From positions 496,001 to 560,000 of the forward strand of contig NZ_QUNO01000002.1 of the NCBI RefSeq assembly GCF_003387475.1: a stretch of 64,000 nt of DNA. The letters run 5' to 3'. The notes beneath the pieces were generated by a model that was not told the origin of the DNA, did not search any database, and was given only the letters and a program-made list of their open reading frames with translations. Positions 1-64,000 of this stretch are shown here, one piece after another. Both the position numbers and the translations under genes were made by a program. The DNA comes from Kutzneria buriramensis. GTDB taxonomy: Bacteria > Actinomycetota > Actinomycetes > Mycobacteriales > Pseudonocardiaceae. The first letter of the stretch is position 1. Each line of letters begins with the position of its first letter.

Positions 1-1187
1 CCGAGACGCGGAATGGTCAGCTCGGTCATCACCGGATCGGTCTGCGCCCACTGCGGCTGCACGGTCGCGATCACACCCAGCTCCGCGAACCTCGGCAGAT
101 CGGCGGGGTCCACCACCTGGACGTGGGCGATCACCGGCCGCCGATCCCACACCGGATTGACGGCCCGCGCCCGCTCGACGGCGTCCAGCGCGGCGCGCAC
201 CGCCGCGTCGCCGATGGCGTGCACGTGGATCTGGAACCGCTCGGCGTCGAACGCGGTGACCGCCTCGGCCAGCTCCGCCGGCGACCACACCGGCATCCCG
301 TGCGACTGCACGTCCACGTACGGATCGAGCATCGAAGCGGTGCCGGTCTCGATAACGCCATCGGCAAAGAACTTCACCGTGCGCGCGGTGACGAGGTCTC
401 GCCCGAATCGTGTGACCCGCTCGCGTTGGTCGGCAAAGTGCGGCAGCTGGTCGCGCCAGCGGTCGGGATCGGCCCGCTGCGCCAGATCCGCCCGGAACAA
501 CAGCGAATCCCGTTCCACGGCAAGCAGATACGCGTCCACCAGTGCGGGCTCCACCCACGCGTCCTGCACCCAGGTGACACCCGCCGCCGCATACACCCGG
601 CCGGCTTCATCGAGCGCCGCAACGAGGTCGTCCGTCGACCGCTGCGGAACCAGGTCCAGCACGAGATCGCAGGCGTGCCACTCCAGCAGCGTCCCCAGCG
701 GACTGCCGTCGGCACGGCGCAGGATCCGGCCCAGCCGCGGCTCCGGCGTGTCGCGGTCGATGCCCGCCCGGGCCAGCGCGGAACTGTTGCACCACACGGC
801 GTGGTAGTCGCGGGACCGCAGCGCCACCGGTCGGTCCGGCACCGCGGCGTCCAACCAGCGCGCGTCGAACGCGCCGTCCGGGGCCAGCGTCGGGTCGTAG
901 CTCGCGGCCACGATCCAGCCGTCGCCGGGATGTTCCCGCGCCCACCGGCCGACCTCGGCCACGATCTCGTCCACAGTGGACTTTTCCGTGACCGCCGGCC
1001 CCTGCCGCTCAAGGCCGCCGAGCACCGGATGCGCGTGGCCGTCGCCGAACGCGGGCAGCAGCGTGCCACCCCGGAGGTCGACGACGTCGGCGACGTCCCA
1101 GGCCTCGGCCTCCCGGCCGACGGCGACGATCCGGTTGTCGGCGATCGCCACCGGCGGCGTGTTGGCCGCGTTGGTCAGCAGGATCAA
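1..1187 (-). CDS. Amidohydrolase family protein (YtcJ-like), C-terminus outside window
   Basis: Metal-dependent hydrolase of the amidohydrolase superfamily, closest in layout to the YtcJ/formamide-deformylase group that cleaves C-N bonds in small amides. About 395 codons are present and the C-terminus runs off the left edge. The first metal-binding motif, GDGHAHP, lies near residue 47 after a short beta-sandwich beginning with LILLTNAANT. A later stretch containing IHVHAIGDAAVRAALDA holds the expected second histidine pair. The start chosen is TTG at 1187, whose TG is shared with the TGA stop of the upstream LacI gene. The frame stays open further upstream, so a longer N-terminus is possible. 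The overlap implies translation coupled to the LacI-type regulator, which is a candidate regulator of this hydrolase. The substrate cannot be read from sequence. Confidence 0.85.
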   Translation of the reverse strand, partial: MILLTNAANTPPVAIADNRIVAVGREAEAWDVADVVDLRGGTLLPAFGDGHAHPVLGGLERQGPAVTEKSTVDEIVAEVGRWAREHPGDGWIVAASYDPTLAPDGAFDARWLDAAVPDRPVALRSRDYHAVWCNSSALARAGIDRDTPEPRLGRILRRADGSPLGTLLEWHACDLVLDLVPQRSTDDLVAALDEAGRVYAAAGVTWVQDAWVEPALVDAYLLAVERDSLLFRADLAQRADPDRWRDQLPHFADQRERVTRFGRDLVTARTVKFFADGVIETGTASMLDPYVDVQSHGMPVWSPAELAEAVTAFDAERFQIHVHAIGDAAVRAALDAVERARAVNPVWDRRPVIAHVQVVDPADLPRFAELGVIATVQPQWAQTDPVMTELTIPRL

Positions 1188-2209
1188 ATCTTGCGGGTGC
1201 TCTCTCGCAGCACGACCTGCGCCTGGATCCGGACCGTCCGCGGCTCGTCGATCGGGTGGTCGGACAGCGCCATGTGCGCCGCCCGCGCGCCCATCTCCTC
1301 CAGCGGCAGCCGGACCGTGGTCAGCGTGGGGGAGACGTCCCGCAGCGTGGGGATGTCGTCGAAGCCGGCGACCGACATGTCCTCCGGCACGCGCACGCCG
1401 GCCGCCCGCATCGCCGCCATCGCGCCCAGCGCCATCACGTCGTTCACGGCGAACACACAGGTCGCGTCGGTGCTCTCGGCCAGCAGCTCGGTCACGGTGT
1501 CGTAGCCGCCGTCGCGGGTGAACTCGCCGTACCGAATGGACTTGTCCGGCAGCTCCACACCGGATTCGGCCAGCCCCGCCCGGAAACCCGCCACGCGGTC
1601 CCGGCTGGTCACCAGTTCCTCCGGGCCGCCGAGCACGATGAACTTGCGGTGCCCCAACTCGGCCAGCGCCACCGCCAGCGCCTTGGCGCCCGCGCGGTTG
1701 GCCGGCACCACGGTGTCCACCGGCAGCCGCGCCTGCGACACGCAGGCCACCCGGCCGCCCTGCTCGGTGAACGCGACGATCTCGTCGTGCAGCCTGGCCG
1801 TGACCGAACGCTGGGTCGACCGGCTGCCGATCATCACCACCGCCTTGGCCCGGTGCGCGCGCAGCGTGGACAGCAACTCGCGCTCCCGCTCCGACTTGCG
1901 CATGGTGGTGCCGAGCACCACCACCAGGCCCGCGTCCTCCGCCACCCGGGTGACGCCGGCGGCGATGCTCGAGAAGTACGGGTCGGCGATGTCGTGCACC
2001 ACCAGGCCGACCAGCGAGCTGCTGTTGCGCGCCAGCGCCTGCGCCGACGCGTTGGGCAGGTAGCCCAGCGAGTCCGCGCTGGCCAGCACCTTGTCCCGCA
2101 GCCCGTCGCTGACCTGCCGCGTGCTGCCGTTGATCACTCGTGACGCCGTGGCCAGCGAGACGCCGGCGTGCTGTGCCACCTCGGCGAGCGTGATCTGCCG
2201 TCCAGGCAC
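1184..2209 (-). CDS. LacI family transcriptional regulator
   Basis: 341-residue LacI/GalR repressor. The N-terminal helix-turn-helix covers about residues 6-27 (ITLAEVAQHAGVSLATASRV), and the hinge region is followed by LVGLVVHDIADPYFSSIAAG, the usual opening of the periplasmic-binding-protein-like sensor domain (about 65-335). Family members bind a palindromic operator and release it on binding a sugar or related ligand. The start is a GTG preceded by a purine-rich GAAGGGAAGG at suitable distance. It overlaps the amidohydrolase by 4 nt, so the two form one transcription unit. The target is probably this unit, but a CRE-like half-palindromic site of the type LacI proteins bind also sits 9 kb away, upstream of the secreted dehydrogenase gene. 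The ligand is unknown. Confidence 0.93.
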   Translation of the reverse strand: MPGRQITLAEVAQHAGVSLATASRVINGSTRQVSDGLRDKVLASADSLGYLPNASAQALARNSSSLVGLVVHDIADPYFSSIAAGVTRVAEDAGLVVVLGTTMRKSERERELLSTLRAHRAKAVVMIGSRSTQRSVTARLHDEIVAFTEQGGRVACVSQARLPVDTVVPANRAGAKALAVALAELGHRKFIVLGGPEELVTSRDRVAGFRAGLAESGVELPDKSIRYGEFTRDGGYDTVTELLAESTDATCVFAVNDVMALGAMAAMRAAGVRVPEDMSVAGFDDIPTLRDVSPTLTTVRLPLEEMGARAAHMALSDHPIDEPRTVRIQAQVVLRESTRKI

Positions 2210-2269
2210 GGGCCCACCTTCCCTTCGCCAACTGGACAGACAGTACCGGTGACCTGTGCAACGGTCGTG

Positions 2270-3193
2270 TCAACGCCCCCGGCTTGTCGCGTGCCCGGCC
2301 CGACTTGTCATACGGCTGAGCGCCGCGACGGTCACCTTGATCGCCGGTCGACGACTCGTGCGTTCCCGCCACACCGCATACAACGTTCGGGTCGGCACCG
2401 GGGTCAACTGCACCGCCACCACGTCGTCGGGCAGCGGGATCCGGCCCAGCCGCGGCATCAGCGCGACCCCGATGCCGGCCCGCAGGAACGCCAGCTGGGT
2501 CTCGTACTCGGAGACCAGATAGGACACCACCGGCTCATGCCCGGTGGTGCGGACGGTCCGCACCAGCCAGTCGTGGCAGATCGACCCCGGCGGCTGGGAC
2601 AGCCAGCGCTCGTGCACCAGGTCCGCCGGCGTCACGCGCTCGCGGCCGGCGAGGTGGTGGCCGGCCGGCACCAGCAGATCGGCCACGTCCACCCCGATCG
2701 CCTCCCGCGCCAAGTCGTCCGGCATCGCCAGCGGCGCGTTCTCCCAGTCGTGCACCACCGCCACGTCGAGATCGCCGCGCTGCACCGCCGCGACCGCTCC
2801 CGGCGGGTCGATCTCCAGCACGGTGACGTCCAGCGCCGGGTGCTCGGCGGCCAGTTCGGCGACGACCCGCGGCAGCAGACCGCGGCAGGACGTCGGGAAC
2901 GCGCCGAGGGCGACCTTGCCGACCGGTGCGCCGCGCTGCTCCTCCAGCCGGATCTCCGCCTGCTCGACGAGCTTGAGCACCTCCGCGGCGGTGTCGGCGA
3001 GCGACTGCGCGGCGTCCGTCAGCACGACGCCGCGGCCTCGCCGCTCCAGCAGCGTCGTCCTGGTCTCGCGTTCCAGCTTGTTCAGCTGCTGCGAGATCGC
3101 GGACGGTGTGTAGCCCAACGCCTCCGCCGCCCCGTTCACGGAGCCGTACACGGAGACGGCGTGCAGCGCGCGCAGCCGGCCCAGGTCAATCAT
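2270..3193 (-). CDS. LysR family transcriptional regulator
   Basis: 307-residue LysR-type regulator. The winged HTH lies at about residues 4-60 (VYGSVNGAAEALGYTPSAIS followed by QQLNKLE), and an effector-binding domain of the type II periplasmic fold follows from about residue 90. It is transcribed away from an EamA-family exporter with about 70 bp between the two starts. This arrangement usually means the regulator controls the divergent transporter and itself from the shared intergenic region. The ligand is not predictable. The 60 bp between its stop and the LacI start contains only the LacI ribosome-binding site and no clear terminator. Confidence 0.93.
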   Translation of the reverse strand: MIDLGRLRALHAVSVYGSVNGAAEALGYTPSAISQQLNKLERETRTTLLERRGRGVVLTDAAQSLADTAAEVLKLVEQAEIRLEEQRGAPVGKVALGAFPTSCRGLLPRVVAELAAEHPALDVTVLEIDPPGAVAAVQRGDLDVAVVHDWENAPLAMPDDLAREAIGVDVADLLVPAGHHLAGRERVTPADLVHERWLSQPPGSICHDWLVRTVRTTGHEPVVSYLVSEYETQLAFLRAGIGVALMPRLGRIPLPDDVVAVQLTPVPTRTLYAVWRERTSRRPAIKVTVAALSRMTSRAGHATSRGR

Positions 3194-3266
3194 GTAGCGA
3201 TACTAAACCCAACCCGGAAGCATTATTTGTTTGTGCTTAATTGAGCACCGGGTGAGGCTGGTCCGC

Positions 3267-4184
3267 GTGTCCCCTCGCCACATCCTCGCCGCCGTGCTCG
3301 TCGCCGCCACCTGGGGCGTGAACTTCGTCTTCGTCGACATCGGCCTCGGCTCCTTCCCACCGCTGCTGTTCCTGGCCATCCGCTTCGTGGTGGCCGCGCT
3401 GCCGGCGGTGCTGTTCGTCGGCAAGCCGCAGGTGCCGTGGCGGTGGGTGCTCGCGGTCGGCGCGGCGACGTGCTGCTTCCAGTTCGGGCTGCTGTTCGTC
3501 GGCATGCACCTCGGCATGCCCGCCGGCCTGTCGTCGCTCGTGCTCCAGGCGCAGGCGCTGTTCACCATGCTGCTGGCCGTGCCGCTGCTGGGGGAGCGGC
3601 CGGGGCGCTGGCAGATCGTCGGCATGGCGATCGCGCTGTCCGGGATCGCGCTCGTCGCAGTGGACTACGGGCAGGGCAGCCCGCTGCTGGCGTTCCTGCT
3701 CGTGCTCGGCGGCGCCGTCGGCTGGGCGCTCGGCAACATCGCCACCCGCAAGGCCGCGCCGCCGGACGCGTTCCGCTTCATGGTGTGGGTGAGCGTCGTG
3801 CCGCCGCTGCCGATGCTCTTGTTGTCGCTGGCGTTCGAGGGCATCGGCCCTGACCTGCGGGCCTTGTCGCACCTGAGCGTGTCGGCGCTGGTGTCGGTCG
3901 GCTACGTCGCCTGGATGGCCACGCTCGTCGGTTACGGCCTGTGGGGCATGCTCATTCGTCGTTACGGCGCAACGGTCATTGCGCCTTACTCTCTGCTCGT
4001 GCCCGTGTTCGGAATGTCGTCGTCCGCGCTCGTTCTGCACGAGAAATTGTCCGCACCGAGGATCGGCGCGGCCGTTCTCGTGATCGTCGGCGTGTCTCTG
4101 ACCTCAGTGTTCGGCTCGAAGCTGACGGGGTGGCAACGCTCACTCCAGGCCTCACGCTATGGTGCGGCTCACGACGTTCGGTGA
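3267..4184 (+). CDS. EamA/DMT-superfamily exporter
   Basis: About 305 residues, almost entirely hydrophobic, with roughly ten transmembrane segments in two EamA halves. The first half opens with HILAAVLVAATWGVNFVFVD and the second with LLAFLLVLGGAVGWALGNIA. Family members are inner-membrane drug/metabolite exporters (amino acids, cysteine derivatives, purines), and the substrate here is not determinable. I chose GTG at 3267, because GGTGAGG lies about 8 nt upstream. TTG at 3231 and GTG at 3252 are in-frame alternatives that would add a charged leader. It is divergent from the LysR gene, its likely regulator. No other gene is obviously in the same transcription unit. Confidence 0.9.
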   Translation: MSPRHILAAVLVAATWGVNFVFVDIGLGSFPPLLFLAIRFVVAALPAVLFVGKPQVPWRWVLAVGAATCCFQFGLLFVGMHLGMPAGLSSLVLQAQALFTMLLAVPLLGERPGRWQIVGMAIALSGIALVAVDYGQGSPLLAFLLVLGGAVGWALGNIATRKAAPPDAFRFMVWVSVVPPLPMLLLSLAFEGIGPDLRALSHLSVSALVSVGYVAWMATLVGYGLWGMLIRRYGATVIAPYSLLVPVFGMSSSALVLHEKLSAPRIGAAVLVIVGVSLTSVFGSKLTGWQRSLQASRYGAAHDVR

Positions 4185-4226
4185 TCGCCGAACTCACTGT
4201 GCGTGCACTACAGGGAGGTAGTGGTT

Positions 4227-5708
4227 GTGAGCGCCACCGTTGAGAGCGCGAAGCCGCCCCAGAAGGGTTTCTTCGGCCATCCCGCCGCTCTCGGGCCGCT
4301 GTTCTTCACCGAGTTCTGGGAGCGCGTCTCCTACTACGGGATGCGCGCCATCCTGCTGTACTTCATGTACAGCAAGCTCAGTGACGGCGGCCTGGGCCTG
4401 GACCCGACGCTGGCCAAGAGCCTGATGTCGATCTACGGCGCGGCCGTGTTCATGTCCGGCGTGGTGGGCGGCTGGCTGGCCGACCGGATCTTCGGCTCGC
4501 GCCGGGCCGTGCTCTACGGCGGCGTGCTGATCATGTTCGGGCACATCGCGCTGTCGTTCCCGTCCGGCGTGACCGCGCTGTACGTCTCGATGCTGCTGAT
4601 CACCATCGGCACCGGCCTGCTCAAGCCGAACATCTCCAACATGGTCGGCGGCCTGTACGACGAGAAGGACCGCCGCCGCGACGCCGGCTTCTCGATCTTC
4701 TACATGAGCACCAACGCCGGCGCCGTGGTCGCGCCGCTGCTGGTCGGCACGCTCGGCCAGGAGGTCAGCTACCACCTCGGCTTCTCCGTCGCCGCCATCG
4801 GCATGTTCCTGGCGCTGGTCATCTACCTGTTCGGCCGCAGCCGGCTCGGCGACGTCGGCGACGTGCCCGGCAACCCGCTGACCGCCGAGGAGCGCGGCAA
4901 GGTGCTCGGCCGCATCGGCATCGGCGCCGTGGTCGTGGTGGCGCTGTTCGTGGTGGTCGTGCTGGCCGGCTGGTTCACCGTCGGCCTCGTGATCAACGTG
5001 ATCAGCGCGCTGGGCATCCTGCTGCCGACCGCGTACTTCGTGACGATGATCCGCAGCAAGCAGGTCAACGACGTGGAGCGGTCCCGGGTCGTCGCCTACA
5101 TCCCGCTGTTCATCGCGTCCCTGTTCTTCTGGATGATCGAGGAGCAGGGCTCGGTGGTGCTGGCCGACTACGCCGCCAACCGGACCGACCTGCACATCGG
5201 CAGCCTGCCGCTGCTGGCGTCGTGGTTCCAGACCCTGAACCCCGGCTTCATCGTCGTGCTGGCCCCGGTGTTCGCGGTGATGTGGACCAAGCTCGGCAGC
5301 CGCCAGCCGTCCACCCCGGTCAAGTTCGCCATCGGCCTCGGCCTGGCCGGCGTCTCGTACCTGCTGATGGTGCTGCCCGCGGCGCTCTACGGCCCCGACG
5401 CCAAGGTCAGCCCGTTCTGGCTGGTCGGCAGCTTCCTCATCGTCATCCTCGGCGAGCTGTGCCTGTCCCCGGTGGGTCTGTCCGCCACGACCCGCCTGGC
5501 CCCCAAGGCCTTCGGCGCCCAGATGCTGAGCCTCTGGTTCCTGTCCGACGCCGCCGCCCAGGGCATCAGCGCCCAGATCGTGCCGTTCGCCACGCCGCAG
5601 ACGGAGATCCCGTACTTCGGCATCGTCGGCGGCATCACCGTCCTGCTGGCCGTCGGCCTGCTCTTCCTGGCGCCGGCCATCTCCCGCAAGATGCAGGGCG
5701 TCGACTGA
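4227..5708 (+). CDS. Proton-dependent oligopeptide transporter (POT/PTR2 family)
   Basis: 493-residue major-facilitator protein of the POT family, which imports di- and tripeptides with protons. The diagnostic ExxERxxYYG motif is present at residues 29-38 (EFWERVSYYG), followed by about 14 hydrophobic segments with the two-helix central insertion typical of bacterial POTs. The SD GGGAGG at 4213-4218 stands 8 nt before GTG 4227, so this start is preferred over in-frame GTGs at 4203 and 4221. It follows the EamA gene by only 42 bp on the same strand but has its own strong ribosome site. Downstream lies structured repeat element A (copy 1), which separates it from the convergent P450 gene. Confidence 0.95.
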   Translation: MSATVESAKPPQKGFFGHPAALGPLFFTEFWERVSYYGMRAILLYFMYSKLSDGGLGLDPTLAKSLMSIYGAAVFMSGVVGGWLADRIFGSRRAVLYGGVLIMFGHIALSFPSGVTALYVSMLLITIGTGLLKPNISNMVGGLYDEKDRRRDAGFSIFYMSTNAGAVVAPLLVGTLGQEVSYHLGFSVAAIGMFLALVIYLFGRSRLGDVGDVPGNPLTAEERGKVLGRIGIGAVVVVALFVVVVLAGWFTVGLVINVISALGILLPTAYFVTMIRSKQVNDVERSRVVAYIPLFIASLFFWMIEEQGSVVLADYAANRTDLHIGSLPLLASWFQTLNPGFIVVLAPVFAVMWTKLGSRQPSTPVKFAIGLGLAGVSYLLMVLPAALYGPDAKVSPFWLVGSFLIVILGELCLSPVGLSATTRLAPKAFGAQMLSLWFLSDAAAQGISAQIVPFATPQTEIPYFGIVGGITVLLAVGLLFLAPAISRKMQGVD

Positions 5709-5724
5709 GTTTTCTCCGCGCGTT

Positions 5725-5834
5725 CCGCGCGGGGCGAGGTCGCTCGTGACCGGTCTCTTCCCTTGGCTCAGCTCGATCGATGGACAGACTCGATCGAGCT
5801 GAGCCGGCGGTCCTTCAGACCGGCGCGACCTCGC
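5725..5834 (+). repeat. Structured intergenic element A, copy 1
   Basis: This is the first of three copies of a 110-nt element (others at 19232-19342 minus and 28508-28617). The order is a CCGCGCGGGG flank; outer helix A, 5734-5743 paired with 5825-5834 (10 bp); helix B, 5750-5756 with 5817-5823 (7 bp); unpaired CTTCCCTT; helix C, 5765-5780 with 5790-5805 (16 bp perfect), closed by the 9-nt loop TGGACAGAC; then GGCGGTCC before helix B closes. It lies between two convergent genes, and the rest of the interval up to 6007 shows nothing recognisable. It could act as a bidirectional terminator here. However, the other copies sit in codirectional and divergent gaps, and the unpaired parts are conserved, so simple termination does not explain it. 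Confidence 0.85.
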
Positions 5835-6007
5835 GGGGTTGGCGGCATTCAGATGTCCGAAATGGACGGAAGCAGCCCCTGGATCCGTCACGGCGGCGGG
5901 GTGGCGGATCCGGGGCTGCTACAACCAGAGTGCCTGAAGTTCCGGGGAAAGCGGCAACCCGTGACCCGAACGGGTGGGTGATGCCGGTCTCCTTTGACGG
6001 TCGGTGG

Positions 6008-7276
6008 TCAGCCGATCGCCGCGGGTTGACGGGAAGTGACCCGAACGGGCAGCCGCAGCGGGCCGCGGACGACCCGGCTGGGGCGGCGTTGCACGGTGCC
6101 GGCGACGCGGAGGTCGGGGAAGCGGCGGAACAGCGCACGCAGCGCGATGCCACCCTCCATCCGGGCCAGACCGGCGCCGAGGCAGTAGTGCACCCCGGAC
6201 GAGAACGTCATGTGCTCGCGGGCGTTGGGGCGGTCGGGGTCGAACCGGTGCGGATCGGGGAACACGGCGGGATCCCGGTTCGCCGCAGCGGTGAGCAGCA
6301 GGACGACCTTGCCGGCGGGCACCGGGCGTCCGGCCAGCAAAGCGCCGTCCAGGGACAACCGCGCGGTGTACTGGATCGGCGGGTCGATGCGCAGGATCTC
6401 CTCGACGATGGCGTCCGTCGCATCGGGATCGTCCACGAGTCGAGCCCGCGCCGCGGGATTGGCCAGCAGCGCCAGCACACCGTTGCCGATGAGGTTCACG
6501 GTGGTCTCGAAGCCGGCGGCCAGCAACAGCCCTGAGGTGGCGAGCAACTCGGCCTCGGTCATGGTGCCGTCGGCCAGCATGCGCCCGATGACGTCGTCGT
6601 TCGGCTCCGCACGATGTTCGGCGATGCGCGCGGCGAGGAAGTCGTTGAGCTCCCGCAGCGTGGCCCGCAACTCGCGGACCTGACCCATGCTGCCCATGCC
6701 GTCGATGGACGCGGCGAGCACGGTGCCCCACTGGGTCATCCGCCGGTGCTCGGCGTCGGGCACGCCGAGCAGGTCGCAGATGATCTTGATGGGGACCCGT
6801 GCGGCGAACTCGCCGACGAGGTCGAACTCGTCGCGGCCGGCCAGTTGGTCGAGGAAGTCGTCGACGATGGCCTCGATGCGGCCCTGCCGTTCGTGCATGG
6901 CCCGCGGCGTGAACAGCGGCGACACGATCCGCCGCAGCCGGCTGTGCTCGGGCGGGTTGCGGAACAGGAACGAGTCCTCCAGCGGGTGCACCAACCCGTC
7001 CAGGCCGAGATCGGGCTGGCCGACCTCGCTGTTGGGGGCGACGCCGTACGCCGGATCGCGCAGGACTTCGTTGCACAGCTGGTAATCGGTGACGAGCAGC
7101 ATGCCGAGCCGGCTGGGCACCACCTTGCCCAGCGCGCGGATGCGCTCGTACTGCGGATAGGGGTCGACGGACTGGAACGGGCGGATCAGCATCGCGCCGG
7201 GGTCGTTCAGCAGCCGGAACCAGCCGAGAACGGCCTTGCCGAGTGTGATCCCGGTGGCGAGTTGTCTGTCGGACAT
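6008..7276 (-). CDS. Cytochrome P450
   Basis: 422-residue soluble bacterial P450 monooxygenase. The haem-binding segment FSSGVHYCLGAG places the proximal cysteine near residue 365. The I-helix oxygen-activation motif reads AGFETTVN, and the K-helix ExxR reads EILR. The start is ATG 7276, preceded by GGTGAGGAG at 7-8 nt. An upstream in-frame ATG at 7291 lacks a ribosome site. No ferredoxin or reductase gene is adjacent, so electron donors must be encoded elsewhere. It is divergent from a DUF1707 gene. The substrate is unknown. Neighbouring genes do not form a recognisable biosynthetic cluster. Confidence 0.95.
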   Translation of the reverse strand: MSDRQLATGITLGKAVLGWFRLLNDPGAMLIRPFQSVDPYPQYERIRALGKVVPSRLGMLLVTDYQLCNEVLRDPAYGVAPNSEVGQPDLGLDGLVHPLEDSFLFRNPPEHSRLRRIVSPLFTPRAMHERQGRIEAIVDDFLDQLAGRDEFDLVGEFAARVPIKIICDLLGVPDAEHRRMTQWGTVLAASIDGMGSMGQVRELRATLRELNDFLAARIAEHRAEPNDDVIGRMLADGTMTEAELLATSGLLLAAGFETTVNLIGNGVLALLANPAARARLVDDPDATDAIVEEILRIDPPIQYTARLSLDGALLAGRPVPAGKVVLLLTAAANRDPAVFPDPHRFDPDRPNAREHMTFSSGVHYCLGAGLARMEGGIALRALFRRFPDLRVAGTVQRRPSRVVRGPLRLPVRVTSRQPAAIG

Positions 7277-7378
7277 GTGTTTTCTCCTCACCCTGACCGC
7301 CTTTGTACCACCGACTTGACCCGGCCGATGGCGGGGTGAGAATCTTGCCGACTAAGAGATTTGGAGGGGGTGGGCATC

Positions 7379-7936
7379 ATGTCGTTGCCCGAGCCGGTGC
7401 CGTTCGAGGCGCCTCGGGCCGCCGTGCCGATGCGGCTGTCCAACGACGATCGCGAGCAGGCGGTCGAGCAGCTCAACCGGGCCGTCGCGGACGGCCGCGT
7501 GACCTGGACGGAGCACGCCGAGCGCGTCGAGGCCGTCTACGCGGCGCGGGTGACCGACGACCTGCGTCCCCTGCTGGCCGACCTCGGCCCGGCCGGCGTC
7601 GTGCCGCTGTCGAGCGGCACCACCGAGGTCAGCGCCGTTCTCAGCAAGATCGTCCGGGTGCCGGACACCTCGCGGCGCATCCACGCCCGCTCCACGTTCG
7701 GCGCGCTGGTGCTCAACCTCGTGTCGGTGCCCGCCGGCCAGGAGGTCGAGGTCCAGGTGGACGCCTTCTGCGGCAAGGTGCAGCTGATGGTCGCCGACGA
7801 CGCCACCGTGATCGACGACGGGGCGGCGATCCTGGGCAAGCGCGCGATCTACGGCGAGCAGGACGGCCGCGAGGGGCCCCGGATCCGGCTCAGCGGCACC
7901 GTGAAGCTGGGCAACCTCAAGGTGTTCCGGGTCTGA
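7379..7936 (+). CDS. DUF1707 domain protein
   Basis: 185-residue protein with an actinobacterial DUF1707 (SHOCT-like) domain at about residues 14-66 (MRLSNDDREQAVEQLNRAVA, then GRVTWTEHAERVEAVYAA). A C-terminal beta-rich region from about residue 90 (FGALVLNLVSVPAGQEVEVQ) resembles the cell-wall-active-antibiotic-response/LiaF-like fold. No transmembrane segment is evident. The start ATG 7379 has a strong SD, TTGGAGGGGG. Proteins of this layout are common in actinomycetes, usually without known function. The 3' end overlaps the convergent LysR gene by 20 nt. Confidence 0.88.
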   Translation: MSLPEPVPFEAPRAAVPMRLSNDDREQAVEQLNRAVADGRVTWTEHAERVEAVYAARVTDDLRPLLADLGPAGVVPLSSGTTEVSAVLSKIVRVPDTSRRIHARSTFGALVLNLVSVPAGQEVEVQVDAFCGKVQLMVADDATVIDDGAAILGKRAIYGEQDGREGPRIRLSGTVKLGNLKVFRV

Positions 7937-8840
7937 GCCCCGCTGCCACCTCGCCGACCTTGGAGCGCACCCACACGTGCGCCGGGTCGGAGTTGAGCCG
8001 CGGGTGCCACACCATGCCGTACGGGAAGGGCGCGGCCAGCTCGGTCGGCGCCTCGACCAGGCGCACGGAATGGTCGGCCCGTCGGGCCTCGACGAGCCGG
8101 CGAGGCACCAGCGCGATCAATCTCGTGCCCGGAAGGGCGGTGAACGCCGCCTCGAAGTACGGCACGCGCAGACCGCTGCGTTGCGCCACGCCCAACTCCG
8201 CCAGCCGCCGGTCGATGACCATCTGCTCCTGCGGCAGCACCACCACGCTCACCCGGGGGAACTCGCGGATCTCGTCCAGCGTCAGGCGGTCCGCGGTGAG
8301 CGGATGGTCGGCCGCCACCACGCCCACGTAGTCCTCCTCGAACAGCGGCTGCCAGCGCAGGCCGGCCGGCGGCTGCACCGGCGACAGCGCCAGATCGACC
8401 CGGCCGTGCTCGATCTCGTCGTACGTGCGGGGGCTGAGCGGCTCGATCGTCAGCGACAGGTTCGGGGCCCGCTCGAAGACATGGGGAAGCAGGCCGGGTC
8501 CGAGGATGGAGATGGCGTAGTCGGTGCAGTTGACGCGAATCGCGTCGGTCGACGTCGCCGGGTCGAAGTCGCCGCCGCGCACCATCGCGCGCAGCCGCGG
8601 CAGGATGAACTCCAGCTCCTGCCGGATGGCGCGGGCACGGGGCGTCAGCTCGTAGCCGCGGGTGGTGCGGACCAGCAGCTCGTCGCCGAAGGTCTCGCGC
8701 AGCCGGGTCAGGGTGCGGCTCATCGCCGACTGGCTGAGGTGGAACCGCGCCGCCGCGCGCGACACGTGCCGCTCCTCCAACAGGACATCGAGCGCCTTGA
8801 GCAGGTTGAGGTCGGCGTTCTCGATATGCATGGGGCACAT
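7917..8840 (-). CDS. LysR family transcriptional regulator (NodD/PnbR-like)
   Basis: 307 residues. The N-terminal winged HTH (NLLKALDVLLEERHVSRAAA, then RFHLSQSAMSRTLTRLRE) has the long first helix typical of the NodD/NahR-like LysR branch, and an inducer-binding domain follows from about residue 95. ATG 8840 and ATG 8831 are both possible starts. Neither has an obvious SD, and the message may be nearly leaderless. It is divergent from the metallo-hydrolase gene across an 84-bp gap, so that hydrolase is the likely target. Its last 20 nt overlap the end of the DUF1707 gene. Confidence 0.93.
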   Translation of the reverse strand: MCPMHIENADLNLLKALDVLLEERHVSRAAARFHLSQSAMSRTLTRLRETFGDELLVRTTRGYELTPRARAIRQELEFILPRLRAMVRGGDFDPATSTDAIRVNCTDYAISILGPGLLPHVFERAPNLSLTIEPLSPRTYDEIEHGRVDLALSPVQPPAGLRWQPLFEEDYVGVVAADHPLTADRLTLDEIREFPRVSVVVLPQEQMVIDRRLAELGVAQRSGLRVPYFEAAFTALPGTRLIALVPRRLVEARRADHSVRLVEAPTELAAPFPYGMVWHPRLNSDPAHVWVRSKVGEVAAGLRPGTP

Positions 8841-8924
8841 AGTACTGCTGAGAAATGTGCACTGGACGCCTCACTTTCCCGGGCGCAGACTTCCTGTCGA
8901 GGCCCGTGAAAGGGGAGATCGGCG

Positions 8925-10412
8925 ATGATTCTCGACGTGATGGCGGACGCCCTGGGCGGGCGCGCCGCGTTGGCCGCGGCCACCACCGAAATGGTCACCG
9001 CGACCGGGTGGCGACGGCACCCCGGCTGGGGAAAGGACCCTTCCCGACCGGAACTGGTGGGCGAATTCTCGTACATGCTGACGAATGACGTCGTGCGGCC
9101 GCGGTACCGGCTGGAGACGTCCATCGACACCAAGCTGGTGCCGACAAAACTGCACTACACCGAAACCGGCAACGGCAGCGCCGGATATGTGGACGGCATT
9201 GACTTCATGTTCGATCCGCGCCCGGTGTCGATGGCGGTGCCGTCGTGGCGGGTCGCCGCCCGGCTCCGGCACATCGACCTGGCTTCGGTGCCGCGGCTGG
9301 CGACCAAGCTGCTGGCGCCGGCCGCCGACCTGGTGATCGACGGCTCGACGGTGACGCTGCGCGAGATCGGCCGGCCGCCGGTGCGCGTCGTCCTCGACGA
9401 CCGCGGCCTGCCGGCGCGGGTGGAGCTCACCGAGGAGCACTCGCCGCGCGGGGACGCCGAGGTGGAGGTGCGGTTCGACGACTACCGCGCGGTCGGCGCA
9501 CTGACACTGCCGCATCGGGTGGTGATCGACATCGACGGCCTGACCGTGCACGACGAGACCCGGACGTCGATCGAGCTGGGTCGGGGCGCCGACTTCCGGT
9601 TGCCGGACGAGACCGTTCGGGACGCCGGCGAGGAGCAGGCCTCCTACGCCCAGCACTCCACCGAGTGGATCATGAACTACGTGTTCGCTGGCGTGCGGTT
9701 CTATTTCGACCTCCAGACCGCGCCCGTCGAGTCGGCCGCGGTGGAGATCGCGCCCGGCGTGAAGATCGTGCTCGGTCCCAGCCACAACGTGCTCGTGGTG
9801 GAAATGCCCGACCATGTCGTCGCCGTGGACGCCCCGCTCTACGACGAATACGGCCGCGCGGCGCTGGCTCAGGTGAAGGCCGCATTCCCCGGAAAACCGC
9901 TGCGCGCGGTTGTCGGCACGCATTTCCACTACGACCACATCGGCGGCATTCGCGAATTCGTCGCCGACGGGAATGTGGCGGTGATCGTCGGCGAGCCGAG
10001 CGTGCCCTACTTCGAGGAACTGCTCCGCGGCCCGCACACCGTCGACCCGGACCGGCTGGCCGCCAATCCGGTGCCGGTCGAGGTGATCGGCGTCGACGAC
10101 GTGCTGGAGCTGCCGACCGCCGACGGCGGCGTGCTGCGGATCCAGCGCATCGACACCGACCACTCCCACGACACGCTCGTGGCGTTCGTGAGCAAGCCGG
10201 GCATCTTGTTCCAGTCCGACCTCTGGAACCCGACCCCTGTGCCGCCCGCGCCGCATTCCGGCCGGGGTCGATTGGCCGAACAGCTCTATGACGCGATCGT
10301 CGCACTCGATTTGAACGTCAGGACGATTGCCAGCGGCCACCGTGGAACGGATGGTCACACCCTTGCCCACGCCGCGCCGTTGGAGTACTTGCGCATCGTC
10401 GCCGGTCGCTGA
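8925..10412 (+). CDS. MBL-fold metallo-hydrolase
   Basis: 495 residues. The N-terminal half (about 1-250) resembles the lipoprotein-like beta domain found in front of some metallo-beta-lactamase-fold enzymes. The C-terminal half carries the zinc-site motif THFHYDHIGG with H333, H335, D337 and H338, a further metal-ligand aspartate/histidine region in DTDHSHDTLVAF, and a late ASGHRGTDGH. It has no signal peptide, so it is cytoplasmic. The SD AGGGGAG precedes ATG 8925. The gene is divergent from a LysR regulator. The substrate could be a lactone, ester or thioester and cannot be assigned. Convergent with the AcnR-like gene across 33 bp, which holds a weak imperfect hairpin. Confidence 0.9.
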   Translation: MILDVMADALGGRAALAAATTEMVTATGWRRHPGWGKDPSRPELVGEFSYMLTNDVVRPRYRLETSIDTKLVPTKLHYTETGNGSAGYVDGIDFMFDPRPVSMAVPSWRVAARLRHIDLASVPRLATKLLAPAADLVIDGSTVTLREIGRPPVRVVLDDRGLPARVELTEEHSPRGDAEVEVRFDDYRAVGALTLPHRVVIDIDGLTVHDETRTSIELGRGADFRLPDETVRDAGEEQASYAQHSTEWIMNYVFAGVRFYFDLQTAPVESAAVEIAPGVKIVLGPSHNVLVVEMPDHVVAVDAPLYDEYGRAALAQVKAAFPGKPLRAVVGTHFHYDHIGGIREFVADGNVAVIVGEPSVPYFEELLRGPHTVDPDRLAANPVPVEVIGVDDVLELPTADGGVLRIQRIDTDHSHDTLVAFVSKPGILFQSDLWNPTPVPPAPHSGRGRLAEQLYDAIVALDLNVRTIASGHRGTDGHTLAHAAPLEYLRIVAGR

Positions 10413-10445
10413 GCGTGACGGACGGGCGCCTTCCCCGCACGAGTC

Positions 10446-11057
10446 TCAGCTGCTGCGGCGATGACGGCGGACGGTCTCCTCCACCAGGTCCAGCACCGGA
10501 CCGAGGTCGTCGGCGGGCAGGCCCATCGCCAGGTGCGAGACGAGGCCCTCCAACACCAGCTCCAGGAAGTCGGACAGCACCTCGACCGGCACGTCGTCGC
10601 GCAGGTTGCCGGCCTCGCGCTGGCGGCGGAGGCGGTCCTGGGTGGCCTTGGTCAGCTGCTCGGAACGCTCCGCCCAGCGGGCCCGGAAGTCGGGGTCGGT
10701 GCGCAGCCGGCGCGACACCTCCAGCCGGGTGCCCAGCCAGTCGGCGGGATGCTCGCCGCGCCCGTCCTCGTCCGGACCGTCCTCGCGCCGGCCGGCCAGC
10801 AGGTCCCGCATCACCTGAACCAGGCCCTGCTCGGCGACGACCTCGGCCATCCGCAGCGCGTCGTCCTCGGCCAGCGCCAGGAACAGCGACTCCTTGTCGC
10901 GGAAGTGGTGGAAGATCGCGCCGCGGGAGAGTCCGGTAGCCTCTTCCAGCCGCCGCACGGTCGCGCCCTCGTAGCCGTGGCGGGCGAAGCAGGCGCGCGC
11001 GCCGTCGAGGATCTGGCGGCGGCGGGCCTCGAGGTGGTCCTGGCTGACGCGGGGCAT
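10446..11057 (-). CDS. acnR: TetR family regulator, AcnR-like
   Basis: 203 residues from ATG 11057; the frame is open upstream to 11165, but that extension looks non-coding. The TetR HTH (GYEGATVRRLEEATGLSRGA followed by IFHHFRDKESLFLALA) and downstream stretches such as RMAEVVAEQGLVQVMRDLL and RLEVSRRLRTDPDFRARW match my recollection of corynebacterial AcnR, the aconitase repressor. That match is from memory, not a search. In Corynebacterium acnR lies directly downstream of acn; here the aconitase gene is 14.5 kb away but retains an AcnR-consensus operator. A 22-bp palindrome 33 bp upstream of this start suggests autoregulation, although its sequence differs from the acn operator. A different TetR role is therefore possible. 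Confidence 0.75.
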   Translation of the reverse strand: MPRVSQDHLEARRRQILDGARACFARHGYEGATVRRLEEATGLSRGAIFHHFRDKESLFLALAEDDALRMAEVVAEQGLVQVMRDLLAGRREDGPDEDGRGEHPADWLGTRLEVSRRLRTDPDFRARWAERSEQLTKATQDRLRRQREAGNLRDDVPVEVLSDFLELVLEGLVSHLAMGLPADDLGPVLDLVEETVRRHRRSS

Positions 11058-11089
11058 TCGGCCATCGTCCCAGTTGGTGGACGGCAATT

Positions 11090-11111
11090 GCAATCCGTAC
11101 GTACGGATTGC
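11090..11111. promoter_or_regulatory. 22-bp perfect palindrome, probable TetR operator
   Basis: The sequence reads GCAATCCGTAC then GTACGGATTGC, a perfect dyad with no spacer, 33 bp upstream of the TetR start. Perfect 16-22 bp palindromes just upstream of tetR-type genes are typical autoregulatory operators. It does not match the CAGNAC-N4-GTNCTG pattern seen upstream of aconitase. Confidence 0.7.
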
Positions 11112-11160
11112 ATACAGAACGTAACTGGTGAAACATCCTATGGCTTCAGTGGTGAATGAA

Positions 11161-11174
11161 GGCAAGCGCTTTCA
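11161..11174. promoter_or_regulatory. CRE-like LacI-family operator
   Basis: GGCAAGCGCTTTCA matches 11 of 14 positions of the general LacI/CcpA-type consensus TGTAARCGYTTACA, including the central AAGCGCTT palindrome. It lies just upstream of the -35 of the secreted dehydrogenase gene, which suggests carbohydrate-responsive control. Confidence 0.5.
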
Positions 11175-11178
11175 TGTA

Positions 11179-11207
11179 TTGACAGCCGGTCGGACAAATG
11201 GTGTGAT
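11179..11207 (+). promoter_or_regulatory. Candidate sigma-70-type promoter of the secreted dehydrogenase gene
   Basis: TTGACA at 11179-11184, a 17-nt spacer and TGTGAT at 11202-11207, about 70 nt before the start codon. The -35 is a perfect consensus; the -10 is weaker. The CRE-like site ends 4 bp upstream. Confidence 0.5.
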
Positions 11208-11276
11208 CCCGGTTACGGGTAAGGAAGTTCCCTAATCCGTTCCGCCGCCACCCCAACCCCTGCAGTGGGAGGCACA

Positions 11277-13343
11277 GTGGCACCCCCATCACGCCTGCGG
11301 CTGGCGCTCGCCGGTGGCCTGGCCGCACTCGTCGCGCTGGCCGTGGCCGTCCCGAACGCGCTGGCCGCGCCGCACGCCGGCACGGTGTACGAGGCGGAGA
11401 AGGCGACTCTTTCTCAAGCGACCGTGGCCAACAACCACGCCGGTTACACCGGAACCGGGTTCGTCGACTACACGAACGTCACCGGCAGCTATGTCGAGTT
11501 CACGGTGACCGCGCCGGCCGCCGGCAGCGCGCGGCTGGACTTCCGCTACGCCTTCGACGCCCCGGACAACCGGCCGATGGACGTGACCGTCAACGGCACC
11601 AAGGCGGTCAGCAACCTCGCCTTCCCGCCCACCGGCGCCTGGACCACGTGGCAGGTGGCCACCACCACCGTCAACCTCCAGGCCGGCAGCAACAAGGTCC
11701 GGGCCACGGCCACCACTGCCAACGGTGGCCCCAACCTCGACAACCTGACGGTGACGCCGAACAACGTCGACACCACGCCGCCGACGCCGCCGACCAACCT
11801 GGTCGTCAGCGACATCACGCCGACCACCGCGCACTTCGCGTGGGGCGCCGCGAGCGACGACACGAGCGTGGTCCGCTACGAGATCAACCGTGGCGGCAAC
11901 GTGCTCAAGACCGTCGACGGCAAGACGCTGTCGGCCACTGTTGACACTCTGACGCCGAACACCTCGTACGACATCTCGGTCGGCGCCTTCGACGCGGCGG
12001 GCAACGCCTCGCAGCAGAGCAACGTCGTCACGTTCACGACGCCGCCGAGCAACGACAAGACCCCGCCGTCGGTGCCGGGCAACCTGCGCTCCACCGGCGT
12101 CACGGCGGACAGCGCCGCGCTGGCATGGGACGCCTCCACCGACAACGGCGGTGTGATCGCCGGTTATGACGTGTACCAGGGCACGACCAAGGTCGCGACC
12201 ACCAACTCCACCAGCACCACGGTCACGGATCTGAGCCCCAGCACCAAGTACACGTTCACCGTCACCGCCCGCGACCCCGACGGCAACACCTCCGCCGCGA
12301 GCAACGCGGTCTCGGTGACGACGTCCGCGCCGGGCGGCAAGGGCGGCATCCCGGTGTTCGACAAGACGGTCGCCAAGCTCGACCTGCCGTGGGGCATCGA
12401 CTGGCTGCCGGACGGCTCCGCCCTGGTGGCCGAGCGCGACCGGTTCGAGATCGACCGCGTCACGTTGGACGGCCAGGTGACCGTGCTGGGCAAGGTGCCC
12501 GGCGCCGTGACCACCGACGGCGAGGGCGGCGTGCTGGGCCTCGCGGTGTCGCCGACGTACGACACCGACCACTTCATCTACATCGACCACACCTCGGCCA
12601 CGGACAACCGCATCGTGCGGATGACCTATCAGAACGGCAAGCTGTCGACCACGTCGACGCCGATCCTGACCGGTATCCAGAAGAACCGGTTCCACAACGG
12701 CGGCCGGCTGCGCTTCGGTCCGGACGGCAAGCTCTACGCCACCGCCGGCGACGCCAAGAACGGCGCCAACGCGCAGGACAAGAACTCGCTCAACGGCAAG
12801 GTCCTGCGGCTCAACGCCGACGGCACCGCGCCGTCCGACAACCCGTTCTTCTCCTCGGGCGGCAACGCGCGGTACGTCTACAGCATGGGCCATCGCAACC
12901 CGCAGGGCATCGCGTGGGACTCCAAGGGCCAGCTGTGGGAGACCGAGTTCGGCGAGAACAGCCAGGACGAGCTCAACCTGATCAAGAAGGGCGGCAACTA
13001 CGGCTGGCCCTCCTGCGAGGGCACCCAGGGCAACTGCGCCGGCTTCGTCGCGCCCAAGCAGACCTGGCCGACGGCGCAGGGCGGGCCCAGCGGCATCGAG
13101 ATCGTCAACGACTGGATCTACGTCGCAGCGGTCACCGGCGAGCGGATGTACGTGGCGCAGATCAACTCGGCCGGCACCGGCACGAGCACCCCTCAGGCCA
13201 TCTTCGCGGGCAAGTGGGGCCGGCTGCGCACCGTCGTCAAGACGCCGGACGGCGGGCTGTGGGTGACCTCCACCAACAACGACAAGAACGGCGGCACGCC
13301 GACGGTTCTCGACAACGTCATCGTGCACCTGAAGTTCCCCTAG
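11277..13343 (+). CDS. Secreted PQQ-type glucose/sorbosone dehydrogenase with CBM and two fibronectin III domains
   Basis: 688 residues. A Sec signal peptide (RLALAGGLAALVALAVAV, cleavage near ALA-APHAG) is followed by a CBM6/35-like carbohydrate-binding module (about 36-155, opening TVYEAEKATLSQATVANNHA), two FnIII modules (about 165-255 and 260-345), and a six-bladed glucose/sorbosone dehydrogenase propeller (about 355-688) with LDLPWGIDWLPDGSALVAER and GHRNPQGIAWDSKGQLWETE. Family enzymes oxidise sugars outside the cell using PQQ. The usual order has the propeller first, and the N-terminal CBM-FnIII array suggests action on polymer-bound sugar. GTG 11277 follows GGGAGG; GTG 11265 is an in-frame alternative. 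PQQ biosynthesis genes are not in the window. Confidence 0.88.
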   Translation: MAPPSRLRLALAGGLAALVALAVAVPNALAAPHAGTVYEAEKATLSQATVANNHAGYTGTGFVDYTNVTGSYVEFTVTAPAAGSARLDFRYAFDAPDNRPMDVTVNGTKAVSNLAFPPTGAWTTWQVATTTVNLQAGSNKVRATATTANGGPNLDNLTVTPNNVDTTPPTPPTNLVVSDITPTTAHFAWGAASDDTSVVRYEINRGGNVLKTVDGKTLSATVDTLTPNTSYDISVGAFDAAGNASQQSNVVTFTTPPSNDKTPPSVPGNLRSTGVTADSAALAWDASTDNGGVIAGYDVYQGTTKVATTNSTSTTVTDLSPSTKYTFTVTARDPDGNTSAASNAVSVTTSAPGGKGGIPVFDKTVAKLDLPWGIDWLPDGSALVAERDRFEIDRVTLDGQVTVLGKVPGAVTTDGEGGVLGLAVSPTYDTDHFIYIDHTSATDNRIVRMTYQNGKLSTTSTPILTGIQKNRFHNGGRLRFGPDGKLYATAGDAKNGANAQDKNSLNGKVLRLNADGTAPSDNPFFSSGGNARYVYSMGHRNPQGIAWDSKGQLWETEFGENSQDELNLIKKGGNYGWPSCEGTQGNCAGFVAPKQTWPTAQGGPSGIEIVNDWIYVAAVTGERMYVAQINSAGTGTSTPQAIFAGKWGRLRTVVKTPDGGLWVTSTNNDKNGGTPTVLDNVIVHLKFP

Positions 13344-13382
13344 GGAAATCCCTAGCTAGTACAGGCTGATCGGCAGCGCAAG

Positions 13383-13408
13383 CCCCCGTGGTCAAACACG
13401 GGGGTTTT
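13383..13408 (+). terminator. Intrinsic terminator after the secreted dehydrogenase gene
   Basis: An 8-bp perfect stem CCCCCGTG/CACGGGGG with a 6-nt loop, followed by TTTT. It lies 40 nt after the stop codon. A smaller CTAGGGAAATCCCTAG dyad sits directly at the stop codon. Confidence 0.85.
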
Positions 13409-13496
13409 GCGTAGCCATTGCCGCCGCACGGATGTGGCCGCGGCGCGGCCGGTGCTATCACATCGGTGTCCGGCCGTCTAGTGGACAGGACAGCAG

Positions 13497-14849
13497 ATGC
13501 CGATCAACGTCTTGCCGGGCGGCCTGCCGCTGCTCGGACACGCAGTGGATCTTCTCCGCCGGCCGTTGGACTTCGTCGAGCGGCTGCGCGACGCCGGCCC
13601 GGTGGTCCGGTTCAACCTGGGGCCCAAGCCCGTCTACGTGGTCACCACGCCCGCCATGTGCAAGGAGTTGCTGATCACCAAGTCGCAGTGCTTCGACAAG
13701 GGCGGCCCGCTGTTCAAGCAGTCCAAAACCTTGCTGGGCAACGGTTTGGTCGGCTGCGACCGGGAGCAGGCGCGTCGCGCGCGGCCGATGATGAACCCCG
13801 CTTTCCACCACGGCCGGCTGGCCCGCTACACCGAGGTGATGACCCAGGTGTCGGCGGAGATCGCCGAGCAGTGGGTCGACGGGTCCACGGTGGACTTCGA
13901 CGCGCTGATGAACGTGGCCACCATGGACGCGCTCACCCGGTGCCTGTTCTCCGGTGTCAAGGACACCGACACCGCCGCCGAGGTGCGGGCGGTGATGCAG
14001 GTGATCGTCAACGGCGTGGGCCGCCGGGCGTTCATCCCCATCTCGTGGGTGCACAAGCTGCCGCTGCCGCCCAAGCTGCGCGAGGACGCCGCGCTGCGCG
14101 AGCTGCACCGGGTGGTGGACAACGTGATCGCCGAGTACCGGCGCACCGGCGCCGACCACGGCGACCTGATGTCGATGATGATCCTGGCCCAGGACGACGC
14201 CGGCAACGGCATGACCGACACCCAGCTGCATGACGAGGTCCGCAGCATGATGGTCGCCGGCACCGAGACGTCCGCGACCATGATGCTGTGGATGGCCTAC
14301 GCCCTGCACGAGCATCCCGACGTGCGCGACCGGATGCATGAGGAGCTGGACCTGGTGCTGGCCGGCCGCCGCCTCGACTACGAGGACCTGCCGAAGCTGG
14401 AGTACACCGGGCGGGTCGTGCAGGAGGCGCTGCGCATGTACCCGGTGGCCTGGCTGCTGTCCCGGTACTGCGTGTCGGACACCGAACTCGCCGGCGTGCG
14501 CATCCCGGCCGGCGCGGACGTCATGTTCAGCCCGTACGCGGAGCACATGGATCCGCGCAATTTCGACAATCCACGCAGCTTCGACCCGGACCGCTGGCTG
14601 CCGGAGCGGGCCCGCGCCATGCATCGGCAGGCCTTCCTGCCGTTCGGCAGCGGTGTTCGAAAGTGCATAGGTGAGTCGTTCGCCTTCACCGAGATGATGA
14701 TCATGGTGGCGACGTTCCTCGGACCGTGGAACCTGACGCCGGTGCACCCCGACCCGGAGCCGCTGGCCAGCACGACCTACCGGCCCCGGCACTCGCACAT
14801 GGTGCTCAGCCGCAGGTCCTTACCAACAGATGAACGACCGCCAGCCTGA
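13497..14849 (+). CDS. Cytochrome P450 (pentalenene-oxygenase-like group)
   Basis: 450-residue P450 of the type resembling eukaryotic microsomal enzymes but lacking a membrane anchor. The proline-rich start reads LPGGLPLLGHAVDLL, the I-helix AGTETS, the ExxR EALRMYP, the PERF-like motif FDPDRWLPE, and the haem loop FLPFGSGVRKCIGESF with the ligand cysteine at residue 390. Relatives include terpene oxidases, but there is no terpene cyclase nearby, so the substrate is unknown. It stands alone between the dehydrogenase terminator and egtA, with 72 bp before the latter. The ATG start has a modest AGGACAG ribosome site. Confidence 0.93.
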   Translation: MPINVLPGGLPLLGHAVDLLRRPLDFVERLRDAGPVVRFNLGPKPVYVVTTPAMCKELLITKSQCFDKGGPLFKQSKTLLGNGLVGCDREQARRARPMMNPAFHHGRLARYTEVMTQVSAEIAEQWVDGSTVDFDALMNVATMDALTRCLFSGVKDTDTAAEVRAVMQVIVNGVGRRAFIPISWVHKLPLPPKLREDAALRELHRVVDNVIAEYRRTGADHGDLMSMMILAQDDAGNGMTDTQLHDEVRSMMVAGTETSATMMLWMAYALHEHPDVRDRMHEELDLVLAGRRLDYEDLPKLEYTGRVVQEALRMYPVAWLLSRYCVSDTELAGVRIPAGADVMFSPYAEHMDPRNFDNPRSFDPDRWLPERARAMHRQAFLPFGSGVRKCIGESFAFTEMMIMVATFLGPWNLTPVHPDPEPLASTTYRPRHSHMVLSRRSLPTDERPPA

Positions 14850-14921
14850 CCTGCGATCGAGTGCGATTGTCAGACCCTGCGTGTAGCGTCGGAACGACGA
14901 CGATCACGAAGGGTGGTAACG

Positions 14922-16169
14922 GTGACTACCGTCAGTGTTACTCCTTCCGCCGATCCGGCGCCCGACTTACTGCGCGACCGTGACCGGGCCGAGGCCTACG
15001 TGGCCTCGGTCTGCTTCAAGCACGGGCCGCCGCGGTACGTCGGGGCTGAGATCGAGTGGACGGTGCACCACGCGCACGACCGATGTCAGCCGCTCGACCA
15101 GCACGTCCTGGCGAAAGCCCTGGGGCCGCACGCCCCCGCCACGCTCCGGCCGGACAGCCCGAACCTGCCGCTTCGCGGTGGTTCCCCTGTCACCGTCGAG
15201 CCCGGTGGCCAGGTGGAGCTCTCCACTCCGCCCAAGACAACCACAGCCGATCTGCTCACCACCCTCACCGCCGACATCGCGCAGCTCCAGGGGCTGCTCG
15301 CGGCCGAGGGGCTGGAACTGGGCACGGCCGGCGTCGATCCGCATCGCCCGCCGCGCCGGATACTGGACACCCCGCGCTACGCCGCGATGAACGCCCGCTA
15401 CGACCGACTCGGACCCGACGGCGCCGCCATGATGTGCAGCACCGCGGGCCTCCAGGTGTGCCTCGACACGGGCGAGGCCGCACAGGTCGCCACCCGCTGG
15501 AACGCGCTGCACGCGCTCGGTCCCGCGCTGCTGGCGGCGTTCGCCAACTCGCCGCGCCAGGCCGGCGCCTCGACCGGATGGGCCTCCGTCCGCACCCGCG
15601 TGGTGCTGGGCGCCGAGCCCGCGCGCAGCAGCCCGGGCGAGACCGGCGACGACCCGGCCGCCGGATGGGCCCGCCGCGTGCTGGACACGCCGATGATCGT
15701 CTTTCGGCGGGACGGCGCCAGCTGGGACGTGCCCGGCGACGTCACCTTCGCGGACTGGATCGCCGGCGCGCTGCCCGGCGTGCCCACCACCGACGACCTC
15801 GACTACCACCTGAGCACGATGTTCACGCCGGTCCGGCCGCGCGGCTACTTCGAGGTCCGGTACCTGGACTCGCAGCCGCCGGACGAGTGGAGCCCGGCGG
15901 TCGCACTGCTCATCGCCCTGTTCAGCGCGGACGACGTCGTCGACGCCGCGCTGGACGCGGCCGCGCCCGGCGTAGGGCGCTGGCTGCCGGCGGCCCAGCA
16001 CGGCCTGGACGACCCGTGCGTCGCCCAGGCCGCGGCCGCCGCCCTGGAGCTGGGCCTGCGCAACATGCATCGGCTCGGCCTGCCGACGGAGCTGTCCGCG
16101 CCGGTGATCGACAGCCTCGATCGCCGGCTCGCGACGGCCACCGCGACGCTTGGAGGCAAGACGCTGTGA
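14922..16169 (+). CDS. egtA: Ergothioneine biosynthesis glutamate-cysteine ligase EgtA
   Basis: 415-residue ligase making gamma-glutamylcysteine, the sulfur donor used by EgtB. It belongs to the GCS2/plant-type glutamate-cysteine ligase family; VGAEIEWTV near the N-terminus and the glycine-rich VEPGGQVELSTPP are typical nucleotide/substrate-binding segments. The identity rests strongly on its position as first gene of an egtABCD operon. GTG 14922 is preferred, with GAAGGGTGG about 8 nt upstream; GTG 14913 is in frame. The stop TGA overlaps the GTG of egtB (GTGA). Confidence 0.95.
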   Translation: MTTVSVTPSADPAPDLLRDRDRAEAYVASVCFKHGPPRYVGAEIEWTVHHAHDRCQPLDQHVLAKALGPHAPATLRPDSPNLPLRGGSPVTVEPGGQVELSTPPKTTTADLLTTLTADIAQLQGLLAAEGLELGTAGVDPHRPPRRILDTPRYAAMNARYDRLGPDGAAMMCSTAGLQVCLDTGEAAQVATRWNALHALGPALLAAFANSPRQAGASTGWASVRTRVVLGAEPARSSPGETGDDPAAGWARRVLDTPMIVFRRDGASWDVPGDVTFADWIAGALPGVPTTDDLDYHLSTMFTPVRPRGYFEVRYLDSQPPDEWSPAVALLIALFSADDVVDAALDAAAPGVGRWLPAAQHGLDDPCVAQAAAAALELGLRNMHRLGLPTELSAPVIDSLDRRLATATATLGGKTL

Positions 16170-17470
16170 CCACTTTTGATCTCCGTTTGAGCATTGCCGA
16201 GGCGCTGGAGCGCTCGCGGGACCGCAGCACCCAGCTCACCGACGCCGTCGACGAGGACGACCTGGTCCGCCAGCACTCCAAGCTCATGTCGCCTCTGGTG
16301 TGGGACCTCGCGCACATCGGCAACCAGGAGGAACTCTGGCTGGTCCGCGACGTCGGCGGGCGGGAGCCGGTGCGGCAGGACATCGACGAGCTGTACGACG
16401 CGTTCCAGCACGCCCGCGCCGATCGACCGTCGCTGCCGCTGCTCAACCCGACAGAGGCCCGCGCCTACGTGCGGGAGGTCCGGGACAAGGTGTTCGACGT
16501 GCTGGACCGCACGCCGCTGGAGGGCCGCGAGCTGGTCGACAACGGCTTCGCGTTCGGCATGATCGTGCAGCACGAGCAGCAGCACGACGAGACGATGCTG
16601 GCCACCCACCAGCTCCGCAAGGGCGCGCCGGTGCTGCACGCGCCCAGTCCGCCGGCCGCGCCGGCGGAGCAGCTGCCGGCCGAGGTGTTCGTGCCCGGCG
16701 GGCCGTTCGAGATGGGCACCTCGCTGGAGCCGTGGGCGCTCGACAACGAGCGGCCGGCGCACCAGGTGCACGTCGACTCGTACTGGATCGACACCGTGCC
16801 GGTCAGCAACGGCCAGTACCTGGCGTTCATCGACGCCGGCGGCTACGACGACCAGCGCTGGTGGAGCGAGCGCGGGTGGGCGTACCGGCAGGAGGTGGGT
16901 CTCGTCGCCCCGCGGTTCTGGCAGCGGGACGGCGATCGCTGGGTGCGCACCAGGTTCGGCGTGGTGGAGCCGATTCCGGAGGACGAGCCGGTGGTGCACG
17001 TGTGCTTCTGGGAGGCGCAGGCGTACGCGGCGTGGGCCGGCAAGCGGCTGCCGACCGAGGCGGAGTGGGAGAAGGCGGCCCGCTTCGACCCGGCCACCGG
17101 TCGGTCGCGGCGCTATCCCTGGGGCGACGAGGATCCGACGCCCGAGCACGCCAACCTCGGGCAGCGGCACCTGCGGCCCGCCCCCGTCGGCGCGTACCCG
17201 CTGGGCGCGTCGCCGCTGGGCGTGCGGCAGCTGATCGGCGACGTGTGGGAGTGGCTCGACTCCGACTTCCAGCCGTATCCGGGCTTCCGGGCGTTCCCGT
17301 ACCGCGAGTACTCCGAGGTGTTCTTCGGCGGGGACTACAAGATGCTGCGGGGCGGCTCGTTCGGCACCGACAAGGCCGCGGTGCGCGGCACCTTCCGCAA
17401 CTGGGACCACCCGATCCGGAGACAGATCTTCGCCGGCTTCCGGTGCGCCCGCGACCACCGGCGGGACTGA
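16166..17470 (+). CDS. egtB: Ergothioneine biosynthesis sulfoxide synthase EgtB
   Basis: 434-residue non-haem iron enzyme that joins gamma-glutamylcysteine (or cysteine) to hercynine with O2 to give the sulfoxide. The N-terminal DinB-like domain carries the iron histidines: WDLAHIGNQEELW and HEQQHDETML (the HxxxH pair). The C-terminal formylglycine-generating-enzyme-like domain (about 170-434) opens with VFVPGGPFEMGTS and contains KRLPTEAEWEKAAR and MLRGGSFGT. The start is the GTG overlapping the egtA stop; the open frame extends far upstream inside egtA, but that extension is not real. Five nucleotides separate it from egtC. Confidence 0.97.
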   Translation: MTTFDLRLSIAEALERSRDRSTQLTDAVDEDDLVRQHSKLMSPLVWDLAHIGNQEELWLVRDVGGREPVRQDIDELYDAFQHARADRPSLPLLNPTEARAYVREVRDKVFDVLDRTPLEGRELVDNGFAFGMIVQHEQQHDETMLATHQLRKGAPVLHAPSPPAAPAEQLPAEVFVPGGPFEMGTSLEPWALDNERPAHQVHVDSYWIDTVPVSNGQYLAFIDAGGYDDQRWWSERGWAYRQEVGLVAPRFWQRDGDRWVRTRFGVVEPIPEDEPVVHVCFWEAQAYAAWAGKRLPTEAEWEKAARFDPATGRSRRYPWGDEDPTPEHANLGQRHLRPAPVGAYPLGASPLGVRQLIGDVWEWLDSDFQPYPGFRAFPYREYSEVFFGGDYKMLRGGSFGTDKAAVRGTFRNWDHPIRRQIFAGFRCARDHRRD

Positions 17471-17475
17471 CGCCG

Positions 17476-18237
17476 GTGTGCCGCCATCTGGGTTACCTGG
17501 GCCCCGCCGTGCCGCTGACCGAACTGCTGCTGGCGCCGCCGCATTCGCTGCTGCACCAGTCGTACGCGCCGGCCGACATGCGGCACGGCGGGACCATCAA
17601 CGCCGACGGGTTCGGGGCGGGCTGGTTCGCGCCCGGCGAGAAGGACCCCGCCCGCTATCGGCGCGCCACACCGATGTGGGCCGACACCGCGTTCGCCTCG
17701 CTGGCCGCGGCGACCAGGGCGACCGCCGTGGTCGCCGCGGTCCGGTCCGCCACCGTCGGCATGCCCGTGGTGGAGACGGCCAGTGCCCCGTTCGCCGAGG
17801 GGCGCTGGCTGTTCAGCCACAACGGAGTCGTGCGCGGCTGGCCGCACAGCGTCGAGCTGCTGGCGCAGCGGCTGCCGGTGACCGACCTGCTCACGCTGGA
17901 CGCCCCGACCGACGCCGCGCTGCTGTGGGCGCTGGTCCGGCACCGGCTGCGGGCCGGGCAGGAACCGGTGGACGCGATCGAGGCGGTCATGCTGGAAGTG
18001 GCCGTCGCCGCGCCCGACTCCCGCTTGAACCTGTTGCTGGGCAACGACGAGCTGCTCGTCGCCACCGCGTGGTGGCACTCGCTGTGGGTGCGGCCCGGGC
18101 CCGGCGCGGTGACCGTCGCGTCCGAGCCGATCGACGACGACCCCGCGTGGGTCGCCGTGCCCGACCGCAGCATCGTGTTCGCCTCGAAGACCACTGTGGA
18201 CATCCGACCCCTGGATCCAGGACGGCAGGAACAATGA
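17476..18237 (+). CDS. egtC: Ergothioneine biosynthesis amidohydrolase EgtC
   Basis: 253-residue class-II glutamine-amidotransferase-fold (Ntn) hydrolase that removes glutamate from the gamma-glutamyl hercynylcysteine sulfoxide. The protein begins V/M-CRHLGYLG, so Cys2 becomes the N-terminal nucleophile after the initiator is removed. Other Ntn signatures are NADGFGAGWF and FSHNGVVRG. The start is GTG 17476, 5 nt after egtB. The stop overlaps the ATG of egtD by 4 nt (ATGA), so EgtC and EgtD are translationally coupled. Confidence 0.96.
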   Translation: MCRHLGYLGPAVPLTELLLAPPHSLLHQSYAPADMRHGGTINADGFGAGWFAPGEKDPARYRRATPMWADTAFASLAAATRATAVVAAVRSATVGMPVVETASAPFAEGRWLFSHNGVVRGWPHSVELLAQRLPVTDLLTLDAPTDAALLWALVRHRLRAGQEPVDAIEAVMLEVAVAAPDSRLNLLLGNDELLVATAWWHSLWVRPGPGAVTVASEPIDDDPAWVAVPDRSIVFASKTTVDIRPLDPGRQEQ

Positions 18238-19205
18238 CGAATCCGGTAGTGGAGAACCACCTCACCGCCGACCACCTGGCCCGTGCGCTGCGCAACGACG
18301 TGCGAGCCGGGCTGGCCGGACCGCTCAAGTCGTTGCCGCCCAAGTGGTTCTACGACGCGGTGGGCAGCGACCTGTTCGAGAAGATCACCGAGCTGCCCGA
18401 GTACTACCCGACCCGGGCCGAGCGGGAGGTGCTGCGGGCCCGGGCCGCCGAGATCGCCGCGGTGACTTCTGCGCGGACCCTCGTCGAGCTCGGCTCCGGC
18501 TCGTCCGACAAGACCAGGACGCTGCTGGACGCCTTGCGGGACAACGGGTCGCTGCACCAGTTCGTGCCGATGGACGTGTCGGAGAGCGCCCTGCGGGCGG
18601 CCGCCGAGACGATCGTCGGCGAGTACCCGGGGCTGGCCGTGCACGCCGTCGTCGGTGACTTCACCGAGCACCTGGCGCTGCTGCCCGGCGACAGCCCGCG
18701 GCTGGTGGCGTTCCTCGGCGGCACCATCGGCAACCTGCTGCCGGCCGAGCGCGCCAAGTTCTTCGGCTCCATCCGGGAGGTGCTCGAGCCGGGGGAGTGG
18801 CTCCTGCTCGGCACCGACCTCGTCAAGGATCCCGGGGTGCTCGTGCCCGCCTACGACGACGCGCAGGGCGTGACCGCCGAGTTCAACCTCAACGTGCTGC
18901 GGGTGGTCAACCGGGAGCTCGACGCCGACTTCGACGCCGACGCCTTCGAGCACGTGGCGCTGTGGGACGACGTCAACGAGTGGATCGAGATGCGGCTTCG
19001 GGCGGTTCGTTCGATGCACGTCCGGCTGCCCGGCGCCGGCATCGAGGTCGACTTCGCCGCCGGCGAGGAGCTGCGCACCGAGATCTCGGCGAAGTTCCGG
19101 CGCGAGCGCGTCACCGCCGAACTGGCCGACGCCGGCTTCGGCCTGTCGCACTGGTGGACCGACAGCGCCGACCGGTTCGCCGTGTCGCTGTCCCGCGCGG
19201 AGTGA
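18234..19205 (+). CDS. egtD: L-histidine N-alpha-methyltransferase EgtD
   Basis: 323-residue SAM-dependent enzyme that trimethylates histidine to hercynine, the first committed step of ergothioneine synthesis. Visible family signatures are KWFYDAVGSDLFEKITELPE, the SAM loop LVELGSGSSDKTRTLLDAL and FLGGTIGNLLPAER. It is the last gene of the operon: egtE (the C-S lyase completing the pathway) is not next to it or elsewhere in the window. Downstream is structured element A copy 2 on the opposite strand. Confidence 0.97.
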   Translation: MTNPVVENHLTADHLARALRNDVRAGLAGPLKSLPPKWFYDAVGSDLFEKITELPEYYPTRAEREVLRARAAEIAAVTSARTLVELGSGSSDKTRTLLDALRDNGSLHQFVPMDVSESALRAAAETIVGEYPGLAVHAVVGDFTEHLALLPGDSPRLVAFLGGTIGNLLPAERAKFFGSIREVLEPGEWLLLGTDLVKDPGVLVPAYDDAQGVTAEFNLNVLRVVNRELDADFDADAFEHVALWDDVNEWIEMRLRAVRSMHVRLPGAGIEVDFAAGEELRTEISAKFRRERVTAELADAGFGLSHWWTDSADRFAVSLSRAE

Positions 19206-19231
19206 CGCGGTCAGTGGTGTCGTGACCGGCG

Positions 19232-19342
19232 CGGTTCGCCGGCCGATGCCTGGACCGCGGGCTTGTGGGGATCGAGTCGGTCCATCGATCCCCACAAGCC
19301 GAGGGAAGGCATCGGCCTCGTGGGGCGAACCGACCCGCGCGG
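19232..19342 (-). repeat. Structured intergenic element A, copy 2
   Basis: This is the reverse-oriented copy of the element at 5725-5834. Helix A is 19232-19240 with 19324-19332 (9 bp), helix B 19241-19251 with 19307-19317 (11 bp), and helix C 19260-19275 with 19285-19300 (16 bp). Read on the minus strand, the apical loop is TGGACCGAC. CTTCCCTC precedes helix C and GCCCGCGGTCC follows it, and CCGCGCGGGT flanks helix A. It fills most of the gap between egtD and the EFE gene, ending about 100 nt before the EFE start, antisense to both genes. Confidence 0.85.
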
Positions 19343-19439
19343 AACGCGTGGCGAGAACACAGTGACCGGTGCACGTAACTTTCGGCCCGGTGTCGGCGGT
19401 CCGTAGAACCGTTTGCGCCCGCACGACCGTGTGGACGCC

Positions 19440-20486
19440 ATGACGACACTTCGAACCTTCCAGCTGCCCGCCGAGGTCTCCGGTTCGATCTGGGACATCG
19501 CCCTGGGCGTCGAGATGATCCGCACCTGGCAGTCCGACGGTATTTTCCAGGTCGCCACCGGCACCGTCGCCAACGCCGTCACCGCCGCCGCGCTGCGGGA
19601 GAGCCGCCGCTTCTTCGCCCAGCCGCTGGAGGCCAAGACGCCGCTGGTCAGCGACCTCACCTATGCCGGCTACGTCGCGTCCGGCGAGGAGGTCACCGCC
19701 GGCGAACGGGACTACTCCGAGATCTTCACCGTCTGCAAGGACGTGCCGCTCGGCGATCCCCGGGTGCGCGCCGGCTGGCCATGCCACGGTCCCGTGCCGT
19801 GGCCCGGTCCGGTCTATCGCGACGTGATGACCGCCCTGATGTCGCAGTTCGGCCTCGTCGGCGACAAGGTCCTCAAGCTCGCCGCCCTCGGCCTCGGGCT
19901 GTCCGACATGGCCGCACTCACCTCGCTGGCCACCGACGGCTGGCACCACATGCGCGTGCTGCGCTTCCCCGCCCGCTCCGCCGCGACCGCCCGTGGCATC
20001 GGCGCCCACACCGACTACGGCATGCTCGTCATCGCCACCCAGGACGACGTCGGCAACGGCCTCTACGTCCGTCCCCCCGTGATCGGCGAGAAGCGCCCCC
20101 GCAACTGGCTCGACCACGAGAGCTCCGCCGGCGCCTTCGAACGAGAGGCGCCCTGGAACCTCGTCTCTCCGGTTCCCAGCACCTTCACCGTCTTCCCCGG
20201 CGACATCCTCCAGTTCCTCACCAACGGCGCCCTCCTCTCCACCCCGCACAAGGTCAAACTGGCCGAGCGGGAGCGCTACTCCATCGCCTACTTCCACGAA
20301 CCCGACTTCGCCGCCTCGCTGCGCCCCCTCACCGGCGGCCTCCCCGACGAGGTGATCCACTACGGCACCCACTTCACCAGCATGTTCATGCGCTGCTACC
20401 CCGACCGCCTCACCACCCGCCGCATCCTCGCCGAGGACCGCCTGCAGGTGCTGGACAGCATGCGCGAGTCCACCCTCACCGCCTGA
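19440..20486 (+). CDS. efe: 2-oxoglutarate/Fe(II) oxygenase, ethylene-forming-enzyme (EFE) homologue
   Basis: 348 residues, the same size as Pseudomonas syringae EFE, which converts 2-oxoglutarate to ethylene and CO2 and hydroxylates L-arginine. Shared stretches include SDLTYAGYVASGEEVTAG, AGWPCHGPVPWP, DGWHHMRVLRFP, HTDYG and MFMRCYPDR. Iron ligands are H190, D192 and H270; the 2-oxoglutarate arginine is R279. Residues matching the arginine/active-site pocket are E84, V85, T86, R172, Y193, R318, C319 and Y320. The EFE Phe278 position is Tyr280 here. The comparison is from memory of the EFE sequence. ATG 19440 is the homology-supported start, with a poor ribosome site; an upstream GTG at 19413 is possible. 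Many similar plant-type oxygenases exist, but this match looks specific. Confidence 0.85.
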   Translation: MTTLRTFQLPAEVSGSIWDIALGVEMIRTWQSDGIFQVATGTVANAVTAAALRESRRFFAQPLEAKTPLVSDLTYAGYVASGEEVTAGERDYSEIFTVCKDVPLGDPRVRAGWPCHGPVPWPGPVYRDVMTALMSQFGLVGDKVLKLAALGLGLSDMAALTSLATDGWHHMRVLRFPARSAATARGIGAHTDYGMLVIATQDDVGNGLYVRPPVIGEKRPRNWLDHESSAGAFEREAPWNLVSPVPSTFTVFPGDILQFLTNGALLSTPHKVKLAERERYSIAYFHEPDFAASLRPLTGGLPDEVIHYGTHFTSMFMRCYPDRLTTRRILAEDRLQVLDSMRESTLTA

Positions 20487-20950
20487 CCTGTTGGCGGTGG
20501 GTGCCTCCCAGCTCACCGCCGGCGACTGCCTCCTGCCGGCTGGCCCGCTGCTGCCGGCTGGCCCGCCGTCGGCGGGCGGCTCTCGCCGCGTGGTCAGTCG
20601 CCGTGGGTGGCTCCTGCCGGCTGGCGCGCCGCCGGGCGGCTGCCTCTTGCCGGTTGGCCCGTCGCTGGCGGGTGCGCCTCTGCCGGCTTGCCCGACGTTG
20701 GCCGGTGTCTCTCGCCGCCTGGCCCGTCGCTGGCGAGTGTGTCTTGCTGGCTGGCCCGTCGCTGGCGAGTGTGTCTTGCTGGCTGGCCCGACCGGGGCGC
20801 GCGTCCCTCGTCGCGTGTCCCTTGTCGCGTGGCCCGGCCGAGCGATTTGCCCAGCCGTTTTGCTTGACCTGTCTCTGGCGACCGGACGCGCCCGAGTTCA
20901 GTCGGGCCGACCCATCGCCCGCGAGTCTGCCCATTGCCCGTGATCCGGCC
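20487..20950. repeat. Degenerate GC-rich tandem-repeat tract
   Basis: About 460 bp built of variants of CTGCCGGCTGGCCCGTCGCT. The clearest part is a perfect 32-bp tandem duplication: 20721-20752 repeated at 20753-20784. Several frames on both strands are open simply because of the composition and give low-complexity translations. I see no ribosome site or family similarity, so I do not call a gene. It lies between the EFE gene and the convergent phosphotransferase gene. Confidence 0.8.
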
Positions 20951-20954
20951 CGCA

Positions 20955-21036
20955 CCGGGAGTCCCGGCGAGCGTCACATCGAAATGCGTGTAACGAATTC
21001 ACGCATTTCGGTGTGACTGTGGGCGGGACTCGCGGG
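20955..21036 (-). repeat. Structured intergenic element B, copy 1
   Basis: An 18-bp hairpin, 20973-20990 with 21000-21017 (one G-U pair), closes on a 9-nt loop that reads AATTCGTTA on the minus strand. An outer, less perfect arm pair contains GAGTCCC and GGGACTC (21023-21036 on the distal side). The same loop, the ATGYGTG/CACGCAT loop-proximal stem and the outer GCGAGTCCCGC arm recur at 49032-49112. The stem body differs while pairing is kept. It ends 2 bp from the phosphotransferase stop codon and may also serve as its terminator. Confidence 0.75.
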
Positions 21037-21038
21037 GG

Positions 21039-21851
21039 TCAGGGGTGGTGTTCCAGCCAGGGGAGGACGGCTTGGAGGAAGCCGGCGGGATTGGTCATGG
21101 GGCGGCCGTTCATGGTGGCGACGAGGTGGCCGACGCCGAGGAGGGCGTCCCAGGTGCGAGCACGGTGGTAGGTGGCGGCGGGGACGGCGCGGCGAACGGT
21201 GTCCCAACCGTGCCAAGCCATGAGGGCGGCGTCGATGGCGGGGTCGCCGGGCATGGCCAGGTCCCAGTCGAGGATGCCGAGCAGTGTGCCGTCGGACGAG
21301 TAGTGCACATTGGAGCCACCGAGGTCGCCGTGGACCAAGGCGTCGGGGACGGGGTCCAGGGCAAGAGCGGCGTCGAGACGGCGGCGAACCTCGGACTGCC
21401 AACGGGAAGGCAGCAGGGGCAGCACCGAGGACTCGATGACGGAAGACCACGAAGGACCCGACTCCCGGTCGTCCAAGACAGCCATGAGTGTGGGAGTCAG
21501 GGGCACGGAGCGGACGGCGTCGAGAACGTCGGCGACCTGCTGAGGAGAACCCTCGCCCTCGGGCAACGCCGTGCCGTCGATCCACGACACGGCGACGGCG
21601 GCACGGGAGCCGAACATGGTGACGGGAGTCAGGGGCTCGGGCACCTGGAATGGGAGACCGGAAGCCGCGAGCTGACGCAGAACCTCGACGCGGCGGGGCA
21701 TCGAAGCGGCAGCCAACGGACGCTTGCTGACGCGGACGGCGGCGACGCCGGGGATGAGCAGGACGTCGTGGACGTTGCCGTCCACGGCGACGAAGGCCGA
21801 CGAGAGGCTGACGCCGGGCAGCAACTCCTCGGCGATGTCGAACAGTTCCAC
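21039..21851 (-). CDS. Aminoglycoside-phosphotransferase-family (APH) kinase-like protein
   Basis: 270-residue protein-kinase-like-fold phosphotransferase. The catalytic loop is LVHGDLGGSNVHY (HGDxxxxN) and the metal-binding motif is GILDWDLA. A nucleotide-binding N-lobe with VRVSKRPL precedes them. Such proteins phosphorylate small molecules (antibiotics, choline, homoserine, sugars), and the substrate is not predictable. GTG 21851 is preferred (VELFDIAEELLPG, with GGTAGGG upstream); the frame is open to 21932, but that 27-residue extension looks unstructured. Between this start and 22227 there is no gene, only the hairpin at 22074-22133. Confidence 0.82.
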   Translation of the reverse strand: MELFDIAEELLPGVSLSSAFVAVDGNVHDVLLIPGVAAVRVSKRPLAAASMPRRVEVLRQLAASGLPFQVPEPLTPVTMFGSRAAVAVSWIDGTALPEGEGSPQQVADVLDAVRSVPLTPTLMAVLDDRESGPSWSSVIESSVLPLLPSRWQSEVRRRLDAALALDPVPDALVHGDLGGSNVHYSSDGTLLGILDWDLAMPGDPAIDAALMAWHGWDTVRRAVPAATYHRARTWDALLGVGHLVATMNGRPMTNPAGFLQAVLPWLEHHP

Positions 21852-22073
21852 AGCCCTACCGCCGGATGAGGCGGGCGAACTCGGTGCGTGGTCGCACGAA
21901 GGACTCACTCCCACGGTTGGTGATCTGGCCACGCGGTGAAGGCGGGTCGACCTTTCACCGGCTGGACAACGGTAGCGGGCGAGGACGACCGGACGAGCAC
22001 GTCACGATAGCGGGTGACGGTGACCACATGAGCACGAGGCCGCCGGGGACATGGGCGCAGGCACTGTTCGGTG

Positions 22074-22133
22074 CCTGACGGGGCAACCGCAAGCAGCGCT
22101 GCTACAGCGCAGGCTTGCGGCTACCCCGTCAGG
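22074..22133. terminator. Long two-part hairpin downstream of the alpha-galactosidase gene
   Basis: CCTGACGGGG (22074-22083) pairs with CCCCGTCAGG (22124-22133). Inside it CCGCAAGC pairs with GCTTGCGG, interrupted by CAA/CTA, around a GC-rich apical loop. There is no U-tract on either side. It is a probable GC-hairpin terminator for the minus-strand glycosidase gene ending 95 bp away, but a structured site is also possible. Confidence 0.55.
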
Positions 22134-22227
22134 CCGATAGGTGCAGCTCAGAGCCGCTAGGGTTCGTCCATAAAGGCCGTTCTCCAGGCTCGTGCCACGA
22201 GTTTCGAGCGGGCGGGACCCGCGGGGC

Positions 22228-24408
22228 CTAGGAAGCCGGCACGAGGGTCCACTTCTGGTTGGCGCCGGTGTTGTCGGGCCACTGGATGACGGCGGCGCCG
22301 TCGGACAGGGAGTTGTTGTAGGCGTCGAGTTCCAGGCCGCTGGAGGCACTGACGATCTTCACGCGGTTGGGGCCTGCGTCGACGAGACGCCAGCGCGAGT
22401 TGAGGTTGCCGTCGTCGTGGTACTGGATCAGCTGGGTGCCCTGACTGGTGGAGGCGCCCGGCACGTTGAGGAGCTTGCCGCTGTTGACGTCGGTGATGGT
22501 GTAGAGCCCGTTGCCGGCAGGGGCGAACGTCCACAGCTGGTCGGTGCGCTCGTTGTCCTCCCACTGCAACACCTTGGCGCCGTCGGCGGTGGAGTCGTTG
22601 TCGACGTCCATCCGCCCGCCGCTGTTCAGGTTGACCACCTTGAACCGTGTGCCGGCATCGACCGCCGGCGTCAGCTGCCACTGCTGGTCCGCGGCCCCGG
22701 TGCCGACGGCCTGCACGACGGTGCTGGCGCCGGCGCCGACAACGAGACCGTCCTGGGCGCTGGTGATCGTGCCGCCGGACACCCGCCACTGCGCGGCGGC
22801 GCCGGTGTCGTGGGACTGCACGAGCGTCGCGCCGGGGCTGGCGTTCGGCACGGTCAGCAGCCGACCGGTGCTCCGGTTGACCAGCTTCACGGTGCCGGCC
22901 CCGGTGGGCACGGCCTGCCACTGCTGATCGGCCGCCCCGTTGCCAGGTCGCTGCACCACCGCAGAGCCGTCAGCGGACGACGTCACGTCGAGCGCTCCGT
23001 TGGCGTTGGCGACCGTGTAGTACATGCCGGTGTAGTGGAAGCCGGCGTTCGGCACGACCCGCAGCAGCCGCGACGCGTGCGGCGCCAGCGAGGCGCTGAA
23101 CGTGTCGGTGGCGTTGCCGAGGTCGGTGTGCGTCCACAGATCCCGCACGCTCGCGGTGCCGCCGAAGCCGAGATCACTCCAGCGGGCCGTCACCGTCGCG
23201 GTGGAGCCGGTGAGGTTGAACAGCGCCACGGTGTAGCTGCCGTCGGCGTTGCCGGTGGCCCAGGTCTGGAGCTGGGTCAGCCGGTCCACCGGCCGGGCCG
23301 CGTTGCCACGCTGGTCGACCGCGAGCACCTCGTCGTTGGTGAGCAGCGACAGGTCGTCCGACGTGAGCTGGGTCAGGTCGGTGCCCAGGGTGATCGGCGA
23401 CGCGGTGACCGCCCACAGGGTCATCGCCGTGCGCCGCTCGTCCGCGGTGAGTCCGGTGTTGTTGCCTCCGATCTCCAGGGAGTCCGGGTCGTTCCACCCG
23501 CCCGCACTCGCCCAGTCCGTCCAGTTCGGCAGATCGCCGAAGCGTTGGGACACGTTGTTCCAGTTGGTCAGGGTGTTGCAGTAGCACTCGACGTCGCCTT
23601 CGATCCGCCAGCCGTTGGCGTACTGCTTCCAGGTCGCGGCGTCCGACAGCGCCAGTGAGTTGGACAGTTCGAAGTGGATCGGCCGCCCGGCCTGGTTGAG
23701 CGCCTGCGACCAGTGCTGCACGTCGGGAATGTCCCAGGTCCCGACGCCGTCCAGCTTGACGTAGTCGACGCCCCAGGACGCCAGCTGGTCGGCCCACGAG
23801 TTCAGGAACGCCTGTGCGGCGGACGGGTTCTTGCCGTAGTCGATGTAGTACATCGACCCGTTGCCGAAGTTGTAGTTGGTCTCGAACTTGCTGGTGTCGG
23901 ACACGATGTCCTGGGCGTGCCACGTGGTGCCCTCGATCGGCGTGTTCTGCTTGTACGCGGCGACCGGGATGCCGGGCGTCAGGTACATGCCGAACTTCTC
24001 ACCGAGGCCGTGCACGTAGTTCGCGACCGCCGCCATCCCGTGCGGGAAGCGGTTCGGGTCGATCGCCCAGCGGCCGCCGGCGTCCACTGTGGTCGCCGGG
24101 TTGAGGTAGTAGAAATCATCGATGTTGAGGTAGGTGTAGCCGTGCGCGACGAGCCCGCTGTCGTGCATCGCCTTCGCCTGCGCCTCGATGTTCGCCTCGG
24201 TCGGATTGCTGCGCACGAAGCTCCAGCTGCTCCATCCGAGCTGTGGCGTCGACGCCACACCGTTGGCCTGCATCGGAGCCAGGCCACCCGACGTGGTCTG
24301 GATCCGGCCGTCCCGGTCCGGGACGCTCTGCGCGTGTGCCGCCGGCAGGGGGAGCACACACAGCAGGGCCACGCAGAAAAGTGAATGTGTCAACCGTCGT
24401 AAGGACAA
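22228..24408 (-). CDS. Secreted GH27 alpha-galactosidase-like enzyme with ricin-type lectin repeats
   Basis: 726 residues with a signal peptide (LFCVALLCVLPLPAAHAQ). The GH27 (beta/alpha)8 domain spans about 50-380: LGWSSWSFVRSNPTE, YTYLNIDDFYY, nucleophile region DYVKLDGVG, acid/base region WRIEGDVE and NDPDSLEIG. A C-terminal beta-sandwich follows to about 465, and then about 260 residues of RICIN/beta-trefoil repeats with recurring QQW/QLW motifs (NGAADQQWQAV, NERTDQLWTF, NTGANQKWTL), probably two trefoils. It likely removes terminal alpha-galactose (or GalNAc/arabinose) from plant or fungal polymers outside the cell. The start is TTG 24408 behind GAGGGTGGG. The upstream gap (24409-24627) holds a relatively AT-rich stretch at 24480-24570 that may contain the promoter. 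Confidence 0.9.
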   Translation of the reverse strand: MSLRRLTHSLFCVALLCVLPLPAAHAQSVPDRDGRIQTTSGGLAPMQANGVASTPQLGWSSWSFVRSNPTEANIEAQAKAMHDSGLVAHGYTYLNIDDFYYLNPATTVDAGGRWAIDPNRFPHGMAAVANYVHGLGEKFGMYLTPGIPVAAYKQNTPIEGTTWHAQDIVSDTSKFETNYNFGNGSMYYIDYGKNPSAAQAFLNSWADQLASWGVDYVKLDGVGTWDIPDVQHWSQALNQAGRPIHFELSNSLALSDAATWKQYANGWRIEGDVECYCNTLTNWNNVSQRFGDLPNWTDWASAGGWNDPDSLEIGGNNTGLTADERRTAMTLWAVTASPITLGTDLTQLTSDDLSLLTNDEVLAVDQRGNAARPVDRLTQLQTWATGNADGSYTVALFNLTGSTATVTARWSDLGFGGTASVRDLWTHTDLGNATDTFSASLAPHASRLLRVVPNAGFHYTGMYYTVANANGALDVTSSADGSAVVQRPGNGAADQQWQAVPTGAGTVKLVNRSTGRLLTVPNASPGATLVQSHDTGAAAQWRVSGGTITSAQDGLVVGAGASTVVQAVGTGAADQQWQLTPAVDAGTRFKVVNLNSGGRMDVDNDSTADGAKVLQWEDNERTDQLWTFAPAGNGLYTITDVNSGKLLNVPGASTSQGTQLIQYHDDGNLNSRWRLVDAGPNRVKIVSASSGLELDAYNNSLSDGAAVIQWPDNTGANQKWTLVPAS

Positions 24409-24627
24409 CGCCCACCCTCACAGGGTCCGGGGCGGCGGGACGACGACACGTTGTCATACGCGGCTGCCACGGTCAAGACGCCGTTTGGTTCGAAAATGTG
24501 AATCCGCGGTTTTATCGGGGTTACCGCTTCAATGCTTGAGTAGTTGTCCGTTGTATCAATTGAATCCACGGCCGCGACCGGCGTCGTCGAGATGGCGGAC
24601 CCGACGATGCCCGGCCGTGCCGGTTCC

Positions 24628-24930
24628 TCAGCCCGCGGTCTGCCGCCGCTGCACCGGGATCCGCCGGGACTTGCGGGCGGCCAGTGCCGCGCTCTCCCAG
24701 CGTTCCGACGGACAGCCCAGCACCTCACTGAGCCAGTTGCGCCAGTACGGTCCGGGGATGCGCTTGCCGCGCTCCCAGCGCGACACCTCCTCCCTGGTCA
24801 CCGCGTCGTTGCCGGACACCCCCGCCAGCTGATCGGCCAACTCGTACTGGGTCAGACCGTGCTGTCCCCGCAGATGGATTATCAACTCGCCGATGGAGAG
24901 TTGCGCCCGCATTCCAGTGCCGCTGACCAC
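24628..24930 (-). CDS. XRE-family helix-turn-helix regulator (small)
   Basis: 100 residues (94 if ATG 24912 is used, which gives the cleaner start MRAQLSIGELIIHLRGQHG). The Cro/C1-type HTH includes LTQYELADQLAG, DAVTREEVSRWERGKRIPGP and YWRNWLSEVLG. This is the single-domain layout common in actinomycetes, with a basic C-terminal tail. No partner toxin or DUF397-type gene is adjacent. Target unknown. Confidence 0.82.
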   Translation of the reverse strand: MVSGTGMRAQLSIGELIIHLRGQHGLTQYELADQLAGVSGNDAVTREEVSRWERGKRIPGPYWRNWLSEVLGCPSERWESAALAARKSRRIPVQRRQTAG

Positions 24931-25171
24931 GTTCCACTCCGTGCTGCATGTGGCGGAATAGTGGACCCACGCGCGTCACATGCTCACCGCCCAAGGATCG
25001 TTTCGGATCCTATCGGCGGGTGCCGCCCGTAGCTACGGGCCGTGCACGGTTTGTTGAAGAGTTTTACCGATGTTGCCGGGCTCGGCTGAACGGAACTCTC
25101 GCGCAATACCCGGAATGGAGTAGGTCAAGCCTGCGCGAGGCGGGACTTTCGGCACTGCGGGACACGCGTGG

Positions 25172-25498
25172 TCACGACGAGGGCGGGGCGAGCCCGGCCA
25201 CGGCGTCCAGCAGCGGCTTGAGTTCCTCCTGCACGGCCTGTCGCACGAGCACCTCGATCGGTATCGGCGGTTCCGGGAAGACATCGATCGTGGGGCGTGG
25301 TCCCACATCGGCCAATTCCCGGGCGCAGGCCTGTTCGGTCCACCTCCTTATCAGGGCGGTCGGTTTGACGCCGTCCCGTGTCGCGAGCACGCGGACGCGG
25401 TCCAGCACGGACTGGGGCAGGCGCAGGGAAGTTGTGATCATCGGGTCATTGGCGTCCTCCTGATCGGGTGTGGGGGTGTCGGGGGTTTCTGCGGGCAT
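25172..25498 (-). CDS. Ribbon-helix-helix (CopG/MetJ-type) DNA-binding protein
   Basis: 108 residues. The segment ITTSLRLPQSVLDRVRVLAT followed by KPTALIRRWTEQA is an RHH fold of the antitoxin/CopG type; a Pro-rich tail and a final amphipathic helix follow. Start uncertain: ATG 25498 lacks a ribosome site. ATG 25441 gives MITTSLRLPQ but sits 14 nt from AGGAGG, and a three-codon mini-ORF (ATG ACC CGA TGA) with ideal spacing overlaps it. No toxin gene is adjacent on either side, so a chromosomal regulator is as likely as an antitoxin. Confidence 0.75.
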   Translation of the reverse strand: MPAETPDTPTPDQEDANDPMITTSLRLPQSVLDRVRVLATRDGVKPTALIRRWTEQACARELADVGPRPTIDVFPEPPIPIEVLVRQAVQEELKPLLDAVAGLAPPSS

Positions 25499-25553
25499 GG
25501 GATCAACGTAATGCGTCGCAATGCGGGCGGCTAGTCGCTAGAACGGGTGAACG

Positions 25554-25590
25554 AAAAAAGGGCCGCCGCCGGGGATTCCGGCGACGGCCC
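25554..25590 (-). terminator. Intrinsic terminator of the aconitase gene
   Basis: On the minus strand, GGGCCGTCGCCGG pairs with CCGGCGGCGGCCC (one mismatch) around a 5-nt loop and is followed by six T residues. It lies 16-52 nt after the aconitase stop. This is the clearest U-tract terminator in the window. Confidence 0.92.
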
Positions 25591-25605
25591 TTCGGGCTGC
25601 TCAGG

Positions 25606-28374
<2,769 letters not shown>

Positions 28375-28462
28375 CGTGCGACGGCGCTGGTCAGTTCGGG
28401 AAGGTAGGGACCGAGTGTCGCGCACCTTGGTCGGGTGCGCCGCCGGACCCTGCTCAGCCTTA

Positions 28463-28492
28463 ACAGTACGCTTGTCCTGTATTCGGCATCAA
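28463..28492 (-). promoter_or_regulatory. Aconitase promoter with overlapping AcnR-type operator
   Basis: Reading the minus strand: TTGATG (28492-28487), an 18-nt spacer, then TACTGT (28468-28463) as -10. The 16-bp sequence CAGGACAAGCGTACTG (28479-28464) covers the spacer and -10 and fits CAGNACnnncGTACTG, the AcnR consensus as I remember it from Corynebacterium. AcnR binding here would occlude RNA polymerase, which is consistent with repression. Confidence 0.8.
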
Positions 28493-28507
28493 GGGGGGCT
28501 GTCTTCG

Positions 28508-28617
28508 CCGCGCGGGGCGGGTTCGCCTCCAAGCCGACGCCTTCCCTTGTCCCATGTCGATCGATGGACTGACTCGATCGACATGGGCCTGCGGTCCAGG
28601 CGTCGGCGGCGAACCCG
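28508..28617 (+). repeat. Structured intergenic element A, copy 3
   Basis: 110 nt, same plan as copies 1 and 2. The CCGCGCGGGG flank precedes helix A, 28518-28527 with 28608-28617 (10 bp). Helix B is 28533-28542 with 28598-28607 (10 bp), then TCCCTT. Helix C is 28551-28564 with 28574-28587 (14 bp) with loop TGGACTGAC, followed by GCCTGCGGTCC. It lies between divergent genes, about 16 bp upstream of the aconitase -35 and 77 bp before the ABC ATPase start. Apart from the aconitase promoter and this element, the 28375-28693 gap shows nothing else. Confidence 0.85.
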
Positions 28618-28693
28618 GGTGGCGGGCGGCGGCGGATCGTTCACGTGAATCTCTCACTGCCTGTGCCAGGATCGGCCGTCGGGAGGGGTGTTC

Positions 28694-29374
28694 TTGATCA
28701 CGGTCGACGGGGTGTGGATGCGCTACGGCCGCGGGCCGATGGTGCTGTCCGGGATCGACACGACCCTCGCGTCGGGATCGGTGACTGTCGTGCTCGGGGA
28801 GAACGGCTGCGGCAAGTCCACCCTCCTGCGTATCGCCGCAGGCGTCACCGTGCCGACCAAGGGTGCGGTGCGCGGGCGGCCCACCTCCGTGTCGTACTTG
28901 CCCGAACGATTCCCCGACCAGCTGCGGCTGTCGGCGCGGGCGTACCTGCGGCACTTCGCGCGTATGCGGCGGCTGCCCACCCGTAGCGACCTGCTCGACC
29001 GGCTCGGCTTCGCCGGCGACCTGGACCAGCCGATGTCGGAACTGTCCAAAGGCAACGCGCAGAAGGTCGGCCTCACCCAGACCTTCGGCTCCGTCGACGG
29101 CTTCCTGGTGTTGGACGAGCCGTGGGCGGGTCTCGACGTCGCTGCCCGGGAGGTGCTCAGCGAGCTGGTGGTGGAGACCGCCGCGACCGTGCTCGTCACC
29201 GACCACACCGGTGCCGCCGCCAAGCTGCCCGGCGCCACCGTGTACCGGATGGTGGCGGGGGTGCTGCAGCCGGTCGAGGAGTCGGGGCTGGTCGACGTCG
29301 TGGTGACGTGCACGTCGGACGCCGTGGACCAGGTGGCGGCGCTGCCCGGCGTGCAGTCGGTGCGGAGGGTGTAG
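28694..29374 (+). CDS. ABC transporter ATP-binding protein
   Basis: 226-residue ATPase. Walker A is GENGCGKST, Walker B is GFLVLDEPWAGLD and the H-loop region is VTDHTG. The signature is LSKGNAQK instead of LSGGQ, as in CcmA/BcrA-like exporters. TTG 28694 sits 7 nt after GGGAGG; GTG 28688 is in frame but too close to it. The stop TAG shares its G with the GTG of the permease gene (TAGTG), so the two are coupled. Substrate unknown. Confidence 0.9.
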   Translation: MITVDGVWMRYGRGPMVLSGIDTTLASGSVTVVLGENGCGKSTLLRIAAGVTVPTKGAVRGRPTSVSYLPERFPDQLRLSARAYLRHFARMRRLPTRSDLLDRLGFAGDLDQPMSELSKGNAQKVGLTQTFGSVDGFLVLDEPWAGLDVAAREVLSELVVETAATVLVTDHTGAAAKLPGATVYRMVAGVLQPVEESGLVDVVVTCTSDAVDQVAALPGVQSVRRV

Positions 29375-30015
29375 TGATCCGGTACCTGCTCGCCGACGTG
29401 TTCAAGTCGCAGCGGTGGCTGCCGCCGGTGTTCGTGTACCTCGCGACCACCGGCATCCTCTACGGCGGCGATCCCGGCACGCCGCTGCCACCGTACGGCG
29501 TGTCGGAGATGGTGCTGTTCCCGTTGGCGGCGTGGCTGACGGTGGTGCTCGTCAACAACGAGGATCCCGTGCAGCGGCACGTCACCATCGCTGCCGTGGG
29601 CGGTTGGCGGCGGCTGCTCGGCGGTCTCGTCGGGGCGGCGCTCGTGGTCAACGGTGTGCTCGTGTTGGTGGCGACTTTCGTGCCGGCGGTGATTCACCAC
29701 CACCCGTACGCGGTGTCCGACGTGGCGCTGGGGTTCACGGCGCACGTCATCGCCGCGGTAACGGGAATCGGACTGGGGGTGCTCTGCGCGCGGCCGATCG
29801 TGCCGACGACGGGGTGGTCGCTGGTGGCTGTGGTGGGGGTGTCACTGGCGCTGCTGGTGGCGAACAAGCTGCCGCCCGTGGGCGCGATGGCGCACCTGCT
29901 GTTCGACAGCCGGCCGGCGCCGGTGGGGGCGGTGGTCGTGCAGGTGGTGGTGGCGCTGCTGGTCGGCGTCGCGTGCGTGGGGGTGGCGTACCGGGTAGGT
30001 CGGCGGCGGTTCTGA
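29374..30015 (+). CDS. ABC transporter permease (small, six-helix)
   Basis: 213 residues with about six transmembrane helices and no conserved catalytic motif, partner of the ATPase directly upstream. Hydrophobic blocks include LVGAALVVNGVLVLVATFV and AVVVQVVVALLVGVACVGVA. The start is the GTG overlapping the ATPase stop. The likely complex is two ATPases and two of these permeases. Direction (export) is inferred from the ATPase type, not shown. Confidence 0.82.
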   Translation: MIRYLLADVFKSQRWLPPVFVYLATTGILYGGDPGTPLPPYGVSEMVLFPLAAWLTVVLVNNEDPVQRHVTIAAVGGWRRLLGGLVGAALVVNGVLVLVATFVPAVIHHHPYAVSDVALGFTAHVIAAVTGIGLGVLCARPIVPTTGWSLVAVVGVSLALLVANKLPPVGAMAHLLFDSRPAPVGAVVVQVVVALLVGVACVGVAYRVGRRRF

Positions 30016-30152
30016 AACCTGTTCGCCGGGTGGGCCGTTTGGGCCAATTCGGTGATTGGGCTAGTCCCTTCGCGTCGAACGGCGCAAGGTGGCCCGTTGA
30101 CGCGCCGACAACCTTGTCAGGGAGCACATCGCCAACCATGAGGGAGGCGACC

Positions 30153-30236
30153 ATGACGAGGTCGAAGCACGAGCCGCGGCCCGAGGTGCCGGCGCCCGAT
30201 CTGCCGATCCCGTACCCGCGTCGGCCGATCGGCTGA
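30153..30236 (+). CDS. 27-residue proline-rich peptide
   Basis: The small gene starts at an ATG with a strong GGGAGG 6 nt upstream. The product is basic at the N-terminus (MTRSKHEPRPE) and proline-rich at the C-terminus (LPIPYPRRPIG), with 8 prolines in 27 residues. A perfect 15-bp hairpin follows 11 nt after the stop. It is unrelated to any family I know. It could be a regulatory or secreted peptide, a leader or a RiPP-type precursor, but no modifying enzyme is adjacent. It stands between the ABC operon and the VMAP operon. Confidence 0.5.
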   Translation: MTRSKHEPRPEVPAPDLPIPYPRRPIG

Positions 30237-30247
30237 CCGCACTGGTT

Positions 30248-30292
30248 GGCGTGCGGGCCACCGCTTCCCCTTCACCAGGTGGCCCGCACGCC
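30248..30292 (+). terminator. Perfect 15-bp hairpin after the small peptide gene
   Basis: GGCGTGCGGGCCACC pairs with GGTGGCCCGCACGCC around a 15-nt pyrimidine-rich loop. There is no T-tract. It probably terminates or stabilises the message of the 27-residue peptide gene and insulates the downstream VMAP operon. Confidence 0.65.
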
Positions 30293-30524
30293 GGCTCAGC
30301 GGCGCGGCTGGCGAAGCTCTCCGTTACCAGGAGCGAACGTAGCGTGCGCGGGATACGGCCGATCCGATCTGTCACCCGATGTGCGCAGCGCCCGGGTGCT
30401 TACGTGCCATTTGACGCAGACGAACATCCCATCGATGGCTAGCCTGGGCCGCGACGGGGCCGGACGACCGGCGGCGACCTACGATGGCCCGGCGATGATC
30501 GTGAGCGACGGGGAGGCGCGCGTG

Positions 30525-32024
30525 GTGTCTGCTGGCCGACCGCAGCTGCCGGAACCCGTGCGCAACCGCCTGGTGACGCTGCTGCTCGAGGTGGAGGAAC
30601 TGCACGACCCGGACAGCCGCGCCCTGGTGGTCGCCGAGCTGCGCAACCGGCTGGGACCCGGCTTCGACGTGCCGATGCAGAAGAGCGACCGGCTGTACAC
30701 GCTCGCGTTGGTGGAGGAGTGCCAGAAGCACTACGGCGGCCTGCGCAAGCTGGTGGACGCGCTGCGGCTGACCAGTCCGGGGCACTACCGCGTGGACGAG
30801 GCGGCCGAGCTGGTGGCGGCGCACATTCCGCTGGAGATCCTCCAGGCCGCGGAGCGCGCGGACCTGCGCAAGCTGCTGGCGGCGCTGACGTCCGAGGTGG
30901 ACTCCCACAGCCTGTACCGCGCGGCGGCGGGCCCGCTGGCGCCGCCGCTGGAGTCGGTCCCCAACGATCTGCTCGGCGTGGTGGACGAACTCGTCAACAT
31001 GATGACGCCGCCGGGACAACTGCCGCCGCTGCTGGTGTTCGTGGAGTACCTGGCGGCCGCTGTGGACGGTCGCGGTCAGACCGCCGGCGCGCTGCGACGC
31101 TGGAACGCGGATCTGGTGCGGCGCTGCGAGCTGCCGCCGCAGCTGCTGGCCGCGGCGCGGGAGAGCGCGCACTTCCACACCACGAAGCCGGGCGGCCGTC
31201 CCTCGCTGCTGGTGCAGATCGACGAGGACGGCCTGGACCACAACCGGTTCCAGGTGTCGGTGTGGCTGTGGCTGGACTCCGACAGCCAGACGCTGGCACG
31301 TGACGACCACTCGTACTCGCTGGACGAGATCCCGGACGTCATCGACCGCGCGCTGCTGGAATGCGGCAGCATGCTGGTGGCGGACTCCGTGGAGCCGATG
31401 GTGGAGTTCATCCTGCCGCACCGCCTGCTGGTGGAGCCGGTGGACAAGTGGCTGATCACGCAGGGCGGCCCGTTCCGCAGCCGGCTGGGCGTCTACTACC
31501 CCGTGGTGGTGCGCAGCCTGGACCGCCTGCGCACGACGTCTTTGCCGCTACGCCAGCAGTGGTGGGCGAAGTGGCGCTGGCTCCAGGAGCACAGTGGACT
31601 GCACCCGGAGTCGGCGGTGCGGTGGATGGCCGACGTCGACGGCCGCGACCCGCAGCGGCTGTACCGCGAGTTGACCGGCGACCAACCCGTGGCGGTGGCC
31701 TGGCATGGACCGCCGCCGCTGGAGCACCAGGCGGTGGACTCGGTGCTGGGGGCCGCGGTGTGGGCCGGCACGCCGGTGGCGCTGTGGTGCCGTGAGCATC
31801 ACGGCGAGGGCGGTCACCTGCAGCTGACGGACCTGCTCACCAACGGCCCGCTTCCGCGGCTGCCCGACCACGCGCTGCGCGCTCGCAAGGACGCCGACGC
31901 GCCGGGCGCCGTCGACGACCACTGCGGCAACCACCTCAGCCTGCTCTGGGACGACCCGTCCCGCCTGCCCGAGCCGCGGCTCGGGCTGTCCGCGCCGAGC
32001 TCAACGGGAGGATCCCCACCATGA
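30525..32024 (+). CDS. VMAP: vWA-MoxR-associated protein with N-terminal EAD2-like domain
   Basis: 499 residues. Residues about 8-95 ([20 protein letters not shown] through [13 protein letters not shown]) look like effector-associated domain 2, a helical adaptor. The remainder, ending with [20 protein letters not shown] and [14 protein letters not shown], matches the VMAP C-terminal domain. VMAPs are the central protein of the NTP-dependent conflict systems described by Kaur, Burroughs, Iyer and Aravind, encoded beside MoxR ATPases and vWA proteins, exactly as here. Start: GGGGAGG stands 8 nt before GTG 30525 (GTG 30522 is equivalent); ATGs at 30435 and 30495 are in frame. The stop overlaps the MoxR ATG (ATGA). 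Assignment is by recognition, not search. Confidence 0.82.
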
Positions 32025-33067
32025 CCGGGGACGAGGACTGGCTGATCTACCGGGGCGCCGGCGAGCCGCACGACGGCATCGACCGCCTCCCGCCGCCACC
32101 GCGCTGGCGGGAGTTCGGCGGTCAGCCCCTGGTCGAGCCGCAGCTGGGCACCGACGGCTCCGGCGGACGCAAGCTGGGCGAGCAGGAGCGGGCGACCACC
32201 TACCGGGCGGACGCCGAGGTCACCGAGATCGTCAACGCGGCGCTGTACCTGCGCCGCCCGCTGCTGGTCACGGGCAAGCCCGGCACCGGCAAGTCCACGC
32301 TGGCCTACAGCATCGCGCACGAGTTGAAGCTGGGGCCGGTGCTGCGCTGGCCGATCACCAGCCGGTCCACATTGGAGACCGGCCTCTACCGCTACGACGC
32401 GGTCGGCCGCCTCCAGGACGCGAGCCTGCGCCAGGGCGGCACGCGGCCGCTGCTGCGCACCAACAGCGGCGAGCAGGCCGCGCCGCCGAGCATCGGCCGC
32501 TACATCCGGCTGGGCAAGCTGGGCACCGCGCTGCTGCCGCAGAAGCGGCCGCGCGTGCTGCTCATCGACGAGATCGACAAGAGCGACGTCGACCTGCCCA
32601 ACGACCTGCTGAACGTGTTCGAGGAGGGCGAGTTCGAGATTCCCGAGCTCACCCGTCTGCCGGACGACCAGGCCACGGTCGAGGTGATGATCGCCGACGG
32701 CACCGACCGCGTGCCGATCCAGCGCGGCCGGGTGCGGTGCAACGCGTTCCCGGTGGTGGTGCTGACCAGCAACGGCGAGCGCGACTTCCCGCCGGCGTTC
32801 CTGCGCCGCTGCCTGCGGGTGGACATCCGCACGCCGAACCGCCAGCAGCTGACGGAGATCGTCACCGCGCATCTCGGGCCCGAGGTGGTGGCGGCCAGCG
32901 AGGACGTCATCGAGCGCTTCCTGGACGACCGGCGCGTCGGCGACCTCGCCAACGACCAGCTGCTCAACGCGATCTACCTGGCCTCCTCGGGCGGCCGACC
33001 GCCGGAGGAGACCCGGTCCCGGCTGCTCGACGCGCTGCTGCGGCCGCTCAGCCAACCGGGCCAATGA
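32021..33067 (+). CDS. MoxR-type AAA+ ATPase
   Basis: 348 residues, with Walker [10 protein letters not shown], Walker [12 protein letters not shown], sensor 1 [12 protein letters not shown] and arginine-finger region [17 protein letters not shown] 75-residue N-terminal extension precedes the AAA+ core. MoxR ATPases act as chaperone-like remodellers working with vWA partners; here both flanking genes overlap it by 4 nt (ATGA at each end), so VMAP, MoxR and vWA are made stoichiometrically. NTP-driven assembly of the effector complex is the role proposed for this family. Confidence 0.93.
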
Positions 33068-36000
33068 CGCTCGAACGGCTCGTCGACGCCCTGGCGGCCG
33101 CCCGGTTGGAGGTCACCGGCGAGGAACTGGCCGACGCCATCTGGCTGGCCGGGCACCTCGGCGACGGCCGTGCCGCCGGGACCGGCGAGCCGGCGCGGGA
33201 GCGGGAGGCGCCGCCGCCGCCGGTGGAGCCCGAGGAACAGGCGGCGCTGGGCGGCGTGGACCCGGAACCCAAGCCACGCTTGGGTCACCGGCCGTCGCCG
33301 GGCGCGAAGGAGGTGCCGGCGTCCGCGGCGGCGATGCACCTGCCGGGACGCGGCAACTACGTCAACGGCGTGAGCGCGTTGACGATGCTGAGCCCGGCGG
33401 CGCCGGCGCTGCCGGACAACCTGCGATTGCAGCGCGCACTGCGGCCGTTGAAGCGGCGCGTGCCGGATCCGCACCGGCTCGTCGTGAACGAGCAGGACAC
33501 CGCCGACCACATCGCGGACACGGGCTTGTGGCTGCCGGAGTGGCAGCCGGAGATGACGCGGTGGCTGGAAGTCGCGCTTGTCGTCGATTCCGGGCCGTCC
33601 ATGCGGATCTGGCGGCGCGCGGCGACGGAACTGCGGGTGTTGTTGGAGCGTATGGGGGCGTTCCGCGACGTGCGCGTGTGGGAGATGGACAGTCGCGACG
33701 AGGATCCGCGACTGTGTCGCCCCGGTGCGCCCAGCCGCAGCCCGCGCGAGCTGATCGACCCGAGTGGCCGTCGGCTTGTGCTGGTGCTCAGCGACTGCGT
33801 CGGCGAGGCGTGGCTTTCCGGTGCCATGTCACGGTTGTTGGCGACGTGGTCGAAGACCGGCTCGGTGGCGATCGTGCAGCCGTTGCCGCAGCGGCTGTGG
33901 CATCGCACCGGTGTGGTGCCGGTGCCGGTGCGGCTGCGGGCTTTCGAGTCCGGGCTGCCGTTCCGGCGGTTCGAGTTCCAGGCGCGCAACCAGGCGTTCG
34001 GCGCGCCGCCGCAGACGGGGATCGCCATCCCCGTGATGGAGTTGAACCCGCGCTGGATCGGCCGCTGGGCGTCGCTGCTGGCCGGCGAGAACCGCGGCTG
34101 GGTGGACGGTATCGTCATGCTGGCCGGTGGCGAGGTGGGCACGCGTCCGGAATGGATGGTGGACGCGCCGCCGGAGGATCCGCTGGACCTGGTGCAGGCC
34201 TTCCGTGCCACGGCCTCGCCGACGGCGTTCCGGCTGGCGTCGTACCTGGCGACCGCGCCGCTGAACCTGCCGGTGATGCGGCTGGTGCAGACGACGACGC
34301 TGCCCGAGTCGGGCCCGGCCCATCTGGCGGAAGTCTTCCTGGGACAACTGCTTCACCGGATCGGGGACGAGCAGCCGGGTGAGGACCCGGACGAAGTGCA
34401 GTATGATTTCCGCAAGGGCGTCAGGGAAAATCTGCTCGGCACACTGCGACGCGACGAGGCAGTGCGGGTCTTCGGCGAAGTGTCGAGGTACGTGGGCAGC
34501 AGGATGGGGCAGCCGCTGGACTTCGCGGCGATGCTGGCGAACCCTTTCGGGCACGACGGACCGAGGTTGTCCGCGGACAGCATGGCGTTCGCCCGAGTTC
34601 TGCACACCGTGTTGGAGGCGTTGGGGCCGCCGTACTCACAGGCGGCCAGGCGCTGGAGCGAGCTCGTGCCGGCACCGGAGGACGAGCCGTCGTCGGCGCT
34701 GGTCGAACTGACCACTTTGGACGGATCCGAGGCAGCAGCGCAGGATGTGGATGGGGAGGTGGTGACCGAAGAACCAGAGCGAACGGAGCGGTTGGCGTCG
34801 CAGATCTGCCTCAGCTACCACCCCCGGGACTACGCCTGGGCCGAGTGGCTGCGGTGGGAGCTGGACCGGCTCGGCTACGCGGTGGTGATCAGGCCGCTCG
34901 CCGAGACGTCCACCTCGGACGGTCTGCGCCGGCTCGCGGCCGAGGCGCTCGAGCATGGTCGTTACGTCATCACCGTGATCTCCGCGAGCACGATCGCGCT
35001 GCCCTACGCCGGCGAGGCGTGGTTGCAGGCACTCATCGACAGTCCCAGCAGCGACGGCCGGGTGCTGGCGGTGACCGTGCACGCCGGGCTGCTGCAGGCC
35101 GAGATGGTGGACCGCATCGACGGCGTCACCTTCGAGGGCAAGGACGCCCGGACGGCGCTGAACTCCATCGTGGACTGCCTCGGCCGGGTGGCGGCTCGGC
35201 CGGCGCGCACCACGCCGCCGGAGGTGCTGCGCTTTCCGCCGCCGCCGTTTCCGGGCGACGACGCGCACGTCGGCGAGCCCGACAGCCAGGGGCCGGTGTG
35301 GGTGCTGACCGAGGTCCGGTCGGTCGGCCGGTCGCTGCTGGCCCGCGGGGGCGCGGACGGCGCGGTGCGGCTGATCGACGTGGCCAGCGGGCAGACCGTG
35401 CTCAACCTGGAGGGCCACACCGGCCCCGTCCGGGTGCTGGCGGCGATCCCGGCCGCCGACGGCGACCACGGCATGATCGCCAGCGGCGGCGTGGACGGCA
35501 TCGTCCGCACCTGGGACCTGGACTCCGGGCAGCTGCGCCGGGAGAGCCGGTTCCTGGAGGGCGAGGTGTGGGCGTTGACCACGGTCCGCGTCGGCGGCCG
35601 GATCTGCCTGGCCGGCACCGGGTCCGGGTCGATGATCCAGCTCTGGGACCCGGGCAGCGGGCAGCGGCTGCGCACGCTGGTGCGCCGCGGCGGCCGGGTG
35701 TGGGCGTTGGCGTCGGTGGAGGTCGCCGGCCGCGAGCTGCTGGCCAGCGGCGGCGCCGACGGCACCATCCGGCTGTGGGACCCGGAGACCAGCTCCGTGC
35801 TGCGCACCATCCAGGCGCACCGCAGCACGGTGTGGGCGCTGACCACGATCACGGTGAACGGCGAGTCGCTGCTGGCCAGCGGCGGCGCGGACGGCATGAT
35901 CCACCTCTGGCACCCGCGCACCGGCGCGTTGGTCAACTCGTTCGTCGGGCATGTCAGCACCATCCGCACGCTGGCGGTGGTGCCGACCCAGCAGGGCGAC

Positions 36001-37122
36001 CTGCTGGCCAGCGGCAGCGCGGACAGCACGGTGCGGCTGTGGAACCCGCGCACCGCGCGGGACGGCGTCGAACACCGGTTCAGCCACCACACCGGCGAGG
36101 TGTGGGCGCTGGCCGCGGTCGAGGTCGCCGGGCGCGTCCAGCTGGCGAGCGGCGGCGTGGACGGCACGATCCGGCTCGCCGACCCGATCACGTACCAGAC
36201 CGACGAGCTCCAGTCGGTGCGGTCCAGCGCGGTGTGGGCGCTTACGTCCGTGCTGCTGCCGGACCGGACGCTGCTGGCCAGCGGGGCGTTGGACGGCTCC
36301 GTGCACCTGCACGAGCTGTCCGGCTTCTCCGAGGAGCGGACGCTGCGCGGGCACCGGAGCACGATCCGGGCGCTGGCGTCGGTGCCGGGGCCGGGGCGGG
36401 TGCTGCTCGCGACCGGGTCGTCCGACGGCACCGTGCGGATCTGGGACGCCGACACCGGCGACCACCTGTCCACCCGGGCCGAACACACCGGCGAGGTGTG
36501 GACGGTGACTCCCCTGCTGGTGCACGGCGAGCGGTTCATGGCCAGCGGCAGCGCCGACGGCACGATCCGGCTGTGGCCGCTGGACCGGGCCGAGGAGTCG
36601 CAGGTGCTGCGCGGGCCGGCGGCCGAGGTGGTGTCGCTGGCGGCGATCGAGGGCACCCGCGGCCCGCTGCTGGCCAGCGCGGACAGCGACGGCCGGGTCC
36701 TGCTGTGGGATCCGGCGTCGTGCGAGTTGCTCGGCACGTTCGACGACGGCCTGGCCGGCGTCGTGACGCTCACGGTGGTCGACGGCCGGCTGGCCGCCGG
36801 ATGTCAGGACGGCACCATCGCGGTCGGCGATCCCGGCGACGAGGTGCGGCTGGTGATGGACAGCGGGCTGGGGCACGTCGGCGCGCTGGGGCCGGTGCGG
36901 GTCGGCGACCGCCGGCTGCTGGCCAGCGGCGGCTTCGGCGGCCTGATCCAGTTCTGGGACGTGCGCACCGGCGACCTCGTCGGCGAGTACCAGGCGCACG
37001 GTGGGACCGTGCGCGCGCTGACGCGCGTCCGGGTGGAGGGGCAGCCGCTGATCGCCAGCGCCAGCGACGACGGCGACTTCCTGCTGTGGGACCCCAGCAG
37101 CCGGATGCGGCCCCGGCCGTGA
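33064..37122 (+). CDS. vWA (SAV_2336-type) - TIR - WD40 fusion protein
   Basis: 1352 residues. A linker (1-160) is followed by a vWA-like domain with MIDAS-type DSGPS at 175-179 and [14 protein letters not shown] helical region follows to about 560. The TIR domain begins at about 580 ([20 protein letters not shown]), with E651 in YAGEAW at the position of the NAD-cleaving glutamate of TIR enzymes. From about 743 to the end there are 14 WD40-type blades, i.e. two seven-bladed propellers. Blades are unusually alike, built on WALTxVxVxGRxLLASGGxD then GTIRLWDP. It carries sensor (WD40), partner (vWA) and candidate effector (TIR) in one chain. ATG 33064 overlaps the MoxR stop. It is followed by a direct-repeat array that includes its stop codon. 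Confidence 0.88.
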
Positions 37123-37318
37123 ACCGGCGGGGTGCGGATCGGGTCGGCGGCCGTGAACCGGCGAGGGCCGGGAGCGGGTGCGGGCTTGAACCGGCGATCC
37201 CGGGTCGGGTGCCGGTATGAACCGGGTGCCGGATCGGGTGCGGGTGTGAACCGGCGGGGCGGAAATCGGGCACGGGCGTGAACCGGCGGGGGCGGGGATC
37301 GAGCGCGGCCGTGAATGT
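37118..37318. repeat. Imperfect tandem repeats of about 32 bp
   Basis: Seven occurrences of TGAACCGG or a variant begin at 37120, 37154, 37187, 37218, 37247, 37279 and 37312 (spacing 29-34 bp), each followed by CGGGG and GATCGGGTGCGGGC-like sequence. The first TGA is the stop codon of the WD40 gene; the last copies reach into the possible N-terminal extension of the permease gene. Unit lengths that are not multiples of three argue against coding. Confidence 0.8.
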
Positions 37319-37358
37319 GATGGGGCGCAAGGACGATGCGGATCGAAAGGATGGGCCG

Positions 37359-38540
37359 GTGCGGCTGAGGCTGGACGCGCTGGACTGGGTGGCGCTGGGG
37401 CTGCTTGCGGTCGGACTGGTGTTTCTCGGCAGCGGGCTGCTGCCGGTCGAGCAGGCGCAGGCCACCATGGTCCGGATCGGGCCGATCCTGGTGTTCCTCG
37501 GCGCGGTGATCGTGCTGGCCGAGCTGACGGCCGAGGCGGGGGTGTTCGACACCATCGCGATCCGGCTGACCATCCTGGCACGCGGCGACTTCGTGCTGCT
37601 GTTCGTGCTGTGCGTGCTGTTCGCGGCGATCACCACCGCCACGCTGAACCTGGACACGACGGCGGTGCTGCTGACGCCGGTCATGCTGGCGGTGGCGAAG
37701 AAGCTGGACATCCCGGGGCCGCCGCTGGCGATGACGACGGTGTGGCTGGCGAACACCGCGAGCCTGCTGCTGCCGGTGTCGAATCTGACGAACCTGTTGG
37801 CGATGAACCGGGTGGCGCTGAGCGCGCCGGAGTTCGCGCAGCGGATGGTGCTGCCGGAGCTGGCGTCGGTGGCGGCGACCGCGGCCTGCCTGTGGATCTT
37901 CTACTGGCACCGGGGCAGGCGCGGGGTGGACCGCTACGAGCCGCCGGCGGCGCCGAGGCCGGCCGATCCGGTGCTGTTCTGGACCTGCGCGGCGGCCTGC
38001 GTGATCTTCGTCGCCGGGGTGGTGGCTGGTCTTGAGCTGGCGGTGGTGTCGCCGGTGTGCGCGGCGGTCGTGGTCGTCGTGTTCGTGGTGCGGAAGCGGG
38101 ATTCGCTGCGCTGGGGCCTGTTGCCGTGGCGGCTGCTGGTGTTCGTCACCGGCTTGTTCTTCGTGGTGCAGACGATCAGCGACCACGGCCTGGCCGGCAT
38201 CATGCACGCGGTGATCGGCGACAGCGACGGACCGGGCGGCGTGTTCCGGGCCGCCGGCACCGGGGCTGGACTGTCCAACCTGCTGAACAACCTGCCGGCC
38301 TACACGGCGGGGGAGGCCGTGGTGCCGACCGCCAACCACGACCAGCTGCTCGGGCTGTTGATCGGCACGAACGTGGGCCCGATCGTCACCCCGTGGGCCT
38401 CGCTGGCGACGCTGCTCTGGTACGAGCGGTGCCGGTCGGCGGGCGTGCAGGTGGCGTGGCCGAGGTTCCTGCGCACCGGTCTGGTCGCCGCGCTGGCCTG
38501 CCTGGCCGCCGCCACCGGCGCCTTGGTGCTGACCGGCTGA
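37359..38540 (+). CDS. SLC13/ArsB-NhaD-type anion permease
   Basis: 393 residues with 10-12 predicted transmembrane segments. NLDTTAVLLTPVMLAVAK and LVPVSNLTN-like LLLPVSNLTNLLAM in the first half, and LSNLLNNLPAYT in the second, are the paired reentrant-loop motifs of the ion-transporter superfamily that includes ArsB, NhaD and dicarboxylate carriers. Substrate uncertain; no arsenic-resistance regulator or reductase is nearby. GTG 37359 follows AAAGGA at about 9 nt; ATG 37320 and GTG 37278 are in frame but lie in the repeat array. The 3' end is partly duplicated just after the stop. Confidence 0.82.
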   Translation: MRLRLDALDWVALGLLAVGLVFLGSGLLPVEQAQATMVRIGPILVFLGAVIVLAELTAEAGVFDTIAIRLTILARGDFVLLFVLCVLFAAITTATLNLDTTAVLLTPVMLAVAKKLDIPGPPLAMTTVWLANTASLLLPVSNLTNLLAMNRVALSAPEFAQRMVLPELASVAATAACLWIFYWHRGRRGVDRYEPPAAPRPADPVLFWTCAAACVIFVAGVVAGLELAVVSPVCAAVVVVVFVVRKRDSLRWGLLPWRLLVFVTGLFFVVQTISDHGLAGIMHAVIGDSDGPGGVFRAAGTGAGLSNLLNNLPAYTAGEAVVPTANHDQLLGLLIGTNVGPIVTPWASLATLLWYERCRSAGVQVAWPRFLRTGLVAALACLAAATGALVLTG

Positions 38541-38570
38541 CCTGCCGCGCCTTGGGCGCTGACCGGCTGA
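38518..38570 (+). repeat. Direct repeat of the permease 3' end
   Basis: GCGCCTTGGTGCTGACCGGC plus TGA (38518-38540, including the stop codon) is followed 6 nt later by GCGCCTTGGGCGCTGACCGG plus CTGA (38547-38570). It looks like a local slippage duplication of the gene tail. Confidence 0.8.
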
Positions 38571-38642
38571 ACAGGCGAATTTAGGGCACTCAACGCACCG
38601 GCGCCTTGCTCCTCGTGATCGATCCACTACAGAGTGACGAGC

Positions 38643-39845
38643 ATGTCCTCCCTGCGTGTAGCCACCGTCCTGCGCCTGACCAGCCTGGGCCTCGCCGCGC
38701 TGACCGTGGCCGGCACGGTCACGGGTGCTGCGTCCGCCGCGACCGACCGGCCCGCGCCGACCAACCACGTCGTCGGGGCGTACTTCGCCGGCTGGGAGAG
38801 CGGCTCCTTCCCGGTGTCGCAGATCCCGGCCAACACCGTCACGAACGTCTTCTACGCCTTCTCCACCATCGCGAACGGCGTGTGCACGGTGCCCGACGGA
38901 GCCGCTGCCGACTTCGCGGCGCTCAAGCAGCTCAAAGCGACCCACCCCAATCTCAAGGTGTCGATCTCCGTCGGCGGCTGGGGCGCGGGCGGCTTCTCCG
39001 ACGCCGCGCTCACCGACGCCTCCCGCAAGAAGCTCGTCACCGCCTGCCTGAACACGTTCTTCGGCACCTACAAGGGCACGTTCGACGGCGTCGACATCGA
39101 CTGGGAGTTCCCGGTGTCCGGCGGGCCGGCGGAGATCCCGGCACGACCGGAGGACCGGCAGAACGCGACATTGCTGGCCAAGGAGTTCCGGCGTCAGCTG
39201 GATGGCCTGGGCGGCTCGCACAAGCTGCTCACGGCGGCGCTGCCGGCGGGCCGGCTGCAGACCGAGGGACCCTACGATCCGGCGGCAAGCTTCGACCTGG
39301 GCGGCATCGCGACGGTGCTGGACTGGATCAACCTGATGACCTACGACATGGGCACCGGCTTCTCCACGGTGTCCACGTTCAACGCGCCGATGGCTCCGGT
39401 GCCGGCGGATCCATTGGGACAGCCGATGAAACGCTGGAACAACGTCACCGGCGCGGTCCGGTACTACGAGCAGCACGGCGTGCCGGCGGACCGGATCGTG
39501 CTCGGCGTGCCGTACTACGGGCGCGGCTTCCACGTGACGCAGGCCGGCCCGAACCACGGCCTGTTCCAGCAGTGGGACACCACCTTCGACCCGGGCAGCT
39601 GGGGCGACATCAAGAAGCTGCTGGCGGACCCGGCGTGGGAGCAGCACTGGGACCCGAATGCGCAGTCGCCGTGGCTGTACAACGCCGCCGGGCAGAAGTT
39701 CGTCAGCTACGAGAACCCGCGCTCGATCGGCATCCGCTCCGACTACGCCCGCGGCGCCGGGCTGCGCGGCGCGTTCACATGGGAGATCGCCGAGGACGAT
39801 TCGACCCAGTCGATGCTGACCGCGATGGTCCGACCGTGGCGATGA
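38643..39845 (+). CDS. Secreted GH18 chitinase
   Basis: 400 residues with a signal peptide (VLRLTSLGLAALTVAGTVTG, cleavage near ASA-A) and a single GH18 (beta/alpha)8 domain. The catalytic DGVDIDWE spans residues 148-155 with E155 as acid. Other signatures are KVSISVGGWG, INLMTYDM and GAFTWEIAEDD. It hydrolyses beta-1,4-N-acetylglucosamine polymers outside the cell. There is no carbohydrate-binding module. GTG 38634 is an alternative start; neither has a strong ribosome site. Its stop abuts the stop of the convergent cyclase-like gene with no gap. Confidence 0.95.
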   Translation: MSSLRVATVLRLTSLGLAALTVAGTVTGAASAATDRPAPTNHVVGAYFAGWESGSFPVSQIPANTVTNVFYAFSTIANGVCTVPDGAAADFAALKQLKATHPNLKVSISVGGWGAGGFSDAALTDASRKKLVTACLNTFFGTYKGTFDGVDIDWEFPVSGGPAEIPARPEDRQNATLLAKEFRRQLDGLGGSHKLLTAALPAGRLQTEGPYDPAASFDLGGIATVLDWINLMTYDMGTGFSTVSTFNAPMAPVPADPLGQPMKRWNNVTGAVRYYEQHGVPADRIVLGVPYYGRGFHVTQAGPNHGLFQQWDTTFDPGSWGDIKKLLADPAWEQHWDPNAQSPWLYNAAGQKFVSYENPRSIGIRSDYARGAGLRGAFTWEIAEDDSTQSMLTAMVRPWR

Positions 39846-40913
39846 TCACTCCTGGTCGAGCAGCGACGCCAGGATCGTGATCACGTCCCCGTGCAGCGCG
39901 TCGATGTCGAGGCTGTCGTCCCCCTCGATGCGCTGCACGGCCGTCAGCAGGGCGGCCAGGCCGCCGTTGCGGGTGACGCACGTGCGGACGATCGCGCGCA
40001 CGTCGGCGCGGGCGCGGCTGTTGCGCGGGATGGACACTCGGATCTGCATCGGCAGTTCCTCGAGCACGTCGCGACGGGCGACATCGTCCACCATCGACGG
40101 CAGCCGCAGGAACGCCTCCGACAGCGCGTGCAGCGCCTCGTCGTGGGTGCTGTGCAGGTCGTGCTGCGGCCAACGGCTTCGCGTGGCGGCGAGCAGCTGC
40201 GGCGACTGCCGGATCGCCTGCACGAGCTGACCGACCAGGCGTTCACCGCCCGATACCACCCGAACGACGCCGTCCTCGGATTCGAGCACCGGCGGCAGGG
40301 GCGGCGGTTTCGGCAGCACCGCCTGCGTGGTGACCGTGGTGCCCCCGCGCAACCAGCCGGTGCAGTCCGTCTCCTTGGCGCTGACCTGAACCTTGGCGTA
40401 GGTGCCCGGCGCCGCGGTCGGTTCGTTGACGACCACCTCGTGGAAGAAGTGGTCGGACACGATCAGCGCAAGGGGTGACTCGCCGCTTTTCAGGATGCTG
40501 CGGACGGGCTCGCTGTCCACGAGTCGGCACGCGTGGATCACCGCCGCGGCGGTCGCGCCGCCGTCGTCGAAGAACACCAGCCCGTGGTGCAGGGCCACCC
40601 GCAGCCGGATCCGCGCGCCCTCCGCGTAGCGGCTGTTGTGCTCGCGCAGCATCGTCTCCAACGCCTGCGGGAACGGGTGCACCAGGCAGCTCTCCGGCAC
40701 GTCCGGGCGCACGAAGACGACCACGCCGTCGCCGGTGTCGTTGTGGAATCCGGCCTGGTAGTCGTGCCCGAGCGGGGCGAGCGTGGCGGTGAGCATCTCG
40801 CGCAGTCCGGCGCGGACGATCCGGCGGTGGTCCTCGGTGCGGTGGTCACCGCTGAACCCCTCGACGTCGACCACGAGGATCGCCCGGTACACCGAAGGCT
40901 GACGGTCAGACAT
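39846..40913 (-). CDS. Class III nucleotide-cyclase-like protein with C-terminal effector-associated domain (EAD2-like)
   Basis: 355 residues. The N-terminal domain (about 8-190) has the class III cyclase layout: YRAILVVDVEGFS with metal-ligand D16, GDGVVVF with D62, RVALHHGLVFF and a later helix AAAVIHACRLVDSEP. Both metal aspartates are kept, but purine-specifying residues cannot be read with confidence. The C-terminal domain (about 255-345; AFLRLPSMVDDVARRDVLEE, IVRTCVTRNGGLAALLTAVQ) looks like effector-associated domain 2, the same type as at the VMAP N-terminus 9 kb away. ATG 40913 follows from the clean domain start; the frame is open to 41099 within the Crp gene. It is divergent from the Crp gene with only 7 bp between starts. 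Confidence 0.8.
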   Translation of the reverse strand: MSDRQPSVYRAILVVDVEGFSGDHRTEDHRRIVRAGLREMLTATLAPLGHDYQAGFHNDTGDGVVVFVRPDVPESCLVHPFPQALETMLREHNSRYAEGARIRLRVALHHGLVFFDDGGATAAAVIHACRLVDSEPVRSILKSGESPLALIVSDHFFHEVVVNEPTAAPGTYAKVQVSAKETDCTGWLRGGTTVTTQAVLPKPPPLPPVLESEDGVVRVVSGGERLVGQLVQAIRQSPQLLAATRSRWPQHDLHSTHDEALHALSEAFLRLPSMVDDVARRDVLEELPMQIRVSIPRNSRARADVRAIVRTCVTRNGGLAALLTAVQRIEGDDSLDIDALHGDVITILASLLDQE

Positions 40914-40920
40914 CCGTGTC

Positions 40921-41640
40921 GTGCCCTCCCAGCAATTACTCTTGCCCAACACCATAGGGGAGGTGATCGCGCTGACCGGTCCGGCCGGCACGTTCTGGGG
41001 GCGGCTGACACCGGCCGAGCAGGCCGCGTTCGCCGCGGCGTCGACCCGCAGCGGCTTCGCCGCCGGCGAGGTGATCGTCGGCCAGGGCGAGGAGACCAAG
41101 CAGGTCTACGTGGTGCTCAGCGGGCACATCAAGGTCATCGCGGGGGCGGCGGCCGGGCACGGGGTGATGCTCGCGGTGTGCGGGCCGGGCGAGGTGCTGG
41201 GGGAGCTGTCCGCGATCGACGGCGAGCCCCGATCGGCCACGATGACCGCCATCGACGCGGTGGACGTGCTGCTGCTGCCGGCGGTCCGGCTCCAGGGGCT
41301 GTGCGACGCGCACCCGCGGATCGGCTGGTCGCTGCTCCAGGTGATCGCGCGGCGGCTGCGGGAGACCGATCAGCAGCGCGCGGAGTACGGCGGCGGCAGC
41401 ACCATGCAGCGGGTGGTGACGCTGCTGCTGGACCTGTCCACTCGACTGGGGAAGGTCGGAGTCGACGGCGTGCACATCGCCTCGCCGTTCACGCAGCAGG
41501 AGCTGGCGGAGACGGCGTCCACGTCGAGGGAATCGATGGCACGGGTGTTGCGGGAGCTTCGTGAGGAGGGGGTGATCACGACGGGGCGGGGCTGGTTCGT
41601 GATTCACCGGATCGAGCGGCTGCGCGAACTGGTGCGGTGA
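40921..41640 (+). CDS. Crp/Fnr family transcriptional regulator
   Basis: 239 residues. The cyclic-nucleotide-binding domain (about 25-145) includes the phosphate-binding cassette VLGELSAIDGEPRSAT with the expected Glu and Arg, suggesting real cNMP binding. The C-terminal winged HTH is at about 170-230 (TQQELAETASTSRESMARVL). GTG 40921 lacks a ribosome site, so TTG 40942 or GTG 40963 (preceded by GGGGAGG but too close) may be used. It is divergent from the cyclase-like gene, a natural ligand source, so the pair could form a second-messenger switch. Confidence 0.9.
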   Translation: MPSQQLLLPNTIGEVIALTGPAGTFWGRLTPAEQAAFAAASTRSGFAAGEVIVGQGEETKQVYVVLSGHIKVIAGAAAGHGVMLAVCGPGEVLGELSAIDGEPRSATMTAIDAVDVLLLPAVRLQGLCDAHPRIGWSLLQVIARRLRETDQQRAEYGGGSTMQRVVTLLLDLSTRLGKVGVDGVHIASPFTQQELAETASTSRESMARVLRELREEGVITTGRGWFVIHRIERLRELVR

Positions 41641-41665
41641 GGCTCCGGTGGCGGAACCTCACCGC
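41634..41665. terminator. Hairpin between convergent Crp and DinB genes
   Basis: GCGGTGAGG pairs with CCTCACCGC around a 14-nt loop, overlapping the Crp stop codon and ending 9 bp before the DinB stop. There is no T-tract. It probably terminates both genes. Confidence 0.6.
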
Positions 41666-41673
41666 GGGAAGCC

Positions 41674-42177
41674 CTAGACCCCCGTCACCCCGTCCAGCGC
41701 CTCGCGCAGGAAATCGGCGTGACCGTTGTGCCGCGCGTACTCGTGGATCATGTGGTGCATCACCAGCCGCAGCGACACCTCCTCCTCCCACCGCGCGTTG
41801 TACGCCGTCACGTCCAGCGACTCCGCCGCCAGCTCGATCTCCCGCGACCGCGCCACCTCGGCCTCCCACAACGCGAAGGCCTCCTCTCGCGTCGCCGAAG
41901 AGGCGTCATAGGCCGCCTGGTAGTCCATGGACGGCGAGTACACCAGCCCCACATCCTCCCCGTCGATCACCATCCGGAACCATGTCCGCTCCACCTCGGT
42001 CAGGTGCCGGACCAGCCCCAGCAGCGACAGCGTGGACGGCGGGCTGGCCTGCTTGCGCAGGTCCTCGTCGCTCAGGCCCTCGCACTTGACGGCCAGCGTC
42101 GCCCGGTGGAAGTCGAGGAACGCCCGCAGCGTCTCCCGTTCGCCGGCGGTCAGCGGCGGTCCGATCCGTTCAGTCAT
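41674..42177 (-). CDS. DinB/DUF664 family protein
   Basis: 167 residues of four-helix-bundle DinB fold. Metal-ligand histidines are in LVRHLTEVERTWF and in VMHHMIHEYARHNGHADFLR. In actinomycetes this family includes mycothiol-dependent transferases and detoxifying enzymes, but the exact reaction cannot be assigned. ATG 42177 fits the family start; the frame is open upstream to 42282 in a region that looks non-coding. Confidence 0.88.
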   Translation of the reverse strand: MTERIGPPLTAGERETLRAFLDFHRATLAVKCEGLSDEDLRKQASPPSTLSLLGLVRHLTEVERTWFRMVIDGEDVGLVYSPSMDYQAAYDASSATREEAFALWEAEVARSREIELAAESLDVTAYNARWEEEVSLRLVMHHMIHEYARHNGHADFLREALDGVTGV

Positions 42178-42344
42178 GCCCGACAGCGAACCACACGGCG
42201 AACCGGCGGTGTCCATCGTGCAAGTGCACGGCGAAATTTCCTCACGGAAGTTCCGTTCTGTGTCAGGTGACGCAGAACTCACCGCCGCGCCGGGCTACAA
42301 CTGTCATACCGGCCTGATCAGGCGGGTAGAGGAGGGGACCAGAG

Positions 42345-42695
42345 ATGAACACTCAGAACGAGGAACGCAGGCCCTACGGCCGGGTCTTCGCCAGGGTCGT
42401 CCTGACCGCAGTGTTCACCGCGGTGCAACTCTGGGCCGTGGTGGTGCTGCTCACGCAGGTCCACGTGGGCGGCGTGGTCGCCGTCGCGCTGGCCGTGGTG
42501 ATGGCCGCCGCGGTGCTGGCCGTGATCTACGGCTGGCAGGAGGTCCGCACGCTGAGCCGCCAGCAGACCGGTGACGACGAGCTGACCCAGCGGGTCCGCA
42601 TGGCCCGCGAGAACACCCGGTTCCTCGACGACTTCTACCCGATCGAGCACCGCCGGCAGCGCGGCCGGGACGAGCGGGACCAGATCGCGGTCTAG
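42345..42695 (+). CDS. Small two-helix membrane protein, unknown function
   Basis: 116 residues. A basic N-terminus is followed by two transmembrane helices (about 18-38 and 42-64, rich in V and A) and a charged cytoplasmic tail (QEVRTLSRQQTGDDELTQRV). The ATG start has an AGAGGAGGGG ribosome site. A strong terminator follows, so it is probably a single-gene unit. I do not recognise the family. Confidence 0.75.
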   Translation: MNTQNEERRPYGRVFARVVLTAVFTAVQLWAVVVLLTQVHVGGVVAVALAVVMAAAVLAVIYGWQEVRTLSRQQTGDDELTQRVRMARENTRFLDDFYPIEHRRQRGRDERDQIAV

Positions 42696-42774
42696 GACCG
42701 CCCGGACCGGGGGAGGGACCACCCGCCTCGTTGTCGGGGAACGGGGCGGGTGAGCACCGAAGGGGGAGAAAAGG

Positions 42775-42812
42775 ACCGTGGCGCTTCCTGATGGGGCAGG
42801 AAGCGCCACGGT
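42775..42812. terminator. Strong 16-bp hairpin terminator
   Basis: ACCGTGGCGCTTCCTG pairs perfectly with CAGGAAGCGCCACGGT around a 6-nt loop. AAGG and TCCTT outside it can extend the pairing with a bulge. It terminates the small membrane protein gene and insulates the ABC exporter operon. Confidence 0.85.
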
Positions 42813-42870
42813 TCCTTCGTGTTCGGGCAAAGCCCGACGAGGAAGCGGCCGCTCCGGTTAATCTCCGTCA

Positions 42871-45381
42871 ATGCAGCTGCCGTGGCGGACTTCCGCTCGC
42901 ACCGGCCTGAGCAGCGGCAGTTCCGTCGTCGTGGCGACGGTAACGGGCCTGCTCCTGGCTTTTGTCGCCGCATCGGCCGTGCTGTGTGCGGTGAGCACCG
43001 GAAACGCCGCGCTGAGTTACCAGGCGGGCCGCTCCTGCCCGCAGTCGCTGGCGCCGACGGTCAACGGGCTCGGCGCGACGCCCTCGCAGGCCGAGAAGGT
43101 CGCCCGAGACGTCCGAGAAGTCGCCGCGCAGCAGGGGTTCCCGCAGACGGTGTTCGGCGCGTACACCCGCACGTACCACCCGGACCTCGGCGACATCCAG
43201 CCGCCGTGGCTGCGGTTCGGCTTCCGCGACGACGCGACGGCCAACCTGCACGTGGTGCGAGGCGGCGCGCCGAACGGCACGTGGCTGGCACAGAGCGCCG
43301 CGAGCGACGCGCACATCGGCCTGGGCGCGATCGGCACGGCCGTCCCGCCGGTGACGGCGATCTACTCCGACCTCGACGAGCCGCTGCCGTCGTTCTGGTG
43401 CAGCGAGGTCGCGACGGTCTTCAACAACCCGCTCGCCGGCGACGGCGTCAGTTCCACGACCGCCTTCCTGCCGACGCTCGAGGACGTCGCCAAGCTGAAC
43501 CGGCGGCTGGACCTCTCGGCGCGGTTCCCGGTCGCGCTGCCGAAGACGCTGGCGGAGGCGCGGGATCTCGCCGCCCGCAGCGACCACCTGGCCACCGCGC
43601 TGCGTACGAGGCTCACCGCCGACGGGCTCGCGCCTGTCGCGGTGGTGAGCCAGCCGTTCGCGGCGGCCCTCGCCGAGGCGGCCAAGGCCCAGTCCAATGT
43701 GATCGCTTTCGTGCTGCCGCTGACTGCGATCAGCCTGCTGGTCGGCCTGGCCGGCGTCGGCGCGATCGCGGCGCAGTGGTGCCAGCGCCGACAGTCCGCG
43801 CTGCGGCTGCTGTGGGCCCGCGGCAGCTCGCCGGTGTCGTTGGGGGCCAAGGCGTTGCTCGAACTCGGCGGACCGCTGCTGTTCGGGGCGATCGTCGGTC
43901 TGGTCGTCGCGAGGCTGGCCCTGCCCTGGTACGCCCCGGTCGCCGCCCTCGATCCAGGCACTACGACCTGGGCGACGCTGGTTGTGCTCGGGGCCGTCGC
44001 CGCAGCCGCGGTTGTTTTGACGGCGACGGCGAGTTGGCGCACGCACCGCATGTTCCAGGCGCCTGCGGCGGCTCGCCGGATTCCCCGGGTGCTGCGGATG
44101 ATTCCCTTTGAGCTGCCTGTCGCGGTCGCCGCCGTGATCTCGTGGCTCCGCCTGACCGCTCCGACGCCGAAGGTCGGCGTCGTCACGCTGCCGCTGGACG
44201 CCTTCGCACTGGCGTTCCCGGTGCTCGTGGTGGTGGTGATCGCCGGCGTCGCCGCCCGGCTCGGGCGGCTGCTGCTGGCCTGGTCGCACCGGCTGAGCGT
44301 GTGGTCGCTGCCGTCGGTGCAGCTGGCGGTGCGCCGGCTCGCGGCGGCCAGCACGGCGGCGACGGGCGTCCTGCTGGTGGGTGTCCTCGCCGTCGGCACA
44401 CTCGCCGTCGGCAACAGCGTCAACCGGGCCGAGCAGAACGCGTTGGCCGGCAAGTCCGGGAACCTCATCGGCGCCACGACGTCCGTGCAGATCTCGACCA
44501 CCTTCGGCGAGCGCAACCCGGCGCTGCCGTCCACAGTGGACGCGCACGTCACGGTGGTCGGCGTGGTCGACCGGGGCGTCAGCAACATGGTCGCGGTCGA
44601 CCCGAAGACGTTCGCGAACGGCGCGTGGATCGACCCCGAGCGCCGTGCCGACACCCTGGACCTGGTCGGCAAGCTCGGCCACGGCGCGGCGATCGCCGTC
44701 GGCGGCGCGCCGACCGGATCGATCACCGTCCCGGGTTTCACGCCGCTGCACACGATCGGCACGCTGCCGATCTTCCCCGGCATGCCGTCCAACGTCGGCT
44801 ACGTGACGGCCCGGTCTGACAACACCACCGCGTCGGAGATCAACTCGTTCTACGTCTGGTCCCGCGACGACCCCGACACCGTGCTCAAGCAGCTCTCCGC
44901 CGCCGGCATCGAGCACATCGCGTACAAGACGACCGCGATGGCCCTGGACGCGCTGCCCTTCTACACCGTGGCCTGGACCTTCGGTTACATCGCGTCGGTC
45001 GGCGCGCTGCTCGCGGTGATCGCCGCGGCCTCGCTGCTGCTCGCGGTCGGCGCGCGGCGCAAGCAGACCGCGCTGTCCGGCGCGCTGGCGACGCGGATGG
45101 GGCTACGGCCCGCCACTCTGATCGTCAGCCACCTGTTGGAATTCGGCGCCGTGGCGGGATCGGTGCTGGTGGCCGGCGTGACGGCCGGGCTGGTCACCGC
45201 CGCGTTCTCGGTGCCGCGCCTGGATCCCGCGCCGTGGCTGCGGCCGGTGGTGGCGTTGCCGGACTCGGTGGCGTTCGTGCTGCTGGCGGTGGTCGCCGGG
45301 TTGGCGGTCGTCGCGGTGGCCGGCTGGATCGCGGTGCGTGGCGTGCGCACCGCCCGAGTCGGGGAGCTGATCCGTGGCTGA
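42871..45381 (+). CDS. FtsX-family ABC transporter permease (large)
   Basis: 836 residues. An N-terminal helix (about 25-45) is followed by an extracytoplasmic domain of about 200 residues, then hydrophobic blocks around 280-400 and 430-520, a second extracytoplasmic domain, and three C-terminal helices (IASVGALLAVIAAASLLLAV near 720). This duplicated FtsX/MacB-like layout belongs to exporters or mechanotransmitters of peptides, lipids or antibiotics. It overlaps the first ATPase gene by 8 nt. ATG 42871 is preceded only by a weak purine stretch. Confidence 0.87.
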   Translation: MQLPWRTSARTGLSSGSSVVVATVTGLLLAFVAASAVLCAVSTGNAALSYQAGRSCPQSLAPTVNGLGATPSQAEKVARDVREVAAQQGFPQTVFGAYTRTYHPDLGDIQPPWLRFGFRDDATANLHVVRGGAPNGTWLAQSAASDAHIGLGAIGTAVPPVTAIYSDLDEPLPSFWCSEVATVFNNPLAGDGVSSTTAFLPTLEDVAKLNRRLDLSARFPVALPKTLAEARDLAARSDHLATALRTRLTADGLAPVAVVSQPFAAALAEAAKAQSNVIAFVLPLTAISLLVGLAGVGAIAAQWCQRRQSALRLLWARGSSPVSLGAKALLELGGPLLFGAIVGLVVARLALPWYAPVAALDPGTTTWATLVVLGAVAAAAVVLTATASWRTHRMFQAPAAARRIPRVLRMIPFELPVAVAAVISWLRLTAPTPKVGVVTLPLDAFALAFPVLVVVVIAGVAARLGRLLLAWSHRLSVWSLPSVQLAVRRLAAASTAATGVLLVGVLAVGTLAVGNSVNRAEQNALAGKSGNLIGATTSVQISTTFGERNPALPSTVDAHVTVVGVVDRGVSNMVAVDPKTFANGAWIDPERRADTLDLVGKLGHGAAIAVGGAPTGSITVPGFTPLHTIGTLPIFPGMPSNVGYVTARSDNTTASEINSFYVWSRDDPDTVLKQLSAAGIEHIAYKTTAMALDALPFYTVAWTFGYIASVGALLAVIAAASLLLAVGARRKQTALSGALATRMGLRPATLIVSHLLEFGAVAGSVLVAGVTAGLVTAAFSVPRLDPAPWLRPVVALPDSVAFVLLAVVAGLAVVAVAGWIAVRGVRTARVGELIRG

Positions 45382-46045
45382 TGTCCTTGTCGCCCAAGGC
45401 GTCGGCGTCGACTATCCGACGCCGGCCGGTGCCGTGACGGCGATCGACGACGTCACGGTCACCGTGCCCGACGAGGGCATCACCGTGTTCGCCGGGCCGT
45501 CCGGCTCCGGGAAGTCGACGCTGCTGCGGGTGTTGGCGCTGGTGGAGCGGCCGACCCGGGGCGTCGTCGAACTCGGCGGCGAGGCGGTGAGCGGACGGTC
45601 GCACCGGCAGCTGCGGGCGTTGCGGCGGCAGACCATCGCGCTGATGTTCCAGAACCCGTTGGAGAACCTGCTGCCGGAGCTGACCGCCGCGCAGAACGTG
45701 ATCGCCGCCGCCCAAAGTAATGGTCGTCGGGGCGCTGGGCGCAAGGCGGACCTCGATCTGCTTGATGTCGTCGGCCTCAAAGGCATGGGCGACTACCGCG
45801 TGCCGGCGCTGTCCGGCGGCCAGCAGCAGCGGCTGGCGCTGTGCTGCGCGCTCGCCCGTGAGCCGAAGGTCGTGCTCGCCGACGAACCGACGTCCCAGCT
45901 GGACGACACGTCGGCGGGGCTCGTGCTGGATTCGCTGAAGGTGTTGGTGGACCGGGGAGTTCCGGTGGCGGTCGCGTCGCACGACGACCGGCTCGTCCAC
46001 CTCGCCGACCGGGTCGTGCGGATGAGCTCGGGGCGGGTGGCGTGA
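45374..46045 (+). CDS. ABC transporter ATP-binding protein (canonical)
   Basis: 223 residues, MacB/LolD-like. Walker A is GPSGSGKST, the signature LSGGQQQRLALC, Walker B VVLADEPTSQLD and the H-loop VASHDD; all catalytic motifs are intact. Starts at GTG inside the permease 3' end and overlaps the second ATPase gene by 4 nt. It probably pairs with that second ATPase as a heterodimer serving the upstream permease. Confidence 0.93.
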   Translation: MADVLVAQGVGVDYPTPAGAVTAIDDVTVTVPDEGITVFAGPSGSGKSTLLRVLALVERPTRGVVELGGEAVSGRSHRQLRALRRQTIALMFQNPLENLLPELTAAQNVIAAAQSNGRRGAGRKADLDLLDVVGLKGMGDYRVPALSGGQQQRLALCCALAREPKVVLADEPTSQLDDTSAGLVLDSLKVLVDRGVPVAVASHDDRLVHLADRVVRMSSGRVA

Positions 46046-46671
46046 TGGCGTTGGTGGCCAACGGGATCGGCCGGTCCTTCCGGCGGGTCGAGGTGCTGCG
46101 CGGGGTCGATCTCGCCGTCGAGCCGGGCGAATTCGTCACCATCGGCGGGCCGTCCGGCTCCGGCAAGAGCGCGCTGCTGTCCATTCTGTGCGGATTCGAC
46201 CGGCCGGACGTCGGCAGCGTGCTGATCCGGGACGAGGAGCTGGACGGCGCGCCGAGCTGGCAGCGCTGCGCCGTGCTGCCGCAGGCGCTCGGGCTGGCCG
46301 GCGAGCTGACCCTGGCCGAGAACACCGCCCTGCCGCTGCTGCTCACGGGATCGCCGGAGGCGCGGTCGCGCAGCGTCGCCGTGCTGGCCGAGCTGGGCAT
46401 CGGCGACCTCGCCGACCGGTATCCGAACGAGGTCTCGTACGGCCAGCAGCAGCGGGCGGCGCTGGCCCGGGCGATCGTGGTGGAGCCGGCGGTGCTGCTC
46501 GCCGACGAGCCGACCGCGCACGTCGACCACGCCAGCGCCGAGGTGGTGCTGACGGTGCTGCGCCGGGTGGCCGACCGCGGCACAGCGGTGATCGCGGCGA
46601 CGCATGATCCGCGGGTGCACGCGGTGGCCGATCGCCGGCTCCGGCTGGACAAGGGCCGCCTGGTGGCGTAG
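46042..46671 (+). CDS. ABC transporter ATP-binding protein (variant signature)
   Basis: 209 residues, MacB/LolD-like. Walker A is GPSGSGKSA (Ala after Lys-Ser), the C-loop is VSYGQQQR (Tyr for the first Gly) and Walker B is VLLADEPTAHVD. The altered C-loop suggests one weak site if it forms a heterodimer with the preceding ATPase. GTG 46042 or ATG 46045 starts. Two ATPases for one large FtsX-type permease is less common than one. Confidence 0.92.
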   Translation: MMALVANGIGRSFRRVEVLRGVDLAVEPGEFVTIGGPSGSGKSALLSILCGFDRPDVGSVLIRDEELDGAPSWQRCAVLPQALGLAGELTLAENTALPLLLTGSPEARSRSVAVLAELGIGDLADRYPNEVSYGQQQRAALARAIVVEPAVLLADEPTAHVDHASAEVVLTVLRRVADRGTAVIAATHDPRVHAVADRRLRLDKGRLVA

Positions 46672-46681
46672 CCAGGAGGGC

Positions 46682-47476
46682 ATGCGGGAGGCCATGCAGC
46701 TGATCGGCGGGTCGCGGCGCATCACCGTGCTGACCGGGGCGGGCGTGTCGACGGCGTCCGGCATCCCCGACTTCCGCGGGCCGAACGGCGTGTGGACCAA
46801 GGATCCCGAGGCGCAGCGGCTGTCGTCGCTGCAGGACTACCTCGCCGATCCCGAGGTGCGGCAACGGGCCTGGCGCAGCCGGGCCGTGCATCCCGCGTGG
46901 ACGGCGGAGCCCAATCCCGCGCACACGGCGCTGGTCGACCTCGAGCGCTCCGGCCGGCTGCGGGCGTTGCTGACGCAGAACATCGACGGGCTGCACCAGC
47001 GCGCCGGCTCCGATCCCGAGCTGGTCGTCGAGCTGCACGGGTCGCTGATCGAGACGGAGTGCCTGAGCTGCGGGAACCGCGCGCCGATGGCGGAGGCGCT
47101 GGCGCGGGTCGCCGCCGGCGAGGCTGATCCGCCGTGCCATGTGTGCGGCGGGATCATCAAGTCGGCGACCATCTCGTTCGGACAGGAGCTCGACCAGGAC
47201 GTCCTGCGCCGGGCCCAGCGGGCGACGCTGGACTGCGACCTCTTCCTCGCCGCCGGCACCTCGCTGACCGTGTACCCGGCGGCGGCGCTGCCGGAGCTGG
47301 CCGTGCGGGCCGGGGCGCGGCTGCTGATCTGCAACGCCGAGCCGACGCCGTTCGACGAGCTGGCCGACGCCGTCGTGCGGGAGCCGCTGAGCGAGTCGTT
47401 GCCCGCGCTGGTGGCCGCTGAAACGATCGAGCCCAAGGGGCGCCTGTCGACATGGGGCGATCCTTCGACTTGGTAG
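46682..47476 (+). CDS. Sir2-family NAD-dependent protein deacylase
   Basis: 264-residue sirtuin. The NAD-binding motif is VLTGAGVSTASGIPDFRGP, with TQNIDGLHQRAGS and catalytic His in VELHGS. Zinc cysteines are in CLSCG and CHVCG, and TSLTVYPAA lies in the Rossmann fold. It removes acyl groups from lysines, using NAD. AGGAGG precedes ATG 46682 but is very close; ATG 46694 has its own GGGAGG. It follows the ABC operon by 10 nt and precedes an acyl-CoA synthetase by 13 nt. That pairing recalls the known control of acyl-CoA synthetases by reversible lysine acylation. Confidence 0.95.
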   Translation: MREAMQLIGGSRRITVLTGAGVSTASGIPDFRGPNGVWTKDPEAQRLSSLQDYLADPEVRQRAWRSRAVHPAWTAEPNPAHTALVDLERSGRLRALLTQNIDGLHQRAGSDPELVVELHGSLIETECLSCGNRAPMAEALARVAAGEADPPCHVCGGIIKSATISFGQELDQDVLRRAQRATLDCDLFLAAGTSLTVYPAAALPELAVRAGARLLICNAEPTPFDELADAVVREPLSESLPALVAAETIEPKGRLSTWGDPSTW

Positions 47477-47489
47477 TTAAGGTGCATGG

Positions 47490-49025
47490 ATGCGGGTCCC
47501 ACTCACCGTCAGTGACTTCCTGGACCGTGCACAGACGGTCCTCGCCGACAGCGTCGCGATCGTGGACGAGCCGAGCCAGCCGGCCGATCCCGTCGCCACC
47601 ACCACCTACCGCGAGCTCGCCGGGCGGGTCCGCGCCTGGCAGGCCGGCCTGGACGCGCTCGGCGTCGGCGAGGGCGAGCGGGTCGCCGTCGTCAGCCACA
47701 ACTCCGCGCGGCTGATGGAGCTGCTGCTCGCGGCCCCGGCCAGCGGGCGGATCTGCGTGCCGGTCAACTTCCGGCTGCGGGCCGACGAGATCGCGTACAT
47801 CGTCGAGCACAGCGGGGCATCGGCGCTGCTGGTCGACCCCGAGCTGGACGAGTCGCTGAAAGAGGTGACCGCGGCGCACCGGTTCGTGCTCGGCCCGGAG
47901 ACCGAGCAGCTGATGCGCTTCGACACCGAGCCGCGGCCGTGGTCTGAGCCCGACGAGGACGCCACCGCGACGATCAACTACACCTCCGGCACGACCGCCC
48001 GGCCCAAGGGCGTGCAGCTGACGCACCGGAACATCTGGGTCAACGCCGTCACCTTCGCGATGCACACGCGGGCGTGGGAACGCGACGTCTACATGCACAC
48101 ACTGCCGATGTTCCACTGCAACGGCTGGGGCATGCCGTACGGGCTGACCGGCGTCGGCGCGCGGCACATCGTGCTGCGCAAGGTCGACGGGGCCGAGATC
48201 CTGCGGCGCGTGGACGAGCACGGCGTGACGCTGATGTGCGGGGCGCCGGCCGTGTGGAACGCGGTGCTGGACGCCGCGCAGACGTGGAGCGGCGAGATCC
48301 CCGGGCGGGACAAGGTGCGGATCGTGTGCGCCGGCGCGCCGCCGCCGACCCGGACCATCGCCCGCGTGCAGGACGAGCTCGGCTGGGAGTTCCTTCAGAT
48401 CTACGGCCTGACCGAGACGTCGCCGCTGCTCACGTTCAACCGGACCCGGCCGCAGGACCTCGACCTGCCGCCGCTGGAGCGGGCCGCCAAGCTCTCCCGG
48501 GCCGGCGGCGCGGCGCTCGGCGCGCGGATCGCGATCTCCGACAGCGGCGAGGTGCTGGCCCGGTCCAACGTGGTGCTGGACGGGTACTGGCAGAACCCGG
48601 AGGCCACCGCCGACGCCCTGGACGGCGGCTGGTTCCACACCGGCGACGGCGGCTCGATCGACGACGAGGGCCACGTCGTCATCTCCGACCGGCGCAAGGA
48701 CGTGATCATCACCGGCGGCGAGAACGTGTCGTCCATCGAGGTGGAGGACTGCCTGTTCAGCCACCCGGCGGTGGCCGAGGTGGCGGTCATCGGCGTGCCC
48801 GACGAGAAGTGGGGCGAGACGATCAAGGCGCTGGTCGTGCTGGCCGACGGGGCGGCGGTGGGGGAGGCCGAGCTGATCGCCCACTGCAAGCGGCGGCTCG
48901 CCGGCTACAAGGCGCCGACGTCGGTGGAGTTCCGGGAGTCGATCCCGCGCACGGCCACCGGCAAGATCCAGAAGTACAAGCTCCGCGAGCCGTATTGGTC
49001 TGGCCGCGACCGCAAGGTCAACTGA
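47490..49025 (+). CDS. AMP-dependent acyl-CoA synthetase (fatty acid-CoA ligase type)
   Basis: 511-residue ANL-superfamily enzyme. The P-loop-like motif is NYTSGTTARPKG, followed by QIYGLTETSPLL, WFHTGDGGSIDDEGHVVISD, the hinge RRKDVIITGGENV, and the C-terminal catalytic lysine in PRTATGKIQKYKLR. It activates a carboxylic acid (probably medium/long-chain or aromatic) via the adenylate to the CoA thioester. The terminal GK motif is the classic site of regulatory lysine acylation, and the sirtuin gene directly upstream is a plausible deacylase for it. Confidence 0.95.
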   Translation: MRVPLTVSDFLDRAQTVLADSVAIVDEPSQPADPVATTTYRELAGRVRAWQAGLDALGVGEGERVAVVSHNSARLMELLLAAPASGRICVPVNFRLRADEIAYIVEHSGASALLVDPELDESLKEVTAAHRFVLGPETEQLMRFDTEPRPWSEPDEDATATINYTSGTTARPKGVQLTHRNIWVNAVTFAMHTRAWERDVYMHTLPMFHCNGWGMPYGLTGVGARHIVLRKVDGAEILRRVDEHGVTLMCGAPAVWNAVLDAAQTWSGEIPGRDKVRIVCAGAPPPTRTIARVQDELGWEFLQIYGLTETSPLLTFNRTRPQDLDLPPLERAAKLSRAGGAALGARIAISDSGEVLARSNVVLDGYWQNPEATADALDGGWFHTGDGGSIDDEGHVVISDRRKDVIITGGENVSSIEVEDCLFSHPAVAEVAVIGVPDEKWGETIKALVVLADGAAVGEAELIAHCKRRLAGYKAPTSVEFRESIPRTATGKIQKYKLREPYWSGRDRKVN

Positions 49026-49031
49026 ACCAAT

Positions 49032-49112
49032 CCCGCGAGTCCCGCTCGGCGTCAGGGCGAATGTGTGAATTCGTTTCACGCATTCGCCCTGTTCGTGGGC
49101 GGGACTCGCGGG
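49032..49112 (+). repeat. Structured intergenic element B, copy 2
   Basis: The outer helix CCCGCGAGTCCCGC/GCGGGACTCGCGGG (49032-49045 with 49099-49112) is a perfect 14 bp. The inner helix, 49054-49067 with 49077-49090 (14 bp, one G-U), closes on the loop AATTCGTTT. The loop and the first seven stem pairs match copy 1 at 20955-21036, while the distal part of the inner stem has changed on both sides. It lies 6 nt after the acyl-CoA synthetase stop, so it may act as its terminator. Confidence 0.8.
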
Positions 49113-49278
49113 CGTATTAGGCCGTTTGTGTTACACGAGTGGTTGATGGTGGGTGAGTTTTCAACGGGATGTGTGGCGTCAGATGGGGCACGAGTGGCAC
49201 AGTGGCATCGTGCCTGGTTGACGCCGTTCGGCGCAGTGCTGCTGCTCCGTTCGGCCCAGCCGCGCGAGGAGGTGTGCG

Positions 49279-50595
49279 GTGGTCCGAGTCCGAGCGACAG
49301 TGCTGGCCGGGGTGGTCCTGGCCGTCCTGGTGGGAGCGGCCGCGCCCGGCGCCGCCCTGCCCCCGCCGCCGAGCAACCCCTCCGATTCGGACATCAGCGC
49401 CGGCCAGGACGCCGTCAAGGACAAGGCGGCCAAGGTCGGCGACCTGTCCAACCAGGTGGCCGCCGCCGACGCCAAGCTGTCCGACCTCCAGGACCAGGTC
49501 GAGGCCCGGATGGAGGAGGTCAACAAGGCCCGGGTCGACCTCGAGGCGGCGCAGGCGGCGGCGAAGCAGGCCGGCGACGACGCGTCGGCCGCCAAGCTGG
49601 AGGCCGACGCCGCGGCCAGGGCGACGGACGACGCCCGCAAGCGCCTCGACGACTTCGCCGCGGCCAGCTTCTCGCAGGGCAGCGCCGTCGGTGGCTTCTC
49701 CGCCCTGTTCGACGCCACGAGCCCGGACAACCTGCTGGCCCGCGTGCAGATGCTCAACGCCGTCAGCGCGACCGAGCTGAAGGCCATGGACGTGGCGCAG
49801 CGCGCCGACGTGGACCGGGCCAACAAGGACTCCGCCGCCCGCAAGGCGCTGGAGATCGCCAAGCAGAAGCAGGACGAGGCCGACGCCGCCAAGAAGAAGG
49901 TGGACGCCGCGATGGCGGCCGCGATCGCGGCCCGGCAGGCCGAGGCCGACCAGGAGAAACAGCTCCAGGCGTCCAGGTCGGACATGGAGAGCCAGCTGTC
50001 GGCGGCGCAGGCCAACGTCACCGACCTCCAGGCGCAGCGCCAGCGCTACGACGACTGGCAGGCGGAGAAGAAGAAGGAAGACGAAGCGGCGGCCGCCGCA
50101 GCCGCCGCCGCGGCGGCCAGCCGTCCGGTGGCGAACCGCCCGGCACCGCCGTCCGTCCCCGTGGCCGCCGCCGGTCGCGCCGCCGCGGTGATCGCCCGCG
50201 CGATGGCCGAGCTGGGCATGCCGTACGCGTGGGGCGGCGGCACGCCGAGCGGCCCCAGCCGGGGCTTCAGCGACGGCGGCGGCGACGCCGACTACTACGG
50301 CGACTACAACAAGATCGGTTTCGACTGCTCCGGCCTGATGGTCTACGCCTTCGCCGGCGTCGGCATCTACCTGCCGCACTACAGCGGCTACCAGTACTAC
50401 GCCGGCGCGCACGTGCCGCTGTCCCAGATGGCCCCCGGCGACATGCTGTTCTACGGCAACCCCAGCGACATCCACCACGTCACCATGTACATCGGCGGCG
50501 GCCGGATGATCGAGGCGCCGTACTCCGGCTCCTACGTCCGGGTCGTGCCGGTGCGCTGGGGCGAGATCATGCCGTACGCCACCCGCGTCCTCTGA
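49279..50595 (+). CDS. NlpC/P60 peptidoglycan hydrolase with coiled-coil N-terminus (RipA/RPF-interacting type)
   Basis: 438 residues. A signal peptide (VLAGVVLAVLVGAAAPGA) precedes a long charged coiled coil (about 40-290, rich in A/K/D/E/Q). An Ala-rich and Pro-rich linker follows, then the C-terminal NlpC/P60 domain with the catalytic cysteine C350 in FDCSGLMVYAF, histidine in DIHHVTMYIGG and the PGDMLFYG turn. It cleaves D-Glu-meso-DAP cross-links during growth and division; the coiled coil probably autoinhibits or docks to the divisome. GTG 49279 follows GAGGAGG. The last 64 bp overlap the convergent MFS gene. Confidence 0.93.
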   Translation: MVRVRATVLAGVVLAVLVGAAAPGAALPPPPSNPSDSDISAGQDAVKDKAAKVGDLSNQVAAADAKLSDLQDQVEARMEEVNKARVDLEAAQAAAKQAGDDASAAKLEADAAARATDDARKRLDDFAAASFSQGSAVGGFSALFDATSPDNLLARVQMLNAVSATELKAMDVAQRADVDRANKDSAARKALEIAKQKQDEADAAKKKVDAAMAAAIAARQAEADQEKQLQASRSDMESQLSAAQANVTDLQAQRQRYDDWQAEKKKEDEAAAAAAAAAAASRPVANRPAPPSVPVAAAGRAAAVIARAMAELGMPYAWGGGTPSGPSRGFSDGGGDADYYGDYNKIGFDCSGLMVYAFAGVGIYLPHYSGYQYYAGAHVPLSQMAPGDMLFYGNPSDIHHVTMYIGGGRMIEAPYSGSYVRVVPVRWGEIMPYATRVL

Positions 50596-51761
50596 ACCAT
50601 CGCCAGCGGGGTCAGCAGGATCAGGATGCCGGCGGCGGCGATGGCCGTGCGGGGGCCGAGCAGGCCGGCCAGCAGGCCCCAGCCGGCGGTGGTGGCGGCG
50701 ATGCTGACCTTGGTGGTGACGGACCACGCGGACAGCACCCGGGCGACGGTGTCGGGCGTGGAGTTCTCCAGCCGGGCGGTCGCAGACACGGGGGCGTAGA
50801 CGCTGCAACAGGTGATGATCCCGAACTCGACGCCGATCACGAGCAGCAGCCCGGGCAGCCCCGGCGTCACGAGGGCCAGGAACGGCACGGGGATCACGCG
50901 CAGGATGCTGGTGGCGAGCAGCACGCGGCGCGGCCCGAAGCGGGCCACGAGCGGGCGGGCCAGCCGAGAGCCGACCAGGCCGCCGAGGCAGGGGATACCG
51001 AAGGCCAGGCCGTACTGCCACGGTGCGAAGCCGAGGTCGCCGAGCATCAGCACGGACAGCAGCGGCGCGGTGGCCATGAGCAGCCCGTTGAACAGGGCGC
51101 TGTTGAGGAACAGCGGCCGCAGCACGGGGTGGCGGAGGATGTGCCGCCAGCCGTCGAAGACTTCGGCAAGAGTGAGCCGGGGCACGAGGCCGGGAACGGC
51201 CTCGCCATGGCGAATCGAGCGGATGCCGAGCGCCGACAGCAGGAAGCTGACGGCGTTGGCCACGACCGTCGTCAACGGGCCAACCGCTGCTATCGCCACC
51301 CCGCCCAGCGGTGGGCCGACGGCGGTCGCTGCCCAGGTGGTGGCCTCGAAGCGGCTGTTGGCGGCGAGCAGATCGGGTCCGGCCACCAACGACTTCAGGA
51401 ACGCCCCGCTGGCGGCCGTGAACACGATGTCCGCCGCCGCGACCACCATCGACACGACCACGAGCTGCCAGAAAGCCAAGCCGCCCAAGGCATACGCGAG
51501 CGGCAGGGTCAGCAGCGCCCCGAACCGGAGCAGGTCCGTCGCGATCATCACGGGGCGCTTGCGGCGGAACTCGATCCACGGTCCCAGCGGCACGGCGAGC
51601 AGCGCGCCGACGACCAGGCCGGTGGCGGCCAGCAGCGACACCTCGGCCGGGCTGCTGTGCAGCACCAGGATCGCCACCAGCGGGAAGGCGTCGAACGCGA
51701 ACCAGGTGCCGACCGTGCTCGCGGCGTACGCGGCCCACAGCCGGCCGAAGTCCCTACCCAT
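50532..51761 (-). CDS. MFS transporter (MFS_3 / enterobactin-exporter-like)
   Basis: 409 residues with about 12 transmembrane helices. FGRLWAAYAASTVGTWFAFD is the family start, and the cytoplasmic loop between helices 2 and 3 reads GPWIEFRRKRPVMIATDLLR. It is typical of small-molecule or drug exporters. The 3' end overlaps NlpC by 64 bp tail-to-tail, one of the longest real overlaps here. ATG 51761 is preferred over 51773. It is divergent from a LysR gene 84 bp away, a likely regulator. Confidence 0.9.
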   Translation of the reverse strand: MGRDFGRLWAAYAASTVGTWFAFDAFPLVAILVLHSSPAEVSLLAATGLVVGALLAVPLGPWIEFRRKRPVMIATDLLRFGALLTLPLAYALGGLAFWQLVVVSMVVAAADIVFTAASGAFLKSLVAGPDLLAANSRFEATTWAATAVGPPLGGVAIAAVGPLTTVVANAVSFLLSALGIRSIRHGEAVPGLVPRLTLAEVFDGWRHILRHPVLRPLFLNSALFNGLLMATAPLLSVLMLGDLGFAPWQYGLAFGIPCLGGLVGSRLARPLVARFGPRRVLLATSILRVIPVPFLALVTPGLPGLLLVIGVEFGIITCCSVYAPVSATARLENSTPDTVARVLSAWSVTTKVSIAATTAGWGLLAGLLGPRTAIAAAGILILLTPLAMVQRTRVAYGMISPQRTGTTRT

Positions 51762-51845
51762 GAACCGGATCATCTGCGGCCGGCTCGCTCCGGATCAAAC
51801 AACCCCGCCCCGGCGAGCCACAACCGACGGTTGTAGCCTCGGCCG

Positions 51846-52775
51846 GTGGACCTCAACGCGGTGCGGACCTTCGTGGTTGCCGCCGACGAGGGCCGGTTCC
51901 AGGACGCTGCCGACGAGCTCGGCATCAGCCAGCAGGCGGTCTCCAAACGCGTCGCCGCCCTGGAGAAGGACCTCGGCGTCCGGCTGTTCACCCGCACGGC
52001 ACGGGGCATCCGGCCGACCACGGACGGCGAGGCGTTCCTGCCACACGCCCGCGCCCTGCTCGAAACGGCCGACCGCGCAAGGGAATCCGTGCGCCCCGGG
52101 CGGCGGCCGTTGCGGGTCGACGTGCTCGGCCGCCGATCGGTCTGCGCGGCGATGCTGCTGGAATTCCACGGCCAGCACCCGGAAATCGAGCTCGAAGTGG
52201 TCACGCTGCCCAATGGCGCCGCCGCCATGGCCGCCCTCCAGGCCGGCACGATCGACGCCGCGTTCTGCGCCCAGCCGACTCCGCCGCCGGACGGCGTCCG
52301 CACGATGCGCGTGCACGACGAACCCCTGCACCTGTTGGTCGGCCTCGGCCACAAGCTGGCCGACGCCGTCGAGCTGACGCCGAAAGACCTTGCCGGGCAC
52401 CGGATCTGGATTCCCGGGATCGTGCCCGGCGCGGAGTGGGGCGTCTTCTACGACGAGCTGGCCGCCGCCTTCGGCCTGTCCATCGACGCCACCGGACCGA
52501 ACTTCGGCAGCGAGCACATGCTGGGCCTGATCGCCGACACACCGGAGCTCGCGACGTTCTGGGGCACCGGGGTCCGGCCGGCCCGAACCGAGGGCCTGCG
52601 GCTGATCCCGGTCACCGCGCCGACGCCGGTCTACCCGCACTCGCTGATCTGGCGGGCCGACAACCCGCATCCGGGGCTGGTGGCACTCCGCCGGCACCTG
52701 GCGAAGAACTGGCGGTCCACGCGGCGAAGCGCCACCTGGACCGCCAGCTGGGTCAGGGAACCGGCGCCGGAGTGA
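51846..52775 (+). CDS. LysR family transcriptional regulator
   Basis: 309 residues with the HTH at about 2-60 ([33 protein letters not shown]) and an effector domain from about 88. It is divergent from the MFS exporter, which is its probable target. The 3' end overlaps the end of pntB by 23 bp on the other strand. Confidence 0.93.
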
Positions 52776-54153
52776 CCGACAGCGCCCGCACGATGTCCTC
52801 GACGCGCTCCTTGGCGTCGCCGAACAGCATGCGGCTGTTGTCCTTGAAGAACAGGGGATTCTGCACGCCGGCGTAGCCGACGGCCATGGAGCGCTTGAAC
52901 ACGATGACGTTCTGCGCCTCCCACACGTGCAGCACGGGCATGCCGGCGATCGGGCTGCCGGGATCGTCGGCGGCCGGGTTGACCGTGTCGTTGGCGCCGA
53001 TCACCAGCACCACCGAGGTCTGGGCGAAGTCGTCGTTGATCTCGTCCATCTCCAGCACGATGTCGTACGGCACCTTGGCCTCGGCCAGCAGCACGTTCAT
53101 GTGCCCGGGCAGCCGGCCGGCCACCGGGTGGATGCCGAACCGGACGTTCACGCCGCGTTCCCGGAGCTTGCGGGTCAGCTCGGCGACCGGGTACTGGGCC
53201 TGCGCGACGGCCATGCCGTAGCCGGGGGTGATGATCACCGACTCGGCGTCGCGCAGCAGGTCGGCGGTGTCCTCCGGGGTGATCTCCCGGTGCTCGCCCT
53301 GCTCGATCGCGGCGAACGTGCCGGCCTCGACGCCGAAGCCGCCGGCGATCACCGAGATGAACGAGCGGTTCATCGCCTTGCACATGATGTACGACAGGTA
53401 GGCGCCCGAGGAGCCGACCAGCGCGCCGGTGACGATGAGCAAGTCGTTGTCCAGCAGGAACCCCGAGGCCGCCGCGGCCCAGCCGGAGTAGCTGTTCAGC
53501 ATGGACACCACCACCGGCATGTCGCCGCCGCCGATGGAGGCCACCAGGTGCCAGCCCAGGGCCAGCGCGATCGCCGTCACCGCGACCAGCAGGCCGAGAT
53601 TCGGCGTGACGACGAAGAAGATCGTCAGCACGGCGAAGGCGACCAGCGCGCCGAGGTTGAGGAAGTGCCGGCCCGGCAGCGTCATCGGCGCGGACTTGAT
53701 CCGGGCCGACAGCTTCAGGAAGGCCACGATCGAGCCGGTGAACGTGACCGCGCCGATGAACACGCCGATGCACACCTCGGCATGGTGGATGCCGGGCAGG
53801 TCGCCGGCGTCGCCGTCGAGATAGCCGTTCCAGCCGACCAGAACCGCGGTCAGACCGACGAAGCTGTGCAGCAGCGCGATCAGCTCGGGCATGCCGGTCA
53901 TCTCGACGACCCGGGCCCGCCACAGTCCGATGCCGCCGCCGGCCACCATCGCGACGATCAACAGCACGACGCCGAGCACGGCCATTCCCCGGAGCGCCAA
54001 CACGATGGTCGCCACCAGGGCCAGCGTCATGCCGGCGATGCCGAACACGACGCCGTTGCGGGACGTCTCGTGCTTGGACAGTCCGGCCAGGCTCAGCACG
54101 AACAGCAGCGCTGCGACGAGGTATGCGGCCTGGGCCGCCGTTGCCACGGTCAT
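52753..54153 (-). CDS. pntB: NAD(P) transhydrogenase subunit beta (PntB)
   Basis: 466 residues. Eight or nine transmembrane helices (about 1-270) are followed by the NADP-binding domain III (about 290-460; [50 protein letters not shown]). With PntA it couples proton re-entry to hydride transfer from NADH to NADP+, feeding NADPH to biosynthesis. It starts 3 nt after the pntA stop. Confidence 0.97.
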
Positions 54154-54156
54154 GGG

Positions 54157-55689
54157 TCAGCTCCTCGAGAACATGCGGAGCATGCGCCGGGTGACGGCGA
54201 ATCCGCCGAAGACGTTGATGCTGGCCAACAACACCGCTGCGGCGGCCAGTACGGTGACGACCATGCTGCCGCGGCCCAGTTGCAGCAGCGCCCCCACGAC
54301 CACGATGCCGGAGATGGCGTTGGTGACCGACATCAGCGGCGTGTGCAGGGCGTGGTGCACGTTGCCGATCACGTAGAAGCCGATCACCACCGACAGCGCG
54401 AACACGGTCAGGTGACCGATCAACTCGTTGGGGGAGAAGCCGACCAGCAGGAACAGCGCCACCGCGGCGGCCGCCACCAGCGCGTGCCGGGCGCGACGGG
54501 GCTGCGTCGGTTGTTGTTGCGGCGCCGGGGTTTCCTGCTGCTGTTGCGGTGGCGCGGCGCTGACGCTGATCTTGGGTGGTGGCCAGGTCGTCTCGCCGTC
54601 GCGGACCACGGTCATCGCCCGCAGCACCACGTCGTCGAAGTCCAGCACGATCTCGCCGTCCTTGCCCGGCGTCAGCAGCTTGAGGAGGTTCACCACGTTG
54701 GTGCCGTACAGCTGCGAGGCCTGCGCCGGCAGCCGGCCGGCCAGGTCGGTGTAGCCGATGATCGTCACGCCGTTGGCGGTGACCACCACCTCGCCGGCGA
54801 CGGTGCCCTCGACGTTGCCGCCCTGCGCGGCCGCCATGTCGACGATCACGCTGCCGGGCTTCATGGTCGCCACCTGCGCGGCGGTCACCAGGCGCGGCGC
54901 CGGCCGGCCCGGGATCAGCGCGGTGGTCACGATGATGTCGACCTCGCGGGCCTGTTCGGCGTAGATCTCGGCCGCCCGCTTGTCGTACGCCTCGGAGGTG
55001 GCCTTGGCGTATCCGTCGGTGCTGGCTTCCTGTTCCACGTTCACGGCCAGGAACTCGCCGCCCAGCGACTTCACCTGCTCGGCGACCTCCGCGCGCGGGT
55101 CGGTCGCCCGCACCACCGCGCCGAGGCTGCTGGCGGTGGCGATCGCGGCCAGCCCGGCCACGCCCGCGCCGGCCACCAGCACCTTGGCCGGCGGGACCTT
55201 GCCGGCGGCGGTGACCTGGCCGGTGAAGAACCGGCCGAACACGTTGGCCGCCTCGATGACGGCCCGGTAACCGGCGATGTTGGCCATCGAGCTGAGCACG
55301 TCCAGCGACTGCGCCCGGGAGATGCGCGGCACCGCGTCCATCGCCAGCGCGGTGATCGGCCGTTCCGACAGCGCCTCGACCAGTTCCGGCCGCAGCGCGG
55401 GGCCGATCATGCCGATGAGGGTGGCGCCCTCGTGCAGGGCGCCGATCTCCGACTCGGTGGGCGGATCGACCTTGATCACGACGTCGGTCGCCCACACCTC
55501 GCCGCGGTCCGCGATCCGGGCCCCGGCCTGCGCGTACGCCTCGTCGGGGAAGCTGGCGGCGGCGCCGGCGCCGGACTCGACCAGCACCTCGTAGCCGAGA
55601 GCGGAGAGTTGGCGCACGGTCGCCGGGGTGGCCGCCACCCGCGTCTCGCCGGCGGCCGACTCGGTGACCACGCCCAGTGTCCGACCCAT
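54157..55689 (-). CDS. pntA: NAD(P) transhydrogenase subunit alpha (PntA)
   Basis: 510 residues, the E. coli-like fused alpha subunit. The NAD-binding domain I (about 1-375; [50 protein letters not shown]) is followed by a Gln/Pro-rich linker and a four-helix membrane part (about 405-505). ATG 55689 has AGGAG 6 nt upstream. The 218-bp gap upstream contains small dyads such as GGGGATCTTCCCC but no clear promoter that I can name. Confidence 0.96.
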
Positions 55690-55907
55690 CACGGCTCCTG
55701 TCCGTCCGTCGCTGGCCCCCGTGTTCCATCTTCCTTCACGATGACCGTTCCGCGACCGATTTCGGTTCACACGTGAACGCCTCGGGGGATCTTCCCCGAT
55801 CTCGGCCCGACCCCGCCCGGTGATTCGCCGAGCACGGGATCCAGGTGTCTACAGTGCACACGATCTGGCGTTTCGCCTAGCCTTGACCAGGTTCACCGTG
55901 GGGATCA

Positions 55908-57125
55908 TCACTGGACCGTGCCAGTTGTTTCCAGCGCCGCCAGGCGTGGGACCAGCGTCAACGACGCCGCCAGCACCACGCCGCCGATGATGACGGGCGC
56001 TCGCACATCGAGCACGGTGCCGAGCACGCCGCCCAGCGCCGCCCCAACGGGGCCCGCGCCCCACCCGATCAGCCGGTAGGCGCTGGTGACTCGGCCCATC
56101 AGCGCACGCGGCACCAGCCGTTGGCGGATGACCACCGCCTGCACGTTCCACAGCATGATGCCGAACGCGCCGAGGGCGTAGGCGACCGCCAGAACTGGTA
56201 TGGACCACGCTACGCCGGCCAGCAGCAGGCCGCAGGCGATCAAACCGATGGACAGGCCGAGACCGGTCCCGGGTCGCAGACGTTTGCGGACCGCGCCGGC
56301 GGCGAGGCTGCCGAGCAAGCCGCCGACCGCGCCGGCAGCCAGCACGACGCCGTACACGGCGGCGGGCGCGGCCAGCACGTGCACGATGAGCAGCGCCAGC
56401 ATGGTTGTACCCATTTGGAGGCACAGGTTGGCCAGCCCCAGTTCCAGCGCCAGCAGGCGCAGGCCGTGTTGCCGCCACAACCACCGCACGCCCTCGGCGA
56501 TGTCGGCGCGCAGGGTGGCGGTCCGGTCGGGGCGGGCCGGATCGTGCCGGGTGCGGATGGCCAGCACCAGCAACGCGGCGATGACGAACGAGACCGCGTC
56601 CAGCACCAGCGGCGCGCCGGTCGAGACGGCGAACAGCGCGGCCCCCAGCGGCGGCCCGAGGAACTGGAAGCTGATGAGCTGAATGACCTGGAACCGGCCG
56701 TTCGCGGCGGCCAGGTCGGCCGGGTCGGGGCCGAACAGGTCGGCGATGAAGCTGCTCGATGCGTTGTCGAAGATCGCGCCGACGCTGCCGAGCACGAAGG
56801 TCATGGCGGCCAGCGCCCACAGCGGCGGGGCGGTCGTGAGGACCCAAACGGCGAACGCGCCGACGACGACACCGCGCAACAGGTCCGAACGCCACATGAT
56901 CGTGCGACGGTCGTGCCGATCCGCGAGGGCCCCGCCGAGCAGGGTGAACAGCAGGATCGGGACCGTGCCGGCGAAGCCGACGACGCCGGCGGCGGCCGGC
57001 GTCGGCGACAGTGCGACGGCCAGCAGCGGCAGGGCTGCCGTGCGGACGCCGTCGCCGAGCTGGGAAATCCCGGCCGCGGCGAAGAGTTTGCGGGAATCGG
57101 TCCGATCACGCGTAGTTGCCCCCAT
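55908..57125 (-). CDS. MFS transporter (MFS_3 / EntS-like)
   Basis: 405 residues with 12 predicted helices. LFAAAGISQLGDGVRTAALP is the usual start, and GGALADRHDRRTIMWRSDLL is the loop 2-3 signature. It is a probable exporter. It begins 9 nt after the stop of the upstream SARP-type regulator, so it is the last gene of a three-gene unit and a likely target or resistance/export function of those regulators. Confidence 0.9.
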   Translation of the reverse strand: MGATTRDRTDSRKLFAAAGISQLGDGVRTAALPLLAVALSPTPAAAGVVGFAGTVPILLFTLLGGALADRHDRRTIMWRSDLLRGVVVGAFAVWVLTTAPPLWALAAMTFVLGSVGAIFDNASSSFIADLFGPDPADLAAANGRFQVIQLISFQFLGPPLGAALFAVSTGAPLVLDAVSFVIAALLVLAIRTRHDPARPDRTATLRADIAEGVRWLWRQHGLRLLALELGLANLCLQMGTTMLALLIVHVLAAPAAVYGVVLAAGAVGGLLGSLAAGAVRKRLRPGTGLGLSIGLIACGLLLAGVAWSIPVLAVAYALGAFGIMLWNVQAVVIRQRLVPRALMGRVTSAYRLIGWGAGPVGAALGGVLGTVLDVRAPVIIGGVVLAASLTLVPRLAALETTGTVQ

Positions 57126-57134
57126 CGGGGGAGT

Positions 57135-60100
57135 CTAGCCAACCTCGCGGCGGTCCTCGGCGACCACGTTCTGCCCGGTGAACCGGGCATTCGCGCGGCG
57201 CACCGGCCAGATCGCGCCGACGGCCTCGTAGCCGCGGATGGCCTCGGCCAAGGCCGCCTCACCTTCGGGGCGGCGTCCGGACCGCGCCAGCAGCACGGCG
57301 AGATCCTCCAGCGCCTGCGCCAATTCCACCGGCCGACCGACCCGCCGGTAGTGCGCGACGGCCTTCGTCAGCTGATCGGTGTCGCCCTCGGCCAGACCCC
57401 GGCAACGCAGCAACGCGGCCGCCGCCCGGGCCGGCTCGACCTCGCGGGCGGCCTCGCCGTCGCAGATCTCCAGCGCCCGCGCCACCAGCGCGGAATTCCC
57501 GGCCTGCAAGGCCAGCCGCACGACGTCGGGCAGCCACTGGTGGCGCAGCATCATCGGCGCGTAACGGGGATCCAGCACGGGTTCCAGCGCGATCAACGCG
57601 GCCTCGGTGCGGCCGTCGCGCTCGGCAGCCTGCGCCTCGGCCATCAGGAGGAAGTCGCAGTTCTCGCGGTCGGCGGTGGTGAGCATGGGCAGCTCGTCGG
57701 CGGCCGCGAGGTGGGCGGCCACCCGCTCGCCGTCGTCGCGCAGCGCCGCGATCAGGGCGGCGACACCGTGCGAAAGCAGCAGCAGGGGGCTGCTTTCCCG
57801 CAGTCCCAGGAAGGCCAGCTCCGGCCCCGACTGCGTGATCACCGCCAGCTCGCCGAGGGCATCACCCCAGCGTCCGGCCCAGTAGTGGTTCACGGCGGTC
57901 GACATCGGCAGCCCGCCGGGAAGTTGGCGGCGCTGCACCAAGGCCCGGGCGGCGGCGAGGGTGTCGTCGGCCTCGGGCAGGCGGTCCAGGTTCTGGAGGC
58001 TGAACACCTTGTTGTCCAACAGGCTCAGGTGCAGGTGCGCCAGGCTCGGGTCGTCGGCGACCACGGCCAGCGCCTCGTCCACGTACCGCAGCGCGGCGAC
58101 GTGATCGCGGGCGATGGACTGGAACAACCACAGCGCCTGCAACGCATACGCGACGGCGAAGCCGTCGCCGGCCCGCTCACCGCTCTCGATCGCGGCGGCC
58201 GCGGTGACCTCGGCCCGCTCGATCTCGTTGAGGCCCATGCCCTCCCGTACGGCCAGCAGCGCCCGGCAGCGGGCCTGCCAGATCGGCGAAACCTCCGGCG
58301 CGGACACCGCTTCCCGAAGCGTTGCAACGGCTCGGGCCTCCTGGCCGCGGCGATAGTGCACCACCGCCCGGATCCACTGCATCTCGCCGGCGAGACGGGG
58401 GTCGCGGGTCACCGCGAGCACCGACCGCACCTCGTCCTCGGGCAGCTCGTCCCGCCAGTACAGCACCCGCGCCAGCACGGCCGTCAGCTCCACGTGCCTG
58501 GGATCGTCCTGCTCGCAGCCGACGACCACTCGCCGCAGCAGGTCCAGGCCGATGTCCGGGGCCCGGTGGGCGACCTGCTCGCCGTGCCGCAGCATCCAGT
58601 CGATCACCCACGAATCGACCGCCACCGGCGCGGCGACCAGTTGCCGCGCAACGGTTTCCATCGACGCCCCGGCCCGGTCCAGGCGCTCGGCGGCCTGCCG
58701 ATGCAGCACGGTCCGCACGGTCGGCGAGGCTGCGTCGTACAGCGCCTGCCGGATCAGGGCGTGCCGGAACAGGTGCCGATTCCCGCTGGCCAGCAACACC
58801 TTCGCCGCGGCGGCTTCCTCCAGTGCCGGCCGCAGCCCGGAAACCGGCCGGTCCAGCACCGCGGACAGGTCGGAGACGGTGAATTCCGTGCCGAGCAAGG
58901 CCGCGCGCCGCACCACCTCCGCCGTCGCCGGCGAGAGAAAGCCCAGCCGGTGCGTCAAAGCCGAGGAGAGCGAGGTCGGCACCGCGACGTCGCCGGCGGA
59001 CACCTCCGCGCGGCCGGCCGACACCTCGACGTGCTGGTCGCGGAGTAAAGCTTCCGCCAGTTCGCCTACGTACAAGGGGTTTCCGGCGGCGCGGTCGGCG
59101 AGACCCAGCAGCCCCGCGCCCGGCGTCGCGCCGACGATCCCGTGCAGCATCTCCGCGACCTCGCGCCCGCCGAGCGGAGCGAGCTGCAACAGCGCGCCGC
59201 CCCGGCGCCGCACGACCTCGCGCACGCCGTCGAGCACCGCCGTCCGCGGCACCGGCCGCAACGCCCCGACCAGCAGCAACGGCAGCTCCGCGGTGGCCTG
59301 CGCCAGCCGGCTGAACACCAGCAGGCTGGCCTCGTCGGCCCACTGGATGTCGTCCAGCACCAGCGCCAGCGGACCCTGCGAGCACATGTCCCGCACCAGC
59401 GCCACCAGCTCGTTGACGACGCCGAGGGTGGGATCGCCGCCGCCGAGCACGGTCTGCCCCTGCCGCATCATCTCCGCGACCCGCGCCCGCGCCGGATCGG
59501 GGGAATCGACGTCCACGCCGAGGCAGTCCAGCATCAGCCGCAGTGGGAACCGGCTGGCCAACTCGTCACCGGCGCCCCACACCAGCTGCACGGTGGCCTC
59601 GGCCATGCCGGTGGCGAGCAGCTCCGACTTGCCGATCCCTGGCTCGCCTTCGACCAGCAGCACGCCGCCGTTGCCGGCAGCCACGGACCGGACCGCCTCC
59701 CGCAGCACGGAAAGCTCGTGCGTACGGGCGACGAAGGTACGCGCCCGTGGCCGCGGACGGGACGTCCAGGAGGGGCGGCGGGTCGGCGCCGGCGTGGAGA
59801 CCGCGGCCAGCGCCGGGTCGTTGGTGAGGATCTGCTGGTGGACCTCCGCCAACAGAGCGCCGGGCTGGGTGCCGAGCTCGTCGGCCAGCACCCTGGCCGC
59901 CGCACGGAACTGCTCGATGGCGTCGGCCTGCCGCCCCATCCGGTACAGGGCGGTCATCAGCAGCCCGCGCAGGCCTTCGTGCAGGGGATTCTCCCGTACG
60001 AGCGCGGTCAGCTCGGCCGCCAGCTCCACGTGCTGACCGGCGCGCAGCCCGGCGGCGGCGCGGATCTCCAGCAGGTCCAGACGGTCGGTGGTGAGCCGTT

Positions 60101-60551
60101 CGCGCAGGCTCGCCGCGAACGGTCCGGGCAAACCGGACAGCGGCTCGCCGTGCCACAGCGCCAGCGCCCGATCGGCTGCGGCGATCGCCTCGGCGTCGTC
60201 CGTGGCCTGCGACGCGCGCTTGTGAAGGGCGTCGAACTCGTGCAGGTCGACGTCGGGCAGCCGCAGGCGGTAGCCCGGCCCCTCGGACAGCAGCACGGTC
60301 GCGGCGCGGCTGCCACGACCGGGCTCCAACGCGCTGCGCAGGCCCGAGACGTAGGTGTAGACGCTGCCTTCGGCGGACGCCGGCGCCTCGTGGCCCCAGA
60401 TCGCGTTGATCAGGTCCTCGCGTGACACCACCCGCTCCCGGCGGGACGCCAGCACGGCGAACAGCGCGCGCTGCCGCGGCGCGCCGAGCCGCAACTCGGT
60501 GTCGCCGCGCCGGACCAACACCGGGCCCAGGAGTTCGGCTCGCAGATCCAC
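57135..60551 (-). CDS. Large SARP/BTAD-AAA-TPR transcriptional regulator lacking a LuxR domain
   Basis: 1138 residues. An OmpR-type winged HTH (about 15-90; LGAPRQRALFAVLASRRERV, VYTYVSGLRSAL) precedes the BTAD helical domain (about 95-245). The STAND-like ATPase has Walker A EGEPGIGKSE near 310 and Walker B ALVLDDIQWAD, and a long TPR-like helical C-terminus follows. Such proteins activate secondary-metabolite or stress genes in actinomycetes. Unlike its tandem neighbour it ends without a LuxR HTH. The start is GTG 60551 after GGGGA, 10 nt after the neighbour stop. Confidence 0.93.
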   Translation of the reverse strand: MDLRAELLGPVLVRRGDTELRLGAPRQRALFAVLASRRERVVSREDLINAIWGHEAPASAEGSVYTYVSGLRSALEPGRGSRAATVLLSEGPGYRLRLPDVDLHEFDALHKRASQATDDAEAIAAADRALALWHGEPLSGLPGPFAASLRERLTTDRLDLLEIRAAAGLRAGQHVELAAELTALVRENPLHEGLRGLLMTALYRMGRQADAIEQFRAAARVLADELGTQPGALLAEVHQQILTNDPALAAVSTPAPTRRPSWTSRPRPRARTFVARTHELSVLREAVRSVAAGNGGVLLVEGEPGIGKSELLATGMAEATVQLVWGAGDELASRFPLRLMLDCLGVDVDSPDPARARVAEMMRQGQTVLGGGDPTLGVVNELVALVRDMCSQGPLALVLDDIQWADEASLLVFSRLAQATAELPLLLVGALRPVPRTAVLDGVREVVRRRGGALLQLAPLGGREVAEMLHGIVGATPGAGLLGLADRAAGNPLYVGELAEALLRDQHVEVSAGRAEVSAGDVAVPTSLSSALTHRLGFLSPATAEVVRRAALLGTEFTVSDLSAVLDRPVSGLRPALEEAAAAKVLLASGNRHLFRHALIRQALYDAASPTVRTVLHRQAAERLDRAGASMETVARQLVAAPVAVDSWVIDWMLRHGEQVAHRAPDIGLDLLRRVVVGCEQDDPRHVELTAVLARVLYWRDELPEDEVRSVLAVTRDPRLAGEMQWIRAVVHYRRGQEARAVATLREAVSAPEVSPIWQARCRALLAVREGMGLNEIERAEVTAAAAIESGERAGDGFAVAYALQALWLFQSIARDHVAALRYVDEALAVVADDPSLAHLHLSLLDNKVFSLQNLDRLPEADDTLAAARALVQRRQLPGGLPMSTAVNHYWAGRWGDALGELAVITQSGPELAFLGLRESSPLLLLSHGVAALIAALRDDGERVAAHLAAADELPMLTTADRENCDFLLMAEAQAAERDGRTEAALIALEPVLDPRYAPMMLRHQWLPDVVRLALQAGNSALVARALEICDGEAAREVEPARAAAALLRCRGLAEGDTDQLTKAVAHYRRVGRPVELAQALEDLAVLLARSGRRPEGEAALAEAIRGYEAVGAIWPVRRANARFTGQNVVAEDRREVG

Positions 60552-60561
60552 AGTTCCCCAG

Positions 60562-63500
60562 TCAGGCGGTGCCGCGTGAATGCCCTGTCACCTTACCCAC
60601 GAGGTCGGGCCGCGAGGCGACACCCAGCTTCTGCATGATGCGCGACACGTGCGCCTGCACGACCCGCCGGGACAGCGCCAGTTCCGCGGCGATCTCCGGA
60701 TTGCTCCGGCCGGTGGCGACCAGTTCCGCGACCCGCACCTCGTCGCCGACCAGCGAATGCCAGCCGGCCACGGTCGGTTGTCCGGTGGACACGGCCGCGC
60801 GCCGGATGCCGAACTCGCGCAGCCGGGACTCGGCGCGCCGGATGTCCCAGGAGGCGCCGAGTTCCGCATAGACGAGCATGGCTTCCTGGAACGTCTGCCG
60901 CGCCCGGTCGACCTCGCCGCGCCGGGCCAGCAGCACGGCCGCGTCCTCGTTCACGGTGGCGAACTCGATGCGGCGGCCGACATCCCGGTAGTGCTGCGCC
61001 ACGGCCAGCAGTGGCTCGGGATCCCCGTCGATCAACGCGGAGCACCTCTGCGCGGCGGCGTGTGCCCGCGCTGGCCCGCTCTCCGACGATTCCTCGGCTT
61101 CGGCCAGGCGCAGTGCCTCGTAAGCGACGTCTCTCACACCGGCGTCCAGCGCCACGCGGGTGATGTCCGGCAACCACTGGTGCCGCAAGGTCATCCGACC
61201 GTAGGACGTGTCCAGGATCGGTTCGTACGCCGCCAGCGCGCCGGCCAGGTCGCCGTCCTGCTCCGCCGCCATCGCCCTGGCCGCCAGCGAGAAGTCGCTG
61301 TTCTCCTGGTCGCCGGGCGCGATCACCGGGTACGCGGACGCCGTCCGCAGGTGCGCCCGCAGCTGCTCGGTGTCGCCGCGGTGGCCGGTGATCAGCGCCG
61401 CGCAGCCGTACTGCAACAGCGGCACCCGGGACCGCAGGTCGAAGATGGTGATCTCCGGCTCGTCGCCGACGATCGAGTCCAGTTCGGCCAGCGCCTCGTC
61501 CCAGCGGCCCAGCCAGTAGTAGTGCACCGCCGCGCCGATGTGCGCCCGCCCCGACGGCCGGCCGGTGCGGCGGACCATCGCGTGCGTGCGGGCGACCGTG
61601 TCGGTGGCGTCGGTGAGGCGATCCAGGTTCTGGAGGCTGAACAGCCGAGCCCCGAGCAGGTTGAGCTGGAGGTCGATCAGCAGCGGGTTCCCGGTGGCTG
61701 CCGCGAGTGCGTTGTTCACGTGGGTCAGAGCGGCGGAGTGGTTGCGGCGCACGGATTCCACGTACCAGAGCTCGTGCAGGGCGCCGGCGATGGCCGGGGC
61801 GTCGTTGGTGTCGGTGGCGTGTCGCAGCGCCTCGGTGGCGGTCGCCTCGGCGGTGTCCAGGTCGTCCAGGCCGGTCCGTTCGAACTGGGCGCGCAGCGTG
61901 TCGTACCGCGCCACCCAGAAGTCCGGGGCGGACGGATTCACCGCCGCCGCACGGAGATCCTCGATCGCCTGCGCCACATCGCCCCGCCGGTACGTCAGAC
62001 AGGCCAGGATCCACCGCATCTCCGCCGCGTGCGCGGGATCCCGCGTCACGTCGAGCAGCGCGCGGGCGGCTGCCTCGGGCTGCCGGCCCACCCGGAACTG
62101 CCAGCGCACCTGGCTCACCAGCAGCGCGTCCCGCTCCTCCGCCGATGGCGAAGTGCTTTCCAGCGCCCGGTTCAGCAGGCCCAGCACCAGCTCGAGGTCG
62201 CGGCCGGCGACGCCCTCCACGTTGGCCAGCAGCCACTGCACGGACCAGGGATCGAATGCCCCGGCCACCGACAGCTGCGCGGCCACGCGTTCCGCCGGCG
62301 CGCCGGCGTGGGACAGCGCCTTGGCCGACTCCCGGTGCAGCAGTGTCAGCACGGCGGTCGGCCGCTCCTCGTACAACGCCTGCCGCACCGCCGGATCACG
62401 GAACGCCAGGCGGTGCCCGGCGTCCACGAGCAGGCCGGCGTCGGTCGCCTCCTCGATCGCCCCGACCAGGTCGGCGGGGGAGGCGCCGACGATCGCCGCC
62501 AGGTCGGCCAGGTCGAACTCGACGCCGAGCAGCGCCGCCCACCGCAGCCGGTCCAAGGCGTTGGGGGACAGGAACTCCAGCCGTCGGGCGGCAAGCCGCG
62601 ACCGGTGTCCGGCGACACCGTTCTCCACCTCGGCGACGCCGTCCACGGTGCGGAGCAGGGCGTCCCGGGCCAGGCCGTCGACCAGTTCACGGATGCGCGC
62701 GGGATTGCCGGCGGCGAGGTCGACCAGCTCCCGCAGCTCGGTGCCGAGCGCCGCCTGCACGCGGCGGGCGGCGAGCTCGTGCGCCTCGTCCTCGTGCAGC
62801 GGGCCGAGTGGCAGAGTGCGGCCGAGATCGACGCCGTGGGCATTGGGCGTCGCGCGGCGGGCGCCGACCAGCAGCAGCGGGAGTTGCTGCGTCAGCCGGG
62901 ACAGCCGGTGCCACGCCAGCAGACCGGTCTCGTCCAGCCACTGCACGTCGTCGACGACCAGCACCAGCGGGGCCTCCACACACGCCTGCTCCACGAACGA
63001 CAGCAGCCGGCCGATCGGGCTCAGATCCTCGCCCAGCGCCCACACCACCCGGCAGCCGGCGACCGGGGCGTCGGCGAGGCCGACAGCCAGCAGCGCCGAC
63101 TTGCCGATGCCGGGCTCGCCGTCGACGAGCACGCAGCCGCCGGCACCGTCGGCCAGCGCCACCACCATCGCCCGCAGCCACGCCACCTCGCGCGCCCGTC
63201 CGACGAAGTCCGCCGGGGCCTCGGGCCGACGGGCGGAGGTGTCCATTCCCGGCGTGCCGGCAATGGGCACCGGCTGCTCGGCCGCGATCCGATCGTGGAT
63301 GTCCTGGAGCGCCGGCCCCGGGTCGAGGCCGAGCTCGGCGACCAGCACCTCGCGGGCGTCCTCGAACTCCGCCAACGCCTCGTCACGGCGGCCGGCTCGG
63401 TACAGCGCCGTCATCAGCAGCCCGCGCAGGCCCTCCCGCCGCGGGTGCTCGCGCGCCAGCACCGTGAGCTCGGCGATGGCCGTGTCGTGGTTGCCCAGCG

Positions 63501-63984
63501 CCAGCAGCAGCTCGCTGCGACGTTCCAGCGTCGCCAGCCGGAGCTCCGCCAGCCGGGCCCGGTGCAGCTCCGCGAACGGGCCGGCCAGACCCGAGAGCGC
63601 TTCGCCTTGCCACAGGGCCAGCGCCTGCGAGACCGAGCGCAGGTCGCCGGCCCGCAACTCGTCGAACCGGGTGACGTCGAGTTGTGACGGATCGATCCGC
63701 AGCGCGTAGCTGGAGCCGACCGAGTCCAGCACGTGCGCCGCCGACTGCCTGCCGGCGCGCACCTGCTCCTGGAGCGATCGCCGCAGGTCGGAGACGTACG
63801 TGTGGAGGATGCCGACCGCCCGGGTCGGGGGCTCCTCGCCCCAGATGCCGTCGACCAGCTCCTCACGGGTCACGGCCCGCCCGGCGGCCAGGGCCAGGAT
63901 CGCGAACACCGCCCGTCGGGCGGCCGAGCCCAGGTTCAACTCCTGGTCGCCGCGCCAGGCCCGAACCGGGCCCAGCAGCTGCAC
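60562..63984 (-). CDS. Large SARP/BTAD-AAA-TPR regulator with C-terminal LuxR HTH
   Basis: At least 1140 residues from GTG 63984; the frame is open to the window edge, so the true start may lie outside. The order is OmpR-type wHTH (about 10-90), BTAD (about 95-240), STAND-like ATPase (Walker A DGEPGIGKSA, Walker B VLVVDDVQWLD), TPR-like region, and LuxR HTH at the end (VAELVATGRSNPEIAAELAL, VQAHVSRIMQKLGV). It is a paralogue of the next gene with colinear matching stretches such as LRGLLMTALYR and LFSLQNLDRL. Two DNA-binding domains at opposite ends imply DNA looping or two-site control. Confidence 0.93.
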   Translation of the reverse strand: MQLLGPVRAWRGDQELNLGSAARRAVFAILALAAGRAVTREELVDGIWGEEPPTRAVGILHTYVSDLRRSLQEQVRAGRQSAAHVLDSVGSSYALRIDPSQLDVTRFDELRAGDLRSVSQALALWQGEALSGLAGPFAELHRARLAELRLATLERRSELLLALGNHDTAIAELTVLAREHPRREGLRGLLMTALYRAGRRDEALAEFEDAREVLVAELGLDPGPALQDIHDRIAAEQPVPIAGTPGMDTSARRPEAPADFVGRAREVAWLRAMVVALADGAGGCVLVDGEPGIGKSALLAVGLADAPVAGCRVVWALGEDLSPIGRLLSFVEQACVEAPLVLVVDDVQWLDETGLLAWHRLSRLTQQLPLLLVGARRATPNAHGVDLGRTLPLGPLHEDEAHELAARRVQAALGTELRELVDLAAGNPARIRELVDGLARDALLRTVDGVAEVENGVAGHRSRLAARRLEFLSPNALDRLRWAALLGVEFDLADLAAIVGASPADLVGAIEEATDAGLLVDAGHRLAFRDPAVRQALYEERPTAVLTLLHRESAKALSHAGAPAERVAAQLSVAGAFDPWSVQWLLANVEGVAGRDLELVLGLLNRALESTSPSAEERDALLVSQVRWQFRVGRQPEAAARALLDVTRDPAHAAEMRWILACLTYRRGDVAQAIEDLRAAAVNPSAPDFWVARYDTLRAQFERTGLDDLDTAEATATEALRHATDTNDAPAIAGALHELWYVESVRRNHSAALTHVNNALAAATGNPLLIDLQLNLLGARLFSLQNLDRLTDATDTVARTHAMVRRTGRPSGRAHIGAAVHYYWLGRWDEALAELDSIVGDEPEITIFDLRSRVPLLQYGCAALITGHRGDTEQLRAHLRTASAYPVIAPGDQENSDFSLAARAMAAEQDGDLAGALAAYEPILDTSYGRMTLRHQWLPDITRVALDAGVRDVAYEALRLAEAEESSESGPARAHAAAQRCSALIDGDPEPLLAVAQHYRDVGRRIEFATVNEDAAVLLARRGEVDRARQTFQEAMLVYAELGASWDIRRAESRLREFGIRRAAVSTGQPTVAGWHSLVGDEVRVAELVATGRSNPEIAAELALSRRVVQAHVSRIMQKLGVASRPDLVGKVTGHSRGTA

Positions 63985-64000
63985 GCGCAGCGGTGCGGTC

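Follow-up and report, generated by a model that had tools for sequence, protein, structure and literature searches.

Three copies of a long structured repeat, whose stems differ in sequence from copy to copy while pairing is kept, lie in a 64,000-nucleotide stretch of a Kutzneria genome (the window), and they raise the question of whether such a repeat is an RNA selected for its fold or a piece of DNA that spreads as a hairpin. We favour, with a probability of roughly 0.6, the reading that it belongs to a family of non-autonomous, dispersed, putatively mobile palindromic repeats of Pseudonocardiaceae, some 128-131 nt long and kept as a DNA hairpin.

Architecture and pairing of the repeat

The first-pass annotation of this DNA placed the copies exactly, at 5725-5834 (+), 19232-19342 (-) and 28508-28617 (+). 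Its length of 110 nt proved too short, the unit measuring about 130 nt once one counts a further hairpin and, ahead of it, some 10 nt of lead (consensus TGTGYYTTTG, computed with three copies of the set left out); the supposed CCGCGCGGG flank forms the 3' arm of this additional hairpin, which is truncated in copy 3. The features are as follows.

5706..5715, + strand: 5' lead of copy 1, TGAGTTTTCT (Kutzneria consensus TGTGYYTTTG)
5716..5732, + strand: hairpin 1 of copy 1, CCGCGCG-TTC-CGCGCGG
5734..5834, + strand: main hairpin of copy 1, arm limits taken from the sequence
5734-5743/5825-5834, + strand: helix A of copy 1
5750-5756/5817-5823, + strand: helix B of copy 1
5765-5780/5790-5805, + strand: helix C of copy 1, with its loop at 5781-5789
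19231..19361, - strand: copy 2, unit with lead
28500..28618, + strand: copy 3, unit with hairpin 1 truncated

In the main hairpin helix A encloses helix B, and helix B encloses helix C. The 5' strand bulges by about 5-8 nt where A gives way to B, a small internal loop rich in pyrimidines (CTTCCCT, with GGTCC on the other side) lies further in, and the apical loop has 9 nt; hairpin 1, with its 3-nt loop, stands separately upstream and is itself preceded by the lead. Three types of apical domain were distinguished by eye, one whose loop has 9 nt, one whose loop has about 30 nt, and one in which the lead and hairpin 1 appear again within the loop. The first three bases of the copy 1 lead are the stop codon TGA of the upstream POT-transporter ORF (4203-5708); copy 2 is flanked by an egtD-like ORF (17478-19205, +) and a 2OG-Fe(II) oxygenase ORF (19413-20486, +), and copy 3 separates aconitase (25606-28425, -) from a divergently oriented ABC ATPase ORF (28688-29374, +).

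Read from either strand, all three copies fold far better than dinucleotide shuffles (z of -5.8 to -7.7; no shuffle out of 200 reaching the native value in any of the six folds). An alignment of 24 copies has 98.3% of its cells paired and contains 87 double-change cells, a count equalled by none of 500 shuffles, and slid controls are 29-42% paired, so that the claim of covarying helices is borne out. The larger set of 75 distinct copies, drawn from 80 matches in 69 chosen sources and confined to the 119-nt type, with the longer apical types excluded, has 98.2% of cells paired, 552 double-change cells against 143 in shuffles, and slid controls at 29-44%; in 27 distinct copies from other genera the figures are 93.3% and 292 against 88, all these alignments being fitted to a model and their cells tallying copies rather than events. 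One locus without an apical part (L339) was omitted from alignments A5 and A6. Pairing that had been called perfect is thus near-perfect over the 75 copies and not perfect in every one of them.

A proposed pseudoknot between GGAC of the apical loop and GTCC of the 3' segment finds no support: GTCC occurs without loop GGAC in 40 of the 75 distinct copies and together with it in 24, and the 28 copies from other genera include none with loop GGAC, 23 with GTCC and 21 with CTTCCCT. Rfam yielded no match in the window at the gathering threshold and, over ten further loci searched with E up to 5, a single sub-gathering match away from the element; the repeat was rightly described as belonging to no named RNA family, as far as the window and these ten loci go.

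Other repeats were noticed in the same stretch. A second palindromic repeat, with arms CCCGCGAGTCCCGCTC...GGGACTCGCGGG, lies at 49032-49112 and 21007-21036; its arm motif occurs 21 times in a 400-kb portion of the Kutzneria relative G006 and 4 times in 400 kb of G002, and elsewhere in the window's genome the repeat studied here is, by eye, set within copies of it. At 20521-20809 a unit of about 32 nt is imperfectly repeated in tandem. Repeats mostly 132 nt (44 codons) apart run from 35290 to 37102 in a large ORF that looks beta-propeller-like by eye, the ORF at 34845-37220 giving no Pfam hit, and short repeats around GTGAACCGGCGGGG follow at 37114-37291, near the end of this ORF.

Copies across genomes, genes and orthologous sites

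The repeat is by no means a three-copy element. A covariance model (R1) built from 24 copies gives 104 matches in the window's 12-Mb genome, where 150 of 24,738 first-look candidates were scored; this amounts to about 100 copies, at least two of the matches being opposite-strand calls of listed copies. R1 also matched five of the six other Kutzneria genomes (47, 39, 23, 14 and 52 matches) and gave none in the sixth (G003, 4.7 Mb), again none with 150 candidates scored. Outside the genus, R1 matched 0 of 34 genomes in a first sample, and in a family sample, with 18 candidates scored per listed genome, 11 of 200 genomes were positive, five of them outside Kutzneria. A second model (R2, 39 sequences), with nine candidates scored per listed genome, was positive in 11 of 397 genomes of an order sample, all within a single family (f1), and in an equally shallow phylum sample in the window's own genome alone (1 of 396). 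Over these overlapping samples 13 non-Kutzneria genomes were positive, from four genera (g8, g16, g37 and g61) of Pseudonocardiaceae, the family to which Kutzneria belongs; since one of the 13 (G013) was negative under R1, negatives are weak. With 150 candidates scored in each of ten chosen genomes, nine were positive, with 75 matches (G199), 15, 13, 9, 9, 8, 8, 4 and 1. The same architecture of lead, hairpin 1 with a 3-nt loop and long bulged hairpin recurs across genera with different stem sequences. The genome search that the first-pass annotation had suggested finds covariation well past the three copies, with differing stem letters.

Neither a search for an exact 23-base pattern from the type-1 loop nor blastn of copy 1 found a match pointing to phage, plasmid or viral carriage, and a scan with a 19-base pattern returned at least 98 stretches, of which, among the 80 listed, 7 were Kutzneria and the other 73 presumed chance matches. 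Two contigs of G000 carry a copy at an identical offset from their first base (C18:196 and C25:196), which may mark places where the assembly broke at repeats.

Where do the copies lie relative to genes? A codon-usage gene finder made for this analysis was applied to 75 of the 104 matches, and the 73 that could be classified comprise 27 in convergent, 36 in tandem and 6 in divergent spacers, 1 intragenic copy and 3 with a single called neighbour. A background of 559 spacers, drawn from the window and from 400 kb of each of G006 and G002, contains 88 convergent, 327 tandem and 144 divergent ones; against it the copies are over-represented in convergent spacers (27 of 69 vs 88 of 559, p = 2e-5) and under-represented in divergent ones (p = 9e-4). 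For the 44 copies with a facing stop codon on the 5' side the median separation is 13 nt, and for the 47 with one on the 3' side it is 21 nt; in 19 of the 44 the 5'-side stop codon falls at 0-7 nt, within the lead. Among 24 copies from other genera, where genes were called with Kutzneria codon usage, 6 are convergent, 16 tandem and 2 divergent.

Inside genes, a copy forms a 41-codon in-frame insertion in a D-serine dehydratase-like gene (PF14031), missing from six of six orthologues at the protein level, with DNA compared for five. Another makes up part of the N-terminus of an ABC permease gene, where it is retained in four species and the frame is open in all four genomes even though the copy comes in 118- and 142-nt versions. 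A systematic scan for coding ORFs spanning a copy found the PF14031-gene insertion alone. Of the 444 reading frames across 74 copies, 278 are open, where simple shuffles leave 202 open.

At the orthologous sites compared the repeat is mostly absent. Copies 2 and 3 have no counterpart in the orthologous spacers of G006 and G002; copy 1 is also found in G006, and other hairpins stand at the same spot in G001, G002 and G005. With 13 extra sites added (C11:96840, which has several paralogues, and C9:98143, with weak matches, were dropped from 15), 46 site-by-genome comparisons with G001, G002 and G006 gave a model match in 9 and none in 37 (E up to 0.05), four copies of G006 and G002 that could not be placed in the other genome being excluded from the count. 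The matched sites are these.

Copy 1: in G006
C8:233761: in G001
C1:98517: in G006; in G002 reversed and partial
C1:997899: in all of G001, G002 and G006
C1:856802: in G001 (another apical type) and in G006 (no apical part)

Four further places were read by eye as remnants: C25:67736 in G002 and in G001, C1:736062 in G002 and C30:2774 in G001. At C1:98517 the copies of G000 and G006 share the site but not the distal part of helix C, and one set of copies is embedded in an arm of another palindromic repeat. By eye, several other long hairpins, for example CTGACGTTCAACGTCAG-centred ones, stand right after the same stop codons in relatives (L218, L219, L220 and L278-L317); the core patterns of these hairpins gave 0-2 matches per searched stretch over 864 kb.

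The ends of the unit are best seen in arrays. In eight of nine fetched arrays of G199, adjacent head-to-tail copies are separated by the lead alone (11-12 nt, T/G GTG...), which runs from the CTCGC of one copy to hairpin 1 of the next, so that a unit spans 128-131 nt; in the ninth the lead is shortened and the spacing is 126 nt, and a tenth has a spacing of 195 nt with other sequence between the copies. Three copies in G004 are spaced 136 nt. A C immediately precedes the lead in 54 of the 75 Kutzneria copies, and the unit ends are C/TGTG (the slash marking the boundary) and CTCGC. Comparison with empty sites found one compatible with 1-3 repeated bases and two that point to a loss of about 5 bases; a 3-base CTG duplication, read from one site, was rejected as a general feature, as the remaining sites disagree. 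A search of seven Kutzneria genomes for Y1_Tnp gave no match in six, and in G002 a match over 33 positions, at 23.8 bits against a cut-off of 23, in a 58-aa frame. The idea that the outward-facing copies C18:60688/61762 enclose a transposase source element was also abandoned, the ORF between them looking by eye like a MerR-type regulator with a glyoxalase-like part.

DNA hairpin or RNA

An RNA selected on one strand should tolerate G-U pairs on that strand, and the little preference that the element shows argues for a DNA reading. Among the 2983 cells of the 75-copy Kutzneria set there are 29 G-T (11 of them from one loop-closing pair) and 17 A-C, an excess that is not significant (p = 0.10) and that becomes 18 vs 17 without the loop-closing pair; among 1043 cells from other genera the direction is the opposite (17 G-T, 36 A-C, p = 0.013). 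tRNAs of the same genome served as a control and gave 30 G-T and 0 A-C in 680 cells (32 distinct tRNAs), taken from the 30 best-scoring of 53 places with ARAGORN's own arms, so that A-C may be under-reported. Pair changes in the repeat run mostly from one Watson-Crick pair to another, and wobble is scarce read from either strand. In tandem gene pairs 17 copies lie in sense and 19 in antisense (p = 0.87), this test and that on wobble not being independent, as copies are related.

Compensatory change of this kind need not mean selection on RNA. Inverted arms are homogenised by template switching between them, as the part of PMC8604942 available describes, and if one arm is copied from the other, substitutions are expected to show on both sides together. 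In 59 pairs of nearest-neighbour copies changed base pairs are two-sided in 157 cases and one-sided in 68, and unpaired columns differ in 10.2% of comparisons, paired columns in 8.2%. Arm-to-arm copying at the DNA level could yield identical covariation. The first-pass annotation took covarying helices together with conserved unpaired segments as the hallmark of selected structure: a real, maintained structure is there, and its selection as RNA is weakened by the scarcity of wobble, by the 17 vs 19 strands and by absence at most of the orthologous sites compared.

We propose that the unit would spread as a DNA hairpin, probably in single-stranded or cruciform DNA, and that its shape (lead, hairpin 1 and bulged main hairpin) may be read by a putative enzyme. 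Insertion would take place beside a C and duplicate little if any of the target, and copying of one arm from the other, through template switching or hairpin repair, would keep the two alike. Copies would persist mainly in 3' spacers because they probably do least harm there; a few may be translated in frame as protein, and any effect on mRNA ends would be secondary. This mobile-repeat reading agrees with the many copies per genome, the presence-absence differences between species, the abutting arrays and a fixed architecture with changing stem letters. Against it, CTTCCCT and GTCC recur across genera, which pure arm copying does not need, and several copies are held at one site across species. 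It is conceivable, and we would call it speculative, that the family represents a new class of mobile element acting as single-strand DNA, whose recognition and copying depend on shape; stem letters would be overwritten from arm to arm, leaving little sequence in common between the stems of different genera at near-perfect pairing, and a putative mobiliser would lie outside Y1 and DDE.

The alternative that survives best is a structured RNA selected as RNA and spread as copies, acting either in 3' untranslated regions as a hairpin at which transcripts end or by which they are protected, or else as an RNA bound by protein, and we regard it as rather unlikely, with some real chance of being right. 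The nearness of facing stop codons (medians of 13 or 21 nt) would suit it, as would the frequent position, by eye, ahead of a native terminator-like hairpin, the other long hairpins at the same spots in relatives, the CTTCCCT and GTCC common to several genera and the copy retained in four species at the start of the ABC permease gene; yet strand preference is absent (17 vs 19), wobble is rare and not significantly more frequent on the modelled strand, a match is missing in 37 of the 46 comparisons of orthologous sites, and copies also lie within a gene and in divergent spacers. An RNA role beside the DNA reading we likewise treat as a tentative possibility.

A MITE or REP, that is, a truncated insertion sequence that a transposase mobilises via terminal inverted repeats, or a repeat moved by a RAYT, seems improbable. 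The family resembles such repeats in its copy number, its size, its 3' location and its intragenic cases, but the unit does not end in inverted repeats, since the lead and hairpin 1 stand outside the inverted arms, clear duplication is not seen at the sites compared, and Y1_Tnp has no match in six of seven Kutzneria genomes and a marginal one in the seventh. Least credible of all is a cassette-like site at which a site-specific recombinase builds head-to-tail arrays at the conserved C/TGTG junction, for although copies abut in eight of nine G199 arrays and G004 has its trio at 136-nt spacing, the copies listed in the window's own genome are never closer than about 900 bases.

Comparison with known systems

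If the DNA-hairpin reading holds, small palindromic repeats are thereby extended to Pseudonocardiaceae, a family rich in antibiotic producers. It would also be an example of textbook-grade covariation over many copies that need not imply a functional RNA, and scarce wobble together with strand symmetry could separate DNA hairpins from RNA in searches for structured RNAs. Arrays and fairly precise ends make a search for the mobilising enzyme practicable. Judged by titles and the openings of abstracts, the open-licence literature does not report the family; in the available portions of the Kutzneria albida genome paper 'repetitive elements' appears once, for assembly gaps, and 'palindrom' is absent.

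With the structured RNAs of Rfam the repeat shares a conserved secondary structure with covariation, and it differs in matching none of them at the gathering threshold in the window and the ten further loci. From MITEs it differs in missing terminal inverted repeats, the array junctions placing lead and hairpin 1 before helix A. REPs lie between convergent or unidirectional genes near 3' ends, and a repeat end may provide the stop codon, according to the excerpted text of PMC3733652; similarly, 63 of the 73 classified copies here follow the 3' ends of genes, in spacers that are convergent or unidirectional. The present repeat is about four times longer (128-131 nt against a palindrome of 20-40 bp), has the ends C/TGTG and CTCGC in place of a GTAG or CGTC tag, and comes from Kutzneria genomes in which a RAYT (Y1_Tnp) was not found except for the 33-position match in G002; identity with a RAYT/REP system was therefore rejected on size, end tags and RAYT gene alike.

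Two longer repeats also resemble it. RPE is a long stem-loop of 105-146 bp found as in-frame insertions in protein genes, in 19 reading frames, in the part of PMC2229807 consulted, and the repeat described here is also a long stem-loop with an in-frame gene insertion (the 41 codons in the PF14031 gene). Here there is one intragenic insertion and one N-terminal case, and spacers near stop codons predominate. ERIC has the form of an imperfect palindrome, and the repeat is also an intergenic imperfect palindrome of the ~127 bp class (128-131 nt) with an in-frame case. The same portion of PMC2229807 describes ERIC as a 127 bp repeat that is co-transcribed with its neighbours and occasionally lies in frame within genes. 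ERIC is enterobacterial, whereas the repeat of Pseudonocardiaceae is built from a TGTG lead and a hairpin with a 3-nt loop followed by a bulged hairpin, and its stems vary widely among copies while their pairing is held.
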